This document shows, piece after piece, positions 1 through 64,000 of a DNA stretch of 64,000 nt. Below the pieces are notes generated by a model. That model was not told where the DNA came from, did not search any database, and saw only the letters and a program-made list of their open reading frames with translations. Both the position numbers and the translations under genes were made by a program. The first letter of the stretch is position 1. Each line of letters begins with the position of its first letter. Origin of the DNA: Sphingomicrobium aestuariivivum (lineage in GTDB: Bacteria; Pseudomonadota; Alphaproteobacteria; Sphingomonadales; Sphingomonadaceae); assembly GCF_024721585.1 (NCBI RefSeq), contig NZ_CP102629.1:2056501-2120500 (forward strand). Reading direction: 5' to 3'.

Positions 1-284
1 ATGGTCGAGCAGTCGATCAGGATGGCATGCTTGTCGGCATTGGGAATGACGCTGTCGGCGTAGACCGAAGCGACATGCGTGCCGGCAGGGAGCATCGTGA
101 CGATCGCATCGGCGCCGGTGACGGCCGCGACGGCATCGTCGACGGGAGTGCAGCCGTGATCACGGGCGCGGCGAAGCGCATCTTCCGAAAGGTCAAAGGC
201 CATGACCTCATGGCCCGCCTTGGCGAGGTTCGCGGCCATGCCGCCGCCCATGTTGCCGAGGCCGATGAATGCGATCTTGGCCAT
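1..284 (-). CDS. mmsB: 3-hydroxyisobutyrate dehydrogenase, N-terminal part (cut by window edge)
   Basis: The enzyme oxidises 3-hydroxyisobutyrate to methylmalonate semialdehyde with NAD+ in valine degradation. Translation from the ATG at 284 begins MAKIAFIGLGNMGGGMAANL, the Rossmann dinucleotide-binding motif GLGNMG of the beta-hydroxyacid dehydrogenase family, and ends at the window edge in DCST, the conserved substrate-binding signature of this family. A ribosome site (GGGAGTAGAGGAC) lies just upstream. About 94 of roughly 295 residues are present. It starts 13 bp after the enoyl-CoA hydratase stop, so it is the last visible gene of the valine operon. Confidence 0.93.
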   Translation of the reverse strand, partial: MAKIAFIGLGNMGGGMAANLAKAGHEVMAFDLSEDALRRARDHGCTPVDDAVAAVTGADAIVTMLPAGTHVASVYADSVIPNADKHAILIDCST

Positions 285-297
285 GTCCTCTACTCCC

Positions 298-1074
298 TTA
301 CTTTCCGGTCCAGTTGCCGGGGCGTTTCTCGACGAAGGCGGTCATGCCTTCCTTCTGGTCGGCCGTGCCAAACAGGCCGTGGAACAGGCGGCGCTCGAAA
401 TTAACGCCTTCGGCCAGCGTCATCTCGTAGGCCGCATTGACCATTTCCTTGTTCGCCATGGCGGCGAGCGGGGCCATGGAGGCGATCGTGGCGGCGGTCT
501 TCAAGGCTTCGTCCACGAGTTCGGCGGCGGGGACGACCTTGGCGACGAGGCCGGAGGAGAGCGCTTCCTCGGCACCCATCATCTCGCCGGTGAGGCACAT
601 ATGCATGGCCTTGGCCTTGCCGATGGCGTGGGTGAGGCGCTGCGAGCCGCCCATGCCCGGCGTGACGCCGAGCTTGATCTCGGGCTGGCCGAACTTGGCG
701 CCGTCACCGGCGATGATGAAGTCGGCCATCATCGCGACTTCGCAGCCGCCACCGAGCGCATAGCCGTTCACGGCAGCGATCCAGGGCTTGCGGGTCGCGG
801 TGACCTGTTCCCAGCCCTTGAAGAAGTTCGCCTTGTACATGTCGGCGAACGACTGGTCCTGCATTTCCTTGATGTCGGCGCCGGCGGCGAAGGCCTTTTC
901 CGAGCCGGTGAGGACGAGGCAGCGCTGGCTGTCATCGGCATCATAGGCGGCAAAGGCGTCAATGAGGTCGGCGAGGACCTGGCTATTGAGCGCGTTCAGT
1001 GCCTTGGGGCGGTTCAGCGTGACGAGGGTGACCGCGTCACGCTTTTCGACGAGGATGGTGTCGTAGTCGCTCAT
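298..1074 (-). CDS. Enoyl-CoA hydratase (crotonase family), probably methacrylyl-CoA hydratase
   Basis: A 258-residue cytoplasmic crotonase, the usual length for the family. It hydrates 2-enoyl-CoA; in this operon the expected substrate is methacrylyl-CoA, giving 3-hydroxyisobutyryl-CoA. The oxyanion-hole segment AAGADIKEM is at 63-71 and the two catalytic glutamates are E112 (GGGCE) and E132 (GQPE). Its ATG overlaps the stop codon of the upstream hydrolase gene by four bases (ATGA), implying translational coupling. The sequence gives the family with certainty. The precise substrate is inferred from the flanking hydrolase, acyl-CoA dehydrogenase and mmsB genes. It could also act as the general short-chain hydratase of fatty-acid oxidation. 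Confidence 0.93.
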
Positions 1075-2129
1075 GCTTGCGTCTCCGGGAAGGGGGTCCA
1101 GGCCTCACCCTCGGGGAGGGGGGCGAACAGGTCGTCGACCATCGCGTCGGTCACGCCCTGCGGGGTGGCGGGGTCGAACTTGGGCTCATTGTCCTTGTCG
1201 ACGAGGAGGGCGCGTACGCCCTCGATGAAGTCGTGGGTGCGGACGACCTTCGAGGCGAGGGCATATTCGGCCTTCATCTCCTCGGCGAAATCCTCGCGCT
1301 GCGCGCCTTCGCGGACGAGGCGGAGCGAGACCTTGAGGCTCAAGGGCGACTTGGTGCCGATGGTGTCGCGCTCGGTCGCGGCCCAGTCGCTTTCGCCATT
1401 TTCGAGGCTTTCGCAGATCTGCTCGACGGTCTCGAACTGGAAATGCTTGGCGATGAGCAGGAGATTGTCCTCGATGCGCGCCTTGGGAGGGGTCGAGGAG
1501 GCGTTGCCGAGCGCGCCCTGAAGGCGGGAGGGCTGCGCGGCGATACGCTCCTTCAGATCCTCGAGGTCGCTCGTCGAGACATAATGGGTGGCAAGGCCGA
1601 GATAATGGCATTCGGCGCCGTCGAGGCGGGCGCCGGTCAGCGCCATGAACTCGCCGACATTGCCCGGAAGGCGCGACAGGTAGCGGCCGCCACCGACGTC
1701 GGGGAAAAGGCCGATGCCGGTCTCGGGCATGGCGAGGCGGGTGTTCTCGGTCGCGACGCGATAGGTGCAGGGCAGGGAGATGCCGACGCCGCCGCCCATG
1801 GTGATGCCGTCCATGATCGCGACCACCGGCTTTTCATAGGTGAAGAGCAGGTGGTTGAGGCGATATTCGGCGTGGAAGAAGGCGGCGGCTTCCCTGCCGT
1901 CTTCCTTGCCCGAGCGATAGAGCGCGACGACATCGCCGCCGGCGCAGAAGCCGCGGCCTTCGGCATGGTCGATCATGACCGCGTCGATGTCGGGATCCTG
2001 GCGCCACTGGAGCAGCGTCTCGCTCATCTTGTCGCACATGGCGTGGGTCAGCGCGTGGATCGCCTTGGGGCGATTGAGGCGAAGGCGGCCGAGGCGGCCT
2101 TCGCGCAGCACGAGGACGTCGTCGGTCAT
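1071..2129 (-). CDS. 3-hydroxyisobutyryl-CoA hydrolase
   Basis: A 352-residue crotonase-fold thioesterase of the HIBCH type, which releases 3-hydroxyisobutyrate from its CoA ester in valine degradation. The hallmark is the segment [15 protein letters not shown] at 134-148, with E136 and D144 placed as in HIBCH (known of the family), and the oxyanion segment GFCAGGDV at 60-67. It is longer than ordinary enoyl-CoA hydratases because of the C-terminal extension typical of HIBCH. It starts one base before the acyl-CoA dehydrogenase stop codon and overlaps the hydratase start, so all three are likely translated from one mRNA. Confidence 0.93.
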
Positions 2130-2130
2130 G

Positions 2131-3273
2131 CTACTGCCTCAGCATGTCGCGGCTGATGATCATGCGCATGATCTGGTTGGTGCCCTCGAGGATCGAGTGG
2201 ACGCGAAGATCGCGCCAGAAACGCTCGATCGGATAGTCCTGCAGGTAGCCGTAGCCGCCGTGAAGCTGGAGCGCGCGGTCGACGACGGCCGAGCCGGTGT
2301 CGGTGGCAAGGCGCTTGGCCATGGCGGCGAAGCGGGTCTTGTCGGGGGCGTTCTCGGTCACCTTGACGGCGGCGGCATAGAGGAGCTGGCGCGCGGCCTG
2401 CAGTTCGGTCTCCATGTCGGCGAGCATGAACTGGGTGTTCTGGAAGTCGGCGATGGCACGCCCGAACTGCGAACGCTCCTTGGTGTAGTTGACGGCCTCG
2501 TCGAGGCAGCGCTGCGCACCGCCCAGCGAACAGGCGCCGATGTTGAGGCGGCCGCCGTCGAGGCCCATCATGGCGATGCGGAAACCCTCTCCCTCGCCGC
2601 CGAGGCGGTTGGACACGGGGACGCGGACGCTGTCGAAATTGACCTGGCGGGTGGGCTGCGAATGCCAGCCGAGTTTCTTCTCGTTGGCACCGAAGGAGAC
2701 GCCGTCCCAATCCTTCTCGATGACCAGCGCGCTGATGCCCTTGGGGCCGTCCTCGCCGGTGCGGACCATGACGACATAGACCTCATTCTCGCCCGCGCCG
2801 GAGATGAAGGCCTTCGAGCCCGAGACGACATAATGGTCGCCGTCGAGGACGGCCTTGGTCTTGAGGGCAGCGGCGTCCGAGCCCGAGGAGGGTTCGGTCA
2901 GGCAGTAGCTCGCCATCCGCTCCATCGGGATGAGGTCGGGGAGATATTTGTCCTTCAACTGCTGGTCGCCGAAGCGGTCGATCATCCAGCTCGCCATATT
3001 GTGGATCGAGATGAAGGCGCTGGTCGAGGGGCAGCCATAGGCCATGGCTTCCATGATGAGCGCAGCCTCGAGACGGCCGAGGCCGATGCCACCGCTTTCC
3101 TCGGACACATAGATGGAGCCGAAGCCGAGCTCGGCGGCCTGCCGGATCACGTCCTTGGGGAAGTGATGCTCCTCGTCCCACTTGGCGGCGTGGGGCGTGA
3201 TTTCCTCGGCGGTGAATTTCTGCGCCATTTCGAAGATCTGGCGCTGATCGTCATTGAGATCGAACTGGGTCAT
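2131..3273 (-). CDS. Acyl-CoA dehydrogenase, probably isobutyryl-CoA dehydrogenase
   Basis: A 380-residue FAD-dependent acyl-CoA dehydrogenase in the normal size range. The ATG at 3273 (MTQFDLNDDQRQIFEMA) matches the usual start of the family; an in-frame ATG 36 bases upstream would add an atypical leader. Motifs include YCLTEPSSGSD (FAD and substrate contact), the CoA-binding segment RSQFGRAI, and LEGTNQIMRMI near the C terminus, where E363 is the likely catalytic base in the position used by short-chain and isobutyryl-CoA dehydrogenases. It introduces the double bond that produces methacrylyl-CoA and should pass electrons to ETF. Its place before the hydrolase, hydratase and mmsB genes supports the isobutyryl-CoA assignment, which remains an inference. 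Confidence 0.92.
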   Translation of the reverse strand: MTQFDLNDDQRQIFEMAQKFTAEEITPHAAKWDEEHHFPKDVIRQAAELGFGSIYVSEESGGIGLGRLEAALIMEAMAYGCPSTSAFISIHNMASWMIDRFGDQQLKDKYLPDLIPMERMASYCLTEPSSGSDAAALKTKAVLDGDHYVVSGSKAFISGAGENEVYVVMVRTGEDGPKGISALVIEKDWDGVSFGANEKKLGWHSQPTRQVNFDSVRVPVSNRLGGEGEGFRIAMMGLDGGRLNIGACSLGGAQRCLDEAVNYTKERSQFGRAIADFQNTQFMLADMETELQAARQLLYAAAVKVTENAPDKTRFAAMAKRLATDTGSAVVDRALQLHGGYGYLQDYPIERFWRDLRVHSILEGTNQIMRMIISRDMLRQ

Positions 3274-3315
3274 GGGAAGGCGCCCTAGCACCCCGCAAAC
3301 CGCTGGCAAAGGGGG

Positions 3316-3741
3316 TCAGGAACAGCGCTGGTAGATGGTGCGCTTCCTGCGATCGTCAGGCCAGCGCACGAGGTCGCCGCCGGCAAAGCGCAGGATCTCG
3401 CGCGCGCCGTCGGGGCCCGAGAAGCGGAAGCGGCGCGGGTCGATGATCTCGGCGAGCGTGTGCAAATTGCCGCGATAGGCAAAGCCGATGTCGGTGATCT
3501 CGATATATTCGGTCATATAGCGGTTGCCGGGGTCGCAGTCGGCGGCGCTCACGCCATAGCGCCCGGTGAAGCGGGCAAGGTCCGAACGGTCGGTGAGATC
3601 ATGCATGCCGGCGGCGGGCTCGAGGCTCGGCGCGATATCGGCGGGCTGGTCGTAGCCGATGGTCCCGCCCTCATCCTCCGAGGGCAGCTCGGTGCACGCT
3701 GCGAGCGCCAGCGCGGCAAGGAGGAAGCGCAGGTCAGGCAT
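3316..3741 (-). CDS. Small lipoprotein of unknown function (second of a tandem pair)
   Basis: A 141-residue protein beginning MPDLRFLLAALALAACTEL, a signal peptide ending in the lipobox LAAC, so it should be lipid-anchored in the envelope. The mature part has a cysteine in SAADCDP and ends TIYQRCS. The ATG at 3741 is inside the end of the upstream lipoprotein gene (8-bp overlap). The two proteins are almost the same length (141 and 142 residues) and share the layout lipobox, acidic linker, a region with one Cys, and a C-terminal R/Y-x-R-C ending, which suggests an old tandem duplication. I do not recognise the family. Its position between Rid and the acyl-CoA dehydrogenase places it in the valine operon. 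Confidence 0.75.
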   Translation of the reverse strand: MPDLRFLLAALALAACTELPSEDEGGTIGYDQPADIAPSLEPAAGMHDLTDRSDLARFTGRYGVSAADCDPGNRYMTEYIEITDIGFAYRGNLHTLAEIIDPRRFRFSGPDGAREILRFAGGDLVRWPDDRRKRTIYQRCS

Positions 3742-4162
3742 CGGGACAGCGCCGGTAACGGACAGTCTCGGCCTCGGGGCCGATGGTCGAGCGGCGCACG
3801 GTGCGCCCCTCGTCGCTGGCCGCGAAGCGTTCGCGCGCCTCGCCGTCCTGTGTGTCGAAGGTGGCGTAGATGCTGTTGCGCGACTGGGTCTCGACCGAGG
3901 CGATGGTGCCGCTGGCATCGCCGATGGCATAGCCGGTCTCGTCGATCGAAAGGGTCTCGCCTTGCGTGCAATCGGCGGGGTCGGGGGCGCCGTCGGCGGT
4001 GGCGCGGAACAGGCCGCGCGTGGCGAAGGGCATGGTGCCCTCGGGCGCCTTTTCGTCGAGTTGCGGCGCGGGCGGCGAGACGGTCGCCTGCTCCTCCTCG
4101 ACAGGTTCGGCAGCGCAGGCGCCGAGCGCAAGGAGGCCTGCGAGGGCCAAGAGCCTAATCAT
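3734..4162 (-). CDS. Small lipoprotein of unknown function (first of a tandem pair)
   Basis: A 142-residue protein starting MIRLLALAGLLALGACAAEP, with a clear lipobox LGAC, followed by a Glu/Pro-rich linker and a globular part with one Cys (PADCTQ) and the ending RYRRCPDA. The start at 4162 is chosen because it places the signal peptide at the N terminus and because it overlaps the end of the Rid gene by 8 bp; a longer in-frame leader upstream is Arg-rich and implausible. It resembles its downstream neighbour in length and architecture, so the two are probably diverged paralogues. No function can be assigned. Confidence 0.75.
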   Translation of the reverse strand: MIRLLALAGLLALGACAAEPVEEEQATVSPPAPQLDEKAPEGTMPFATRGLFRATADGAPDPADCTQGETLSIDETGYAIGDASGTIASVETQSRNSIYATFDTQDGEARERFAASDEGRTVRRSTIGPEAETVRYRRCPDA

Positions 4163-4538
4163 GTCCGAGAATTGCCTCCGCTTCGATTTCCACCCGCCAT
4201 TCCTCGCGCAAAAGCGCGGCGACGACAACCATCGTGGCAGCGGGGCGCGTCTCGCCGAAGACCTCGGCATGAACCTTGCCGATCATGTCGGCATCGGCGG
4301 GATCGGTGATGAACATGCGCGTGCGGACGACGTCGGCGGCACGGCCACCAAGTTCCTCGATCGCCTTGACCGCGATGGCGAAGCAGCGGCGCGCCTGCGC
4401 GGCGGCATTGCCGGGGGTGGAGGCGCCGTCCGCCTCGACGGGGCCGGTGCCCGCGACGAGAATGCGGTTGCCGGCGCGGACGGCGCGGCTGAAGCCGTAG
4501 AGGGCTTCATAGGGGCTGGTGCCGGACGTGCGCGTCAT
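4155..4538 (-). CDS. Rid (YjgF/YER057c) family protein lacking the RidA arginine
   Basis: A 127-residue protein of the Rid family, whose archetype RidA hydrolyses reactive enamine/imine intermediates formed by pyridoxal-phosphate enzymes. Family features include VVRTRMFITDPADAD near 71-84 and the C-terminal strand WRVEIEAEAI. In E. coli RidA the catalytic Arg105 lies in PARSCVEV; here the same place reads PAATMVVV with Ala101, so the arginine is absent while the later glutamate is kept. It is therefore more likely one of the other Rid subfamilies than a standard imine deaminase. It overlaps the deacetylase gene upstream (ATGA) and the lipoprotein gene downstream, so it belongs to the same operon. 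Confidence 0.85.
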   Translation of the reverse strand: MTRTSGTSPYEALYGFSRAVRAGNRILVAGTGPVEADGASTPGNAAAQARRCFAIAVKAIEELGGRAADVVRTRMFITDPADADMIGKVHAEVFGETRPAATMVVVAALLREEWRVEIEAEAILGHD

Positions 4539-5476
4539 CGCGCGATTCTCGCTTCGATGGTGGCGCGAAGTGCGTCCTCCTTGTTGCCGTCGAACCAGAT
4601 GGGCTCGGGCAATTCCTGTTGCCAGGCGAGTTGCTCGAACAGCGTGCCGCCGGCCCAGTCGGTGAGCGGCCAGGCGCCATAGGCGGGATCGGCATAGACG
4701 CGGTCGGGCGAGACGATGGTCCAGCCATCGGTGCGCAGCGCGGTGACGAGGTCGTCCACATGGAGCGCGGCGAGGTCGGTTTCGTGGAGGAGCATCATGT
4801 GCGGGACGGCGCGGCCATGGAGGCGGCGGGCGAGGGCATCAGCGAAATTCGCGGCGGATAGGTGATGCTCGATGTAGAGCTCGGCGAGCGCAGCGCGGTC
4901 GTAGGGGCGCCCATCTCGCTCATGTTCCCCGGCGACGCGTTCGAACAGCCAGTCGTAGCCATCGACGCTGACCCAGGCCTTGCGCAGGCCGCGCTCATGG
5001 ATGGCGCGGCGCGAGGCATCGCGCTTGGCGGCGTCGCGCGCGCCCTCGTCGAGATAGGGGTAGCGCAGCCACGGGCGGTAGCCCTTGCGGCCCTCAAGAT
5101 AGGCTTCGGCGGCATCTACGTCGGCGAGCCATGCATTGAGGTCGGTGGCCGACAGGCGGCGATGCGTCTGCGTATGGTTGGCGATGAGGTGGCCAGCCGC
5201 GACATAGGCGTCGATACGATCCTCGGCGCCTTCCTTGCCCGCCATGGCGATGCCGCCGGGGTTGAGAAAGAAAACGGCCTCGTCGACGCCCGCATTGTCG
5301 AGCGAGGCGATGAGGCGGCGGGTGCGCACGTCATGGTCGAGCCAAGGCCCGCGAGTGCGTGGGACGTCATCGAAGCTCAATGCGATCAGCTTGTCTGGGA
5401 CCGGCGAGGGCGGGGCTGCGGTGCTGCAGGCGGCCAGCTGGAACGCGAGCAGCAGGAAAAGCAAGGGGCGGATCAT
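4535..5476 (-). CDS. Lipoprotein polysaccharide deacetylase (NodB homology domain)
   Basis: A 313-residue protein with a signal peptide and lipobox LAAC (Cys17), so it is probably anchored in the outer membrane or periplasmic face. The NodB-type deacetylase motifs are in order: SFDD at 34-37 (catalytic and metal Asp), HTQTH at 101-105 (metal His101 and His105), RYPY at 138-141, and a late MLLHETD segment. Such enzymes remove N- or O-acetyl groups from glycans, e.g. peptidoglycan or chitooligosaccharides; the substrate here is unknown. It is translationally coupled to the Rid gene. A cell-envelope deacetylase inside a valine-catabolism operon is unexpected. Confidence 0.87.
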   Translation of the reverse strand: MIRPLLFLLLAFQLAACSTAAPPSPVPDKLIALSFDDVPRTRGPWLDHDVRTRRLIASLDNAGVDEAVFFLNPGGIAMAGKEGAEDRIDAYVAAGHLIANHTQTHRRLSATDLNAWLADVDAAEAYLEGRKGYRPWLRYPYLDEGARDAAKRDASRRAIHERGLRKAWVSVDGYDWLFERVAGEHERDGRPYDRAALAELYIEHHLSAANFADALARRLHGRAVPHMMLLHETDLAALHVDDLVTALRTDGWTIVSPDRVYADPAYGAWPLTDWAGGTLFEQLAWQQELPEPIWFDGNKEDALRATIEARIAR

Positions 5477-5535
5477 GGCTTCACGCTATGACCCGCCCCG
5501 TCGCTTGTCTATCGAAGTCTGGCTTCACGCCCGGC

Positions 5536-5596
5536 CCGCCGATCACCTTCGGCGATCGGCGGTGCTTTGCCGTCGGCGTGCCCCGGCACGCCTTTT
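5536..5596. other. Two adjacent perfect hairpins downstream of mmsA
   Basis: Within 40 bases of the mmsA stop there are two inverted repeats: a 9-bp stem (5536-5544 with 5554-5562, CCGCCGATC) and an 8-bp stem GGCGTGCC/GGCACGCC (5575-5592). On the plus strand the second is followed by TTTT, but no plus-strand gene ends here. On the minus strand no U-run follows. They may act as a processing, attenuation or 3'-stability element between mmsA and the rest of the valine operon. Confidence 0.4.
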
Positions 5597-5599
5597 GGC

Positions 5600-7099
5600 T
5601 CAGCCCATCGTGGGAATGACGAAGGCGTTTTCGTGATCGCCCTGCGCCGAGCCGTCGGGCCAGCGCTGGGTGACCTTCTTGGCCTTCGTCCAGAAACGGA
5701 TGCCGTCGGGGCCGTGCTGGTCGATGTCGCCGAAGCCCGAACGCTTCCAGCCGCCGAAGGTGTGGTAGCTGACGGGCACGGGGATCGGCACGTTGACGCC
5801 GACCATGCCGACATTGACGCGCGCGGCAAATTCACGCGCGGCATGGCCGTTGCGGGTGAAGATGGCGACGCCATTGCCGTACTGGTGATCGGAAGGAAGG
5901 CGCACAGCCTCTTCGAAGTTGTCGGCGCGGACCATCTGCAGGACGGGGCCGAAAATCTCTTCCTTGTAGCTTTCGAAATGCGGCTTCACATGGTCGAACA
6001 GCGTCGGGCCGACGAACCAGCCGTCGGTGCCCTGCAGTTCGAGCCCGCGGCCGTCGACGACGAGCTCGCCGCCTTCCTCGGCGCATTTGGCGATCCAGTT
6101 CTCGACCGTCTGCTTATGCTGTTCGGTGACGACCGGGCCGTAATGAGCGTCGGGATCGTTGGAGACGCCGACACGAAGGTTCTTGATCGCCGGGATCAGT
6201 TTTTCGCGCAAACGCTCGGCCGTGTCTTCGCCGACGGGGACGACGACGGGGAGCGCCATGCAGCGCTCGCCGGCCGAACCGAAGGCAGCGCCGGTGAGGT
6301 CGTTGACGACCTGGTCGAGGTCGGCGTCGGGCAGGACGATGCCGTGGTTCTTGGCGCCGCCGAAGGCCTGCACGCGCTTGCCGCGCGCGGTGCCGCCCGA
6401 ATAGATATATTCGGCGATGGCCGAGGAGCCGACGAAGCTGATGCCCTTGATGTCCTCATGCTCGATGATGGCATCGACCATTTCCTTGTCGCCATGGACG
6501 ACGTTGAGAATGCCGTCGGGAAGGCCCGCTTCGGTCATCAGTTCGGCGAGCCGAACGGGAACCGAGGGGTCTTTTTCCGAGGGCTTGAGGATGAAGGCGT
6601 TGCCCGTCGCGATGGCGGGGCCGAACATCCACATCGGGATCATGGCGGGGAAATTGAAGGGCGTGATGCCTGCGCCGATGCCGAGCGGCTGGCGCATCGA
6701 GAAGACGTCGATTCCGGGGCCCGCGCCCAACGTAAATTCGCCCTTCATGAGATGCGGGATGCCGCAGCAGAATTCGATCACGTCGAGCCCGCGCTGCACG
6801 TCGCCCTTGGCGTCGTCGACTACCTTGCCATGCTCGGACGACAGGAGTTCGGCGAGTTCCTGGTGATGCTCTTCGACGAGCGCCTTGAACTTGTAGAAGA
6901 TGCGCGCGCGCTTCTGCGGGTTCATCGCCGCCCAGGCGGGCTGGGCGGCCTTGGCGGCATCGACCGCCTGGTCGAGCGCATCGCGGCCGGCGAGGGCGAC
7001 CTCGGCCTGCTGCCTGCCTTCCGAGGGATTGTAGATGGGGTGCTTGCGGCTGCCGGCATCGACCGCCTTGCCGTTGATGTAATGCTTCACGCTACGCAT
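5600..7099 (-). CDS. mmsA: Methylmalonate-semialdehyde dehydrogenase (CoA-acylating)
   Basis: A 499-residue aldehyde dehydrogenase that converts methylmalonate semialdehyde plus CoA and NAD+ to propionyl-CoA and CO2, the last step of valine degradation in this cluster. Catalytic Cys280 is in SAGERCMAL. The segment GGAKNHGIVLPDAD replaces the glutamate-containing ELGGK motif of ordinary aldehyde dehydrogenases, which is diagnostic of the CoA-dependent MMSDH family. PFNFPAMIPMWMF is the substrate/NAD region. The ATG at 7099 has a good ribosome site (AGGAGAGAGGATC); longer in-frame starts upstream are Arg/Pro-rich and unlikely. It is the first gene of the minus-strand valine block, divergent from the subtilase gene. 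Confidence 0.95.
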   Translation of the reverse strand: MRSVKHYINGKAVDAGSRKHPIYNPSEGRQQAEVALAGRDALDQAVDAAKAAQPAWAAMNPQKRARIFYKFKALVEEHHQELAELLSSEHGKVVDDAKGDVQRGLDVIEFCCGIPHLMKGEFTLGAGPGIDVFSMRQPLGIGAGITPFNFPAMIPMWMFGPAIATGNAFILKPSEKDPSVPVRLAELMTEAGLPDGILNVVHGDKEMVDAIIEHEDIKGISFVGSSAIAEYIYSGGTARGKRVQAFGGAKNHGIVLPDADLDQVVNDLTGAAFGSAGERCMALPVVVPVGEDTAERLREKLIPAIKNLRVGVSNDPDAHYGPVVTEQHKQTVENWIAKCAEEGGELVVDGRGLELQGTDGWFVGPTLFDHVKPHFESYKEEIFGPVLQMVRADNFEEAVRLPSDHQYGNGVAIFTRNGHAAREFAARVNVGMVGVNVPIPVPVSYHTFGGWKRSGFGDIDQHGPDGIRFWTKAKKVTQRWPDGSAQGDHENAFVIPTMG

Positions 7100-7442
7100 G
7101 AATGATCCTCTCTCCTGATCCGTTGGCGCGGGTCGTAGCGAGGGACGGCGGGAAAGAAAAGCGGCGGCGGGGCGAGGCGGAGCAGAGCGGCGACCGGCCA
7201 CCCCCGAGCGCAGTTAAACAGAACTTCAATCAACAAAGTAAAACGCAATACTACTTGTGAGCGCTCACGAATGATACAGTATTTCGCAAACTTGTAGCTA
7301 TTCGGTCACAGTCGGGACTTTTCCCATTTCGGGGCGGCCTATTGTCGGCTGGCCCACTTGACCGCGACCGATATTGCTCAAAGCCTGCTGACACCGAAGT
7401 AAGCGGAGCGTGGGGCTCTGTCTGATACGGGGAGACGGACAA
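7100..7442. promoter_or_regulatory. Divergent mmsA / subtilase intergenic region
   Basis: This 343-bp non-coding spacer contains an A+T-rich stretch (about 7205-7310) unlike the surrounding GC-rich genes, as expected of a double promoter. It carries the 12-bp palindrome described separately. On the minus strand, TTTACT and TTTAAC with about 18 bp between them are a weak candidate promoter for mmsA. I find no convincing plus-strand promoter. The last 20 bases hold the GGGGAG ribosome site of the subtilase gene. Confidence 0.5.
7257..7268. promoter_or_regulatory. LacI-family-like operator palindrome
   Basis: GTGAGCGCTCAC is a perfect 12-bp palindrome with a central CG. With its flanks (TT before, GA after) it closely resembles the symmetric lac operator TTGTGAGCGCTCACAA. 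LacI/GalR family regulators typically bind such CG-centred palindromes. It lies between divergent mmsA and the subtilase gene, about 160 bp from the first and 175 bp from the second. No LacI-type gene is visible in the window. Confidence 0.45.
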
Positions 7443-8564
7443 GTGAAAAAGATGATTGCGTATGGTGCCGCCGCGGTTTCGGCGGTAGCGATGGCGACTG
7501 CAGCCCAGGCCGCTCCGGCCCAGCCGATTTCCGGCCAGTATATCTGTACCTTCGATGCGAGCGTGTCGCCCGGCCAGGTGAAAGCCCAGTCGCAGCGCGC
7601 GGTGAATGCCGCCGGCGGGGCGCTGAAGTTCACCTACCAGAATACGGTTCGCGGTTTCGCGGTGAAGATGCCGGCCGGTGCCAGCGTTCGCGCCGACATC
7701 GCCAACCTCAAGGGCCGCAACGCCAACATCGCTTCGTGCGAGCAGGACAAGCTGATCACCCTGTCGGCTCCCCCTGCGGGCAAGGGCCCCGGTGGCGGCG
7801 GCGGTGATATCGACCAGCGTGTCGATTGGGGCGTCGAAAAGGTCGGTTCGGGTGCGCCCGTCTCGGGCCGTAAGGCTTACGTCATCGACAGCGGTGTCGA
7901 CCTCGACCACAACGACCTCAACGTGGTCGGCCCGCACTTCTATGCGGTCGGCAAGAGCGCCGACGACCAGAATGGTCACGGCACCCACGTCGCCGGCACG
8001 ATCGGTGCGGTCGACAACGCCATCGGCTTCAAGGGCGTCGCTCCCGGCGCGCCGATCGCCTCGGTCCGCGTGCTCGACCGTCGCGGTTCGGGCTCGATCT
8101 CGGGCGTGATCGCCGGTGTCGACTGGGTCGCCGCCAACGCCAATTCGGGTGACGTTGCCAACATGTCGCTGGGTGGCGGCGTGTCGCCGACGCTCGACGC
8201 GGCGGTCGAAGCGGCTGCTGCGGGCGGTGTCTGGATGGTTCTTGCCGCTGGCAACGAGTCGATGGACGCCAACAATTCGAGTCCGGCGCGAGCCGACGGG
8301 CCGCGCGTGCTGACCATCAGCGCGGTGGATTCGAACAACCGCCTGGCGAGCTTCTCGAACTACGGTTCGGTGGTCGATTATGCCGAGCCGGGCGTCGGCA
8401 TCGGTTCGACCTACAAGGACGGCGGCTATGCCAGCCTGTCGGGCACCTCGATGGCGGCGCCGCATGCGGCCGGCATCCTGATGACGCAGGATTCGATCTC
8501 GAATGGCGGCGCCATCAACGATACGTCGGGTGACGGCACCGCCGAACAGCTTGGCGTCCGCTAA
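7443..8564 (+). CDS. Secreted subtilisin-like serine protease (S8) with I9 propeptide
   Basis: A 373-residue preproenzyme. It begins with a signal peptide (VKKMIAYGAA..., Ala-rich to about residue 23), then an I9 inhibitor-like propeptide (about 30-105), a Gly-rich linker (GGGGG near 116-121), and the S8 catalytic domain. The triad is visible: D149 (YVIDSGVD), H179 (NGHGTHVAG) and S336 (SGTSMAAP), with oxyanion N271 (AAGNES). GTG at 7443 is chosen because GGGGAG lies nine bases upstream and it gives a basic N-terminus; an ATG nine bases later is possible. There is no C-terminal autotransporter or P domain, so it should be released after export. It is followed by a strong terminator. Confidence 0.92.
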   Translation: MKKMIAYGAAAVSAVAMATAAQAAPAQPISGQYICTFDASVSPGQVKAQSQRAVNAAGGALKFTYQNTVRGFAVKMPAGASVRADIANLKGRNANIASCEQDKLITLSAPPAGKGPGGGGGDIDQRVDWGVEKVGSGAPVSGRKAYVIDSGVDLDHNDLNVVGPHFYAVGKSADDQNGHGTHVAGTIGAVDNAIGFKGVAPGAPIASVRVLDRRGSGSISGVIAGVDWVAANANSGDVANMSLGGGVSPTLDAAVEAAAAGGVWMVLAAGNESMDANNSSPARADGPRVLTISAVDSNNRLASFSNYGSVVDYAEPGVGIGSTYKDGGYASLSGTSMAAPHAAGILMTQDSISNGGAINDTSGDGTAEQLGVR

Positions 8565-8587
8565 GCTTCACTCGCTGGACTGACGGA

Positions 8588-8624
8588 GGGGTCGGTGCCG
8601 CAATGGCGCCGGCCCCTTCTTCTT
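8588..8624 (+). terminator. Rho-independent terminator of the subtilase gene
   Basis: A 12-bp stem (8588-8599 with 8605-8616, two G-U pairs) and a 5-base loop GCAAT are followed by TTCTTCTT. It lies 23 bases after the subtilase stop codon and just beyond it the convergent small gene ends. Confidence 0.8.
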
Positions 8625-8629
8625 GGTCG

Positions 8630-8920
8630 TCAGTCGCGTTTCTTCGCCTCGGCCCAGCGGGCGCAGGCGGCGCGCTGGCGCTCGCGCTCCTCGGCGGCCA
8701 ACTCGGCGATCGCCTCGTCGCTGCACGCCTTCTTCATCCTGATGTCGTGCGTCACATAGCGCGGGAAGCCCGTCGGCTTGGGGAAGGTCACGGGCGGTCG
8801 CTCGGTCGGCACCTTGTAGGCGGGGATGGACGCGCCCGAGCGTGCCGGCTGGGCGAGGGCCTGGCTTGCCGTCATCGCGGCAAGACCGGTGGCGATGACC
8901 ATGGTGGTGATCGTTCGCAT
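8630..8920 (-). CDS. Small secreted protein of unknown function
   Basis: A 96-residue protein starting MRTITTMVIATGLAAMTASQ with a probable signal-peptidase site after ALA (SQALA-QP), so it is likely periplasmic. The mature part is about 73 residues: a Pro-rich segment (TERPPVTFPKP), then a charged alpha-helical C-terminus with two cysteines and many Glu/Arg (AAEERERQRAACARW). I do not recognise a family. It is convergent with the subtilase gene and divergent from the M28 peptidase gene. Confidence 0.6.
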   Translation of the reverse strand: MRTITTMVIATGLAAMTASQALAQPARSGASIPAYKVPTERPPVTFPKPTGFPRYVTHDIRMKKACSDEAIAELAAEERERQRAACARWAEAKKRD

Positions 8921-9033
8921 GGCTCGACTCCTTATCGTCAGAGGCCGGCCATCATAGCATATTCGCCCGCGCCCCGCGTGCAGGCTGGCCAAGCGGTGCG
9001 CGCGCTGCCAGTCTCGACCATCAAAGGAGATGA

Positions 9034-10419
9034 ATGCCGATGACCCTCGCCGCGCTCGCCCTCGCCCTGTTTGCCGCCGACCACCACCATGCGGCGGGCC
9101 ACGATCACCATCCCGGGGTTGCCGCGGGGCTCGAGGCACTGGCGGCTGGCGTGTCCGAAGACCGGCTCCGTTCGGATGTGGATACACTGGTGGGTTTCGG
9201 GACGCGACACACGCTGTCGAGCCAGGACGATCCGGAGCGCGGCATCGGCGCGGCCTGGGCGTGGAGCGAGGCGCAGTTCGAGGCTTTGGGGCTCGAGACA
9301 ATGCGCGTGTGCGACGAAGTGACGGGGCGGCGCATCCCCGAACCGGTGCGGGTATGCAATGTCGTCGCGATCCAGCGTGGCACCGAGCGGCCCGACCAGA
9401 TGATCCTGCTGACGGGCCATATCGACAGCCGGGTGTCGGACGTCATGGACGCGGTGAGCGATGCGCCCGGCGCCAATGACGACGGGTCGGGCACGGCGGG
9501 GGTGCTCGAGGCGGCGCGCGTGCTGAGCCGGCACAAGTTTCCCGCGACGATCGTCTATGCGCATCTGACGGGGGAGGAGCAGGGGCTGTTCGGGGGGAGG
9601 ATCCTCGCCGCCCATGCGCGTGCGAATGGCTGGCAGGTCATCGCCAATCTCAACAATGACATCATCGGCAACAGTTGTGGTTCGGACGGGCATTGCGAGC
9701 CGGATGTGGTGCGGCTTTTCTCGGAGGGGCCGCGGCGGCAAGGCTATGATGCCGGGCTGATGGCGGCGCAGCATCGGCTGGGGGGCGAGAATGACGCGCC
9801 GAGCCGCGGGCTGTCGCGCTATGTCGATGCCCTCGCCGAGTGGCTCCCGGGCATCGGGCTCGACGTCCGCCCGATCTGGCGCACCGACCGCTGGGGGCGC
9901 GGCGGCGACCATATCGAGATGCTCGCCGCGGGCTATCCGGCGGTGCGCTTCACCGTGGGGGTCGAGGATTACGACCACCAGCACCAGGACCTTCGTACGG
10001 AGGACGGGACTTTTTATGGCGACGTCGCGGCGGAGATGGACTTTGCCTATCTCGCCAGGGTGACCGCGCTCAATGTCGCGACCGCCGCCGCGCTGGCGAG
10101 CGCGCCGCCGCCGCCCTCGGGCGTCGAGGCGGAAGGAGCGGTCTCGACCGACACGACGCTGCGCTGGGAGGCGGCGTCGGGGGCGGATCATTACAAGATT
10201 GTCTGGCGGCGCACCGATGCCAGCCAATGGGGCGCGGACCATCGCCGCGTCGATGCCGATAGCTGCACCGACGGGCAGTGCGAGGTGGTGCTCGACGGCG
10301 TGCGCGTCGACGACTGGATCTTCGGGGTCGCCTCGGCGAGCGCGGACCATCATTACAGCCCGGCGGTGGCGGCGGTACCCGGCGGGCAATATGCACCGCT
10401 CGAGGAGAGGGCGGAATAG
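9034..10419 (+). CDS. Exported M28-family zinc aminopeptidase with histidine-rich N terminus
   Basis: A 461-residue protein with a short hydrophobic leader and then a His-rich stretch HHHAAGHDHH (17-26), followed by an M28 peptidase domain (about 30-355) and a C-terminal fibronectin-III-like segment. Zinc ligands and catalytic residues fit M28: H129 (GHIDS), D149 (GANDDGSG), E181/E182 (GEEQG), D209 (NNDIIG) and H315 or H317 (YDHQHQD). M28 enzymes remove N-terminal residues from peptides. AGGAG lies four bases before the ATG at 9034 and ten before a second ATG at 9040; either may be used. The leader is short, so export is likely but not certain. Confidence 0.85.
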   Translation: MPMTLAALALALFAADHHHAAGHDHHPGVAAGLEALAAGVSEDRLRSDVDTLVGFGTRHTLSSQDDPERGIGAAWAWSEAQFEALGLETMRVCDEVTGRRIPEPVRVCNVVAIQRGTERPDQMILLTGHIDSRVSDVMDAVSDAPGANDDGSGTAGVLEAARVLSRHKFPATIVYAHLTGEEQGLFGGRILAAHARANGWQVIANLNNDIIGNSCGSDGHCEPDVVRLFSEGPRRQGYDAGLMAAQHRLGGENDAPSRGLSRYVDALAEWLPGIGLDVRPIWRTDRWGRGGDHIEMLAAGYPAVRFTVGVEDYDHQHQDLRTEDGTFYGDVAAEMDFAYLARVTALNVATAAALASAPPPPSGVEAEGAVSTDTTLRWEAASGADHYKIVWRRTDASQWGADHRRVDADSCTDGQCEVVLDGVRVDDWIFGVASASADHHYSPAVAAVPGGQYAPLEERAE

Positions 10420-10461
10420 CGGGCTTTCCTTTTGCCGCCTGCGCCCCCATCTCTTGGGGCA

Positions 10462-12714
10462 ATGGCAAATAACCAAAAGACCAAGAAACCGCGCCGCCCG
10501 ACGCCGGGCGTGCCGTCCAAGCAACAAATTCTCGATTTCATCGAACAGTCCGACGATGCCGTCGGCAAGCGCGAAATCGCCAAACATTTTCGCCTGAAAG
10601 GGCAGGACAAGATCGCGCTCAAGGCCGTCCTCAAGGACATGGCCGACGAGGGCCTGATCGACCATTCGCCGGGCCGCGCCTTTCACAAGATGGGCGGCGT
10701 GCCGCGCGTCACCGTGCTGCGCGTCGTCTCGACCGAGGATGGCGAAGTCTGGGCCGAGCCCGAACAGTGGCAGGGCGAGGGCGCCAAGCCCCGCCTGCGC
10801 GTCATCGAACGCGGGCGCCGCTCGGCGCTCGGCGTCAACGACCGCCTGCTCGCGCGGACCGAGGAACGTGGCAAGGGCCATGTCGCCCATGTCATGAAGA
10901 AACTCGCCCGCTCGGCCGAGATGCTGATGGGGGTGGTGCGCAAGGAAGGCAGCCGCTTCTTCCTCGCGCCGATCGACAAGAAACAGCGCACCGTCTTCGG
11001 CCTGACCGACCTCGGCGAGGCGGAAGTGGGCGACCTCGTCCTCGCCGAGCCGGTGCGCTCGGGCCGCAAGATGCCGACAGCGCGTGTCGATGCCGTGCTC
11101 GGCGATCCCTTCGCGCCAAAGTCCTTCAGCATGATCGCGATCCACAAATATGGCATCCGCAACCGCTTTCCTGACGAAGTGGTGGCCGAGGCCGAGAAGG
11201 TCGCGAAATGGGATCTTGGCGAGCGGGAGGACCTTACCCACCTGCCGATCGTCGCGATCGACCCCGAGGATGCGCGCGATCACGATGACGCGATCTGGGC
11301 CGAGGCCGATGATGCCAAGGATAATCCCGGCGGCTACAAGGCCGTGGTCGCCATCGCCGACGTCAGCTTCTATGTCCGCCCCGGTAGTGACCTCGACCGC
11401 GAGGCGTTGAAGCGCGGCAACAGCGTCTATTTCCCCGACCGCGTCGTGCCGATGCTGCCCGAGGAATTGTCGGCGGGCATCTGTTCGCTGAAGGAGGGCG
11501 TCGATCGCGCCGCGATGGTGGCGCATATCCGTGTCGACAGCGGCGGCAATATCAAGGACTTCCGCTTCAGCCGCGCGAAGGTGCGGATCGCCGCCAACAT
11601 CGCCTACGAGAATGCGCAGGCGGCGATCGACGGCGAGAAGGATCGCGTCGATCCCGATATCGTGAAGTGTGCGCTCGAGCCGCTATGGCAGTGCTGGAAG
11701 GTGCTCCTGCAGGCGCGCGAGGCGCGCGAGCCGCTTGATCTCGACCTGCCCGAGCGCCGTGTGCAGCTCGACGAGAAAGGGCGGATCATGTCGGTCGCGC
11801 CGCGCGAGCGGCTCGATGCGCATCGGCTGGTCGAGGATTATATGATCCTCGCCAATGTCGCGGCGGCCAAGGCGCTCGAGAAGAAGAAGCGCCCCGTGAT
11901 GTATCGCATCCACGAGACGCCGGGGCGCGAGAAGCTGGTCACGCTGAAGGACTATCTCGCGACCTTCGATCTTCCGTTCGCGCTCGGGCAGGTGGTGCTG
12001 CCCAAGACTTTCAATGCGATCCTCGAGAAGATCGGGCCCGATCACGACAATCGCATCGAGATCACCGAACAGATCCTGCGCTCGCAGATGCAGGCGCGCT
12101 ACGGCCCCGAGCCGCTCGGCCACTTCGGGCTGGCGCTCGGAAGCTATGCGCATTTTACCTCGCCGATCCGCCGCTATGCCGACCTCCTGGTGCATCGCAC
12201 GCTGACGGCGGCATACGACCTCGGGCCGGGCGGGATCAGTCTCAAGGAAGCCGAGGACTTCGCGCGGGTGGGCGAGGTCATCTCCTCGCTCGAACGGCGC
12301 GCGATGGAGGCCGAGCGCGAGACGGTCGACCGCTATGTGGCGGCCTATCTGTCGGACCAGGTCGGCCAGCTGGTCGAGGCGCGGATCACCGGTGTGCAGC
12401 CTTTCGGCTTCTTCGCCACGGTGACCGACCTCGGCGGAGACGGGCTCGTGCTCGCCAAGACGCTGGGGCGCGAATATTTCCGCTATGACGAAAAGCGCCA
12501 GGCCCTCATCGGCGAGAAGTCGCAGGACGAATATCGCTCGGGCATGCGGCTGAAGCTGAAGCTCGTCGAGGCTGATCCGGTGTCGGGCGCGCTGCGCTTC
12601 GAATTGCCCGAGGGCAGCTACGGCGGTGACCGGAACGATGGCCCGAGACGGCGCCGCGACGGGAAAGGCAAAAGCGGGGGCAAGAACCGGCAAAAAGGCC
12701 GCAAGCGCGGTTGA
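10462..12714 (+). CDS. rnr: Ribonuclease R (3'-5' exoribonuclease)
   Basis: A 750-residue processive exoribonuclease that degrades structured RNA, including rRNA and mRNA. An N-terminal winged-helix region (about 20-75, KREIAKHFRLKG), cold-shock domains, the RNB catalytic domain with DPEDARDHDDAIWAE near 267 (the acidic metal-binding cluster), and a C-terminal S1 domain (about 640-720) are in the usual order. The tail is Lys/Arg/Gly-rich, as in other RNase R proteins, where it aids RNA binding. The ATG at 10462 gives the typical N terminus (MANNQKTKKPRR). It is followed 58 bp later by the DUF1508 gene. Confidence 0.95.
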   Translation: MANNQKTKKPRRPTPGVPSKQQILDFIEQSDDAVGKREIAKHFRLKGQDKIALKAVLKDMADEGLIDHSPGRAFHKMGGVPRVTVLRVVSTEDGEVWAEPEQWQGEGAKPRLRVIERGRRSALGVNDRLLARTEERGKGHVAHVMKKLARSAEMLMGVVRKEGSRFFLAPIDKKQRTVFGLTDLGEAEVGDLVLAEPVRSGRKMPTARVDAVLGDPFAPKSFSMIAIHKYGIRNRFPDEVVAEAEKVAKWDLGEREDLTHLPIVAIDPEDARDHDDAIWAEADDAKDNPGGYKAVVAIADVSFYVRPGSDLDREALKRGNSVYFPDRVVPMLPEELSAGICSLKEGVDRAAMVAHIRVDSGGNIKDFRFSRAKVRIAANIAYENAQAAIDGEKDRVDPDIVKCALEPLWQCWKVLLQAREAREPLDLDLPERRVQLDEKGRIMSVAPRERLDAHRLVEDYMILANVAAAKALEKKKRPVMYRIHETPGREKLVTLKDYLATFDLPFALGQVVLPKTFNAILEKIGPDHDNRIEITEQILRSQMQARYGPEPLGHFGLALGSYAHFTSPIRRYADLLVHRTLTAAYDLGPGGISLKEAEDFARVGEVISSLERRAMEAERETVDRYVAAYLSDQVGQLVEARITGVQPFGFFATVTDLGGDGLVLAKTLGREYFRYDEKRQALIGEKSQDEYRSGMRLKLKLVEADPVSGALRFELPEGSYGGDRNDGPRRRRDGKGKSGGKNRQKGRKRG

Positions 12715-12772
12715 CGGGCTGGCGGGTGACGGTCAGGCTGGACCCCGAGTTTCACCAACAGGAGAACTGCCG

Positions 12773-12949
12773 ATGGCGCACAAATTCTACATCCGGAAGG
12801 ACAAGGCCGGCGAGTTCCGCGCGAGCTTCGAATATAATGGCGAGAAGATTTTCTGGACCGAGGGCTACAGCTCGAAGGCCAGCGCGAAGAATGCCATCGA
12901 GAGCGTGCTCAAGAACGGCCCCAGCGCCGAGGTGGTCGACGAAAGCTAG
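12773..12949 (+). CDS. YegP-like DUF1508 protein (single repeat)
   Basis: A 58-residue protein (MAHKFYIRKDKAGEFRASFE...) matching the DUF1508 / YegP fold: FY..KDKAGEFR and the segment GEKIFWTEGYSSKASAKNAI. E. coli YegP carries two such repeats; this has one. The ATG has an AGGAG ribosome site seven bases upstream. The function is unknown; YegP has been described as a small basic protein of unclear role. It follows rnr and may be cotranscribed. Confidence 0.85.
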   Translation: MAHKFYIRKDKAGEFRASFEYNGEKIFWTEGYSSKASAKNAIESVLKNGPSAEVVDES

Positions 12950-13005
12950 AACTCCGAGGCGGGTTTTGGCGTTGGCCGGGTGATCCCATCCCGACAGGAG
13001 CGACC

Positions 13006-13527
13006 ATGACCCGCCTCATTCCCGATCAGACCGTTCCCGCGCTCGACCTGCCGCTTGTGCAGGACGGGGGTTTTTCCTTGCAGGGCGCCAACCCCGATTA
13101 CCTCACCATCATCGGCTTCTATCGCGGGCTGCATTGCCCGATCTGCAAGAAGTGGCTCGAGCAGCTCAATGGTGTGATCGACGAGTTTGGCGAGCTCGGC
13201 ATCAGCGTGGTCGCGGCGTCGATGGACGAGCCGGTCCGAGCGCGCAAGACGCGCATGGACTGGGATGTAGGAAAGGTCCCTATCGCGCATGACATGAGCG
13301 AGGACACGGCGCGCAGCTGGGGTCTCTATATCTCCGACAAGCGCGAGGGGAGCGAAGAGCCTGATCGCTTCTCCGAACCGGGGCTGTTCCTCGTGCGCCC
13401 CGATCGTACGCTCTACGCCTGCGTGGTGCAAACCATGCCCTTTACGCGGCCCGACTGGAACGACCTGCTCGGCGGGCTGAAGTTCGTGAAGGACAAGGAT
13501 TATCCCGCGCGCGGCGCGGCGACCTGA
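13006..13527 (+). CDS. Peroxiredoxin-like thioredoxin-fold protein (AhpC/TSA type, CPIC)
   Basis: A 173-residue cytosolic thioredoxin-fold protein. The active-site motif is HCPICKKWL with Cys44 and Cys47, a CxxC arrangement instead of the TxxC of classical peroxiredoxins. It probably belongs to the AhpC/TSA-related family that may act as a thiol peroxidase or disulfide reductase. PGLFLVRPDRTLY is the conserved cis-Pro strand region. A ribosome site (AGGAG) lies seven bases before the ATG. The redox substrate cannot be deduced. Confidence 0.8.
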   Translation: MTRLIPDQTVPALDLPLVQDGGFSLQGANPDYLTIIGFYRGLHCPICKKWLEQLNGVIDEFGELGISVVAASMDEPVRARKTRMDWDVGKVPIAHDMSEDTARSWGLYISDKREGSEEPDRFSEPGLFLVRPDRTLYACVVQTMPFTRPDWNDLLGGLKFVKDKDYPARGAAT

Positions 13528-13531
13528 GGCA

Positions 13532-13633
13532 TTAGCCCAGCGCGACGAGGCCGAGACCGAAGAGGACGAGCGCCGCCGCCGGCGAGCCGGGCAGGAGTAG
13601 CATGGGCAGGGTCAGGATGCCGAGCGACACCAT
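13532..13633 (-). CDS. Candidate 33-residue hydrophobic protein coupled to dcd
   Basis: Translating the minus strand from the ATG at 13633 gives MVSLGILTLPMLLLPGSPAA and then ALVLFGLGLVALG before a TAA, 33 residues and almost wholly hydrophobic with a Pro-Gly turn in the middle. The ATG is two bases after the dcd stop codon, the spacing expected of coupled translation. The whole gene fits exactly between dcd and the end of the convergent peroxiredoxin gene. It may be a membrane hairpin. No family is recognised, and a chance ORF remains possible. Confidence 0.4.
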   Translation of the reverse strand: MVSLGILTLPMLLLPGSPAAALVLFGLGLVALG

Positions 13634-13635
13634 GA

Positions 13636-14190
13636 TCAGAGCTTCGGCAGCGTCACGCCGCGCTGGCCCATATATTTGCCGGCGCGGTCCTTGTAGCTGG
13701 TCTCGCAGCGCTCGTTGCCCTTGAGGAAGAGGAACTGGCAGGCACCCTCGTTGGCGTAAATCTTGGCGGGCAGCGGGGTGGTGTTGGAAAATTCCAGCGT
13801 CACATGGCCCTCCCAGCCGGGCTCCAGGGGGGTCACGTTCACGATGATGCCGCAGCGCGCATAGGTCGACTTGCCGAGGCAGATGACGAGCACGTCCTCG
13901 GGGATGCGGAAATATTCAACCGTCCGGGCCAGCGCGAAGCTGTTGGGCGGGATGATGCAGCAGTCGGTCTTCTTGTCGACAAAGCTCTGCGAGGAGAAGT
14001 CCTTGGGGTCGACCACGGCCGAGTCGATGTTGGTGAAGATCTTGAACTCGTCGGCGACGCGCGCGTCATAGCCGTAGGAGGACAGGCCGTAGCTGATATT
14101 GCCTTCGCGGCGCTGGGCTTCGACGAAGGGTTCGATCATGCCGTGGTCCTGCGACTGGGCGCGAATCCACTTGTCCGAGAGAATGCTCAT
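13636..14190 (-). CDS. dcd: dCTP deaminase
   Basis: A 184-residue enzyme that deaminates dCTP to dUTP, supplying dTTP synthesis. The trimeric dUTPase-like fold is shown by [11 protein letters not shown], the [10 protein letters not shown] segment, and [15 protein letters not shown], where the Glu is the catalytic base in Dcd. The length is in the usual 184-193 range. The ATG at 14190 ([10 protein letters not shown]) is the conserved family start; the upstream in-frame extension reaches into the promoter region. It is transcribed divergently from dnaB across a 128-bp spacer that holds a DnaA box. Confidence 0.95.
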
Positions 14191-14252
14191 GATGAAGGCG
14201 TAGCGCGGCTTTTTTGCCGCGTCACCCCGCGCGTTTGTGCGGCTCGCCCGAG

Positions 14253-14261
14253 TTATCCACA
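14253..14261 (+). promoter_or_regulatory. Perfect DnaA box upstream of dnaB
   Basis: TTATCCACA is an exact match to the strong DnaA-box consensus TTATNCACA (the E. coli R1 sequence). It sits 58 bases before the dnaB start in the dcd-dnaB divergent spacer. Only one box is seen, so it is a candidate for DnaA transcriptional control and not an origin. Confidence 0.6.
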
Positions 14262-14318
14262 CGACATCCCCGACTGTTTTTGTCCGCGCCCCCACGGGTC
14301 CCCAAAACGTGCTAGGGA

Positions 14319-15824
14319 ATGGGCATGGCAGAAGTGGTCCAGATAGCCGAGAGCGGGGGCTCCGGGGAAGAAGCGCAGCAGGTGCTGCCGGCGAACGTCG
14401 AGGCGGAGGCCGCGCTCCTGGGCGCGCTGATGATCGATAATCGTCTGGTCGAGGACGTGCAGATGCGGCTTCGGGCCGAGCATTTCTTCGAACCGTTGCA
14501 TGGCAGGGTCTACGAGCAGATCCTGCGGCTCACGGACAAGAACATGATCGCCACGCCGGTGACGCTGAAGCCGTTGTTCGAGGCCGACGAGGCGATGCGG
14601 GAGGTCGGGGGGCCTGCCTATCTCGCCAAGCTGACGGGCTCGGGCGCGAGCGTCATCGGCGCGCGCGACTTTGCCGCGCAGATCTACGACCTCGCGCTCT
14701 TGCGCGCGCTGGTCGGGGTCGGGCGCGACATGGTCGAGGGCGCGCTCGACACGTCGGACGAGGTGGCGCCGCTCGACCAGGTCGAGGCGGCCGAGACCGC
14801 GCTCTATCGCGTCGCCGAGGAAGGCGGGGCGGAAGGCAAGGCCAAGAGCTTCGGAGATGCCTCGAAGCTGGCGCTCGACATGGCCGAAAAGGCGCTCAAT
14901 TCGGGCGGCCACCTGTCGGGGGTGACGACGGGGATCGAGGGCATCAACGCCAAGATCGGCGGCATGCACAAGTCCGACCTCATCATCCTCGCGGGGCGTC
15001 CCGGCATGGGCAAGACCTCGCTTGCGACCAACATCGCCTTCGCCGCCGCGCAGCGCTGGAACCAGGACGAGCGCGACGGCATCGAGGAGAAGAAGCGGGT
15101 CGGCGCGCCGACGGTCTTCTTCAGCCTCGAAATGTCGGCCGACCAGCTGGCGACGCGTATCCTTGCCGAACAGTCGGGGATTTCGGGCGAGAATTTGCGC
15201 ATGGGCAAGATCTCGAAGACCGAGTTCCAGAGCCTTGCGCGCGCCGCGAGCGACCTTGCGAGCCTGCCGCTCTATATCGACGACACGCCGGGCCTGACGA
15301 TCGCGGCGATGCGCACGCGTGCGCGCCGCCTGAAGCGCCAGAAGGGCATCGGCTTCGTCGTGGTCGATTACCTCCAGCTCCTGTCGGGCTCGGGGCGTAG
15401 CTCAGAAGCCAACCGCGTGCAGGAAATCTCGGAGATCTCGCGCGGGCTCAAGCAGCTCGCCAAGGAACTGGACGTGCCGGTGCTGGCGCTCTCACAGCTC
15501 AGCCGTGGTGTCGAGCAGCGCGAGAACAAGCGACCGCTGCTCTCCGACCTTCGTGAATCGGGCTCGATCGAGCAGGACGCGGATATGGTCTGGTTCGTTT
15601 TCCGTCCGGACTATTATCACGAGATGCTCAAGCCCGACGACGACCATCCCGATATCGGCATGTGGCGCGAGGAGATGGAGCGCATCTACGGCACCGCCGA
15701 GCTTATCGTGGCCAAGCAGCGTCACGGTGCGACGGGTGCGGTGAAGATGATGTTCGACCGCAAGTCGACGCGTTTTACCGACGCGCCGATGGACAATGCC
15801 TATACCGCCGAAATGCGCGGCTAG
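14319..15824 (+). CDS. dnaB: Replicative DNA helicase DnaB
   Basis: A 501-residue hexameric helicase that unwinds the chromosome at the fork. The N-terminal primase-interaction domain (about 24-125, [15 protein letters not shown]), a linker, and the RecA-like motor follow the standard layout. Walker A is GRPGMGKT at 226-233, the switch FFSLEMS is at 267-273, and Walker B is [11 protein letters not shown]. There is no intein, unlike some bacterial DnaB proteins. ATG 14319 is used; a second ATG six bases downstream (MAEVVQIAE) is equally possible, and neither has a strong ribosome site. Confidence 0.96.
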
Positions 15825-15835
15825 GCCGCCGCGCC

Positions 15836-17257
15836 CTAGTCTTCCAGCATCACCGGGTCTGCGAGGCCCTGGCCGATGGTGGCGCGGCACAGGTCGCTTT
15901 CCACGCTCGTGACCGGATAGGCGCAATAGTCGGCGGCATAGAAGGCGCTTGGGCGATGGTTGCCCGAGATGCCGATGCCGCCGAAGGGCGCCGTCGAGGG
16001 CGCGCCGTTGGTCGGCTTGTTCCAGTTGATGACACCGGCGCGGCCCTCGGCCCAGAAACGCTCATATTCTTCCGGATGCTTGGTGAGGATCGAGGCGGCC
16101 AGTCCGAAACGGGTGTTGTTCGCCTCGGCGATGGCGGCATCGAGATCGGGCACGCGCACCAGCTGCAGCACGGGGCCGAAGATTTCCTCGTCGAGCCGGT
16201 CGCGGGCCTTGGTCACATCGACGATGGCGGGGCCGAGCAGCGGCTTGTTCTCGTCGAGGCGCTTCAATTGGCGGATCGCCTTGCCGCCCTTGGCGAGAAG
16301 CGCGATATATTGCGCCTGGATGAAATCGGCGGCGTCATTGTCGATGACGGGGCCCATGAAGGGCTCGGGCTTGGCGAAAGGTTCATCGAGGATGATCCGG
16401 TCGACGAGCTTCAGCACTTTCTCGAGGAGTTTTTCCTCCTTGCCTTCCTGGACGATCAGGCGGCGCGCGCAGGTGCAGCGCTGGCCCGCCGAGAGGAAGG
16501 CCGACTGGACGATGATCGCGGCGGCGGCATCGAGGTCGGCGACGTCCCAGGCGATGAGCGGGTTGTTGCCGCCCGCCTCGATCGCGAGGATCTTCTGGGG
16601 CTTGTCGGCAAAGGCGCGATGCAGGAGGCGTCCGGCCTTGGCCGAACCGGTGAAGAGGAGGCCGTCGATATCGTCCGACGCGGCGATCGCCTTGCCCACA
16701 TCGGGGCCGCCCTGCACGCAAGCAACGAGGCGCTCGTCGATGCCCGCGTCGTGAAAGCACTTGGCGAGCAGTTCGCCGACCGCGGGGGTCTTTTCCGACG
16801 GCTTGAAGACGACTGCATTTCCCGCCAGCAGCGCGGGCACGATGTGTCCGTTGGGCAGGTGCGCGGGGAAATTGTAGGGGCCGAGCACGGCAAGCACGCC
16901 ATGCGGCTTGTGGCGCACGGCGATCTTGGTGTTCATCGCGCCTTCGGTCTTGCGCGTCGGCGTGCGCTCGTTGTGGGCGTTGATCGAGATGTCGACCTTG
17001 CCGACGACGGCGCCGACCTCGGTCTTGGCCTCCCAATGGGGCTTGCCGGTTTCCATCGAGATGAGCTTGGCCAGCTCGTCCTCGCGCTCGCGCACGATGT
17101 TGGCGAAGCGGCGCAGTGCCTCGGTTCGGTAGGCGAGCGGCTGGCGCGCCCATTCGGGCTGGGCCTCGCGGGCCTTTGCGATCGCCTCGGCGGGATCGCC
17201 TTCCTCGCCGGACCAGATTTCCTCGCCGCTGTGGGGCGCAAAGCTCTTCATGACCAT
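15836..17257 (-). CDS. astD: N-succinylglutamate 5-semialdehyde dehydrogenase
   Basis: A 473-residue aldehyde dehydrogenase oxidising succinylglutamate semialdehyde with NAD+, the fourth step of the arginine succinyltransferase pathway. Catalytic C261 (SAGQRCTCARR), E227 (IEAGGNNP) and N129 (GPYNFPAHLPNGH) are present, and the HLPNGH and EAGGNNP variants are typical of AstD. Either ATG at 17257 or ATG at 17251 (MKSFAPHS) could start it. It is separated by about 18 kb from astA-astB in this window. It is convergent with dnaB with only 11 bp between stop codons. Confidence 0.93.
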   Translation of the reverse strand: MVMKSFAPHSGEEIWSGEEGDPAEAIAKAREAQPEWARQPLAYRTEALRRFANIVREREDELAKLISMETGKPHWEAKTEVGAVVGKVDISINAHNERTPTRKTEGAMNTKIAVRHKPHGVLAVLGPYNFPAHLPNGHIVPALLAGNAVVFKPSEKTPAVGELLAKCFHDAGIDERLVACVQGGPDVGKAIAASDDIDGLLFTGSAKAGRLLHRAFADKPQKILAIEAGGNNPLIAWDVADLDAAAAIIVQSAFLSAGQRCTCARRLIVQEGKEEKLLEKVLKLVDRIILDEPFAKPEPFMGPVIDNDAADFIQAQYIALLAKGGKAIRQLKRLDENKPLLGPAIVDVTKARDRLDEEIFGPVLQLVRVPDLDAAIAEANNTRFGLAASILTKHPEEYERFWAEGRAGVINWNKPTNGAPSTAPFGGIGISGNHRPSAFYAADYCAYPVTSVESDLCRATIGQGLADPVMLED

Positions 17258-17289
17258 GGCTCGCTGGCTCGCAGGGCAGGGCCGTGGGG

Positions 17290-18696
17290 TCAAGCCCCTG
17301 CTGTTTCGATCGGTGCCGACATGGCCTCGCCCATGCGACGGATGGCGGTGATCTTGGCCTCGAACGGCTTCCAGTCGTCGCGCGCGTCGATCGCCGACCA
17401 CCGCGCCTCGACCTCCTCGATATGCATCGAGCAGGGGGCATCGTCGGACCAATAGGGGTGGGCGAGGGCGGCGTGGTTCTCGCGCCCTTCGAGGCGGTCC
17501 GCGAGGGTGCGGAATTCGGGGCTGTCGTAGCGCTCGTCGTCGCGCCGGCGCCCGCCGCGCCAGTCGAAGAAGACGCGGTCGATGGTCACGCTTTCGGTAG
17601 CCAGCGCGGCAACCAGCGCCTCGGCCAGCTTGCGGTCGTCATCGGCATGGCCGGGGCGAATACCGAGGCGGGCAAGGAGCAGGGCGACCAGCTGCTCGTC
17701 GAAGCGGCGACCCCAGTCGGACAGGATGGGGTTCAGCTTGCGCTCGGAGGTGACGAGGCCGAGGCAGCCGCCGAGCTGGGCCAGGTCCCACTGGATCGCC
17801 TCGGGCTGGCGCGCGAAACTGTAGAGCCCCTCGCCATCGAAATAGGCGGCGGTGAAGCGCGGGTTCCAATAAGGCGCGAAGCGCCACGGCCCATAGTCGA
17901 AGCTCTCGCCCGTGATCGCGATATTGTCGCTATTGAGCACGCCGTGGACGAAGCCCGACGACATGTAGGAGGCCGCAAGCCGCGCGGTCCTGTCGGCAAC
18001 AAGGTCGAAGAGCCGGTTGGCAGCGTCCTTGTCATTCTCCGGCGGCTTCTCGCCATAGAGATGCTCGAGGCAATAGCGGGTGAGGGCAACGATCGCCGGC
18101 TTGTCGCGGTGGAAGGCGAAGCGCTGGAAGGTGCCGATGCGGATGTGGCCGTGCCCGAGGCGGGTGAGCACCGCGGAGCGGGTCGGGGAGGGCTCGTCCG
18201 AGCGCCATAGCGATTCGCCTGTCTCGAACAATGCGAAGCTCTTCGAGGTCTCGACCCCCAGCGCCTCGAGCATCTCGGTCGCGAACACTTCTCGCACGCC
18301 GCCTTTGAGGGTGAGCCGTCCGTCGCCCTGTCGACTGTAGGGGGTTTGGCCCGACCCCTTGGTGCCGAGATCGAGGAGGCGGCCTTTATCGTCGCGCAGT
18401 TGGGCGAAGAGGAAACCGCGCCCGTCGCCGAGGTCGGGATTGTAGGTGCGGAATTGGTGACCGTGATAGCGCAGCGCCAGCGGGGCCTCGAGATTGCCGG
18501 GCAGCGGCTCGAACCGCGCGAAATGCCTTTCCCATGCGGGCCGCATGTAGGCGCCGAGGCCGACGCGCTTGGCCCAGCCATGGTTGGCGAAGCGCAACTT
18601 GGCTTCGGGGAACATGGCGGGGGCGACTTCGTCGTAAAAGTCGGGGCCGAGCTCGAGGATGCGCGGATCGGGATTATAGGCTGGCGATTTGACCAT
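17290..18696 (-). CDS. selO: SelO/YdiU pseudokinase, protein AMPylase
   Basis: A 468-residue member of the SelO (UPF0061, YdiU) family, which transfers AMP to protein side chains and is linked to oxidative stress responses. Diagnostic segments include LRYHGHQF, the nucleotide-binding loop GTKGSGQTPYSR at 111-122, and HGVLNSDN at 251-258 with the metal-binding Asp. DYGP at 267-270 is also family-typical. The length agrees with bacterial SelO. It is divergent from the alpha/beta hydrolase gene across a 37-bp spacer and not obviously operonic with astD, which lies 33 bp downstream on the same strand and could be cotranscribed. Confidence 0.93.
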   Translation of the reverse strand: MVKSPAYNPDPRILELGPDFYDEVAPAMFPEAKLRFANHGWAKRVGLGAYMRPAWERHFARFEPLPGNLEAPLALRYHGHQFRTYNPDLGDGRGFLFAQLRDDKGRLLDLGTKGSGQTPYSRQGDGRLTLKGGVREVFATEMLEALGVETSKSFALFETGESLWRSDEPSPTRSAVLTRLGHGHIRIGTFQRFAFHRDKPAIVALTRYCLEHLYGEKPPENDKDAANRLFDLVADRTARLAASYMSSGFVHGVLNSDNIAITGESFDYGPWRFAPYWNPRFTAAYFDGEGLYSFARQPEAIQWDLAQLGGCLGLVTSERKLNPILSDWGRRFDEQLVALLLARLGIRPGHADDDRKLAEALVAALATESVTIDRVFFDWRGGRRRDDERYDSPEFRTLADRLEGRENHAALAHPYWSDDAPCSMHIEEVEARWSAIDARDDWKPFEAKITAIRRMGEAMSAPIETAGA

Positions 18697-18733
18697 GGCT
18701 CGGCGATAGAGAAGGCGACGAGAAGGGGAAAGC

Positions 18734-19609
18734 GTGTTGGCTCAAAAAGGTCCGAAATATCGGGATCGCTACTGGAACAGCCCCGAGGGCCTAAAACTCC
18801 ATTATCGCGACTATGACGGTCCGCTCGAAGGGCCGCCTATCCTGTGCCTGCCGGGGCTCACGCGCAATGCGCGCGATTTCGAGCCGGTGGCGGAGGCCTT
18901 TGCGGGCAAGCACCGCGTGATCGCGGTCGATTTTCGCGGGCGCGGCCTGTCGGACCATGATCCCGACCCCACGCGCTATCAACCGGCCACCTATGTCGCC
19001 GACGTGCTCAAGCTGCTCGACCAGCTGGGGATCGCCGACGCGGTGTTCGTGGGGACATCGCTCGGCGGGATCGTCACCATGCTGCTCGCCAGCGAGGAGC
19101 CCGAGCGGATCGCCTCGGCACTGCTCAACGACATCGGTCCCGAGCTCGTCGAAAGCGGCCTCGACCGCATCCGCGACTATGTCGGCAAGGGCGTGGAGGC
19201 GCGCGACTGGGAGGAGGCGGCCGGGCTCTATGCCAAGGGGATGGGCGACATCTATCCGCGCTGGACAAGGGACGATTGGGAGCGCTTTGCCCGCCGCGTC
19301 ATGCACGAGGGCGGCGCGAAAGGCCTCACCAGCAATTACGACCGGCGCGTGGCGGATAATGTGGTGGCAGGATCGACCTCGGCTCCAATGGACGCCTGGC
19401 ACCTGCTCGACGATCTCAAGGACAAGCCGGTGACGATCCTGCGTGGCGAGAATAGCGACCTCTTCTCCGACGCGGTCGCGCAGCGGATGCTCGACCATCT
19501 GGGCGAGGCCGAGCTGGTGACCATCCCCGATGTCGGCCATGCGCCGAGTTTCGACGAGCCCGAATCGATCGCTGCGCTGGCGGCGCTGATCGAGCGCACG
19601 CCGGACTAA
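18734..19609 (+). CDS. Alpha/beta hydrolase
   Basis: A 291-residue soluble alpha/beta-hydrolase. The nucleophile elbow is GTSLGG with S109, the probable acid is D242 (GENSDLFS) and the base is H269 (VGHAPSFDEP). The oxyanion region CLPGLTRN at 38-45 is the family HGxx-like motif. The start is GTG at 18734, with GAAGGGGA five bases upstream; TTG at 18737 is a possible alternative. The substrate is unknown. Similar proteins are often annotated only as alpha/beta fold hydrolases. It is convergent with the SCO1 gene. Confidence 0.88.
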   Translation: MLAQKGPKYRDRYWNSPEGLKLHYRDYDGPLEGPPILCLPGLTRNARDFEPVAEAFAGKHRVIAVDFRGRGLSDHDPDPTRYQPATYVADVLKLLDQLGIADAVFVGTSLGGIVTMLLASEEPERIASALLNDIGPELVESGLDRIRDYVGKGVEARDWEEAAGLYAKGMGDIYPRWTRDDWERFARRVMHEGGAKGLTSNYDRRVADNVVAGSTSAPMDAWHLLDDLKDKPVTILRGENSDLFSDAVAQRMLDHLGEAELVTIPDVGHAPSFDEPESIAALAALIERTPD

Positions 19610-19612
19610 TCG

Positions 19613-20218
19613 TTAGCGGGTGAGGCGCTCGAGCTTGGCGAGGGCGGCTTCGTCGCTTTCTTCGGGGCTGATGGTCGACTGGAAATTGCCGTCGCGGTCG
19701 ATGAGGAAGACGTTGGCGGTGTGGTTGACGTCGTAATTTCCGTCTTCGCTATCCTCGCGGATGGCGGCAACGCCGAACTGCTCCATCACCTTGTCGAGTT
19801 GCGGCTGGCTGCCGGTCAGGCCGATCACGTCGGTCGCGAACAGGTCCGCATAGCGGCCGACCTCTTCCGGGCCGTCACGCTCTGGGTCGACACTGATGAA
19901 GATGATGGCAAAGGCGTCCTCGTCGCCCAGTTGCTTGCGGTAACGGACGAGGTCGGCGAGCGTTGCGGGACAAATGTCGGGGCAGCTGGTGAAGCCGAAG
20001 AAGATGGCCTGCGGGCGCCCGGCGAGCTGTTCGCTCGAAAAAGCCTCGCCGTCGCTGCCGACAAGGGTGAAGGGACCACCGATGGTGACGGTGGCGTCGG
20101 GATCGGGGCGGCTGGTCGGTTCGGGCAGGGCGTCACGCTGCGCGGTGAAGGCGATAACGGCGAAGACGATCACGCCGAGCGCGACCAGCACCCAGAGGAT
20201 CTTGCGCAAGCCTCGCAT
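19613..20218 (-). CDS. SCO1/SenC copper-binding protein for cytochrome oxidase assembly
   Basis: A 201-residue membrane-anchored thioredoxin-fold protein. A single N-terminal transmembrane segment (about 7-25) is followed by the SCO domain with Cu ligands C79 and C83 in TSCPDICPATL and H166 in VNHTANVFLID. SCO proteins deliver copper or reducing equivalents to the CuA site of cytochrome c oxidase. Its ATG overlaps the stop of the upstream PCuAC gene by one base, so the two are coupled. This pairing is a recognised copper-relay arrangement in alphaproteobacteria. Confidence 0.94.
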   Translation of the reverse strand: MRGLRKILWVLVALGVIVFAVIAFTAQRDALPEPTSRPDPDATVTIGGPFTLVGSDGEAFSSEQLAGRPQAIFFGFTSCPDICPATLADLVRYRKQLGDEDAFAIIFISVDPERDGPEEVGRYADLFATDVIGLTGSQPQLDKVMEQFGVAAIREDSEDGNYDVNHTANVFLIDRDGNFQSTISPEESDEAALAKLERLTR

Positions 20219-20652
20219 CAGCGCGCTCCTGCTTCGACGACCGAGACGGCGATCACGCGCTCGCCGCTACGCTCGAAGCCGAGGGTGAGATCGAACTGTT
20301 CGCCCGCCACGAGCGGGGTCTCGAGGCCCATCAGCATCACATGGTCGCCCTGCGGCTGGAGAAGGGTGGTTTCGCCCGCGGGTATGGCGAGGCCGTCATC
20401 GAGCGATGTCATGCTCGCCATGCCGTCCTCGAAGGAGGTACGGTGAAGGCTGGCCATGCCGCGTTCGGTCGCAACCGAGACGAGCCGGTCGTCGCCCGTG
20501 CCGTTGTTGGCGATTTCCATATAGGCCGCGCCATTAGGCTGGCCCGCCGCGGTCGCGCGCGCCCAGGCATCGTCGATCGCGATGTCGGGGGCGGGGTTGG
20601 AGCAGGCGGCGAGGGCGAGGCCGGCAAGGGCGGACAACAGGAGCTTGTTCAT
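20218..20652 (-). CDS. PCuAC-type periplasmic copper chaperone (lipoprotein)
   Basis: A 144-residue protein with a signal peptide and lipobox LAAC, then a cupredoxin-like DUF461/PCuAC domain. The Cu(I) site is close to the family pattern H-x10-M-x21-H-x-M: a His in SLHRTSFEDGM, Met in MASM ten residues later, then GDHVMLM, although the middle spacer is 22. It passes copper to cytochrome oxidase, usually with SCO, whose gene directly overlaps downstream. The lipid anchor is not always seen in this family and should hold it at the envelope. Confidence 0.92.
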   Translation of the reverse strand: MNKLLLSALAGLALAACSNPAPDIAIDDAWARATAAGQPNGAAYMEIANNGTGDDRLVSVATERGMASLHRTSFEDGMASMTSLDDGLAIPAGETTLLQPQGDHVMLMGLETPLVAGEQFDLTLGFERSGERVIAVSVVEAGAR

Positions 20653-20749
20653 CGAGGCGAGCCTCTAGCAGCGCATGCGGCGCCACTCAATCATCACCGT
20701 AGCGGACCTTTTGACGTCTCGCCCTAATCCTGCCCGCATGGCAACTTAA

Positions 20750-21985
20750 GTGGTCATCACCCATTCACCCGCCTTCGACCAATTTCGCCCGCCGATGCTC
20801 AAGCCTGCCCCGAGACCACCGCACCTGCACGAGGCCGACCGCGCCCTCATGCGAGCGATGATCATGCGCGCGCTGGGCTCGCTCAAGATCAACGTGGCCG
20901 CGCTGGCGCTGGCGGCGGCCGTGGCGATGTCGGTCCATTACGGTCCCACGCTCGGGCTTGCGATCGTGGCGAGAGTGGCCGCGCTGCTCACCATCTACCT
21001 GTTCGGCATCAAGCTACGGCAGGCCCTCGACGAAGATGCGGATTACGCCAAGCCGCTGGCACGCTGGTCGCGCAGTGCCGCGCTGGCAGGGTTCAGCTGG
21101 TCGCTCCTCTTGTGGGCAGTGCCGCCGTCCGAGGTCGGTTCGCTCGGCGCGCAGGGGCTGTTCTCGATCGTGCTGCTGGGCGTGGCGAGCGCGATCAACA
21201 CGGTGATCGGCGAGCGCCGCGCTGTGCTCTATTTCACGATTCCCTTCGGTTTGAGCGCGGGGGCCTATTTCGTCTCGCTTGCGCCGGTGGCGGGCTGGCT
21301 TCCGCTGCTCATCGCCGCGCTGGGCTTCGTGATCATCCTCCTGTTCGCGCTCAACATCGACAAACAGCAGCAGCATCTCGCCTCGATCTTCGCGGAAAAT
21401 GCGATGCTCGCCCATTCGCTGCACCGTGCCAATGTCGAACTGTCGGACGCTCTCGCCATTGCCGACCGGCTGGCGCACTACGATCAGTTGACGGGTCTCA
21501 GGAACCGGCGCTGCTTCGAACAGGAAGCGCGTCGGCTGTCGGGTGAGGAGGGGGCGCGCCGCGACATCCTCCTGCTCGATGTCGACCATTTCAAATCATT
21601 GAACGACCGCCACGGCCACGCCTGCGGCGACACGGTGCTGCGTCGTTTCGGGCAAGCGCTCGACCTCTATGCACGCGACCATGGCGATGCGCTGGTGGCG
21701 CGGATCGGCGGCGAGGAGTTCGTCGTCGTGCTGACCGGCGCGAAGGATGATCGCGAGGCGCTCGGCTGGGCCGAGGAACTGCGTGCGCGGATCGGGCACA
21801 TGTCGCCGACCTGCGACGAAGGCACGTCGCTCAGGATCAGCGCGTCGATCGGGCTGACCCGTTGGCGCGAGGGCGAGAAGGTGCAGGTGGCAATGCGCCG
21901 CGCCGACAAGCTGCTCTATGCCGCCAAGGAAGCGGGACGGGCGCGGACTTGCGATGATTTCAGCCACGCGCGCGGTCGCGGCTGA
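20750..21985 (+). CDS. Membrane-bound diguanylate cyclase (GGDEF)
   Basis: A 411-residue protein with five or six predicted transmembrane segments (about 46-205), a short helix and a C-terminal GGDEF domain (about 243-405). The active site is GGEEF at 320-324, with DVDHFKSLND upstream as metal/substrate contact and SIGLT near 363, so it should make cyclic-di-GMP. The usual inhibitory RxxD I-site five residues before the motif is absent (HGDA is there), so product inhibition at that site is not expected. The start is unsure: GTG at 20750 or ATG at 20795 (MLKPAPRPP); neither has a good ribosome site. Confidence 0.85.
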   Translation: MVITHSPAFDQFRPPMLKPAPRPPHLHEADRALMRAMIMRALGSLKINVAALALAAAVAMSVHYGPTLGLAIVARVAALLTIYLFGIKLRQALDEDADYAKPLARWSRSAALAGFSWSLLLWAVPPSEVGSLGAQGLFSIVLLGVASAINTVIGERRAVLYFTIPFGLSAGAYFVSLAPVAGWLPLLIAALGFVIILLFALNIDKQQQHLASIFAENAMLAHSLHRANVELSDALAIADRLAHYDQLTGLRNRRCFEQEARRLSGEEGARRDILLLDVDHFKSLNDRHGHACGDTVLRRFGQALDLYARDHGDALVARIGGEEFVVVLTGAKDDREALGWAEELRARIGHMSPTCDEGTSLRISASIGLTRWREGEKVQVAMRRADKLLYAAKEAGRARTCDDFSHARGRG

Positions 21986-22025
21986 CACGAATCGAGACGA
22001 CGGGCGTTCGGGCCTTGAGGAAAAG

Positions 22026-22099
22026 TGGAGGTCCGAGCCGGAATCGAACCGGCGTACACGGATTTGCAGTCCGCTGCGTCACCACTCCGCCATCGGACC
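22026..22099 (-). tRNA. tRNA-Cys (GCA)
   Basis: A 74-base cloverleaf on the minus strand. The acceptor stem GGTCCGA pairs with TCGGACC, the anticodon stem-loop CGGACTGCAAATCCG gives anticodon GCA, the T arm is CCGGTTCGATTCCGG and the CCA end is encoded. It lies between the diguanylate cyclase gene and the PIMT-like gene. Confidence 0.96.
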
Positions 22100-22117
22100 T
22101 CTCGTGGTGTGGCGCTG

Positions 22118-22146
22118 CATTGGCGGAAGCGCCCTCCGCTTGTCAA
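22118..22146 (-). promoter_or_regulatory. Probable promoter of tRNA-Cys
   Basis: On the minus strand a perfect -35 TTGACA (22146-22141) is followed after 17 bases by CCAATG as a weak -10. Transcription would start about 12 bases before the tRNA 5' end. Confidence 0.45.
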
Positions 22147-22245
22147 CGCTGATCTTTCGACGAAGGGCGGCGCGCGCGACTTGGCCTTTGCGCCCATTGC
22201 GACTAGAGAGCGGGAAGGCTATAGCTGTATTAGGAAGATGAGACA

Positions 22246-22893
22246 GTGAGTGCGACCGTGATCGACCGCGACGAGATGGACATTGCCCGCAAGGCAATGA
22301 TCGACAGCCAGCTGCGCCCCAATGGCGTGACCGACAAGGCGCTGCTCGAGGCGATGGCGGATGTGCGCCGCGAACATTATCTGCCCGAGGGCAAGCGCTC
22401 GGTGGCCTATCGCGACCGCGCGATCGCGCTCGAGGACGGTCGCAATGCGATCGCGCCGACGCCGCTCGCGCTGATGATCGACCGCGCCGCGCCCCAGACG
22501 GGCGAAAAGGCACTCGTGGTCGGGCCGGTCGCGGCATATGCCGCCGCGCTGCTCACCGAGATGGGGCTGGACGCCGTCGCGCTCGAGAGCAAGCCGGGCG
22601 AGGAGCCCGCGGGCGACGGCGTGATCCTCAAGACCGGTACGCTGACCGACGGCGTGGCCGATCTGGCGCCCTATGACCTCATCCTCCTCGTGGGAGCGAT
22701 CGAGGAGCTGGGCGAGGCGCTGACCGCGCAGCTCGCCGACAACGGCCGTGTGGCGGCTCCGGTGATCGATGGCGGCGTGAGCCGTCTCGCCATCGGGCGC
22801 AAGGTCGACGGCGCCGTGGCGTTCCGCAATTTCGCCGATGCACAGGTCGCGCCGCTTGCGCTATTTTCCAAGGCGCGCACGTTCGAATTCTGA
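22246..22893 (+). CDS. Degenerate protein-L-isoaspartate methyltransferase-like protein
   Basis: A 215-residue protein of the isoaspartyl methyltransferase (PCMT) family: ARKAMIDSQLRPNGVTDKAL and AMADVRREHYLP are family-typical at the N terminus. The SAM-binding glycine motif, normally VGTGSGY, is replaced by VVGPVAAYAAALL, and a later region (DNGRVAAPVIDG) is shortened, so methyltransferase activity is doubtful. GTG at 22246 has AGGAAG upstream. It lies 38 bp before the tolC start. This pairing of a degenerate PIMT with a TolC exporter is, from my memory of related genomes, common in alphaproteobacteria. A normal pcm copy is present at 44569-45180. Confidence 0.85.
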   Translation: MSATVIDRDEMDIARKAMIDSQLRPNGVTDKALLEAMADVRREHYLPEGKRSVAYRDRAIALEDGRNAIAPTPLALMIDRAAPQTGEKALVVGPVAAYAAALLTEMGLDAVALESKPGEEPAGDGVILKTGTLTDGVADLAPYDLILLVGAIEELGEALTAQLADNGRVAAPVIDGGVSRLAIGRKVDGAVAFRNFADAQVAPLALFSKARTFEF

Positions 22894-22931
22894 GCTTTTT
22901 GACGAGCCGACGAGACAAAAGAGGGGGTAGC

Positions 22932-24395
22932 ATGCGCATTTCGACTGGATGGCTGATCGGCGGGGCGCTGATCGCGCTTGCCGCACCGGCGGCGGCACAG
23001 GCGCAGGACCGCGAGACGCTGACCGAGGCGCTGGTCGATGCCTATCGCACAAACCCCACGCTGACCGCCCAGCGCGAGGCGCTTCGCGCCACCGACGCCG
23101 GTGTGGCGCTTGCGCGTTCGGGCGGGCGCCCGACACTGAGCGCAATCGCGGGTCTCGACCGCGAGCTGTCGCGCCGCGGTGCGCTCGGCTCGGAAGCGCA
23201 GGACTTCAACATCTCGGTCGGAGCCGACCTCAGCCTGCCGCTCTTCCAGGGCGGGCGCGTGAAGAACGACATTCGCGGCGCCAAGGCGCGGGTCGATGCC
23301 GGTCGGGCCACGCTGCGCGCGGTCGAAGGCGATGTCTTCACGCAGGCAGTGGCGGCCTATCTCGACGTCATCCGGACCCGTTCGGTGGTCCAGCTCAACC
23401 AGAACCAGGTCGAGGTGCTCACCACCAACCTCGAAGCCACGCAGGACCGGTTCGAGATCGGTGACCTTACCCGCACCGACGTGGCGCAGTCCGAAGCCCG
23501 CCAGCAGCTGGCGCAATCGCGCCTCGCGGGTGCGGAAGGGCAGCTCGCCGCGGCCGAGGAGACCTATCGGCAGGTGATCGGCGACGAGCCGGGCGTCCTG
23601 GCGCCACCCCCGCCGCTGCCGCCGCTGCCCGACACGCCCGAGGAGGCGGTGCAGATCGCGCTCGTCGCAAATGCCGATTTCGAGGCTGCACAGGCGCAGG
23701 CGCTCGCTGCCGGATTTGACGTGCGCGTGGCGCGTGCCTCGCGGCTGCCGACCGTTTCGGCGGTGGGCTCGGGCACTTATGTGAACGCGCTGGGCAATGC
23801 TGGCGAGGATGTGTTGGGCAACGCCTTTCCCAATGACGGGTCGGTGACCAGTGTCGGTCTGACCTCGCGCATCCCCATCTACCAGGGTGGTGCGCCGGCC
23901 GCGCGGGTGTCGCAGGCGCGCGCCTTCGAAGCGCAGCGCTACGAACAGCTTGTCGCGGTGGAACGCGCGGTGGTCGCGGAGACCCGCTCGGCCTTTGCGG
24001 CCTATGAAGCGGCGCAGCGTGCGATCGAGGCGAACAAGGTCGCGGTCGCGGCCAACGAGCTGGCGCTCGAGGGAGCGCGGCTGGAAAATTCGATCGGCAC
24101 CCGTTCGGTGCTGTTCGTGCTCGATGCCGAACAGGAGCTGCTGAACGCGCAGGTCGATCTCGTGACCGCCGAGCGCGATGCCTATGTCGCAGGCTTCCGC
24201 CTCCTCAATGCGATGGGGCAGGCCGAAGCGGAGGATCTCGAGCTCGACGGCGGGGCGCTCTACGACCCCGTCGGCGCCTATCGCGAGGTCGCCGGCGAGT
24301 GGTTCGACTGGTCCGAACGGCGCTATGACGGGCCGGTCGCGACCAGCACGGTCACCGACGCCGAGCGCCCGCAAGGCGTGACAGACGGTCAATAA
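22932..24395 (+). CDS. TolC-family outer-membrane efflux protein
   Basis: A 487-residue outer-membrane channel component of type I secretion or tripartite efflux. It has a signal peptide (MRISTGWLIGGALIALAAPA, cleavage near AQAQ), then two OEP repeats with the helical coiled pattern; FQGGRVKNDIRGAKARVDAG and YQGGAPAARVSQARAF are the duplicated TolC signatures. GAGGGGG upstream of the ATG supports this start. It follows the PIMT-like gene closely and is followed by DUF2497, so it may be part of one transcript. The partner transporter is not in the window. Confidence 0.93.
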   Translation: MRISTGWLIGGALIALAAPAAAQAQDRETLTEALVDAYRTNPTLTAQREALRATDAGVALARSGGRPTLSAIAGLDRELSRRGALGSEAQDFNISVGADLSLPLFQGGRVKNDIRGAKARVDAGRATLRAVEGDVFTQAVAAYLDVIRTRSVVQLNQNQVEVLTTNLEATQDRFEIGDLTRTDVAQSEARQQLAQSRLAGAEGQLAAAEETYRQVIGDEPGVLAPPPPLPPLPDTPEEAVQIALVANADFEAAQAQALAAGFDVRVARASRLPTVSAVGSGTYVNALGNAGEDVLGNAFPNDGSVTSVGLTSRIPIYQGGAPAARVSQARAFEAQRYEQLVAVERAVVAETRSAFAAYEAAQRAIEANKVAVAANELALEGARLENSIGTRSVLFVLDAEQELLNAQVDLVTAERDAYVAGFRLLNAMGQAEAEDLELDGGALYDPVGAYREVAGEWFDWSERRYDGPVATSTVTDAERPQGVTDGQ

Positions 24396-24413
24396 TCGGT
24401 AAAGAGGGCGGTT

Positions 24414-24866
24414 ATGGCAGGACCTAACGAGCCCTCGATGGAAGACATTCTCGCCTCGATCAAGAAAGTGATCGCGGAGGAGGAGCCGCCGCGCGAGCCG
24501 CAGGAGCGCGGGGCGCGCAAGGTGTCGCGCGCGCCCGAACCAGCGCCGATCGAAGACGAGGACGACGTTCTCGAGCTCGGTAGTGCGGTGGAGAGCGCCG
24601 GTACGGGGCACGAGCCCGAAGCCCTGCCCGCCGATGTCGCGAGCCTGATGGCCGAGGACGTCGCCGGCAGCACGCGCTCGCGGCTCGAGGAGCTGGCCAA
24701 TGTGGCGGCGACCGCGCCGGCCGGTTCCAACGTCAATCCGCTCGAGGAGGTGGTGCGCGACATGCTCCGCCCGCTCCTCAAGCAGTGGCTCGACGAGCGG
24801 CTGCCGGGCATCGTCGATGAACATGTCCGCCGCGAGATCAGCCGGATTACCGGACGCAAGCTCTAG
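24414..24866 (+). CDS. DUF2497 / PopZ-like polar organising protein
   Basis: A 150-residue acidic protein with the DUF2497 arrangement: a conserved N-terminal helix (EPSMEDILASIKKVIAEEEP), a Pro/Glu-rich disordered middle, and a conserved C-terminal helical module (NPLEEVVRDMLRPLLKQWLD and RLPGIVDEHVRREISRI). In Caulobacter, PopZ forms a polar condensate that tethers the centromere; homologues of this size occur throughout alphaproteobacteria, often near valS as here. Function by homology only. Confidence 0.88.
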   Translation: MAGPNEPSMEDILASIKKVIAEEEPPREPQERGARKVSRAPEPAPIEDEDDVLELGSAVESAGTGHEPEALPADVASLMAEDVAGSTRSRLEELANVAATAPAGSNVNPLEEVVRDMLRPLLKQWLDERLPGIVDEHVRREISRITGRKL

Positions 24867-24911
24867 CGGCTTTCCCTTGCGCAAATGCGGCGCTGCGCTA
24901 GCTTCGCGCGC

Positions 24912-26969
24912 ATGAAAACGACTCTCGCGCTGACCGCGCTCGCCACCGTCCTTGCCGCCCCCGCCATTGCCGAGGCGCGGCCGATGTCCGCCACCGACCT
25001 CGTCAAGCTGCATCGCGTCGGCGGCCCGTCGGTGTCGCCCGACGGGCGGATCGCGATCATTCCCGTGTCGGTCGCCAAGGATGATCTGTCGGGCCGCACG
25101 ACGCATTATGCCTTTCACGGCATTGCCAGTGACGTCACCGTCCCGGCCTTCTGGCTGAGCCTTTCCGACTACAGGCCGCGCGGCGTGCGCTTCGGCGGTG
25201 ACGGGATGCTGTGGTTCGTCTCGGCAAAGTCGGGGTCGGACCAGGTCTATCGCATGGCGTGGGACGAGACCGAGCCGATGGCGGTGACCGCGCTTGCCGG
25301 CGGTTCGATTGACGATTTCCTACTCTCGCCCGATGCCAGCAAGATGGTTCTGCTCGCCACGCGCGACCTCGAATGCGAGGATTTTGTCTGCGCCAATGTC
25401 GAGGCCGAAGAGCAGGTCGGCAATGCGCTCGAATATGACGAGATCTTCGTGCGCCATTGGGACACGTGGGGCACGCCCGGCCAGAAAGGGCAGCTCTATG
25501 GTTTCCAGCTGGTCGACGGGAAGGCCGTGGGGTCGGGCGCACCGATCAGCGCGGCGCTCACCGGCAACACGCCCTATCGCCCCTTCGGTGGCTCGGAACA
25601 GGTGTCTGTTTCGGATGAGGGCATCGTCTATTTCGCGCAGCGCGCGGGCGGCTCGGCCGAGCCGACCACGACCAATCTCGATATCTATGCCGCGCCGATC
25701 GATGCGAGTGCGGCGCCGGTCAACCTGACCGAGGCCAACAAGGCCTATGACGCGCAGCCGACGCTGTCGCCCGATGGCCGGTTCCTGGCCTATGTGGCGA
25801 TGGAGCGACCCGACTATGAAAGCGACCGGCTGCGGCTGATGGTGCGCGACCTCGAGAATGGGGAAACCCGTGAAGTAACTCCCGGTTGGGACGTAAGTGT
25901 CGGGTCGATCGCCTGGGCGCCCGAAGGCGACAGTCTCTATGTCACCGTCGGCGAGGTGATGGAGCGTCCGATCTACCGCGTCGACCTTGCGAGCGGCGAG
26001 CGCGAGCGGCTGACGGGCGAGGGCAGCACCGGTGGCGTGACGCCACTGCCCGGCGGCGACGTCCTGTTCACGATGAACAGCCTTGCCGCGCCCAGCGAGG
26101 TCTATCTTCTCGACAGGGGCAGGATCGAACAGCGCACCCACTTCAACCGCGACATGCTGGCGCAGTTCGACACGGTATCATGGGAAAAGTTCAACTTCAG
26201 CGGGGCCGACGGCGATACCGTCTGGGGCTTCTCCCTCAAGCCCGACAATGTCGAGGGGGACCTGCCCATCGCCTTCGTGGTACATGGCGGGCCGCAGGGC
26301 AGCTTCGGCAACAGCTGGTCGACGCGCTGGAACCCGCGGGCGCTGTCGAACGGCAGATATGCGGTGGTCTCGATCGATTTCCACGGGTCGACCGGCTACG
26401 GACAGGACTTTGTCGATAGCATCAACAAGGACTGGGGCGGCAAGCCGCTTGAGGATCTCAAGCTCGGGCTCGACCATGCGCTCGAGCAGGACGACCAGCT
26501 GGCGGGCAACCGTATCTGCGCGCTCGGCGCGAGCTACGGCGGCTATATGATGAACTGGATCGAGGGCAATTGGAGCGACCGTTTCGACTGCCTGATCAAT
26601 CACAACGGCCTGTTCGACATGCGCGGCTTCTATTATTCGACCGAGGAACTGTGGTTCCCGCGCTGGGACATGGGTGGCAGCTATGCCGAGGCGAGCGAGA
26701 CCTACGAGCGTTGGAACCCCGTTAATTACGTCGACAACTGGAAGACGCCGATGATGGTCGTGCTCGGCCTTCAGGACTTCCGCGTGCCTTATGCGCAGGG
26801 CCTCGGCGCCTTCACCGCGCTGCAGGAACGCGATGTGCCGTCCAAGCTCATCGTCTTCCCCGACGAGAACCACTGGGTGCTCGACGGCAAGAATTCGATC
26901 CGCTGGCACGAGGAAGTGCATGACTGGATGGACCGCTGGACCGCGCCGGGGGTCGGGCAGGCGGAGTAA
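24912..26969 (+). CDS. S9-family (prolyl oligopeptidase-like) exported peptidase
   Basis: A 685-residue protein with a signal peptide (MKTTLALTALATVLAAPAIA), a WD/beta-propeller-type domain (about 50-400) and an S9 alpha/beta-hydrolase domain. The nucleophile lies in GASYGGYMMNW, the Asp in LGLQDFRVPY and the His in ENHWVLDGKNS, as in dipeptidyl/acylaminoacyl peptidases. It probably degrades peptides in the periplasm. The ATG at 24912 puts the signal peptide at the N terminus; no good ribosome site precedes it. Confidence 0.92.
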   Translation: MKTTLALTALATVLAAPAIAEARPMSATDLVKLHRVGGPSVSPDGRIAIIPVSVAKDDLSGRTTHYAFHGIASDVTVPAFWLSLSDYRPRGVRFGGDGMLWFVSAKSGSDQVYRMAWDETEPMAVTALAGGSIDDFLLSPDASKMVLLATRDLECEDFVCANVEAEEQVGNALEYDEIFVRHWDTWGTPGQKGQLYGFQLVDGKAVGSGAPISAALTGNTPYRPFGGSEQVSVSDEGIVYFAQRAGGSAEPTTTNLDIYAAPIDASAAPVNLTEANKAYDAQPTLSPDGRFLAYVAMERPDYESDRLRLMVRDLENGETREVTPGWDVSVGSIAWAPEGDSLYVTVGEVMERPIYRVDLASGERERLTGEGSTGGVTPLPGGDVLFTMNSLAAPSEVYLLDRGRIEQRTHFNRDMLAQFDTVSWEKFNFSGADGDTVWGFSLKPDNVEGDLPIAFVVHGGPQGSFGNSWSTRWNPRALSNGRYAVVSIDFHGSTGYGQDFVDSINKDWGGKPLEDLKLGLDHALEQDDQLAGNRICALGASYGGYMMNWIEGNWSDRFDCLINHNGLFDMRGFYYSTEELWFPRWDMGGSYAEASETYERWNPVNYVDNWKTPMMVVLGLQDFRVPYAQGLGAFTALQERDVPSKLIVFPDENHWVLDGKNSIRWHEEVHDWMDRWTAPGVGQAE

Positions 26970-26990
26970 CGCCTCGTCACTTGGCGCTTG

Positions 26991-27027
26991 ATGGGGAGGG
27001 CGGCTGGCTTTAGTCGCTCTTCCCCAT
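26991..27027 (+). promoter_or_regulatory. Hairpin covering the valS start codon
   Basis: ATGGGGA at 26991-26997 is the exact complement of TCCCCAT at 27021-27027, which contains the first two bases of the valS ATG. With one bulged T the stem extends by eight more pairs (two G-U) to a six-base loop GGCTTT. The only Shine-Dalgarno-like run (GGGGAGG) is inside the 5' arm. No U-run follows, so it is not a terminator. It could limit or regulate valS translation. Confidence 0.45.
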
Positions 27028-29644
27028 GACCGAGCTCGCCAAGACCTTCGAACCGGCCGCCATCGAGGCCAAGTGGTACCAGCATTGGGAAGAGGGCGGC
27101 CTGTTCCGTCCCGAGCGGCCCGAGGCCGAACCCTTTACGATCGTGATCCCGCCACCCAACGTGACGGGCGTGCTGCACATCGGCCATGCGCTCGATGACA
27201 CGTTGCAGGACATCCTCGTGCGCAAGGCGCGCATGGAGGGCAAGGACGCACTGTGGGTGGTCGGCATGGACCATGCGGGCATCGCCACGCAGATGGTGGT
27301 CGAACGCCAGCTCGACGGCGAGGGCAAGAAGCGCACCGACATGGGGCGCGAGGCTTTCCTCGAGCGCGTCTGGCAGTGGAAGGAAGAAAGCGGCGGCCAG
27401 ATCACGAAACAGCTTCGCCGCCTCGGCGCGAGCTGCGACTGGTCGAACGAGCGTTTTACCATGGACGAGGGCTTCTCGAAGGCGGTGACGCATGTCTTCG
27501 TCGAGCTGTTCAAGCGAAAGCTCCTTTATCGCGACAAGCGGCTGGTGAACTGGGATCCCAAGTTCGAGACGGCGATCTCGGACCTCGAGGTCGAGCAGAA
27601 GGAACAGGCAGGCCACTTCTGGCACCTCAGCTATCCGCTCGCCGACGGGTCGGGCTCGATCGAGGTCGCGACGACGCGTCCCGAGACGATGCTCGCCGAC
27701 ATGGCGGTGGCGGTGCATCCCGAGGATGCGCGCTACGAGGACATGGTCGGCAAGATGGTCAAGCTGCCGATCACCGGCCGCGAGATCCCCATCGTCACCG
27801 ACGAGCATGCCGATCCGGAGCTCGGGTCGGGCGCGGTGAAGATCACCCCGGGTCACGACTTCAACGATTTCGAGGTGGGCAAGCGCGCGGGCATCGCGCC
27901 TGCCGACATGCTCAACATGCTGACGAGCAAGGCGGCGGTGTGCCAGACGGCCGACGGGCTGGTGCCCGAAACGCTCGTGGGTCTCGACCGCTTCGATGCG
28001 CGCAAGCGGGTCGTCGAGATGCTCGAGGCCGAAGGCGCGCTCATCCGCGTCGAGGATCGCACCATCCAGGCTCCCTATGGCGACCGCTCGGGGGTGATCA
28101 TCGAGCCGTGGCTGACCGACCAGTGGTATGTCGATGCCGAGACGCTGTCGAAACCGGCGTTGGAAGCGGTGAAGAGCGGTGACATCGACGTCGTGCCGGA
28201 GACGTGGAAGAAAACCTGGTACAACTGGCTCGAGAATATCCAGCCGTGGTGCGTGTCGCGCCAGCTGTGGTGGGGGCACCGGATCCCCGCCTGGTATGAC
28301 GATGCGGGCAATGCCTATGTCGCGCTGACCGAGGAAGAAGCGCAGGCCGAGGCGGGCGAGGGCGTCCAGCTGCGGCAGGACGAGGACGTGCTCGACACGT
28401 GGTTCTCCTCCGCGCTGTGGCCGTTCGCGACGCTCGGCTGGCCCGAGGATACGGAGACGCTCAAGCGGCACTATCCGAACGACGTGCTCATCTCCGGCTT
28501 CGACATCATCTTCTTCTGGGATGCCCGCATGGCGATGCAGGGCTTCGAGTTCATGGGCGAAAAGCCGTGGAAGCGGCTCTATCTTCATGGGCTGGTGCGC
28601 GACAAGCAGGGCGCCAAGATGTCCAAGTCGAAGGGCAATGTCGTCGACCCGCTGACCATCGTCGACAAATATGGCGCCGACGCGCTGCGCTTCACCCTGA
28701 CCGCGATGGAAAGCCAGGGGCGCGACATCAAATTGGATGAGAAGCGCGTCGAGGGCTATCGCAACTTCGCGACCAAGCTGTGGAATGCCGCGCGCTTCCT
28801 GCAGGGCAATGGCATTGGCGCCTCGGACAGCATCGCCGCGCCCGCCGCGACCAAGCCGGTCAACCGCTGGATCATCGGTGAGGTCGTCGGCACGCTCGCC
28901 AAGCTCGAAAAGGCGTTCGACGAACTGCGCTTCGATGGCATGGCAGATGCCATCTATCACTTCGCCTGGGGCACCTTCTGCGACTGGTATGTCGAGCTCA
29001 TCAAGGGCGAGATGGACGAGGAGACGAAGGCGGTCGCGGGCTGGGCCTTCGACCAGATCCTCGTGATGCTGCACCCGTTCATGCCCTTCATCACCGAAGA
29101 ACTCTGGCATAGCATGGCTGATCCCGCCCACCCCCGTCCCTACGACCTCATCCTCGCCAAGTGGCCGCAGCCTGAGGCCGGGGTGGATGCCGAGGCGAAG
29201 CGCTCGATCGACTGGACGGTGGCGCTGATCACCGAGGTTCGCGCGCTGCGTGCCGAGCTCAATATTCCCTGGTCCTCGCGGCTGACGCTGCACCCGCTCG
29301 ATGGCGGGGCGACCGAGGCGGGCGACGCGCTCGACCGGATGGGCAAGGCCGAATGGGGCGCCGAGATGAAGACCGCGCCCGAAGGGTCGGCACAGATCGT
29401 GGTGGCGGGGCATAGCTATGCCGTGCCGCTCGCCGATGCGATCGACTTGGACGCCGAGCGGGCACGTCTCGCCAAGGCGGCCGAAGCGGCGGAGAAGGAA
29501 GTGAAGAGCCTCGAGGGGCGTCTCAATAATCCGAATTTCGTCGAGCGGGCCAAGCCCGAGGCCGTGGCCAAGGCGCGCGAGGATCATGCCGCACGTGCCG
29601 AGGAAGCGAGCCGCCTGCGCGCCGCGTTGGAGCGGTTGGGGTGA
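27026..29644 (+). CDS. valS: Valyl-tRNA synthetase
   Basis: An 872-residue class I aminoacyl-tRNA synthetase charging tRNA-Val. HIGH is at 51-54 ([10 protein letters not shown]) and KMSKS at 531-535 ([13 protein letters not shown]). The editing CP1 domain and C-terminal anticodon-binding and coiled-coil regions ([17 protein letters not shown]) are present. The start [19 protein letters not shown] is conserved in the family. Its ATG lies in a stable hairpin (separate entry). Its stop overlaps the hemB GTG start (GTGA). Confidence 0.97.
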
Positions 29645-30621
29645 GCTATCCCGCAACCCGGATGCGCCGTCGGCGGCAAGCCCCGTGGATGCGCGAGATG
29701 CTGCGCGAACATCGGTTGCACCCCTCGGACTTCATCTGGCCGCTGTTCGTCTGTGAGGGACAGGGCGAGGAGCAACCGATCGGCAGCCTTCGCGGTGTGG
29801 CGCGCTGGTCGATCGACCTGCTGGTCGAACGGGCCAAGGAAGCGGCGGATGCGGGCATTCCCGCCATCGCGCTCTTCCCGAATACCGCCGACAAGCTGCG
29901 CAGCGAGACGGCGGACGAGGCGCTCAATCCCGATAACCTGATCTGTCGTGCGACGCGGGCGATCCGCGAGGCGGGCGTGGAGATCGGGATCATGACCGAC
30001 GTCGCGCTCGACCCTTATACGAGCCACGGGCATGACGGGCTCATCGACGGCGAGGGCCGCGTGTTGAACGACGCCACGGTCGAGATCCTCGCCCGTCAGG
30101 CGCTGGTGCAGGCGGACGCGGGAGCGGACATCGTCGCGCCTTCGGACATGATGGACGGGCGCGTGGGTGCGATCCGCGAGGCGCTCGAGGATGCAGGGCA
30201 CCACGACACGGCAATCATGGCCTATGCCGCCAAATATGCGAGCGCACTCTACGGCCCGTTCCGTGAGGCGGTCGGCTCGGGCGGTCGGCTGAAGGGCGAC
30301 AAGCGCGGCTACCAGATGGATCCGGCGAACGGTCGCGAGGCGCTCGACGAGATCGACCTCGACCTCGGCGAGGGCGCGGACTTCGTCATGGTGAAGCCCG
30401 GCATGCTCTACCTCGACGTGATCGCGCGGATCGCCGACCAATATGATGCCCCGCTGTTCGCCTATATGACGAGCGGCGAATATGCGATGATCGAGGAAGC
30501 CGCCGCCGCCGGCGCGGGAAATCGCGAGGCGATGCTGATGGAAGCGCTGACCGCCTTCAAGCGCGCGGGCTGTACCGGCATTTTGAGCTATCACGCGCTC
30601 GAGGTCGCGCGTAAGCTCTGA
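29641..30621 (+). CDS. hemB: Delta-aminolevulinic acid dehydratase (porphobilinogen synthase)
   Basis: A 326-residue enzyme condensing two 5-aminolevulinates to porphobilinogen in heme and tetrapyrrole synthesis. Schiff-base lysines are K198 (AAKYAS) and K252 (VMVKPGM). The metal region [14 protein letters not shown] at 120-133 has Asp in place of the zinc cysteines, marking the magnesium-dependent type. The GTG start overlaps the valS stop by four bases. The N-terminal Arg-rich arm ([14 protein letters not shown]) is typical. Confidence 0.96.
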
Positions 30622-30623
30622 AT

Positions 30624-31877
30624 ATGACGGGGGACAAGTATAAGCGCGACATGGGGACGTTCGGCGTCCTCTTCATCGTCGTCAACGGACTGATCGGCGC
30701 GGGCATCTTTGGCCTGCCCGAGCTTCTGCACGAGGCAGTTGGCGCCTTCGCTCCATGGCTGCTGCTGATCGGCGGACTGCTCGTGATGAGCATCGTCCTG
30801 TGCTTTGCGGAACTGACTAAGCTGACCGACCGGTCGGGTGGGCCGCAGCGCTTCGTCACCGATGCTTTCGGGCGCTTCATCGGCTTCGAGGTCGGCTGGA
30901 CCTTCTATGCCGCGCGCATGCTCAGCCAGGCCGCCAACAGCGCGGTGCTGATCGCTTATGCCGCCGCCATCTGGCCAGTGCTGGGCGAGGGGGTGCCGCG
31001 GGCGGTGGCGGTGCTGGCAGTGCTCGGCGGGCTCACTGTTATCAACATCGTCGGCATTCGGCGCGTGGTCGCAGTGCTCGGCGCGATGACGCTGCTCAAG
31101 CTGGCGCCGCTCATCCTGCTGACGCTGGTTGCGCTTGTGGCCGGTGCGGCGCCGGGCGAGGTGAGCCTGCCCGAGATCGGCGCGGTCGAAGGGATTGCGC
31201 TGGCGACCCTCTATGCCTTCGTCGGCTTCGAGAACGCCACGATCCCGGCGGGCGAGACGAAGGAGCCGCGCCGCGCGATGCCGCGGGCGCTGCTCGTCGG
31301 CCTGCCGGTGGTGACGCTGATCTACTTCGCGCTGCAATGGGCCTATAGCGCCTCGCCGATCGCGGGGACGGGGCCCGAGGCACCGGTGGTCGAGCTGGCG
31401 CGGCTGCATTGGGGCGATGTCGGCGCGCTGCTTATTGCCGCGACGGTCGTGATGAGCGTGCTGGCCAACATGACGGCGGGGCACACCTCGGCCAGCCGGA
31501 TGACGCCGGCGATGGCCGATGACGGCCTGCTGCCCGGCTGGTTCGGGCGGGTGTCGCGCTGGGGCACGCCCGCCAATTCGATCGCCTTCTTCGGGCTGGG
31601 CTCGGCGGCCTTCGCGCTGACCGGCAGCTTCGCGGGGCTGGCGGCGATCTCGACGCTGGCGCGGCTGCTAGCCTATATCGGCTCGATCCTCGCGCTGCCG
31701 AGATTGCGGCGGGGCGAGGGCCTGGCCGCGCTCAATCCGGTCATCGTCCTGGCAGCGCCGGTCGCGCTGGCGCTCAGCCTCTGGGCGATTTTCCAGACCA
31801 ACGCACTGATGTGGCAGACGCTGGCGGGCTTCGCGGTGGCAGGGGCGCTTCTTTACCTGCTGGCAGGACGACGCTGA
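30624..31877 (+). CDS. APC-superfamily amino-acid permease
   Basis: A 417-residue inner-membrane protein with about 12 transmembrane helices. The first has the signature NGLIGAGIFGLPELL, the unwound substrate-binding segment of APC transporters, and IALATLYAFVGFENATI is the conserved TM6 region. It probably imports or exchanges an amino acid; specificity is not evident. It follows hemB by two bases and overlaps the GNAT gene downstream (TGATG). Confidence 0.9.
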   Translation: MTGDKYKRDMGTFGVLFIVVNGLIGAGIFGLPELLHEAVGAFAPWLLLIGGLLVMSIVLCFAELTKLTDRSGGPQRFVTDAFGRFIGFEVGWTFYAARMLSQAANSAVLIAYAAAIWPVLGEGVPRAVAVLAVLGGLTVINIVGIRRVVAVLGAMTLLKLAPLILLTLVALVAGAAPGEVSLPEIGAVEGIALATLYAFVGFENATIPAGETKEPRRAMPRALLVGLPVVTLIYFALQWAYSASPIAGTGPEAPVVELARLHWGDVGALLIAATVVMSVLANMTAGHTSASRMTPAMADDGLLPGWFGRVSRWGTPANSIAFFGLGSAAFALTGSFAGLAAISTLARLLAYIGSILALPRLRRGEGLAALNPVIVLAAPVALALSLWAIFQTNALMWQTLAGFAVAGALLYLLAGRR

Positions 31878-32440
31878 TGGCATTCCGACACGAGACAGAA
31901 CGGCTCATCCTTCGCGACTGGGAGGAAGAGGATTGCCGTGCCTTTTACGATGTAATGAACACGCCCGCGGTCATGCGTTGGCTGGGCGGTCCGCAGCCCT
32001 ATGAGGATTGGGAGGCGGGCTTCCGCCGCCTGCAGGGCTATGTCCGCGACTATGGTCATTGCTTCTGGCTTGTCGAGCGCAAGGAGGATGGCGAACTGCT
32101 CGGCTTTTGCGGGCTGAAACGCGTGAATTACGAGGGCGCGCCCAACCAGGGGATGCCCGAAGTGGGCTGGCGACTTCGCGAGAGCGCGTGGGGCAAGGGC
32201 TATGCAAAGGAGGCAGCGATTGCCTCGCTAAACCTCGCCTTCGATCATTTCGGCTATGAGGTGGTCACGGCGCTGACCATGACCGGCAACGAGCCGAGCT
32301 GGCGACTGATGGAGCGGCTCGGCATGACCGAAGATCCGGACCTTGCCTATCACGACGGCAAATATAGCGATCAATACGGCCCGGCGCGGCAGTGGCTCAT
32401 CACTGCCGAAGAATGGCGCGAGAGGCGCGCTGAATTCTAG
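31877..32440 (+). CDS. GNAT-family N-acetyltransferase (RimJ/RimL type)
   Basis: A 187-residue acetyltransferase with the start MAFRHETERLILRDWEEEDC typical of RimJ/RimL-like GNAT enzymes. The acetyl-CoA loop is around RLRESAWGKGYAKEA, corresponding to the Q/RxxGxG/A motif, and the late segment NEPSWRLMERLGM is conserved. It may acetylate a protein N-terminus or a small amine; the target is unknown. The ATG overlaps the permease stop by one base. The gene ends against a convergent lipoprotein. Confidence 0.88.
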   Translation: MAFRHETERLILRDWEEEDCRAFYDVMNTPAVMRWLGGPQPYEDWEAGFRRLQGYVRDYGHCFWLVERKEDGELLGFCGLKRVNYEGAPNQGMPEVGWRLRESAWGKGYAKEAAIASLNLAFDHFGYEVVTALTMTGNEPSWRLMERLGMTEDPDLAYHDGKYSDQYGPARQWLITAEEWRERRAEF

Positions 32441-32922
32441 TCGAGGCGGGCCTCGAGCCCGGTGATGCGCGCGCCCTGTTCGCTGTCGAGCGCGATGGCT
32501 CGCGCCAACAGGGAGTTCACGGCATCGCGGTCACGCGGGCTAGCCCAATCGTCCTCGGCGATCTGTCCGGTGGAGAGTTCGGCGGCGTCACCGATGACGC
32601 GCGCGACCTGTTCGCGTGCGCGCACGAGCAGGCCCATTTCCTCCTGCGCGGCAACCCAGCTCTCGCTGCCCTCGGCACCCGCGGTCGAGACGGCGGCAGC
32701 AGCGATCGGATATTGCGCATCGAAGGCAGCGCGGCCTTCTTCGAGCCGGGCGGCGAGCATCGCGATCTCTCCGGCAACGGTCAGCGTGCCGGGGGCGGGA
32801 TCGGGCGAGCCCACGGGGAGGCGCGGGTCGATCGCTTCTGCAGGACGCGGGTCGAGGGCGGGAATGTCGCCGTCGGCACGGCAGGCCGTCAGCAAAAAGA
32901 GAGCGAAAAGGGCGATGCGCAT
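32437..32922 (-). CDS. Lipoprotein of unknown function
   Basis: A 161-residue protein with signal peptide and lipobox (MRIALFALFLLTACRADG, Cys14), a Pro-rich linker, then about 110 residues of mostly alpha-helix, Ala/Glu/Arg-rich (MLAARLEEGRAAFDAQ, LLARAIALDSEQGARI), possibly coiled coil. No family is recognised. It is convergent with the GNAT gene (4-bp overlap of the 3' ends). Confidence 0.7.
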   Translation of the reverse strand: MRIALFALFLLTACRADGDIPALDPRPAEAIDPRLPVGSPDPAPGTLTVAGEIAMLAARLEEGRAAFDAQYPIAAAAVSTAGAEGSESWVAAQEEMGLLVRAREQVARVIGDAAELSTGQIAEDDWASPRDRDAVNSLLARAIALDSEQGARITGLEARLD

Positions 32923-32994
32923 GACGTCGGACTAGCTAGCGCAACCAAGCGAGGCAATCTTTTCCGCTTTTTCTCGAAAAGGGCAAAAAAGGTG

Positions 32995-33023
32995 TTGAAA
33001 GGGTCGGTCTCCCTCTCTATTGC
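32995..33023 (+). promoter_or_regulatory. Promoter of tRNA-Arg
   Basis: TTGAAA (32995-33000) and TATTGC (33018-33023) are separated by 17 bases, a fair sigma-70-type promoter, about 14 bases before the tRNA 5' end. Confidence 0.5.
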
Positions 33024-33037
33024 CCCCCTCAACCCAA

Positions 33038-33114
33038 GCGCCCGTAGCTCAGCTGGATAGAGTACCTGACTACGAATCAGGTGGTCGGAGGTTCGAATCC
33101 TTCCGGGCGCGCCA
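33038..33114 (+). tRNA. tRNA-Arg (ACG)
   Basis: A 77-base cloverleaf: acceptor GCGCCCG with CGGGCGC, D arm GCTCAGCTGGATAGAGT, anticodon loop CTACGAA (ACG), T arm GGAGGTTCGAATCCTTCC and an encoded CCA. It reads CGN arginine codons after A34 is edited to inosine. Confidence 0.97.
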
Positions 33115-33123
33115 CTTATAGAG

Positions 33124-33161
33124 AAGGCCGCTTTCCCCATCGGGAGAGCGGCCTTTTTCTT
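33124..33161 (+). terminator. Rho-independent terminator of tRNA-Arg
   Basis: A 12-bp stem (33126-33137 with 33142-33153, one G-U pair) and a four-base loop CATC are followed by TTTTTCTT, starting about 10 bases after the tRNA. Confidence 0.9.
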
Positions 33162-33182
33162 GTCCGGTCGATGGTCAAGAGG

Positions 33183-33359
33183 TCAGGCGAAATGGGCCTG
33201 CATCTGTTCGACACGGTCGTTGAAGCGTGCAGCGAGCATCTCGTGTCGCTCGCGCGCCGCATTGGTCACCGCACGGGCGGCCATGAGCCGCTCCTGTGCG
33301 GCGCGGCGCTGGTAAAAACGAAGATTTGATTCGGTCTGCAGCATATCGTCCCCCGCCAT
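33183..33359 (-). CDS. 58-residue charged helical protein, unknown function
   Basis: A short gene read on the minus strand: ATG at 33359, TGA at 33185-33183. The product starts MAGDDMLQTESNLRFYQRRA and ends VEQMQAHFA. It is rich in Ala, Arg, Glu and Gln with no membrane segment or cysteines, and a regular hydrophobic spacing suggests a single long amphipathic helix. A strong ribosome site (AAGGGGAG, ten bases upstream) supports translation. It is too short for many gene callers. It lies alone between the tRNA-Arg terminator and a 183-bp spacer. No family is recognised. Confidence 0.65.
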   Translation of the reverse strand: MAGDDMLQTESNLRFYQRRAAQERLMAARAVTNAARERHEMLAARFNDRVEQMQAHFA

Positions 33360-33542
33360 GTCCCCGTATCTCCCCTTGGTGATTGGCCCGGGAGATGGTG
33401 CGACAGAATGGTAAAGCGGAGGTGAATTGCAAGGCGCGGCGCCGTGGCGCCTGATTTAGATCAAGAAATCAGGCGGTTCTTCTGCATTTGTTCTCCATTT
33501 GCGTAAAAAACTCACGCGACCGGAGTTCGTTTCGATGGCGAA

Positions 33543-33893
33543 TCAGTGCCGGTTGGCGGCAATCGGCGCTGCGACTCGGGCGCGGCGATCGGTCGCGCGG
33601 CGGCGATGGCGGCGGCGCAGCGCGGGGCTGCGGTGCAGGCGCGCGGGCGAGCGCCACGGGCCCTGCCGGATCGCGGGAGGGGCGGGGCGGACCGCATCGA
33701 ACAGCTTGGCTCCCGCAAGGAAGACAACGCCGAGGCAGGCGAGGAAGAGGAAGGTACCGAGCGCGCCCGGGAACTGCTGCGCGTAGGCCTGTCCCCGCAT
33801 CACGGCGCCAAGTGCGATCGCATAGGTGATCAGCGCCGCCTCGAAGCGGGTCTTGATGGTGAACAGGCGGGCGAGCTTCTTCAGCATGGGCAT
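33543..33893 (-). CDS. Small inner-membrane protein with arginine-rich tail
   Basis: A 116-residue protein. The first 68 residues look real: a basic N-terminus (MPMLKKLARLFTIKTRFEAA), then two hydrophobic segments (about 20-35 and 46-62) ending GAKLFDAVRP. The remaining third is Arg/Pro/Ser-rich and low in complexity, so the true protein could be shorter or the tail may reflect a frame change. ATG at 33893 or 33887 is possible; no ribosome site is clear. Similar short DUF-type membrane proteins occur near ast genes, but I cannot name the family. Confidence 0.55.
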   Translation of the reverse strand: MPMLKKLARLFTIKTRFEAALITYAIALGAVMRGQAYAQQFPGALGTFLFLACLGVVFLAGAKLFDAVRPAPPAIRQGPWRSPARLHRSPALRRRHRRRATDRRARVAAPIAANRH

Positions 33894-33964
33894 AGGTTAA
33901 GCAAACGCCGTGCCAACCCAGCCGTTCCGCCAAAAAGTTCTTAACCCTTATGCTTTCCTGTCAG

Positions 33965-35221
33965 TTAATCCGACAGGTCGCGCGACAGGTCGAGTAGGTC
34001 GAGCATGGCCGCGCGCGCCTGGCGCACGGTGTTGACGAGCGTCTCGCTCTGCAGTTCGCGCCCGTCGATGGTCTCGGGCCAGCGCGTGGCTACGACCTTG
34101 GCCATCGCATCGAGCTTGTCGTGATCGACGAGGAAGCGCGGGTCCACGGTGTCGGGATCGCAGGCGACGCGCAGGCGCAGGCAGGCGGGACCGCCGCCAT
34201 TGGCCATCGACTGGCGCACATCGACCACCTCGACGCGGCGGATCGGGCCGTTGGAGGCGAGGTGCGCCTGGAGCCACTTCCACACGCTTGGCGTGTCGCG
34301 GCATTCGGTGGGGACGACCAGTGTCTGCTCGCCCGTGGGCAGCGTCAGGAGCTGGGCATTGAAGAGATAGGAGCTGATCGCGTCGGCGAGCGGCACGTCG
34401 GCGTCGGCGACCTCGACATATTCGAGACCCGCGAAGCGGTCGCGGATGCGCGACAGCGTATCGTCCTTGTCGGCGAATGCCTTCTCGTGAGCGAAGAGGG
34501 TGCGCTCGTTGGCGACCGCGACGACGTCATTGTGGAAGGCACCGGCGGCGATGGCTTTCTCGGACTGCTGGACGAACAGCGTGCGCTCGGGGTCCAGCTT
34601 GTGAAGGCGGGCGATTGCACGGCTCGCCTCGATATGCTGGCGCGCGGGGTAGGGGCCGCCCGAGACGCCGTAGACGAAGATCTCAAGGCCCGTGTCGGCA
34701 TGGCTGTCGGCGAGGCGCATGAAATTGGCCGCGCCCTCGTCACCGAAGGCGGGCGGCACGGGATCGTGTACCGCGAAAGCGTCATGCGCGAAGGCAAGCC
34801 GCAGCTGCGCGAGCGTATCGGGCCATTCGTGGCTCCGGTGCGGCATGGTCTTGAGGTTGGCGACCGTGAGGTGACAGCGGCCGTCTTCGGTGTCGGGCGC
34901 GGGGCTGACCGTCGCGGCATTGGCGGCCCACATGGACGAAGCCGACATGGCGTTGGCGGCAAGTGCGTGTGTCGTCGTCATGAAGTCGGCGCCGAGGTCG
35001 GCGAGCCAGCCGCCATTGGGACGGGGCAGCGGCATGAAGACGCCCTGGACTAGGCCAAGCTCGAGATTGGCGCGCATCTTCTCGATGCCCTGGAGCGCGG
35101 CTTCGCGGGGGCGCGACACATGGCCCGCATTTTTCGTCGAAGCGAGATTGCCGAGGCTCAGGCCCGCATAATTGTGGCTAGGGCCGATGAGGCCGTCGAA
35201 GTTGATCTCGCGCATGGTCAT
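33965..35221 (-). CDS. astB: N-succinylarginine dihydrolase
   Basis: A 418-residue enzyme that hydrolyses N2-succinylarginine to succinylornithine, CO2 and two ammonia. Residues corresponding to the E. coli Glu174/His248/Cys365 triad are E162 (DEGAANF), H230 (GAFHNDVV) and C347 (GGGPACLRL), with the same mutual spacing. The start MTM at 35221 overlaps the astA stop (ATGA); MREINFDG six bases later is an alternative. It is the last gene of rppH-M20-astA-astB. Confidence 0.96.
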   Translation of the reverse strand: MTMREINFDGLIGPSHNYAGLSLGNLASTKNAGHVSRPREAALQGIEKMRANLELGLVQGVFMPLPRPNGGWLADLGADFMTTTHALAANAMSASSMWAANAATVSPAPDTEDGRCHLTVANLKTMPHRSHEWPDTLAQLRLAFAHDAFAVHDPVPPAFGDEGAANFMRLADSHADTGLEIFVYGVSGGPYPARQHIEASRAIARLHKLDPERTLFVQQSEKAIAAGAFHNDVVAVANERTLFAHEKAFADKDDTLSRIRDRFAGLEYVEVADADVPLADAISSYLFNAQLLTLPTGEQTLVVPTECRDTPSVWKWLQAHLASNGPIRRVEVVDVRQSMANGGGPACLRLRVACDPDTVDPRFLVDHDKLDAMAKVVATRWPETIDGRELQSETLVNTVRQARAAMLDLLDLSRDLSD

Positions 35222-36234
35222 CGGCGGCTTACCGCAAGTACGCGGTCTCCCGGTTCGACATCGAGGGCGGCCATCGCGTCGGTATCGAGGCGCAGTTCCT
35301 CGCCTTCGAAGGCGCCGCGTGCATGGCAGCAGCGGAACGACTTGAGGCGGCCGCAGGCGACCAGCATCTGCTCGCCATGATCCTCGAGCGGATTGCCTAC
35401 GACATACCAGTCGCTCTCGCGGATCGACGTGACGTTGTCGGTCTGGCCGACCATGGTGGGGCCGCCGTCGAAAATGTCGACATAATGTTCGAAGGTGAGG
35501 CCTTCCTTCTCGAGCATGCGCATCGCGGCGCGGCCCGAGGGGTGGGGCTGGCCGATGACGGCCCGCGCGGGCTCGGGGAGGAGGTTCACGTAGATCGGCG
35601 TCTTGGGAAAGAGGTCGGCGATGAACTGGGTGCCGTGGATGGCGTTGAAGCCGTCGGCCTCTGGGAAGGACATGCCGAAGAAACGACCGCCGATCGCGTC
35701 CCAGAAGTGCGAGTGACCGCCTTCGTCGATCACGCCGCGAAGCTCGGCGAGGATCTTGTCGCCGAAGCGGGGGCGGTGCTGCTTGATGAAGAGGTAGCGC
35801 GAGCGGGCGAGGAGGAGGCCGAGGCCGCCGGCGCGTGCCGCGGGGTGGAGAAACAGTCCGCCGACTTCGCTGGCGCCTTCGAGATCGGTGCAGAGCGACA
35901 GGAGCTGGTTGCGGAAGATGCGATCCAGCTCGGTCGATTTCTGCGTGATGGTCGACAGGCGGTAGCTGTAGAAGGGCTGCTCGGTGCCGACCTTGCCGAA
36001 GACCTGGCAGGTGCCGCGGATGGCGCCGGTGCCGACTTCCTCGAGCATGAAGATGTATAGGTCATCGGACGGGCTCTCGCCCTCGCGCTCGAAGCTGGCG
36101 TCGGAGCGCTCGAGGCGCGAGCCCAGCGTGTCGCGATCGGCGGGTAGGTTGGTGAAGCCCCCGCCGGTCAGTTTCGACAGGTCGTAGAGCGCGTCGAGAT
36201 CGTCGACGCTGGCAGCACGCAGGACGTAGGTCAT
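35218..36234 (-). CDS. astA: Arginine N-succinyltransferase
   Basis: A 338-residue enzyme transferring succinyl from succinyl-CoA to arginine, the first step of the AST pathway. Conserved segments include LTGGGFTNLPADRDTL near 21-36, GLFLHPAARAGGLGLLLARSRYLF, the GRFFGMSFPEAD loop and PIYVNLLPEPARAVIG. The ATG at 36234 (MTYVLRAASVDDLDAL) overlaps the end of the M20 gene (ATGA). The length is close to E. coli AstA (344). Confidence 0.95.
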   Translation of the reverse strand: MTYVLRAASVDDLDALYDLSKLTGGGFTNLPADRDTLGSRLERSDASFEREGESPSDDLYIFMLEEVGTGAIRGTCQVFGKVGTEQPFYSYRLSTITQKSTELDRIFRNQLLSLCTDLEGASEVGGLFLHPAARAGGLGLLLARSRYLFIKQHRPRFGDKILAELRGVIDEGGHSHFWDAIGGRFFGMSFPEADGFNAIHGTQFIADLFPKTPIYVNLLPEPARAVIGQPHPSGRAAMRMLEKEGLTFEHYVDIFDGGPTMVGQTDNVTSIRESDWYVVGNPLEDHGEQMLVACGRLKSFRCCHARGAFEGEELRLDTDAMAALDVEPGDRVLAVSRR

Positions 36235-37442
36235 GAGGTTATCAGTCTCGCAATCGAAAGGGCCGAGAGCGCGGCGCGTTCGCCGATACTCTCGACAATG
36301 AGGAATTCGTCGGGGCTGTGGATGGCGCCGCCGCGCACGCCCATCGTGTCTACCACGGGCACGCCGGTGGCAGCGATATTGTTGCCGTCGCACACGCCGC
36401 CGGTGGCCTTCCATCCGATCTCGAGGTCGAGGTCGGCGCCGGCCTTTTTGACGAGGCCGAACAGTTCTTCCATCGGCGGGGTCATCGGCTTGGGCGGGCG
36501 ACCGAAGCCGCCGTGGACGTGGAAAGTGACCTCATGGGCCTGCGCGATCGCCTCGACATGGCGGGCGACGAGTTGCTCGGCGCGGGCCTGGTCCTCGAGG
36601 GTCGTGCAGCGGAAGTTGACGCGCAGGATGGCGAGGTCCGGAACGACATTGTTGGGACCGCCGCCGTCGATCTTGGCGGGGTTTACCGTCAGCGTGTCGT
36701 CCATCTCGGCCTTGAGGCGCAGCGCGAGGTCGGCGGCGGCGACGAGCGCGTTGCGGCCGTCGCGCGGGTTGCGGCCGGCGTGGGCCGACTTGCCGTGGAG
36801 GGTGATGGAATAGTTGCCCGAACCGGCGCGGGCGCCTGCGAGCGTGCCATCGGGCAGCGCGGAAGGTTCGTAGGTGAAAGCGGCGCGCTTGCCCGCGGCG
36901 GCTGCCCGCAAAAGCGGTTGCGAGGAGGGCGACCCGATTTCCTCGTCCGAATTGATGACGACCTCATAGCCGAAGCGCTCGGCGAGGGGGCTGGCCTCGA
37001 GCGCTTTCAGCGCGGCGAGCATGACGGCGATGCCGCCCTTCATGTCGGTGATGCCGGGGCCGTTGAGGATCTTGCCGTCCTCGAGCCATTTCAGCTCCTG
37101 GAAGGGGTGATCGACGGGGAAGACCGTGTCCATGTGGCCGGTAAAAAGCAGCTGGACGGGAGCATCGGGGCGGACCGTCAGGTGGAGGTGTTTGCCGTGA
37201 TCGAGGGCGATTTCCCTACCGGAGGCGTCGACGGCGGTGACGGGGGCGGGCTCGACCATCTCGATGTCGCCGGGAAGGGCGGCGAAGGCGGTAGCCAGTT
37301 CGCCCGCGACCTTGGCCAGGCCTTCGAGATTGCGGCTGCCCGAATTGATCCGGCCCCACGTTTTCGTCTGCGCGAACGCCTCGTCATGGCCCGCGCGGGC
37401 GGCCTCGACGATGGCCAGTTCCTGTTTCGACATGCTCCCCAT
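36231..37442 (-). CDS. M20-family metallohydrolase in the ast operon
   Basis: A 403-residue zinc-dependent hydrolase of the M20 family, with metal ligands H103 (TGHMDTVF), D133 (ITDMKGG), E167/E168 (SDEEIGS) and E192 (YEPS), a dimerisation domain with GKSAHAGRNP, and a late His in GGAIHSPDEF. M20 includes aminoacylases, carboxypeptidase G2-like enzymes and the desuccinylase DapE. The ATG at 37442 has AGGAGG six bases upstream. It overlaps astA (ATGA), so it is in the ast operon, and astE is not in the window; a desuccinylase role is my inference. Confidence 0.88.
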   Translation of the reverse strand: MGSMSKQELAIVEAARAGHDEAFAQTKTWGRINSGSRNLEGLAKVAGELATAFAALPGDIEMVEPAPVTAVDASGREIALDHGKHLHLTVRPDAPVQLLFTGHMDTVFPVDHPFQELKWLEDGKILNGPGITDMKGGIAVMLAALKALEASPLAERFGYEVVINSDEEIGSPSSQPLLRAAAAGKRAAFTYEPSALPDGTLAGARAGSGNYSITLHGKSAHAGRNPRDGRNALVAAADLALRLKAEMDDTLTVNPAKIDGGGPNNVVPDLAILRVNFRCTTLEDQARAEQLVARHVEAIAQAHEVTFHVHGGFGRPPKPMTPPMEELFGLVKKAGADLDLEIGWKATGGVCDGNNIAATGVPVVDTMGVRGGAIHSPDEFLIVESIGERAALSALSIARLITS

Positions 37443-37452
37443 GGCGAGCCTC

Positions 37453-37938
37453 CTAGCGCGGGCCGATCCAACCCGCAAATCCCGCGAGGATGTCGCGGTA
37501 CATGTCGCGCTTGAACGGCACGATGAGGTCGGGAAGAAGGTGTGGCTCGGCCCACTGCCAATGCGAGAATTCGGGGTGCTCGGTCTCGATGTTCACATGG
37601 GCATCTTCGCCGGTGAAGCGCATGAGATACCAGTGCTGGCGCTGGCCGATCCAGCGGCCGCCCCACAGCTTGCCGCGCAGCCCTTCGGGCAGGTCGTAAC
37701 GCAGCTCGAGGCGGGGGCTGCCCTCGATACGGTGGACGAGGTCGGAGGATACGCCGGTCTCCTCCTCGAGCTCGCGCAGCGCGCCCTGCCAGCTGTCCTC
37801 GCCCGGATCCACGCCGCCCTGCGGCATCTGCCACGCCTCGTCGACATTATCGAGGCGGCGACCGATCCAGACATGGCCGTGTCCGTTGAGGAGCATGACA
37901 CCCGCGCCGAAACGGTATCGGTCGTCGTCGTGGCTCAT
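37453..37938 (-). CDS. rppH: RNA pyrophosphohydrolase (Nudix)
   Basis: A 161-residue Nudix hydrolase. The Nudix box G-x5-E-x7-REUxEExGU is complete at 41-63 (GGVDPGEDSW... RELEEETGV). RFGAGVMLLN and AWQMPQGG, with late HPEFSHWQWAEP and VPFKRDMYRDIL, mark the RppH/IalA subfamily, which removes pyrophosphate from 5' ends of mRNA to trigger decay. The ATG at 37938 has GGGAGAG upstream. It is the first gene of the ast operon; the gap to the M20 start is 10 bp. Confidence 0.94.
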   Translation of the reverse strand: MSHDDDRYRFGAGVMLLNGHGHVWIGRRLDNVDEAWQMPQGGVDPGEDSWQGALRELEEETGVSSDLVHRIEGSPRLELRYDLPEGLRGKLWGGRWIGQRQHWYLMRFTGEDAHVNIETEHPEFSHWQWAEPHLLPDLIVPFKRDMYRDILAGFAGWIGPR

Positions 37939-38021
37939 GCTATTCTCTCCCGTCAAAACACTGGATAAGCGGTGCCCGTATCCTTAAGGGCTGCCCTACA
38001 GGCAATGATGGACGAGTGACA

Positions 38022-39884
38022 ATGGTATCAGCGACCCACGAACTGACCCCCGCCGAGGCAGCCGAAGCGGACAAGGCGGAAGCCGTCGTCGTGCGCTTCG
38101 CCGGCGACAGCGGCGACGGGATGCAGCTCACTGGCGGGCAGTTCACGCTGTCGACCGCGTTGGCGGGCAACGACCTTGCCACCTTCCCCGATTTTCCCGC
38201 CGAAATCCGCGCCCCGCAGGGCACGACCTTCGGCGTTTCGGCCTTCCAGATCAACTTCGGTTCGGCGGCGATCGAGACGGCGGGCGATGCGCCCGACGTG
38301 CTGGTCGCGATGAACCCGGCGGCATTGAAGGTAAATGTCGCGGCCTTGAAGGAGGGCGGGCTGATCATCGCCGATACGGGCGAGTTTTCGGCGCGCAACC
38401 TTGCCAAGGCAGGTTACGAGGAAAACCCGCTCGAGAATGACAGCCTGGCCAAATACAAGGTGCTGGCCTTCGACATTTCGGCGCGCACGCTGGAGTCGGT
38501 GAAGGAGTTCGGCCTCTCGAACAAGGAAGCGCTGCGTTCCAAGAACATGTGGACGCTCGGCCTTGCGCTGTGGATGTTCGACCGCGACCGCCAGCCGGTG
38601 ATCGACTGGCTCAAGCAGAAGTTCGCCAAGAAGCCCGAGATCGCCGAGGCGAATATCGCCGCGCTCAACGCCGGCCACGTCTATGGCGAAACCGCCGAGA
38701 TCGGCGGGCAGGTGCGCCAGCATCATGTCGATCCGGCACCCGCCGAGCCGGGGCTCTATCGCACCGTAACGGGCGCCGAGAGCCTGTCGGTCGGTCTCGT
38801 CGCGGGCGCGCAGCTTGCCGGACTGTCGATGTTTTTCGGCTCCTATCCGATTACGCCGGCCTCGCCGATCCTGCACCACCTGTCGCGCCTGAAGCAGTTC
38901 GGGATCACGACCTTCCAGGCCGAAGACGAGATCGCGGCCATCTGTTCGGCCATCGGCGCGAGCTATGCGGGTAGCCTCGGGGTGACCTCCTCGTCGGGGC
39001 CCGGCATCGCATTGAAGGGCGAGGCGATCGGCCTTGCGGTCATTACCGAGCTGCCGCTGGTCATCGTCAATTCACAGCGCGGCGGTCCTTCGACCGGCCT
39101 GCCGACCAAGACCGAGCAGTCGGACCTCTATCAGGCGGTCTATGGCCGCAACGGCGATGCGCCGATCCCCGTGGTCGCCGCGCGCTCGCCCGCCGATGCC
39201 TATGAATGCGCCATCGAGGCGGTGCGGATCGCGGTGCAGTACATGACCCCCGTGATGCTACTGACCGACGGCTATATCGCCAATGCCGCCGAGCCGTGGA
39301 AGGTGCCGGACGCGAGCGAACACGAGTCGTTCGCGGTCTCCTTCGCCAAGGAAGGCGCGCAGCCCTACGAGCGCGACGAGAAGGGCGCGCGTCCGTGGAT
39401 CAAGCCGGGAACGCCGGGGCTCGAGCATCGCATCGGCGGGATCGAGAAGGCGCCGGTGACGGGGCACATCTCTTACGCGCCCGAGCACCATGCGCAGATG
39501 ACCGAAGAGCGTTTCGCCAAGGTGCGCAATGTCGCCGAGACGATCCCCGAGCAGGACGTCTGCCTCGGCGAGACGTCGGGCAAGCTGGCGATCGTCGGCT
39601 GGGGCTCGACCTTCGGGCCGATCCACCAAGCGGTGCGCAGGTCGCGCAAGAAGGGCATGGATGTGAGCCATATCCACATCCGCCACATCGCGCCCTTCCC
39701 GAAGAACCTCGGCGAGCTCCTCAAGGGCTATGACAAGATCATCGTGCCCGAGATGAATGCAGGGCAGTTGAAGACCATGCTGCGCGACCAGTTCCTCGTC
39801 GACGCGCGGCCGATGAACAAGATCGCGGGCCAACCTTTCATGATCGCCGAGATCGAGGCCGCGATTGCCGAGGCGCTGGCATGA
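38022..39884 (+). CDS. korA: 2-oxoacid:ferredoxin oxidoreductase, alpha(gamma-alpha fusion) subunit
   Basis: About 620 residues; a fusion of the gamma domain (about 22-210, VVVRFAGDSGDGMQLTGGQF) with the alpha domain (from about 250, MFFGSYPITPASPILHHLSR) and the late TPP-independent transketolase C-terminal part. It oxidises 2-oxoglutarate or a related 2-oxoacid to acyl-CoA with a low-potential electron acceptor. The ATG at 38022 is used; GTG six bases upstream also is in frame. It overlaps by four bases with a 33-aa gene that precedes korB. Confidence 0.93.
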   Translation: MVSATHELTPAEAAEADKAEAVVVRFAGDSGDGMQLTGGQFTLSTALAGNDLATFPDFPAEIRAPQGTTFGVSAFQINFGSAAIETAGDAPDVLVAMNPAALKVNVAALKEGGLIIADTGEFSARNLAKAGYEENPLENDSLAKYKVLAFDISARTLESVKEFGLSNKEALRSKNMWTLGLALWMFDRDRQPVIDWLKQKFAKKPEIAEANIAALNAGHVYGETAEIGGQVRQHHVDPAPAEPGLYRTVTGAESLSVGLVAGAQLAGLSMFFGSYPITPASPILHHLSRLKQFGITTFQAEDEIAAICSAIGASYAGSLGVTSSSGPGIALKGEAIGLAVITELPLVIVNSQRGGPSTGLPTKTEQSDLYQAVYGRNGDAPIPVVAARSPADAYECAIEAVRIAVQYMTPVMLLTDGYIANAAEPWKVPDASEHESFAVSFAKEGAQPYERDEKGARPWIKPGTPGLEHRIGGIEKAPVTGHISYAPEHHAQMTEERFAKVRNVAETIPEQDVCLGETSGKLAIVGWGSTFGPIHQAVRRSRKKGMDVSHIHIRHIAPFPKNLGELLKGYDKIIVPEMNAGQLKTMLRDQFLVDARPMNKIAGQPFMIAEIEAAIAEALA

Positions 39885-39982
39885 CACAGCCCGAGGACAT
39901 GAAGCCGATGAACGCCTGGCCGCTCATCATCATGCTTCTTGTGGTGGGTTATATCGTGGGCGCCGTGAACGGCTGGTGGTAA
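39881..39982 (+). CDS. 33-residue single-span membrane protein between korA and korB
   Basis: A 33-residue protein, MTQPEDMKPMNAWPLIIMLL followed by VVGYIVGAVNGWW, with one clear transmembrane segment (about 13-29) and an aromatic C-terminal end. The ATG overlaps the korA TGA (ATGA) and the gene ends with TAA 14 bases before korB, so it fits exactly into the operon. It is too short for many gene callers. No family is recognised. It could anchor the oxidoreductase or pair with a quinone/ferredoxin partner, but this is only inferred from position. Confidence 0.75.
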   Translation: MTQPEDMKPMNAWPLIIMLLVVGYIVGAVNGWW

Positions 39983-39996
39983 GAACGGAAATCAAG

Positions 39997-41007
39997 ATGA
40001 ACGAACAGACCAAACTCACCGCCAAGGACTGGGCGTCCGAACAGGAAGTGCGCTGGTGCCCGGGTTGTGGCGACTATGCGATCCTGAAAGCCGTGCAGCG
40101 CACGCTGCCCGAACTCGGCTCGGACCCCGCCAACACCGTCTTCGTCTCGGGCATCGGCTGCTCCAGCCGCTTTCCCTATTATATGGCGAGCTACGGCTTC
40201 CACACGATCCACGGGCGCGCCTGTGCGGTGGCAACGGGCGTGAAGCTCGCCAACCCCGAGCTCGATGTGTGGATCATCACGGGTGACGGCGATGCGCTGA
40301 GCATCGGCGGCAATCACACGATGCACCTGTTGCGTCGCAACCTCGATTGCCAGCTGCTCCTCTTCAACAACGAAATCTATGGCCTCACCAAGGGGCAATA
40401 TTCGCCGACCAGCCGGATCGGCACGCGCAGCCCCTCGACGCCTTTCGGCTCGGTCGACCGGCCCGCGCTGCCCGCCAGCTTCGCGCTCGGCGCCGGCGCG
40501 CGCTTCGTGGCGCGCGGCATCGACGTGAACAAGAAGCTGCCCGACGTCCTCAAGGCCGCGCACGCGCACAAGGGCGCCGCGTTTGTCGAGATCTACCAGA
40601 ATTGCATCGTCTATAACGATGACGTCTTCGCCCCCTTCACCGACCGCAAGGTCGCAGGTGAGAAGCAGCTGTGGCTCGAGAAGGGCGAGAAGATGCTGTT
40701 CGCGGGCGGCGAGAAGGGCATTGCCTTCGATGCCGACACCAAGACGCTCAAGGTGGTCGCGGGCGACAGCGAGGAGGTGCTGGTCCACGATCCGGCCAAT
40801 CGTGCGCTGGCGCTGCTGCTCGCCGAGATGCCCGCCGATATCTTCCCCGTCGCGCTCGGCGTGCTCTACGAGGACCCTGCGCCGACCTATGAAAGCGCGG
40901 TCGTCGAGCAGAACAAAGCAGTCGCCGAAGGGAAGACCGCGGACCTGCAGGCGCTGCTCAACCAGGGCCAGACGTGGCAGGTGACGAAGGAACCCCGCGT
41001 CGAATAG
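39997..41007 (+). CDS. korB: 2-oxoacid:ferredoxin oxidoreductase, beta subunit
   Basis: A 336-residue TPP- and [4Fe-4S]-binding subunit. Cys21 and Cys24 (WCPGCGDY), Cys55 (GIGCSSRF) and Cys203 (YQNCIVYND) are in the places of the four cluster ligands. The TPP pyrophosphate/Mg loop is GDGDALSIGGNH at 97-108 and continues with NNEIYGLTKGQYSPTS. The start MNEQTKLTAKDWASEQ is at 39997. It pairs with korA. No ferredoxin gene is nearby. Confidence 0.94.
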   Translation: MNEQTKLTAKDWASEQEVRWCPGCGDYAILKAVQRTLPELGSDPANTVFVSGIGCSSRFPYYMASYGFHTIHGRACAVATGVKLANPELDVWIITGDGDALSIGGNHTMHLLRRNLDCQLLLFNNEIYGLTKGQYSPTSRIGTRSPSTPFGSVDRPALPASFALGAGARFVARGIDVNKKLPDVLKAAHAHKGAAFVEIYQNCIVYNDDVFAPFTDRKVAGEKQLWLEKGEKMLFAGGEKGIAFDADTKTLKVVAGDSEEVLVHDPANRALALLLAEMPADIFPVALGVLYEDPAPTYESAVVEQNKAVAEGKTADLQALLNQGQTWQVTKEPRVE

Positions 41008-41024
41008 CCCCGTTGCGCTAGGCA

Positions 41025-41939
41025 ATGGACAATATCACGCACAGCCTCGCTGGCGCGCTGCTCGGCCAGATGGGGCTGAAGCGGCTGACCCCGCGCGCCA
41101 TGCCGACGCTGATCATCGCGGCGAACCTGCCAGATATCGACGCGGTGGCGGTGCTGATGGGCCCCGAGCATCTCGCCATCAGGCGCGGGATCACGCACGG
41201 GCCGATCGCCATGCTCGTGCTGCCCCTGCTGCTGACGCTGGCGGTATGGGCGTGGGATCGTTGGCGACCGGGCAAGGAGCGGGTGAAGCCCTTCTGGCTG
41301 TTCGTCTGCGCGCTGGCGGGGACATTGTCGCATCCCGCCCTCGACTGGCTCAATGTCTACGGGATCCGTTGGCTGGAGCCCTTTTCAGAGCGCTGGTTCT
41401 ATGGCGATACGCTCTTCATCATCGACCTGTGGGTCTGGGCGATCCTCGCTTTCGGTGTCTGGGTGTCGCGCTCTATCGAGAAGCGCGGCGGGCAGCTGTT
41501 TCATCGCCCTGCCTGGCTGATGTTCATCCTCGTATCGCTCTATGTCGCCGGAAACGGCTGGATCACGGGGCAGGCCGAACGGCAGGGGCGCGAGCTTGTC
41601 GGCAAGCAGTGGCGGATCGAGCCCGGCAGTGCGGTGGCCGCGCCGGTGCCGATCAAGTTCTGGAGGCGCGAGATCATCTGGCGAGGCGGCGGGCTCTACG
41701 GCTTTGGCGACTATCGCTGGCCGACGGGCGTGCTCTTGTCGGGGCGGCCGCAATTCGTCGGTCTCGATCATCCGCTGCTCGAAGCCGCGCGCGGGCGTAG
41801 CGATGTCGAAGCCTATCTCTTCTGGTCGCGCATGCCGGTGGTGATCGAGCGCGACGGGCGCGTCCTGCTCGCCGACCAGCGTTTCCTCGACCCCCGCGTG
41901 TCCGACAGTTTCACCATCGACCTCGGAGCCGCAGAATGA
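41025..41939 (+). CDS. Membrane-bound metal-dependent hydrolase (YdjM/DUF457 family)
   Basis: A 304-residue integral membrane protein. The N-terminal half has the metal-site motifs of the family: NITHSLAG (3-10), NLPDIDAV (34-41), GITHGPIAM (55-63) and TLSHPALDWLNVYG (99-112), with several transmembrane helices. The C-terminal third is soluble. Related YdjM proteins are LexA-regulated membrane hydrolases of unknown substrate. It overlaps the photolyase gene downstream by four bases (ATGA), a link that would fit a DNA-damage response. Confidence 0.85.
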   Translation: MDNITHSLAGALLGQMGLKRLTPRAMPTLIIAANLPDIDAVAVLMGPEHLAIRRGITHGPIAMLVLPLLLTLAVWAWDRWRPGKERVKPFWLFVCALAGTLSHPALDWLNVYGIRWLEPFSERWFYGDTLFIIDLWVWAILAFGVWVSRSIEKRGGQLFHRPAWLMFILVSLYVAGNGWITGQAERQGRELVGKQWRIEPGSAVAAPVPIKFWRREIIWRGGGLYGFGDYRWPTGVLLSGRPQFVGLDHPLLEAARGRSDVEAYLFWSRMPVVIERDGRVLLADQRFLDPRVSDSFTIDLGAAE

Positions 41940-43321
41940 GCAAGGCACCTGTCATCCTGTGGTTTCGTCGCGACCTCCGCCTGTCCGACCAGGCGGCGCT
42001 CGCCGCAGCCGCAGACGAAGGGCCGGTCGTGCCGGTCTTCGTGCTCGATGACGAGACGCCGGGAGACCGCAAGCTGGGGGGCGCCTCGCGCTGGTGGCTT
42101 CATCGCAGCCTCGAGGCGCTGGCGAGGAGCCTCGAGGAGAAAGGCTCTCGGATGGTCCTCCAGCGCGGGCGGGTCGACCATGTCATCCCGCAGCTGTGCG
42201 AGGAGGTGGGGGCGGCGCGCGTCCATGCCATCCGACATTACGAACCGTGGTGGAAGGAGGCCGAGGACCGTATCGCCGACCAGGTAGAATTGTGCCTTCA
42301 TGATGGAAACTATCTCGAGCCGCCGGGGGCGGTGACGACGGGGTCGGGCGATCCCTACAAGATTTTCACGCCCTTCTGGCGCGCCTTGAAGGAGCGCATG
42401 CCGCCTGACGAGCCGAGCCCGCGGCCGCGCAACATCGACGCGCCGGACAGGTGGCCGGAGAGCGAGGCGCTTGGCGACTGGGGCCTGCTGCCGTCAAATC
42501 CCAACTGGGCGACTGCGATGGAGGAGGAATGGGAGCCCGGCGAGGAAGGCGCGCTGAAGCGGCTGCGCGCCTTCGAGGATGCGGCCTCCCACTACGAGGG
42601 GCAACGCAACTGTCCGTCGGTGGAGGGCACCTCGAAGCTCAGCCCGCACCTCCATTGGGGCGAAATCTCGCCGGCGCGTGTCTATGACCGGGTCAAGGAC
42701 GCTGGCGGGTCGGTCGGCACGTTCCTGTCGGAGCTCGGCTGGCGCGATTTCTCGCAGAATGTCATTCACCAGTTCCCCGATTATCCCGAGAAGAGCTATC
42801 GGGATTACGACGATTTCGAATGGCGCGATTTCCGCTCATCGACCGCGCGCAATGACTTCGAGGCGTGGAAAGAAGGGCGTACCGGCTATCCGATCGTCGA
42901 TGCAGGAATGCGGCAATTGTGGGCAATCGGATGGATCCACAACCGCGTGCGCATGATCGTCGCGAGTTTCCTCGTCAAACACCTGCTGATCGACTGGCGC
43001 GAGGGCGAGCGCTGGTTCTGGGACACGCTGGTCGACGCCGACTACGGCTCGAACGGGACCAACTGGCAGTGGATCTCGGGCTCGGGCGTCGACAGCAACA
43101 TGTTCGTGCGCATCATGGCGCCGCTGTCGCAGTCGGAGAAATTCGATGCTGGCGACTTTATCCGCCAGTGGGTGCCCGAGCTCGGCGATGTGCCCGACAA
43201 GGCGATCCACGACCCGCATGAGGCGGGATGTGCGCCTTCGGACTATGCGGACAAGCTGATCGGGCATAAGGAGGCTCGCGAGCGGGCCCTTGCGGCCTAC
43301 AGGGAAATGAAGTCGGGATAG
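41936..43321 (+). CDS. phrB: Deoxyribodipyrimidine photolyase
   Basis: A 461-residue FAD-dependent photolyase repairing UV-induced pyrimidine dimers with blue light. The N-terminal antenna domain (VILWFRRDLRLSDQAALAAA) and C-terminal FAD domain (TGYPIVDAGMRQLWAIGWIH, NRVRM, NWQWISGSGVDSN) are complete. The conserved GxGxD-type and FAD-binding ERxxK-like regions match class I CPD photolyases. It follows the DUF457 gene and precedes the Cfa gene by three bases, suggesting one stress-related operon. Confidence 0.95.
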   Translation: MSKAPVILWFRRDLRLSDQAALAAAADEGPVVPVFVLDDETPGDRKLGGASRWWLHRSLEALARSLEEKGSRMVLQRGRVDHVIPQLCEEVGAARVHAIRHYEPWWKEAEDRIADQVELCLHDGNYLEPPGAVTTGSGDPYKIFTPFWRALKERMPPDEPSPRPRNIDAPDRWPESEALGDWGLLPSNPNWATAMEEEWEPGEEGALKRLRAFEDAASHYEGQRNCPSVEGTSKLSPHLHWGEISPARVYDRVKDAGGSVGTFLSELGWRDFSQNVIHQFPDYPEKSYRDYDDFEWRDFRSSTARNDFEAWKEGRTGYPIVDAGMRQLWAIGWIHNRVRMIVASFLVKHLLIDWREGERWFWDTLVDADYGSNGTNWQWISGSGVDSNMFVRIMAPLSQSEKFDAGDFIRQWVPELGDVPDKAIHDPHEAGCAPSDYADKLIGHKEARERALAAYREMKSG

Positions 43322-43324
43322 GAT

Positions 43325-44572
43325 ATGGCGAGCCGGGGCGACCATCTTTTCAAGGGCGACAAGGCCTTTGCGACGGGCGATGGGTGGCTGGCGCGGCTGG
43401 TGGCACCTGCCTTCAAGCCGGTGATCGACAAGCTGGACGCGCGGCTCGAGCGCGGCGGTATCCACGGTATCCTGCCCGACGGGACGCGGCGCGAGGTCGG
43501 CTTCAATGCGCCTGGCCATGTCGCGACGGTCCACCTCCAGAGTTACATGGCGCTGGTGCGGCTCGCGCTGGCGGGCTCGGTCGGTTGGTACAAGGCGTGG
43601 GAAAAGCGCGAGTGGACCTCGCCTGACCCTGTGCCGCTTTGCGCGCTCTTCATGGACAATGCGCTGAGCCTCGGCGACACGGCGCGCGCGAAGGGCCCGC
43701 TTCGCTGGGTCAACGCGCTGGCGCATCGCCTCCGCGACAATGGCCTCGTCAAGGCGCGCGAGAATATCGCGGCGCATTACGACCTCGGCAACGACTTCTA
43801 CAGCCCGTGGCTCGACCCGACGATGAGCTACTCGTCAGCGATTTTCGAGGAGGGCGACGATCTCGAAACGGCGCAGCGGCGCAAGGTCGACGCGCTGCTC
43901 GACCGGCTCGACCTGAAGGAAGGCGACCGGTTGCTCGAGATCGGCTGCGGCTGGGGCAGCCTCGCCATCGCGGCGGCGCAGCGCGGCGCGAGCGTTGTCG
44001 GCCTGACCCTGTCGATCGAGCAGAAGGCGTGGGCCGAGGAGAAGATTGCCGAGGCCGGGCTGTCGGACCGGATCGAGATCCGACTGCAGGACTATCGCGA
44101 GTGCGACGAGCGCTTCGATGCGATCGCGTCGGTCGAGATGGTCGAGGCGGTGGGCGAGCGCTGGTGGCCGGCCTATCTCGACTGTATCCACCGCAACCTC
44201 GCTCCCGGCGGCAAGGCGGCGCTGCAATTCATCTCGATCGATCACCGGCTATTTCCCGCCTATCGCGAGAGCGCGGACTTCATCCAAGCCTATATCTTCC
44301 CGGGGGGCATGCTGCTTGACGAGCCGGCCTTCAAAACGCTGGCGGCGGAACGCGGGATGCGCTGGGAGGATCGCCACGGCTTCGGGGTCGATTATGCCGA
44401 GACGCTCAAGATCTGGCGCGAACGCTATGATGCGGCGGTGGCGAAGGGGCAGCTCGAGGGCTTTTCGCCGCGCTTCCACGACCTGTGGCGGTTTTACCTG
44501 ATGTATTGCGAGGGCGGTTTTCGCGGGCGCGGCATCGATGTCGCGCAAGTGACACTTCGTCGCGAGGGATGA
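43325..44572 (+). CDS. Cyclopropane-fatty-acyl-phospholipid synthase family methyltransferase
   Basis: A 415-residue SAM-dependent methyltransferase of the Cfa family. HYDLGNDFYSPWLDPTMSYS at 151-170 is a family signature, EIGCGWGSLAIAA at 205-217 is SAM motif I, and GGFRGRGIDVAQVTL ends the protein. Cfa-type enzymes methylenate unsaturated acyl chains in membrane lipids. The N-terminal 130 residues are less conserved. It overlaps pcm by four bases (ATGA). Confidence 0.92.
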   Translation: MASRGDHLFKGDKAFATGDGWLARLVAPAFKPVIDKLDARLERGGIHGILPDGTRREVGFNAPGHVATVHLQSYMALVRLALAGSVGWYKAWEKREWTSPDPVPLCALFMDNALSLGDTARAKGPLRWVNALAHRLRDNGLVKARENIAAHYDLGNDFYSPWLDPTMSYSSAIFEEGDDLETAQRRKVDALLDRLDLKEGDRLLEIGCGWGSLAIAAAQRGASVVGLTLSIEQKAWAEEKIAEAGLSDRIEIRLQDYRECDERFDAIASVEMVEAVGERWWPAYLDCIHRNLAPGGKAALQFISIDHRLFPAYRESADFIQAYIFPGGMLLDEPAFKTLAAERGMRWEDRHGFGVDYAETLKIWRERYDAAVAKGQLEGFSPRFHDLWRFYLMYCEGGFRGRGIDVAQVTLRREG

Positions 44573-45180
44573 GCGGGGCCGACCATGGGCGGCGTCTCAT
44601 GGTCGAGCAGTTGCGCGCGCGGAAAATCCGCGACGAGCGGGTCCTCGACGCAATGGCTGCGGTGCGCCGCGAGGACTTTTTCGAAGGCGCCGATCCCTAT
44701 GCCGATGCCGCGCGGGCCATCGGCGAGGGACAGACGATCTCCCAGCCCTATGTCGTCGCCCTGATGCTCGAGGCGCTTTCGCTGCGCCCCTCAGACCGGT
44801 TGCTCGAAGTCGGCGCGGGGTCGGGATATGCGGCCGCGGTGGCCAGCGAACTGGTCGCGCGGGTCGATGCGATCGAACGGATCGGAACACTCGCGGACAG
44901 AGCGCGAAAGCGGCTCGAAGGCCGGCGCCATGTCCATGTCCATCATACCGATGGCAGCGAGGGCTGGCCGCAGGCAGCGCCTTATGACGCCATCCTCGTG
45001 TCGGCGGCGGGTGCGCGCGTGCCTCCAGCGCTGCTCGAGCAGCTGGCGGACGGGGGGCGCCTCGTCATGCCGGTAGGGCCCGCCGCGGTCCAACAGCTCA
45101 CGCTCGTCACCCGCGATGGCGACAAGCTTCGCGAACAGGGCCTTGGCGGGGTGCGGTTCGTGCCGCTGATCAGCGGTTAG
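44569..45180 (+). CDS. pcm: Protein-L-isoaspartate O-methyltransferase
   Basis: A 203-residue repair methyltransferase. Motif I is EVGAGSGYAAAVASEL, followed by the VSAAGARVPPALLEQL region, and TISQPYVVALMLEAL precedes it. It methylates isoaspartyl residues in ageing proteins. The ATG at 44569 overlaps the Cfa stop. This is a normal copy, unlike the degenerate homologue at 22246-22893. It overlaps the end of a convergent SDR gene by four bases. Confidence 0.94.
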   Translation: MSGADHGRRLMVEQLRARKIRDERVLDAMAAVRREDFFEGADPYADAARAIGEGQTISQPYVVALMLEALSLRPSDRLLEVGAGSGYAAAVASELVARVDAIERIGTLADRARKRLEGRRHVHVHHTDGSEGWPQAAPYDAILVSAAGARVPPALLEQLADGGRLVMPVGPAAVQQLTLVTRDGDKLREQGLGGVRFVPLISG

Positions 45181-45884
45181 TCGACGCGGAAGGTCTCGCC
45201 GGTGGGGGCATCCGACTTGAGGCGCTCGACGAGGGCGTCGGCGACGACCTGCGGGTCCTTCACCTCTTCGGGGTTTTCGCCTGGGAAGGCGCGGGCGCGC
45301 ATAGTGGTGCGGGTGGCGCCGGGATCCATGACATGGACGCGGATCTTGCCCGGATTTTCATTCTCGTCCGCATAGGATTTCAAGAGCGTGTCGAAGGCGG
45401 CCTTGCTGGCTCCGTAGGCACCCCAATAAGCGCGGGGTTGCGCGCCGACCGAGGAAGTGATGCCGACGACCTCGGCTTTGTCGGCCTTCACCAGCATGGC
45501 GTGGAAGGCGGCGATCAGCGCCTGGTTTGCGAGCGTGTTGAGGCTCATCACGCGGACGAATTCGTTGCCGTCGATCGCCTGCACGCTCGTCAGGGTGCCG
45601 AGCGTCGCGGCGTTGAGGACGAGGATGTCGAGCGCGTCCCAGCGGCTGGCGATGGCCTGGCCGAGCTTGCCGATATTGCCGTTTTCAAGGAGGTCCATCG
45701 GGGCGATGGTGGCGCTGCCGCCGGCGGCGTGGATGCGCTCCTCGACCTTTTCCAGTGCCTCGGCGTCGCGGGCGACGAGGATGACATGGGCGCCGTGGGC
45801 GGCGAGGGTCTCGGCAATGGCCGCGCCGATGCCGCGGCTCGCGCCGGTGACGAGCGCGGTCTTGTTTTCGAAAATCTTGTTCAT
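45177..45884 (-). CDS. Short-chain dehydrogenase/reductase (SDR)
   Basis: A 235-residue classical SDR. The cofactor motif is TGASRGIG at 13-20, NAA at 91-93, the catalytic Ser is in ITSSVG (S144 or S145), and Y157/K161 form YGASK. It reduces or oxidises an unknown carbonyl/hydroxyl substrate with NAD(P). The gene follows purF by six bases on the same strand, so it is likely cotranscribed with it. Confidence 0.92.
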   Translation of the reverse strand: MNKIFENKTALVTGASRGIGAAIAETLAAHGAHVILVARDAEALEKVEERIHAAGGSATIAPMDLLENGNIGKLGQAIASRWDALDILVLNAATLGTLTSVQAIDGNEFVRVMSLNTLANQALIAAFHAMLVKADKAEVVGITSSVGAQPRAYWGAYGASKAAFDTLLKSYADENENPGKIRVHVMDPGATRTTMRARAFPGENPEEVKDPQVVADALVERLKSDAPTGETFRVD

Positions 45885-45890
45885 GATGTC

Positions 45891-47336
45891 CTAGTCGGCG
45901 TCGACGAGATCGAGCTGCTCGGGCTCCTCGCGGTCGCGGTCGGTGAGGGTGGTGGGATAATCGCCCGAGAAGCAGGCGTCGCAGCGCTGCGGGTGGGCGG
46001 CGTCGCGATGGTCGCCGAGGGCGTTGTAGAGCCCCTCGAGGCTGATGAAGGCGAGGCTGTCGGCGTGGATGTGCCCGGCCATCGCCTCGACGTCCATCTG
46101 CGCGGCGAGAAGCTTCTCGCGGCGCGGCGTGTCGACGCCGTAGAAACAGCTGAAGCGGGTCGGCGGGGAGGCGATACGCATGTGCACCTCGGCAGCGCCC
46201 GCATCGCGCATCATCTGCACGATCTTGAGGCTGGTCGTGCCGCGAACGATGCTGTCGTCGATAAGGACGACACGCTTGCCCTCGATGAGCGCGCTGTTGG
46301 CATTGTGCTTCAGCTTGACGCCGAGATGCCGGACGCCGTCGGAGGGCTGGATGAAGGTGCGGCCGACATAATGCGAGCGGATGATGCCGAGCTCGAAGGG
46401 GATGTCGGCGGCTTGGCTGTAACCGATGGCGGCAGGGACGCCGCTGTCGGGCACGGGAACGACGAGATCGGCCTCGACGGGGGCCTCGCGCGCCAGTTCG
46501 GCACCGATCGCCTTGCGGGTGTGATAGACGCTGGTGCCCTCGATGATGCTGTCGGGGCGCGAGAAATAGACATGTTCGAAGATGCAGGGGCGGGGCTTCT
46601 GCTCTTCGAAAGGACGAAAGCTCTGGAGGCCATCGTCATTGACGACGATGAGCTCGCCCGGTTCGACATCACGGATATATCGGGCGCCAATGACGTCGAA
46701 GGCGACGCTTTCGGAAGCGAAGACGTAAGCGTCGTTATACTTGCCCATGACGAGCGGGCGCACGCCAAGCGGGTCGCGGCAGGCAATCAGGCCGTCGGGC
46801 AGGAGGCAGACGAGGCTGTAGGCGCCTTCGACCTTCTTGAGCGCCTTCTTGAGACGCTTGACCGCGGTCGGCTTGGTCGAGGTGGCGACGAGGTGGATGA
46901 TGACCTCGGTGTCGCTGGTCGACTGGAAGATCGAGCCGCGCTGGATGAGATGATCGCGCAGCGTCATCGCATTCGACAGGTTGCCGTTATGGGCAACCGC
47001 GAAGCCGCCGGTGGCGAGGTCGGCGAACAGAGGCTGGACGTTGCGCAGCGCGGTCTCGCCGGTGGTCGAATAGCGGACATGACCGATGGCGGCATTACCC
47101 GAGAGTTTGCGGATGATGTCGTCACGGTCGAAATTGCCGGCGACATGGCCCATTGCGCGGTGGGCATGGAAATTGTGGCCGTCATGGCTGACGATGCCGG
47201 CGGCTTCCTGGCCGCGATGCTGGAGGGCGTGGAGCCCGAGCGCTACGACCGACGAGGCGCCGTCCGCCCCCCAGACGCCAAATACGCCGCACTCTTCCCG
47301 AAGCTTGTCGTCGTCAAATGGATGCGTCGTCAGCAT
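45891..47336 (-). CDS. purF: Amidophosphoribosyltransferase
   Basis: A 481-residue enzyme that makes phosphoribosylamine from PRPP and glutamine, the first step of purine synthesis. The N-terminal nucleophile is C16 in REECGVFGVWG; the first 15 residues (MLTTHPFDDDKLREE) form the propeptide removed for maturation. Cysteines in RPCIFEHVYF, FSCFYGVD and QRCDACFSG match the [4Fe-4S] ligands of the B. subtilis-type enzyme. RTFIQPS and VLIDDSIVRGTT are the PRPP-binding segments. ATG at 47336 is used; an upstream in-frame ATG is unlikely. Confidence 0.96.
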   Translation of the reverse strand: MLTTHPFDDDKLREECGVFGVWGADGASSVVALGLHALQHRGQEAAGIVSHDGHNFHAHRAMGHVAGNFDRDDIIRKLSGNAAIGHVRYSTTGETALRNVQPLFADLATGGFAVAHNGNLSNAMTLRDHLIQRGSIFQSTSDTEVIIHLVATSTKPTAVKRLKKALKKVEGAYSLVCLLPDGLIACRDPLGVRPLVMGKYNDAYVFASESVAFDVIGARYIRDVEPGELIVVNDDGLQSFRPFEEQKPRPCIFEHVYFSRPDSIIEGTSVYHTRKAIGAELAREAPVEADLVVPVPDSGVPAAIGYSQAADIPFELGIIRSHYVGRTFIQPSDGVRHLGVKLKHNANSALIEGKRVVLIDDSIVRGTTSLKIVQMMRDAGAAEVHMRIASPPTRFSCFYGVDTPRREKLLAAQMDVEAMAGHIHADSLAFISLEGLYNALGDHRDAAHPQRCDACFSGDYPTTLTDRDREEPEQLDLVDAD

Positions 47337-47466
47337 GTCTTGCGAATCCTCTCCCGCCCCTCGGACCCCGCATATAGAAAGGTGGAATGCGTTTGTCTCC
47401 CTCCCGTCATGACGGAGCCAGGGACTGTGCCCGGGCATTGATGCGCAAAGCCGACGGAGGACGATG

Positions 47467-47715
47467 ATGGCGAAGGATCACGGCGACAGCGTGAAGGATG
47501 ACGAACTCTACGAGGAACTGCGCGAGGAGGGCTATTCCAAGTCGAAGGCGGCGGCGATCGCCAATGCGCAGGCCAAGGGCGATATCGACCATGATTCGCG
47601 TCCCTATGAGGAGCGGACCAAGGAGGAGCTTTACGATCTCGCGCAGGAGCGCGATATCGAAGGGCGGTCGGACATGACCAAGGACGAACTGATCGAGGCG
47701 CTGCGCGAGCAATGA
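47467..47715 (+). CDS. Small Rho_N / SAP-like domain protein
   Basis: An 82-residue acidic protein, MAKDHGDSVKDDELYEELRE at the N terminus, whose C-terminal part (KEELYDLAQERDIEGRSDMT and KDELIEALREQ) matches the Rho-N/SAP-type helix-extended-helix motif that can bind nucleic acids. The N-terminal half (EEGYSKSKAAAIANAQAKG) resembles another small conserved module seen in sphingomonad proteins. GGAGG is six bases before this ATG; a neighbouring ATG is three bases upstream. It overlaps the lipoprotein gene (ATGA). Confidence 0.8.
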   Translation: MAKDHGDSVKDDELYEELREEGYSKSKAAAIANAQAKGDIDHDSRPYEERTKEELYDLAQERDIEGRSDMTKDELIEALREQ

Positions 47716-48140
47716 AATATTGGGCATGGGTGATGGCCGGACTGGCCCTGGCGGGCTGCTCGAGTGGAGAGCCGGCGAAAGAGGCGGCGCCTTTGCCGCT
47801 GGAAGCCGGTCTCTATGCTGACGATGGCGGGCGCTCGGGGCTGTGCGTTGGCGACGGCGGCGAGGCCACCTTCATCCTCTACGCAGCGCAGGGCACCGCC
47901 AATTGCATGGCGCAGGGACAGGTCAGCGCGGGCGAAGGCGGGATCGTCTTCACCCCACGGGGCGATGACAGCTGCCGCTTTCCGCTCAACGTCGAAGGCG
48001 GTGCGGTGCGCTTCGGTGAGCCTCCTGCGACATGCGCTTATTATTGTGGCGGGGAGGCTAAAATCGACGGCCGCTTGCTGGAAGCCGGGCGCGACACGAC
48101 GGCCGATCCGACCGACCCTGCGGGCGATCCGATCTGTTGA
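47712..48140 (+). CDS. Lipoprotein of unknown function
   Basis: A 142-residue protein beginning MKYWAWVMAGLALAGCSSGE, with lipobox LAGC, then a mature region with four or more cysteines including DDSCRFPL and TCAYYCGG that may form disulfides. A TCAYYCGG-like motif recurs in sphingomonad lipoproteins as far as I recall, but no function is known. The ATG overlaps the preceding gene's stop. It ends at 48140; a 67-bp gap follows before the MerR gene. Confidence 0.7.
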   Translation: MKYWAWVMAGLALAGCSSGEPAKEAAPLPLEAGLYADDGGRSGLCVGDGGEATFILYAAQGTANCMAQGQVSAGEGGIVFTPRGDDSCRFPLNVEGGAVRFGEPPATCAYYCGGEAKIDGRLLEAGRDTTADPTDPAGDPIC

Positions 48141-48172
48141 CCGACGCTATTCGGTGGTTCGCCGCAACTGGA

Positions 48173-48201
48173 TTGACCTTTACGGAAGCGTCAACTAGCT
48201 T
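48173..48201 (+). promoter_or_regulatory. Promoter with MerR-type dyad and leaderless start
   Basis: TTGACC (48173-48178) and TAGCTT (48196-48201) are 17 bases apart. The spacer is largely an imperfect dyad, TTGAC...GTCAA (48173-48194), the position in which MerR proteins bind. The start codon at 48208 lies seven bases after the -10, where transcription should begin, so the mRNA would be leaderless; no ribosome site is present. Confidence 0.5.
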
Positions 48202-48207
48202 ACCTTC

Positions 48208-48600
48208 ATGTCAACAAGCCATAGCGATTCCGAAGCGCAATATTCGATTGGCCAGATGTGCGAGGAGTTCGGGGTTACCGCCCGGGCCTTGCGCTTCTAC
48301 GAGGACGAGCAGCTGATCCGCCCCAAGCGGGTCGGCACCCAGCGGCTCTATTCGGAACGTGATCGCGCCCGCGTGGCGTGGATCCTGCGCGGCAAGCGCG
48401 TCGGCTTCAGCCTCGCCGAGATCGGCGAGCTTCTCGACCTGTACGACCTTGGCGACCAGCGCCGGACCCAGCGGCAGGTCACGCTCGACCGCTGCCGCGA
48501 GCGGATCGACGCGCTGTCCCGTCAGAAAGCCGATATCGACGAAACCATCGAGGAACTGGAAGGCTTCGTTCGCCTTCTCGAAGACAATAGCGAGGACTGA
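48208..48600 (+). CDS. MerR-family transcriptional regulator (LiuR-like)
   Basis: A 130-residue regulator with the N-terminal MerR winged-helix ([20 protein letters not shown] at 12-31, then [11 protein letters not shown] and [10 protein letters not shown]) and a C-terminal dimerisation coil ([20 protein letters not shown]). It has no cysteine metal site, so an organic effector is likelier. LiuR-type MerR proteins control acyl-CoA catabolism, and the next gene, two bases downstream, is an acyl-CoA dehydrogenase. It probably binds the dyad in its own promoter. Confidence 0.88.
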
Positions 48601-48602
48601 TA

Positions 48603-50399
<1,797 letters not shown>

Positions 50400-50433
50400 G
50401 CCGGCGGACCGATCCCCGTCAGGAGGGGCTGGA

Positions 50434-50463
50434 GGGCGGTCGCGCGATGCGGCCGCCCTTTTT
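50434..50463 (+). terminator. Rho-independent terminator of the MerR/acyl-CoA dehydrogenase operon
   Basis: A 10-bp stem (50434-50443 with 50449-50458, one G-U pair) with loop GCGAT is followed by TTTTT, 34 bases after the stop codon. Confidence 0.85.
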
Positions 50464-50470
50464 CGTGCGC

Positions 50471-53146
50471 TCAGCCGTGGCGGCGGTCGACGAAGAAGGG
50501 CGGGGTCGCTTTTTCGATCCCCGTCGGCTTGCGGCTCGGCGGGGCGAGGCGCGTGAGGTTGAAGTTCTCGTGGAACTGGATGCCGAAGCGTCCCGCCTGG
50601 GCCCAGCGCACGGTACCGATGACGGGGCCGGTGCCGATGATGTCGATGGTCAGCTCGGTGCCGGGGCTCACGGGGACCGAACATTCGATCAGCGCACCCA
50701 TTGCCGAGATATTGCGCAGGCGGATCTCGACCGTCTGGCCGTTGAGCATGACGAGCCCGCGGCGCATCAGGCGGTGGCGCGGTTCGCGGCTGTTCTGATG
50801 GCCTTCGGGTGACACGGAGGCGCGTTTGACCATTTCGAGGGCGCGATCGGCATCGCAGGGTTTGCCGAAGATGTAGCCCTGGACCTGGCTGCAGCCGAGT
50901 TCGCGGATGAGGTTGAGGTCGTCATGCGTTTCGACGCCCTCGGCGGTGGTGTCCATCGACAGGCTTTCGGCGAGCGCGACGATAGCGCGGATGATGGCGC
51001 TATTGCGGCTCTGCGGGTTGGAGGCACCGCGCACGAAGCTCTGGTCGATCTTGATCTTGTCGAACGGCGCGGTCTTCAGATAGCCGAGCGAAGAGTAGCC
51101 GGTGCCGAAATCGTCGAGCGCGAGGCGCACACCGATATTCTTGAGGCGCTGGAAGGTCTCGTCGGTGGCCTGCCCCTCGGCGAGAAACACCCCTTCGGTG
51201 ATTTCCAGTTCGAGACGTTCGGCACGCATGCCGTGCGTGGTGAGCAGGGTGGCGATCTTCTCGCAGATCTTGGGATCGTTGAACTGGATCGGCGACAGGT
51301 TGACCGCGATGCGGATATTCTCGGGCCAGCCCGACGCGGTGGCGATGGCGGTCTCGAGGACGAAGTCGCCGAGCCGCCCGATGAGGCCGCATTCCTCGGC
51401 GATCGAGATGAACAGGTCGGGCGAGATCGGGCCGCGGACGGGGTGGATCCAGCGAACCAGCGCCTCGAAGCCGATGAGGTCCTCGCAGGAGGCGCGGACG
51501 ATCGGCTGGTAATGGACTTCGAGCTCGCTGCGTTCGAGCGCACCGCGCAGGTCATTTTCGAGCCGCTGGCGGTCGGTCGCCTCCGAGTGCATCGAGGGTT
51601 CGAAGAAGCAATGCTTGCCGCGGCCGGCGGCCTTGGCGGCGTAGAGCGCGAGGTCGGCGTTGCGCGTCAGGCTGTCGGCGCAGGCGCGGCCCGGATCGCC
51701 GATGGCGATGCCGATGGAAGCGCCGATGGTCACGCGGTGACCCTCGATCTGGTAGGGCTGCGAGACCTGTTCGATCATCAGGTTTGCAAGGCGCTCGAGG
51801 AGGCCGGTCTCCACCGCACCGGGCAGCACGGCCTTGAACTCGTCGCCGCCGAGACGACCGACCTGCCCATGGTTGCCGAGCACGCGGGTCAGGCGCTTTG
51901 CAACCTGGCGCAGGAGCTGGTCGCCCACGGGGTGGCCGAGTGTATCGTTGACGTTCTTGAAGCGGTCGAGATCGATAAGGAAGAGCGCGCAGCCCTTCTG
52001 GCGGCGGGCCGCATTGCGGAGTGCCTCGTCGAGGGTCTGGCGCATCATCGCGCGATTGGGCAGGCCGGTGAGGCTGTCGAAACGGGCAAGGCGGCTGATT
52101 TCCTGCTCGTTGCGGCGCTGTTCGGTCAGGTCGGCACCGATGCCGCGGAAACCGATGAACTTGCCATTCTCGTTGAAGATGGGGTTGCCCGACAGCGACC
52201 AGAGCACGTCTTCGTCGCGCGCGGCGCGGACGACGACGTCGGCGAAGGGGAAGCGCGCGGACAGATGGAAGCCGAGGGTGCGTTCCTCGCGCAGCGCGTC
52301 CTCGTCGCCCGCCGTGTCGATCGACAGGAGGTCGGTGAACCGGCGGCCGAGCAGGTCTGCGGGGTCGCAATCGAAGTCCTCGGCGAGCTGGCGACTGACG
52401 TAGGAGAGGGTTCCGGTGGCATCGGTCTCCCAGAACCAGCCGCGGCCCGAACTTTCGAATTCGGTGACGAAGCGCAGGGCCTGGTGCGCCTCGCGATCGA
52501 GGATGAGGCGGCGGCGCGCTGTGGCGATCATCGTGCGCGCCGAGAAGGTCGCATAGGCGGTGACGACGATGATGGTGAGTGACAGGCCGAGAATGACGAT
52601 GTCATCAACCTTGAAGACGGCGGCGGTGATGGTCGCCGACAGCCCCATGAAGATGGCGAGCGCGGGCGCACCGATGGCGGCGATCGCCATCGCGACGACA
52701 CCGCCGCCGATCATGATCGCGGCGACGAGTGGGCTGGTGCCCTGGAGGTCGCTGAACACGCAGGTGGCGAGATAGGCCCAGCCGCCCGCACAGAAGGCCG
52801 AATAGGCGCCGAGGAGCTGGATCGCGCGCGACGGGGAGAGACCGATGCGGCGCTGCAAGAACAGGACCGCGACGGCGAGGAGGTCGGCGGCGATCAGCGC
52901 CACTAGCATGAGGAGGTGTGCGTGATTGCCGCTGCCGACACCCTCGATGAAATAGTGGACGAAGCCGAACATGTGGGTGAGACCGAGAAGCAGCGGGATG
53001 TGCCCGAGTTGCTGGACACGCTGTTCGGCGATCATCGCCTCGCCGTCGTCATGCGGCGGCAGGACGTCGAACGACAGCGCCTCGCGCATTGTCGCGCTGG
53101 CGGTGATGTCCTTCGGCTGCTGCAACGCCAAACGCTGGCTACGCAT
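50471..53146 (-). CDS. Membrane PAS-GGDEF-EAL-PilZ cyclic-di-GMP protein
   Basis: An 891-residue protein. Domains in order: about five transmembrane helices (about 52-205), a PAS domain (about 232-340, with PIFNENGKFIGFRGIGADLT), GGDEF (345-515, GGDEF at 433-437), EAL (525-775, EAL at 561-563, DDFGTGYSS at 678-686, the catalytic loop), and a C-terminal PilZ-like domain (about 788-870; R792-xxx-R796 and NISAMG at 812-817 match the RxxxR and D/NxSxxG c-di-GMP motifs). All three motif sets are intact, so it could make, degrade and sense c-di-GMP. GGGGG precedes the ATG at 53146. Confidence 0.9.
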   Translation of the reverse strand: MRSQRLALQQPKDITASATMREALSFDVLPPHDDGEAMIAEQRVQQLGHIPLLLGLTHMFGFVHYFIEGVGSGNHAHLLMLVALIAADLLAVAVLFLQRRIGLSPSRAIQLLGAYSAFCAGGWAYLATCVFSDLQGTSPLVAAIMIGGGVVAMAIAAIGAPALAIFMGLSATITAAVFKVDDIVILGLSLTIIVVTAYATFSARTMIATARRRLILDREAHQALRFVTEFESSGRGWFWETDATGTLSYVSRQLAEDFDCDPADLLGRRFTDLLSIDTAGDEDALREERTLGFHLSARFPFADVVVRAARDEDVLWSLSGNPIFNENGKFIGFRGIGADLTEQRRNEQEISRLARFDSLTGLPNRAMMRQTLDEALRNAARRQKGCALFLIDLDRFKNVNDTLGHPVGDQLLRQVAKRLTRVLGNHGQVGRLGGDEFKAVLPGAVETGLLERLANLMIEQVSQPYQIEGHRVTIGASIGIAIGDPGRACADSLTRNADLALYAAKAAGRGKHCFFEPSMHSEATDRQRLENDLRGALERSELEVHYQPIVRASCEDLIGFEALVRWIHPVRGPISPDLFISIAEECGLIGRLGDFVLETAIATASGWPENIRIAVNLSPIQFNDPKICEKIATLLTTHGMRAERLELEITEGVFLAEGQATDETFQRLKNIGVRLALDDFGTGYSSLGYLKTAPFDKIKIDQSFVRGASNPQSRNSAIIRAIVALAESLSMDTTAEGVETHDDLNLIRELGCSQVQGYIFGKPCDADRALEMVKRASVSPEGHQNSREPRHRLMRRGLVMLNGQTVEIRLRNISAMGALIECSVPVSPGTELTIDIIGTGPVIGTVRWAQAGRFGIQFHENFNLTRLAPPSRKPTGIEKATPPFFVDRRHG

Positions 53147-53348
53147 GAACTGCCCCCTTCTGCAGGGCTATATATAATGACGATCGTTAATGAGCCGCTC
53201 TACGATCAGGGTTGCCGGCGCGTTAACGGTGGTGCGCCTTCTGGAGCCGCAGTCGGAAATCGCGCGCTTTCAGGCGCCTCGCCGGGGGAGTCGTTGATTA
53301 TCCGGCATGGTAAAGATTCTGTCAGGCAACCCGAAATGTTGATGTTTA
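53147..53348. other. Spacer between the MFS and c-di-GMP genes
   Basis: This 202-bp spacer has an A+T-rich part with TATATATAAT at 53169-53178. It can serve as a -10 on either strand, but I find no matching -35. No supported small gene was found. Confidence 0.35.
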
Positions 53349-54617
53349 TCAATCCCTAGCGGGTGGCTCGAAAGTTTTCGCGCGGCGGAGTTCGGGGAAG
53401 ATGATCGCCCATGCGCCGACGACGATGATCGCACCAAGGCCGCCAAGGAAGGCGGCGGTGGTCGGACCGAACAGGCTGGCCATCAGGCCGGATTCAGCGT
53501 CGCCAAGTTCGTTCGAGGCGGAAATCGACAGGGTGGACACGGCACCGACGCGGCCGCGCATCTCGTCGGGCGTGTAGAGCTGGATCAGCGAGGAGCGCAC
53601 ATAGACGCTGAGCATGTCGGACGCGCCGATGGCGACAAGCAAGAGGAAGGTCAGGACGATCGAGCGCGAGAAGGCAAAGCCGATGGTGGCAAGACCGAAG
53701 ATGCCGACGGCGACGAGCATCTTCACGCCGACGTCATTCTTGAGCGGGCGGATAGCGAAATAGAGCGCCGCGGCCACCGCGCCGACGGCAGGGGCGGCGC
53801 GCAGGTGACCGAACAGGTCGGGGCCGCCATTAAAGATGTCGGTGGCGAAGATGGGCAGAAGCGCGACCGCGCTGCCAAGCAGGACGGCGAAAAGGTCGAG
53901 GCTGATCGCTCCGAGGACAAGGCGGTTCTCGCGGACGTAGCGGATGCCCGCGACGACCTGCGCGATCGGGCCGTTGCGACGGTCGGACCTTGCCTGGTCG
54001 ATATGGCTGATCAGGAACAGCGCGACGATGGCGGCAATAAAGAGCGCGACGGCGAAGAAATAGGCGGTCTCGATCGAGACGGCGAGGAGGTAGCCCGCGA
54101 TGGCGGGGCCGGCGATGGTCGCGCCTTTCCAGGCGATGGATGACAGGGCGATGGCCGAGGGCAGGAGGTCGCGCGGCACGATGTTGGAGGCGAGCGCGCC
54201 CATCGATGGTCCCATGAGGACGCGGCTGATGCCGACGAAGATGGCGACGACATAGATGACGGGCAGGCTGATCCAGCCTTGCGCGGTGGCAAGGCCAAGG
54301 ATGAAGGCGCTGCCGATCTCGATGAGGATGGCGAGCCGCGCGATGACGCGGCGGTCCATCGTGTCGGCGGCCCAGCCCGAGAAGGGGGTGAGGAAGAAAA
54401 GCGGCACGAACTGGATGAAGCCGATGAAACCGAGGCGCAGCGCGGCAGCCTCGATGCTCATGGTTTCGCGGGCTAGCGTGTAGACCTGATATTCGATCGC
54501 GGTGACCATCGCGAGCTGGGCCAGTGTCGCCAGCAGGCGGGCCGACCAGAAGGCACGGAAATTGGCGATGCGGAAGGGGTCGGGAAGCCAGCTCATGGGC
54601 TTGGCGTTAAGGGGCAT
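53349..54617 (-). CDS. MFS transporter
   Basis: A 422-residue major-facilitator exporter with about 10-12 transmembrane helices of the type often called MFS_3 (enterobactin-exporter-like, EntS family). PFSGWAADTMDRRVIAR is the TM2-TM3 loop signature and VGISRVLMGPSMGALASNIVP is in TM4-5. The start may be the ATG at 54617 or 54596 (MSWLPDPFRIANFRAF). It may be cotranscribed with the c-di-GMP gene. Substrate unknown. Confidence 0.88.
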   Translation of the reverse strand: MPLNAKPMSWLPDPFRIANFRAFWSARLLATLAQLAMVTAIEYQVYTLARETMSIEAAALRLGFIGFIQFVPLFFLTPFSGWAADTMDRRVIARLAILIEIGSAFILGLATAQGWISLPVIYVVAIFVGISRVLMGPSMGALASNIVPRDLLPSAIALSSIAWKGATIAGPAIAGYLLAVSIETAYFFAVALFIAAIVALFLISHIDQARSDRRNGPIAQVVAGIRYVRENRLVLGAISLDLFAVLLGSAVALLPIFATDIFNGGPDLFGHLRAAPAVGAVAAALYFAIRPLKNDVGVKMLVAVGIFGLATIGFAFSRSIVLTFLLLVAIGASDMLSVYVRSSLIQLYTPDEMRGRVGAVSTLSISASNELGDAESGLMASLFGPTTAAFLGGLGAIIVVGAWAIIFPELRRAKTFEPPARD

Positions 54618-54662
54618 CTAGGCGCTCGACAAGGGGGGCGGAGGGTCGCTAGCGTCGCTGCG

Positions 54663-56030
54663 ATGGCCAAACCGAAAAAGAGATATGTCTGCCAGGCCTG
54701 CGGGTCGGTGACCTCGCGCTGGCAGGGGCAATGCGCCGACTGCGCCGAGTGGAACACGCTGGTCGAGGATGCCGACGTCGTCACGACGACCTTTGCCAAG
54801 AAGCACAACCTGCAGGGCGGCGGTCGTCGGATCGAGCTTGTCGGGCTCGATGCCGAGGTCAAGATCCCCGAGCGGATGAAGACGGGCATTGCCGAGTTCG
54901 ACCGGGCATTGGGCGGCGGGCTGGTGCCGGGCTCGGCGACGCTGATCGGCGGCGACCCGGGGATCGGCAAGTCGACGCTCTTGCTGCAGGTGGCGGCGCG
55001 GCTGGCGCGCTCGGGCGCGGAGACGATCTATGTGTCGGGAGAGGAAGCGTCGGACCAGGTGCGCCGGCGCGCCTTGCGGCTGGGCCTGGGGGATGCGCCG
55101 GTGCGGCTGGCGGCAGCGACCTCGGTGCGCGACATCCTGACAACGCTGGGCGAGGGAAGCCCGCCTGCTCTCCTCGTGATCGATTCGATCCAGACCATGC
55201 ATTCGGACATGATCGAGGGGGCACCGGGGACGGTGAGCCAAGTCCGCGCCTCGGCGCACGAACTGGTGCGCTTTGCCAAGGAGAAAGGCTGCGCGCTCAT
55301 CCTCGTCGGCCATGTCACCAAGGACGGCAATATCGCGGGGCCGCGTGTGCTCGAGCATATGGTCGATACGGTGCTCGGCTTCGAAGGCGAGCGCAGTCAC
55401 CAGTATCGCATCCTTCGCGCGATCAAGAACCGCTTCGGCGGGACCGACGAGATCGGCGTGTTCGCGATGGAGGCGGAAGGGCTCGAGGAAGTGGGCAATC
55501 CGTCCTCGCTGTTCCTGACCGAACGCGGCGAGGAAGTGTCGGGGACGACGGTATTCCCTGCGCTCGAGGGGACACGGCCGGTGCTGGTCGAACTCCAGGC
55601 GCTGACCGTGCGGCTGGCGAGCGGGGCGACGCCGCGGCGCTCGGCGGTCGGCTGGGATAGTGCGCGGCTCGCCATGCTGCTGGCAGTGCTCGAGGCGCGG
55701 TGCGGGATCAGTTTTGCCAATGTCGAGGTCTATCTCAATGTCGCGGGCGGTTATCGGCTGAGCGATCCGGCGGCCGATCTGGCGGTCGCGGCGGCGCTGG
55801 TGTCGGCGCTGTCGGAACGTCCCTTGCCGTCGGCGACGATCTGCTTTGGCGAGGTGGCGCTGTCGGGCGAGCTCCGGCCGGTGGCCCATTCGGCGCTGCG
55901 CCTGAAGGAAGCGGGCAAGCTGGGCTTCGAGCAGGCGTGGGTACCCAAGGGGGTCGAGCCGGCGGGCGGCATGTCCTGCGAGGGTTTCGCGCGCCTCGGG
56001 GCGCTGACCGACAAGCTTCTCGGGCGTTAG
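54663..56030 (+). CDS. radA: DNA repair protein RadA
   Basis: A 455-residue RadA (Sms). N-terminal zinc finger CQACG...CADC at 10-27, Walker A GGDPGIGKST at 96-105, Walker B LLVIDS near 170-175, RadA-specific KNRFG at 255-259, and a C-terminal Lon-protease-like domain. It aids recombination intermediate processing. It opens a plus-strand run of radA-cvpA-cysS-IscU-like-kefB. Confidence 0.95.
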   Translation: MAKPKKRYVCQACGSVTSRWQGQCADCAEWNTLVEDADVVTTTFAKKHNLQGGGRRIELVGLDAEVKIPERMKTGIAEFDRALGGGLVPGSATLIGGDPGIGKSTLLLQVAARLARSGAETIYVSGEEASDQVRRRALRLGLGDAPVRLAAATSVRDILTTLGEGSPPALLVIDSIQTMHSDMIEGAPGTVSQVRASAHELVRFAKEKGCALILVGHVTKDGNIAGPRVLEHMVDTVLGFEGERSHQYRILRAIKNRFGGTDEIGVFAMEAEGLEEVGNPSSLFLTERGEEVSGTTVFPALEGTRPVLVELQALTVRLASGATPRRSAVGWDSARLAMLLAVLEARCGISFANVEVYLNVAGGYRLSDPAADLAVAAALVSALSERPLPSATICFGEVALSGELRPVAHSALRLKEAGKLGFEQAWVPKGVEPAGGMSCEGFARLGALTDKLLGR

Positions 56031-56069
56031 GGCTGGCGCGAGCGGAAATGAACCGCTAGCCGAGGCGCG

Positions 56070-56572
56070 ATGACAGCACTCGATATCCTTGTCCTGATCC
56101 TGCTTGGCGGCGGCGCGCTGCTCGGTTTCGTGCGCGGGTTCGTGCAGGAAGTGTTTTCGCTCGGCGCGTGGATCGCGGCCATCCTCGCGGTGAAGATGGG
56201 GCATGCGCCGATGAGCGCGTTCCTTTCCAATCACATGGAGAGCGAGAGCGGGATCGTGGCGGCGGCCTTCGCGCTCCTGTTCCTGCCGACCTATTTCGTG
56301 GTGCGGTTGCTTGCGCAGAAGATCGGGGGGCGGACGCGGCGCTCGCTGATCGGGCCGGTGGATCGGCTGCTCGGCGGGCTGTTCGGGCTGCTGAAGGGGC
56401 TGGTGACCGCGACGGTGCTGTTCCTCATCGCCAATTTCGCTACCGATTTCATCTATGGCGTGGAGGCGCCGCGTCCCGACTGGATGCGCGAGGCGCGGAC
56501 CCATACGCTCTTGAATGCCAGCGCGCGGGCGACGGTCGATTTCGTCGAGACGCAGCGCGAGGAAGGACTGTT

Positions 56573-56576
<4 letters not shown>
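56070..56576 (+). CDS. cvpA: CvpA family protein
   Basis: A 168-residue inner-membrane protein with about four helices, [20 protein letters not shown] at the N terminus and the CvpA signatures [15 protein letters not shown] and [16 protein letters not shown]. In E. coli it affects colicin V production and lies before purF; here it precedes cysS and purF is far away at 47.3 kb. It overlaps cysS by four bases (GTGA). Confidence 0.88.
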
Positions 56577-57885
<1,309 letters not shown>

Positions 57886-57889
<4 letters not shown>

Positions 57890-58302
57890 GGGCGCCGGCC
57901 TACACGAAGGATATTCTCCGGCTTGCTGCCGGACTACCCGACGCGAGCCTGCTTGACGCGGCCGATGCGTCGGTCGATCTGCGCTCGCCGACGTGCGGGG
58001 CGACCATTTCGCTGACGATTGCATGTGCCGACGGGCGCGTCACCGATATCGCCGCGCGGGTGGCGGCCTGTGCCTACGGACAGGCGGCGACCGCGTTGAT
58101 GCTCAGCCACGCAAGGGGCGTGGACCGCGCGCGCGCCGAGGGCGTACTGATCGCGCTCGAGGACTGGCTCAACGGGTCGGACGCGATCCTGCCCGACTGG
58201 CCCGGGATCGAGGCGCTCGAGCCGGCGCGGGAGCGGCCCGGGCGGCATGGAGCGATCCTTTTGCCCTTCAAGGCGTTGGCGAGAGCGATGGAGGAAGCGT
58301 AA
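57886..58302 (+). CDS. IscU/NifU-like iron-sulfur scaffold protein
   Basis: A 138-residue protein of the NifU_N/IscU fold. The start is GTG at 57886, overlapping the cysS stop. Cysteines are in [17 protein letters not shown] and [11 protein letters not shown]; two of them fit the scaffold Cys positions, but the third IscU cysteine place is not certain, so cluster-binding is probable but not proved. Its direct coupling to cysS suggests a link of cysteine supply and Fe-S assembly, or simply a shared operon. Confidence 0.82.
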
Positions 58303-60126
58303 ATGGCGGGACCGACGAGCGGCGGTGAAGAGGGCGGTGCCCATGCCCTGACAGGCGAACTGATCGTCGACGGAGCGATCATGCTTGGTGCCGCGCTCGT
58401 TTTCGTGACCCTGTTCCGCCGCCTCGGGCTTGGCGCCACGCTCGGTTATATCGTCGGCGGGGCGATGATCGGCCCGTTCGTGCTCGGTCTAGTCGGCAAT
58501 GCCGAGAATATCATGTCGATCTCCGAGTTCGGGATCGCGCTCCTCCTGTTCATCGTCGGGCTCGAACTCAATCCAAGCAGGCTATGGCGGCTCCGCCACG
58601 ATATTTTCGGCCTCGGGGTGGTACAGGTCGTCAGTACCGGCCTCGCGCTGTCGGCGCTGGCGCATTTCGTCCTTGGTTTTACCTGGGAAGCGGGGCTGGC
58701 GATCGGGATGAGCCTGTCGCTGTCCTCGACCGCCCAGGTGCTGCCGATGCTGCGTTCGACCGGCGAACTGCACAAGCCGCATGGCGAGCGCGCCTTCTCG
58801 GTCCTGCTCCTCCAGGACATCTCGATCGTACCGCTTCTGACGTTGATCGCGGTGCTGAGCCGCGCACCGGCGGATCCCAACGCGCCCGGCGGCATGACAT
58901 TGGCGCTCTATACAGTCGCTGCGATCATCGGGCTGATCGTCGCCGGGCGGTTCGTCATCAATCCCTTTTTCCGCATCATCGGGCGGCTAGGCGAGCGCGA
59001 ATTGTTCGTGGTCGCGGCGCTGTTCACGGTGGTGGGCGCGGCGGCGCTGATGAGCTGGCTCGGACTGTCGACCGCGCTCGGGGCCTTTGTCGCTGGCGTG
59101 ATGCTGGCGGAGAGCCCCTACCGGCACGAGCTTGAAAGCGATGTCGAGCCGTTCCGCTCGATCCTGCTCGGTTTCTTCTTCCTGTCGGTCGGCATGATGC
59201 TCGACCTAGGCGTGATCGCGGCGCGGCCGTGGACGGTCGTCCTCTGTGCCGTCGGGATCGTCGTGGTGAAGGGCGCGATGATCACGGGGCTGGGAAGGCT
59301 CTTCGGTCTCGACATGTTCGGCGCTTTGCGGCTCGGACTGCTGCTGAGCCAGGCAGGCGAATTCGGTTTCGTGCTCCTGACGCAGGCGATGCAGGCGCGG
59401 CTCGTGGCCCCCGAGGGCGTGTCGCTATTCGGGGCGGTGATCACGGTGACGATGGCCAGCACGCCATTCCTGATGATGCTGATCGACCGTCTCGAGGCGC
59501 GCCACGGCGGCGGGGGCGGCGAGCGAGAGGGGCCCGAGAAGGCGCCCGACGGCGCAGTCATCGTGGTCGGTTACGGACGCTTCGGGCAGACGGTGTCGCA
59601 GATGCTGATGGCCAAGAAGATCGGCGTCACGCTGGTCGACAAGAATGCCGAGCTGATCGATCTCGCCGAGGAATTCGGGTTCAAGGTCTATTATGGCGAC
59701 GGCATGCGCCTCGACCTCCTGCGCACGGCGGGTGCCGAGACGGCGCGGGCGATCCTCTTCTGCAACGACGAGGATGTCGAGAAGGACAGGCTGGAGGCGG
59801 TCGCGGAAGCATTCCCGCAGGCGGCGTTGATGGTGCGCAGCTACGACCGGCGGCACAGCATGGCGCTCGACGGCCTCGACCTCGCCTTCTGCGTGCGCGA
59901 ACTGTTCGAGAGCGCGGTGCTGATGGGCAAGGCGGCGCTGACCGAGATGGGCTTCAGCCAGGATGAGGCCGAGCGGGTTGAAAGCGAGTATCGCAAGCTC
60001 GATACCGAGCGGCTCGAGCGGCAGAGCGAGACGGGCGACCTGCATGCCGCCAAGGACCGGATGTTCAAGGAAGGCCAGCCGATGGGCGATGACGGCAAGC
60101 TAGAGACCGGACAGGAAGGCCGATAA
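58303..60126 (+). CDS. Monovalent cation:proton antiporter with RCK domain (KefB/KefC family)
   Basis: A 607-residue CPA2 family antiporter. The first about 390 residues have 12-13 transmembrane helices (GLELNPSRLWRLR, SLSSTAQVLPMLRSTGEL, LLSQAGEFGFVLLTQAMQ), then a Gly-rich linker and a TrkA-N/RCK domain (VVGYGRFGQTVSQMLMAKKI, a GxGxxG NAD site). It should exchange K+ or Na+ for protons; KefB/C are gated by glutathione adducts. The final 27 bases overlap the aroB 3' end on the opposite strand. Confidence 0.9.
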   Translation: MAGPTSGGEEGGAHALTGELIVDGAIMLGAALVFVTLFRRLGLGATLGYIVGGAMIGPFVLGLVGNAENIMSISEFGIALLLFIVGLELNPSRLWRLRHDIFGLGVVQVVSTGLALSALAHFVLGFTWEAGLAIGMSLSLSSTAQVLPMLRSTGELHKPHGERAFSVLLLQDISIVPLLTLIAVLSRAPADPNAPGGMTLALYTVAAIIGLIVAGRFVINPFFRIIGRLGERELFVVAALFTVVGAAALMSWLGLSTALGAFVAGVMLAESPYRHELESDVEPFRSILLGFFFLSVGMMLDLGVIAARPWTVVLCAVGIVVVKGAMITGLGRLFGLDMFGALRLGLLLSQAGEFGFVLLTQAMQARLVAPEGVSLFGAVITVTMASTPFLMMLIDRLEARHGGGGGEREGPEKAPDGAVIVVGYGRFGQTVSQMLMAKKIGVTLVDKNAELIDLAEEFGFKVYYGDGMRLDLLRTAGAETARAILFCNDEDVEKDRLEAVAEAFPQAALMVRSYDRRHSMALDGLDLAFCVRELFESAVLMGKAALTEMGFSQDEAERVESEYRKLDTERLERQSETGDLHAAKDRMFKEGQPMGDDGKLETGQEGR

Positions 60127-61176
60127 GGCCTCTTCCTCGATGTCGCGCGCGAAAAAGGCCTTGCCGATGTCGCGCAGGAGGATGAGCGACAGGCGCCCCT
60201 CTTCATTTTTCTTGTCGTGGCGCATGGGGTCGAGGAGGTCGGCGCCGCGGCCTTCCAGCCCTGCATCGGACAAGCGTGTCGGAAGGCCCATCGCGGCGAG
60301 GTCGTCCCCGATTTGTCGCGCGGTCGCGGAATCGAGATGCCCCTGCTGCGCGCTGAAACGGGCGGCGAGAACCATCCCGATGGCGACCGCTTCGCCGTGG
60401 AGCACCTTGCCGAGACCGGCGATGGCCTCGATCGCATGGCCGAAGCTGTGGCCGAGGTTGAGGAGGGCGCGGCGGCCAGAGCGGTCCTCGAGATCACCCT
60501 CGACAAGGTCGGCCTTCATCGAGATGCCGGTAGCGATGGCGTGAGTGGCCGCATCGGGGTCAAGGTCGGCGAGACGCCTCGCACCCCCTGCGACGAGCCA
60601 GTCGTACAATTCCCGATTGCCGATCAGACCATATTTGATCGTCTCGGCGAGGCCCGCGCGAAACTGGCGCGGATCGAGCGTTGCCAGCAAGGCGGGGTCG
60701 ATGACGACGCTGGCCGGCGGATGAAAGGCGCCGACGATATTCTTCTGGCCCTCGGCGTCGATCGCGGTCTTGCCGCCAACGCTGCTGTCGACCTGCGCGA
60801 GAAGGGTGGTCGGGACCTGTATGACGGGCACGCCGCGACGATAGAGGGCGGCGGCAAGACCGGTGAGGTCGCCCACCGCGCCGCCGCCGAAGGCGATGAC
60901 CGGATCGGAGCGTTGGTGGTTGCGCGCAGCGAGGAAGGCAATGGCGGATTGCAGCTCCTGCCAGGTCTTGCCCGCTTCGCCCTCGGCGATCAGGTGCGGG
61001 TCGAGATCGAGCGCGGCGGCGAGGCGCTCGCCGTGAAGGCCCCAGACCTTCGGTTCGCTGATGCAGGCGAGGGGGCGGCGGCGCGGCACCGATGCGGCGG
61101 ACAAGGCGTCTTCCAACCGGCCGATGAACACCGGGTAGGTTTCAGCAGCGGTGCCCGGGACGGTGAGCGTCTTCAT
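60100..61176 (-). CDS. aroB: 3-dehydroquinate synthase
   Basis: A 358-residue NAD-dependent enzyme converting DAHP to 3-dehydroquinate in the shikimate pathway. AFGGGAVGDLTGLAAALYRR is the NAD segment, QVPTTLLAQVDSSVGGKTAI the substrate segment, and LNLGHSFGHAIE the zinc-binding His region. The ATG overlaps the aroK stop (ATGA). Confidence 0.95.
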   Translation of the reverse strand: MKTLTVPGTAAETYPVFIGRLEDALSAASVPRRRPLACISEPKVWGLHGERLAAALDLDPHLIAEGEAGKTWQELQSAIAFLAARNHQRSDPVIAFGGGAVGDLTGLAAALYRRGVPVIQVPTTLLAQVDSSVGGKTAIDAEGQKNIVGAFHPPASVVIDPALLATLDPRQFRAGLAETIKYGLIGNRELYDWLVAGGARRLADLDPDAATHAIATGISMKADLVEGDLEDRSGRRALLNLGHSFGHAIEAIAGLGKVLHGEAVAIGMVLAARFSAQQGHLDSATARQIGDDLAAMGLPTRLSDAGLEGRGADLLDPMRHDKKNEEGRLSLILLRDIGKAFFARDIEEEALSAFLSGL

Positions 61177-61712
61177 TGGAGGAATTCCTCGAGTGCCTTG
61201 ATAATGGCTTCGACGATCTCGGCATGGGCGCCATGCCGGCTTTCGACACGGACATGGGCCTCGGCATAGGCTGCGCGCCGTTGCTCCATGAGTTCGGCCA
61301 GCTTCTCCGCGCGATCAACGCCCTGAAGCAGCGGGCGATTGTCGCGCCGTCCGGTGCGTTCTGCAAGGATGTCGATCGGCGCATCGAGCCAGATGGTGAT
61401 GCACTTTTCGTTGAGGAGCTTGCGCGTCTCGGCGACGGTGAAGGCACCGCCGCCGGTGGCGATGACCTGCAACGGTTCTTCGGCGAGACGGGCGACGAGC
61501 CGGCGTTCGCCATCGCGAAAGTCCTTTTCCCCGAAGCGCTCGAAGATTTCAGCGGTCGAGAAGCCCGAGGCGTCCTCGATGGCGACATCGCTGTCGACAA
61601 AGGGCAGGCCGAGCCGGCGCGCGAGGCGTCGACCCACGGTCGACTTGCCCGCGCCCATGAGGCCGACAAGGACAATCGAACGGTCTAGACGGGAAGTGAG
61701 GCGGTGCGACAT
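61173..61712 (-). CDS. aroK: Shikimate kinase
   Basis: A 179-residue kinase that phosphorylates shikimate. Walker A is GLMGAGKST at 17-25, DSD in FVDSDVAIED, GGGAF in IATGGGAFT, and the lid residues RRDNRPLLQG. ATG at 61712 gives the usual length. The aroK-aroB order is normal in alphaproteobacteria and xerD lies divergently beyond two unknown genes. Confidence 0.95.
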   Translation of the reverse strand: MSHRLTSRLDRSIVLVGLMGAGKSTVGRRLARRLGLPFVDSDVAIEDASGFSTAEIFERFGEKDFRDGERRLVARLAEEPLQVIATGGGAFTVAETRKLLNEKCITIWLDAPIDILAERTGRRDNRPLLQGVDRAEKLAELMEQRRAAYAEAHVRVESRHGAHAEIVEAIIKALEEFLQ

Positions 61713-61760
61713 CGGATAGGGGCTATACTGTGTCGCCGCGCTAAGGCAAAAGCCGTTCTC

Positions 61761-61925
61761 ATGATCGGAACCCAACCCAAAAAACGCCGCCCCAAGGGGC
61801 CGTTCGTCCTCGTCATCCTGATCGCGCTGGTTGTCGGCGCGCTCTTCTTCTTCTCGAGCCAGGCCTCCGAGCAGCCGGTCGGGACCATCGAGGAAGAGGT
61901 GAAGCTCGAGGCTGATGCGCAATAG
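61761..61925 (+). CDS. 54-residue single-span membrane protein
   Basis: A 54-residue protein with a basic N-terminus (MIGTQPKKRRPKGP), one transmembrane helix (FVLVILIALVVGALFFF, about 15-31) and an acidic tail ending EVKLEADAQ. The ATG at 61761 is chosen because it starts at the basic arm. The stop overlaps the start of the 595-residue gene by 11 bases. No family is recognised. Confidence 0.7.
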   Translation: MIGTQPKKRRPKGPFVLVILIALVVGALFFFSSQASEQPVGTIEEEVKLEADAQ

Positions 61926-63702
61926 TCGTGCCCTGATGGGCGGGATCGGGGTGATGGCGGCCGTGACGGCGGCCGTCGCTGCTCCCGATCGACCGGAATC
62001 GCTCCTTCCTCCCGGTTTCGAGACCGCGCCGCCGACGGCAGCTCCCGAGCCTGCGCCTGCGCCCGCGCAGCGCCCGGCGCCCGAGCCGCGCGATATTTCG
62101 GTCGCCGACCCGGTCGCCGAGGAGCAGGTTGCCGAGCAGCGGGACGTGGAGGCCGACGAAGAGACCGAGGTCGATGTCGACGCCAGCGGCGAGATCGAGA
62201 CCGCGGGCGTGTTCGCAGCATCGCGCGGTGGTTTTGCCTTTGTCGGCGATGCGCCGTGGGGCGCGATCGACGGGAATTTCCACAAGACGCTGATGCGACG
62301 GCTCGACGTGCCGCTCGCTTCGCGCTGGGGCCATATTGCCCTCCGGCAGGCGCTGCTTGCCGATGCACCGCCGCCGGGCGAGCTCGAAGAGCAGGACTGG
62401 CTGGCCGAGCGGGCATGGCTGCTCCTGCGCATGGGGGAGGCCGACGCGGCGCGATTGCTACTCGCGGGCACCGACCCTGACGATTATTCGGCCAAGCTCG
62501 CGCAGGTTGCATTGCAGATCGCGCTGGCGACTTCGGACCCGGCGGCGGCCTGTCCGGTCGCGCGGCGTCTCAATGATGCCGAGCCCGACGCAGAACCGCT
62601 GATCCGCGCGGTCTGCGCGGCGCTGTCAGCGCAGCCGGAAATCGCTTCCGATGCCATCTCGCAGGCTCGCCGCCGCGGTAATGTCGATGCGATCGACCTC
62701 GCGCTGGTCGACAAGCTGGTCGGTGCCGGCGCGGGGACCGGACGTGCGGTGACGCTCGAATGGGAGACCGTATCGCATCTCAATAGCTGGCGGTTCGGCC
62801 TGGCCGGCGCCACGGGGCTGTTGCCGCCCGAAAATCTGATGACGGAGGCACGTCCGCGAGTGGCCGCCTGGGCTGCCCGCGCGCCGCTGCTTACACCGGA
62901 ACAGCGGCTTCCACATGCGCGCACGGCCACGGGGCTCGGCGTGTTTTCGGGGCAGGCGCTCGTCGACCTCTATGCGGTGCATTACGACAAGCTTCCGCCC
63001 GAGGATCTCGGCGATAGCGAGGCGTTCCAGCTGCGGCGGACCTTTGTTGCGGAGACCGACGCCGAGCGGATCGCGGCAATGCGTGACTTCTGGGCGATCG
63101 GCGATGGCGTTTACGAACGGCTGGCCTCGCGCGCGGCGACCGCGCTTGCAGCGGCGCAGATCACACCTGCGGGGCGCCACGAGGCCGCCGCCGCGGATCT
63201 GATTGCCGCCATGTTGACCGCCGGCTTCGTCGAGCAGGCGGAAGCCTGGGCACCGCTGATTGCCGCGATGGACGAGGGCGATGCCGATGCCGGATGGGCG
63301 CAGCTGGTGCTGGCCGCGCCGCGCGCCGACCGGCTCGGGCTCAGTGCGGACCGGTTGCGCGACTATGTCTCGCGTGACGAAAGCGCGGGCAAGAAACGAA
63401 GCGCAGTGCTCGTTGCCGGCCTTGCCGGACTGGGGCGGATCGACGGCGACCTTGCCGCGCGGATCAGCGAGGACGAGGAATTCGAGCTCGAGGGATCGAC
63501 CCGGCTGACACGGATGATCGATGCCGCCGCCTCGCGCGGCGAGGGGGCGACGGTGATGCTGCTTGCCGCGACCGCGCTGCAGGCACCCGACGTGGACGGC
63601 ATCCCGCCCCGATACCTGCGGCACATCATCGCCGCGCTGGTGGCGGTGGAGCAGGATTTCCTCGCGCGGATGATCGCAGCCGAGGCGATCGCCCGGCTGT
63701 GA
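61915..63702 (+). CDS. Large secreted/periplasmic protein of unknown function, TPR-like helical
   Basis: A 595-residue protein. A signal peptide (about 1-23, GGIGVMAAVTAAVAA) is followed by a Pro/Ala-rich region (about 28-60) and an acidic stretch, and then roughly 480 residues of Ala-rich alpha-helix in helical pairs (LAERAWLLLRMGEADAARLL), suggesting a TPR-like solenoid. I recognise no catalytic motif. It lies in a conserved-looking slot before xerD and overlaps both neighbours; the start overlaps the preceding small gene. Confidence 0.75.
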   Translation: MRNSRALMGGIGVMAAVTAAVAAPDRPESLLPPGFETAPPTAAPEPAPAPAQRPAPEPRDISVADPVAEEQVAEQRDVEADEETEVDVDASGEIETAGVFAASRGGFAFVGDAPWGAIDGNFHKTLMRRLDVPLASRWGHIALRQALLADAPPPGELEEQDWLAERAWLLLRMGEADAARLLLAGTDPDDYSAKLAQVALQIALATSDPAAACPVARRLNDAEPDAEPLIRAVCAALSAQPEIASDAISQARRRGNVDAIDLALVDKLVGAGAGTGRAVTLEWETVSHLNSWRFGLAGATGLLPPENLMTEARPRVAAWAARAPLLTPEQRLPHARTATGLGVFSGQALVDLYAVHYDKLPPEDLGDSEAFQLRRTFVAETDAERIAAMRDFWAIGDGVYERLASRAATALAAAQITPAGRHEAAAADLIAAMLTAGFVEQAEAWAPLIAAMDEGDADAGWAQLVLAAPRADRLGLSADRLRDYVSRDESAGKKRSAVLVAGLAGLGRIDGDLAARISEDEEFELEGSTRLTRMIDAAASRGEGATVMLLAATALQAPDVDGIPPRYLRHIIAALVAVEQDFLARMIAAEAIARL

Positions 63703-64000
63703 CGCCCGAAGATCGCGCGCTGGTCGATCGTTTCTGCGACATGCTCGCGGCGGAGACGGGCGCGTCGCGCAACACGCTGCTTGCCTATCGCGGCGACTTG
63801 TCCGCGGCGGCCGCGGTGCTGGGCTCGGTCGGCGATGCCGATGCTGAGGCGCTGAAAGCGCTCGGCAGCGCATGGCAGCCGCTTGCAGCCTCGACTGTCG
63901 CGCGCCGTGCCAGTGCCCTCCGGCGCTTCTATGGATTCCTTCTGGAAGAAGGGCTGCGCGGGGACGATCCCTCAGATGTGCTGCCGCGGCCTAAGGTGAA
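63699..64000 (+). CDS. xerD: Tyrosine recombinase XerD, N-terminal part (cut by window edge)
   Basis: GTG at 63699 overlaps the preceding stop codon (GTGA). The visible 100 residues (TPEDRALVDRFCDMLAAETG, ASRNTLLAYRGDLSAAAAVL, ASTVARRASALRRFYGFLLE) are the core-binding SAM-like domain of XerC/D recombinases, ending in EEGLRGDDPSDVLPRPK. The catalytic R-H-R-Y domain lies beyond the window. XerD resolves chromosome dimers at dif. Confidence 0.9.
   Translation, partial: MTPEDRALVDRFCDMLAAETGASRNTLLAYRGDLSAAAAVLGSVGDADAEALKALGSAWQPLAASTVARRASALRRFYGFLLEEGLRGDDPSDVLPRPKV

What the first reader, a model, noticed from the sequence alone, without database searches (positions are those of the whole stretch)
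39881..39982. A 33-residue membrane protein embedded between korA and korB
The gene fits exactly between the two subunits: its ATG overlaps the korA stop, and it ends 14 bases before korB. It encodes one clean transmembrane helix. Oxygen-respiring bacteria using a ferredoxin-type oxidoreductase need a membrane or electron-carrier partner, and no ferredoxin gene is nearby. A membrane anchor or coupling peptide for the enzyme would be new.
Basis: partly seen in the sequence, partly recalled or inferred. Interest (0 to 1): 0.7.

Follow-up and report, generated by a model that had tools for sequence, protein, structure and literature searches.

The report
Tiny membrane protein inside korAB operon
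A 33-residue protein with one hydrophobic helix is encoded between the two genes of a 2-oxoacid:ferredoxin oxidoreductase and is conserved there in almost every examined member of a bacterial genus, so it may be an undescribed accessory part of that enzyme.

Summary
In detail: the ORF at 39881-39982 (+) overlaps the korA stop as ATGA and ends 14 nt before korB. It is very probably a real gene. In its genus 65 of 66 korAB loci (64 of 65 genomes) carry a homologue in the same junction, with a hydrophobic segment and the signature K-[PQ]-I-N-x-[WF]-P-[LM]-x-x-M-L (K2 59/65, N5 59/65, P8 64/65, L13 63/65). It evolves under moderate purifying selection (pN/pS 0.50; null 0.84 +/- 0.05). Nine of 129 other Sphingomonadales loci have it, none of 67 junctions examined from other alphaproteobacterial orders. 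Profile searches gave no convincing copy away from korAB. Best explanation: an accessory single-helix subunit, like CydX or KdpF in kind, that tethers KorAB to the inner membrane and is translated in coupling with korB. Translation, tethering and interaction are inferred. An independent co-expressed membrane protein and a translational device remain open.

The parts
38022..39884 (+). korA: 2-oxoacid:acceptor oxidoreductase alpha (fused gamma-alpha) subunit, 620 aa
   Evidence: NCBIfam TIGR03710 641.5 bits, over its 482.75 cut-off; Pfam POR, POR_N, PFOR_II; nearest solved chain by sequence 6n2n_A, E 4.3e-74
39870..39873 (+). GAGG, Shine-Dalgarno-like stretch 7 nt before the small ORF's ATG, inside the korA 3' end
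   Evidence: sequence; GAGG or GGAGG also stands before the ATGA start in a number of relatives
39881..39982 (+). small ORF, 33 aa, one predicted transmembrane helix (about residues 12-30), N-terminal motif KPMNAWP; ATGA overlap with korA
39997..41007 (+). korB: 2-oxoacid:acceptor oxidoreductase beta subunit, 336 aa, with CPGCG motif
   Evidence: Pfam TPP_enzyme_C 97.5 bits, over its cut-off; NCBIfam TIGR02177 245.8 bits, below its 261.9 cut-off; sequence

Best explanation
The ORF encodes a small protein of one inner-membrane helix that is an accessory subunit of KorAB. Shown: its sequence is conserved, it is under purifying selection, it was found only at korA-korB junctions, and its stop usually lies within a few nucleotides of the korB start. 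Inferred: it is translated, in coupling with korA and korB; its helix inserts in the inner membrane; its conserved N-terminal segment (K-P-I-N-x-W/F-P) lies at the cytoplasmic face and contacts KorA or KorB, tethering an otherwise soluble enzyme near its electron acceptor (a ferredoxin reoxidised at the membrane, or a membrane oxidoreductase). It is an addition to KorAB, not a requirement, since most examined relatives lack it.
For: 65 of 66 korAB loci of the genus carry it. Profile search of 396 genomes of the order: 35 with E <= 0.01, 34 of them at the korA-korB junction; the profile was built from junction peptides, so those hits are partly by construction, but it would also have shown good copies elsewhere. 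Six genus genomes without a korB match have no hit below E 0.044, though four of them are under 85% complete. Conservation is specific, not only hydrophobic (P8 64/65, L13 63/65, K2 59/65, N5 59/65). pN/pS 0.496 against null mean 0.84, minimum 0.72 in 300 runs; changes by codon position 266/154/342. Stop within -8..+15 nt of korB in 62 of 65 genus loci; exact 4-nt overlap with korA in 31, with korB in 31, with both in 17. A passage on M. tuberculosis KOR says it is unclear how the enzyme feeds the redox pools and that membrane association is possible (PMC2773412, passages).
Against: No expression or interaction data. Selection is much weaker than on the first 100 codons of KorB (pooled dN/dS 0.38 against 0.07); 5 of 33 pairs exceed 0.8 and two are saturated. 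One genus member (G032) has korAB without it, while its close relatives L069 and L099, with the same kind of KorA C-terminal tail, have it. The weakest genus member (L069) scores only 16 bits, E 0.0023. 120 of 129 other Sphingomonadales loci lack it. The same junction also takes unrelated small genes, so position alone does not prove partnership. Charge does not settle topology.
Confidence: 0.5

Rival explanations
1. A small membrane protein with its own function (for example at another membrane complex) that merely shares the operon's expression, one of several small genes that have settled in this junction.
For: The junction in Sphingomonadales takes unrelated inserts: 12 loci with an ORF of 60 or more codons of TM-level hydrophobicity and 11 with other such ORFs. 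G032 keeps korAB without the peptide.
Against: No convincing copy away from korAB in 396 order genomes and 385 class genomes, whereas an independent gene would be expected to move sometimes; near-complete retention within the genus.
Confidence: 0.27
2. A translational device: translation of the ORF sets or couples korB translation, or brings the korB message to the membrane through its hydrophobic nascent chain; the finished peptide has little function of its own.
For: Tight spacing to korB (62 of 65 genus loci within -8..+15 nt), although 22-193 nt lie between korA and the ORF in 27 of the 65.
Against: A pure spacer would not need K2, N5, P8 and L13 conserved; korA and korB overlap by 4 nt directly in 46 of 120 Sphingomonadales loci that lack it.
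Confidence: 0.15
3. A regulator or toxin-like hydrophobic peptide carried by the operon.
For: Small hydrophobic peptides of such kinds exist (recalled).
Against: No match over cut-off in Pfam or NCBIfam for four representatives; retention with korAB across the genus.
Confidence: 0.05
4. A chance open frame without a product.
For: Many random frames of this length are open in such DNA (0.45-0.58 of random 81-mers).
Against: Conservation across the genus with purifying selection.
Confidence: 0.03

Closest known systems
CydX (cytochrome bd oxidase small subunit)
   Same: A small hydrophobic protein that is a component of a respiratory enzyme, with high sequence plasticity (PMC6005532, abstract). 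That it is encoded in the enzyme's operon is recalled.
   Different: CydX belongs to an integral membrane oxidase; KorAB is of a soluble type (recalled). The peptide had no match over cut-off in Pfam or NCBIfam.
KdpF (potassium ATPase small subunit)
   Same: Named as a small membrane protein and enzyme subunit in PMC10903887 (passages); single helix and operon position recalled.
   Different: Its partner is a membrane transporter; no match over cut-off in the libraries.
Two-subunit 2-oxoacid:ferredoxin oxidoreductases (6n2n/6n2o, Sulfolobus StOFOR 5b46/5b48, M. tuberculosis KorAB)
   Same: KorA and KorB belong to this enzyme class (M. tuberculosis KorAB from passages; StOFOR from the abstract start, its link to 5b46/5b48 recalled).
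   Different: I know of no membrane chain as part of those enzymes (recalled, not tested); the M. tuberculosis paper only suggests membrane association, from hydrophobic stretches in its alpha subunit.

Membership tests
2-oxoacid:acceptor oxidoreductase alpha subunit, TIGR03710 (KorA) | Score over the curated cut-off (482.75 bits) | tested here: met
   641.5 bits
2-oxoacid:acceptor oxidoreductase beta subunit, TIGR02177 (KorB) | Score over the curated cut-off (261.9 bits) | tested here: not met
   245.8 bits, E 5.9e-73; related to but below the subfamily model's cut-off
2-oxoglutarate specificity (Kor rather than another 2-oxoacid) | Demonstrated substrate | not testable with these tools
Known small TM subunits (CydX, KdpF and the like), as sequence families | Sequence match to a curated model | tested here: not met
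   No Pfam or NCBIfam match over cut-off for four representatives; weak ones only: DUF6341 E 0.11, GguB E 0.04, PmrR E 0.078
Small TM subunits, as a kind | Under 50 residues, one hydrophobic helix, encoded in the enzyme's gene pair and conserved with it | tested here: met
   conserved with korAB within the genus, patchy outside it
Small TM subunits, as a kind | Physical association with the enzyme | not testable with these tools
   No interaction data; complexes cannot be folded here

The most novel reading that the evidence does not exclude
In these bacteria the ferredoxin-type 2-oxoacid oxidoreductase is a membrane-tethered enzyme: a dedicated one-helix subunit places KorAB at the inner membrane so that its low-potential electrons enter respiration directly or through a locally reoxidised ferredoxin. 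In other genera, unrelated membrane proteins inserted at the same junction may have taken the same role.
Probability: 0.3. Interest if true: 0.75.

Novelty: new variant of a known kind. Interest (0 to 1): 0.52.

Why it matters
How organisms that respire oxygen yet carry an anaerobe-type 2-oxoacid:ferredoxin oxidoreductase dispose of its electrons is open at least for M. tuberculosis, where membrane association was suggested (PMC2773412, passages). A conserved one-helix protein fixed between the two subunit genes turns that guess into a small, testable experiment in environmental sphingomonads. It also points to a small-protein family that has no Pfam or NCBIfam model. Whether public records annotate it was not checked.

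Tried and rejected
Chance ORF: rejected by conservation, selection and hydrophobicity nulls. Known family: no match over cut-off in Pfam or NCBIfam. Moved copy in G032: no hit at E <= 1; in the six korB-less genus genomes: no hit below E 0.044. My first idea that the KorA tail of G032 had replaced the peptide: rejected, because close relatives with the peptide have the same kind of tail. Presence across the class: only the window's own genome among 385. Ferredoxin-like cysteine motifs in ORFs of the window, and one repeat motif: the script printed nothing. Published description: searches of the held open-access library showed no paper whose title or abstract start describes such a protein; of 314 and 35 papers only 15 and 20 were listed, and only passages of PMC2773412 and PMC10903887 and the abstract of PMC6005532 were read. 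Origin: six changes on a FastTree of KorA and KorB pieces; gain, loss and transfer were not told apart. Rows left out: 12 duplicate loci (each checked as equal in the korA end to a kept row), L152 and L218 (no korA match). The selection test used 33 greedy nearest pairs, 66 of 68 loci, with pairs nearer than 0.01 or farther than 0.22 in korB excluded by rule.

Full report
What is there. A GAGG stretch stands 7 nt upstream of its ATG, inside korA. KorA (38022-39884) is over the TIGR03710 cut-off; KorB scores a little under the TIGR02177 cut-off but carries the TPP domain. The nearest solved chain to KorA by sequence is 6n2n_A. The substrate is not established by these tests; 'kor' is kept as a name.

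Is it a gene? The window's genome is one contig of 2.35 Mb. In its genus 71 genomes were searched and 65 hold KorB at E <= 1e-60. All 66 of those loci (one genome has two) were fetched and the gap between korA and korB was read. A profile seeded with 39 clear members found the peptide in 65 of 66; the weakest, L069, scores 16 bits. The exception, G032, has only 3 nt between korA and korB and no profile hit in its genome; its KorA has a hydrophilic C-terminal tail, but the close relatives L069 and L099 have the same kind of tail and do have the peptide, so the tail is no replacement. By my choice of starts, the 68 members in that set (three from other genera) are 24-44 codons, most often 26 or 28. 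Their lowest 17-residue hydrophobic mean is 1.97; random open frames with flanking composition reach that in 0.03%, with the gaps' composition in 0.8%; other frames over the same DNA in 2 of 340.

Specificity and selection. Anchored on the core, the 65 genus members show K at position 2 in 59 (R in 5), P or Q at 3 in 64, N at 5 in 59, W or F at 7 in 51, P at 8 in 64, L at 13 in 63 and V at 16 in 53. The seeds were picked by a motif, but since 65 of the 66 loci are in the count this hardly selects. This is more than a generic hydrophobic helix. Over 33 greedy nearest pairs, pN is 0.236 and pS 0.476 (dN/dS 0.38); the ratio pN/pS of 0.496 lies below every one of 300 null runs (mean 0.84, sd 0.05, minimum 0.72). 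The first 100 codons of KorB give dN/dS 0.07, so the peptide is constrained but far looser than the enzyme. Five pairs exceed 0.8 and two are saturated. The window against its nearest relative gives 0.07.

Distribution. Outside the genus, 9 of 129 distinct Sphingomonadales loci carry it: three of group g33, three of g40, one of g64, and two named MAG contigs (L198, L200, recognised by reading the ORF); four of the nine (L273-L276) were fetched because the profile had hit them, one of these being also found independently as L205. A profile built from the genus alone scores eight representatives of these at 16.6-26.0 bits, each above the best of 183-200 shuffles of itself; two other single-helix junction ORFs (L241, L259) do not match. 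Of the 120 loci without it, 88 have gaps of 55 nt or less, 46 of them the 4-nt overlap of korA with korB. Order-wide, 35 of 396 genomes have a hit at E <= 0.01: 34 at the junction and one (G281, E 0.0099, partial, inside a 601-codon frame) that looks like chance and was not examined. Class-wide, only the window's genome among 385. In one search, 83 of 337 class genomes had KorB, three of them of this family; of the other 80, 67 junctions were read: 65 have gaps of 41 nt or less, two have 83 and 117 nt without a membrane ORF. The remaining 13 were not fetched. On a FastTree of 195 loci the trait needs six changes.

Arrangement. In the genus the peptide's stop lies within -8..+15 nt of korB in 62 of 65 loci; in the other three, 355-462 nt with a further ORF follow it. 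Its start lies within -8..+5 nt of korA's stop in 38, and 22-193 nt stand before it in 27. Seventeen loci have the 4-nt overlap on both sides. The link to korB is thus the tighter one, as expected of translational coupling.

Does the enzyme need it? The script found no ferredoxin-like cysteine motif of the patterns searched in the window, but the genome encodes a 112-residue ferredoxin about 0.7 Mb away. It is FdxA-like by its PF11953 (DUF3470) match and cysteine pattern; that this domain marks FdxA is recalled. PF11953 occurs in 70 of 71 genus genomes. A 2-oxoglutarate dehydrogenase E1 scores over the TIGR00239 cut-off in the window's genome and in all 61 of 71 genus genomes counted over it; weaker hits are fragments or probably other TPP enzymes. 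KorAB without the peptide is commoner among the other loci examined. So the peptide is accessory. The M. tuberculosis paper states that it is unclear how its KOR feeds the redox pools and that membrane association is possible (PMC2773412, passages).

Mechanism. I commit to an accessory one-helix subunit that tethers KorAB to the inner membrane (0.5). Net charge on the N-terminal side is +1 in 54 of 65, which fits N-in topology by the positive-inside rule (recalled), but the C-terminal side is +1 in 31 and 0 in 34, so topology is not settled. The strongest rival is an independent small membrane protein sharing the operon (0.27), since the junction takes other inserts too. A translational device is third (0.15).

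Novelty. No Pfam or NCBIfam model fits, and the literature searches named in Tried and rejected showed nothing on it. The kind, a small single-helix subunit of an enzyme complex, is known (CydX, KdpF); a dedicated one for a soluble-type ferredoxin oxidoreductase would be a new variant.

Noticed in passing
korA-korB junctions of L040, L096, L117, L134, L142, L145, L149, L226, L242, L251, L252, L260 and of L067, L091, L135, L136, L141, L147, L150, L203, L249, L258, L270: The junction takes small inserted ORFs: 12 loci with an ORF of 60 or more codons of TM-level hydrophobicity, 11 with other ORFs (that of L067 lies in a spacer and may be no gene), several with 4-nt overlaps. No background rate for other operons was measured.
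   Followed up: partly
L096 and L226; L091 and L150: Two homologous pairs of junction ORFs, each pair from loci not close in kin: a multi-TM protein (36% identity, E 6e-24) and a soluble protein (31%, E 2e-10); the L096 and L091 members have no Pfam match at E 0.1.
   Followed up: partly
spacer between korA and the peptide, e.g. L056, L080, L090, L101, L104: Repeat-like motif such as GCGAACATT or GTGACTTTAGTGACCTTAAG in a number of the 27 spacers longer than 15 nt (GAACATT in 7 of 27); nature unknown.
   Followed up: no
L095 (G032), L069 (G029), L099 (G017), korA 3' ends: These related genus members share a similar hydrophilic C-terminal tail of KorA; G032 alone of the genus loci lacks the peptide.
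   Followed up: partly
L241 and L259 korA-korB gaps: Two named records (Erythrobacter sp. EC-HK427, Aurantiacibacter marinus) have other, unrelated-looking single-helix ORFs in the same junction.
   Followed up: partly
L060, L101, L063, L065 junctions: GC-rich inverted-repeat-like stretches (ccccggcgaaggccgggg type) sit in the junction and look like small mobile or REP-like repeats.
   Followed up: no
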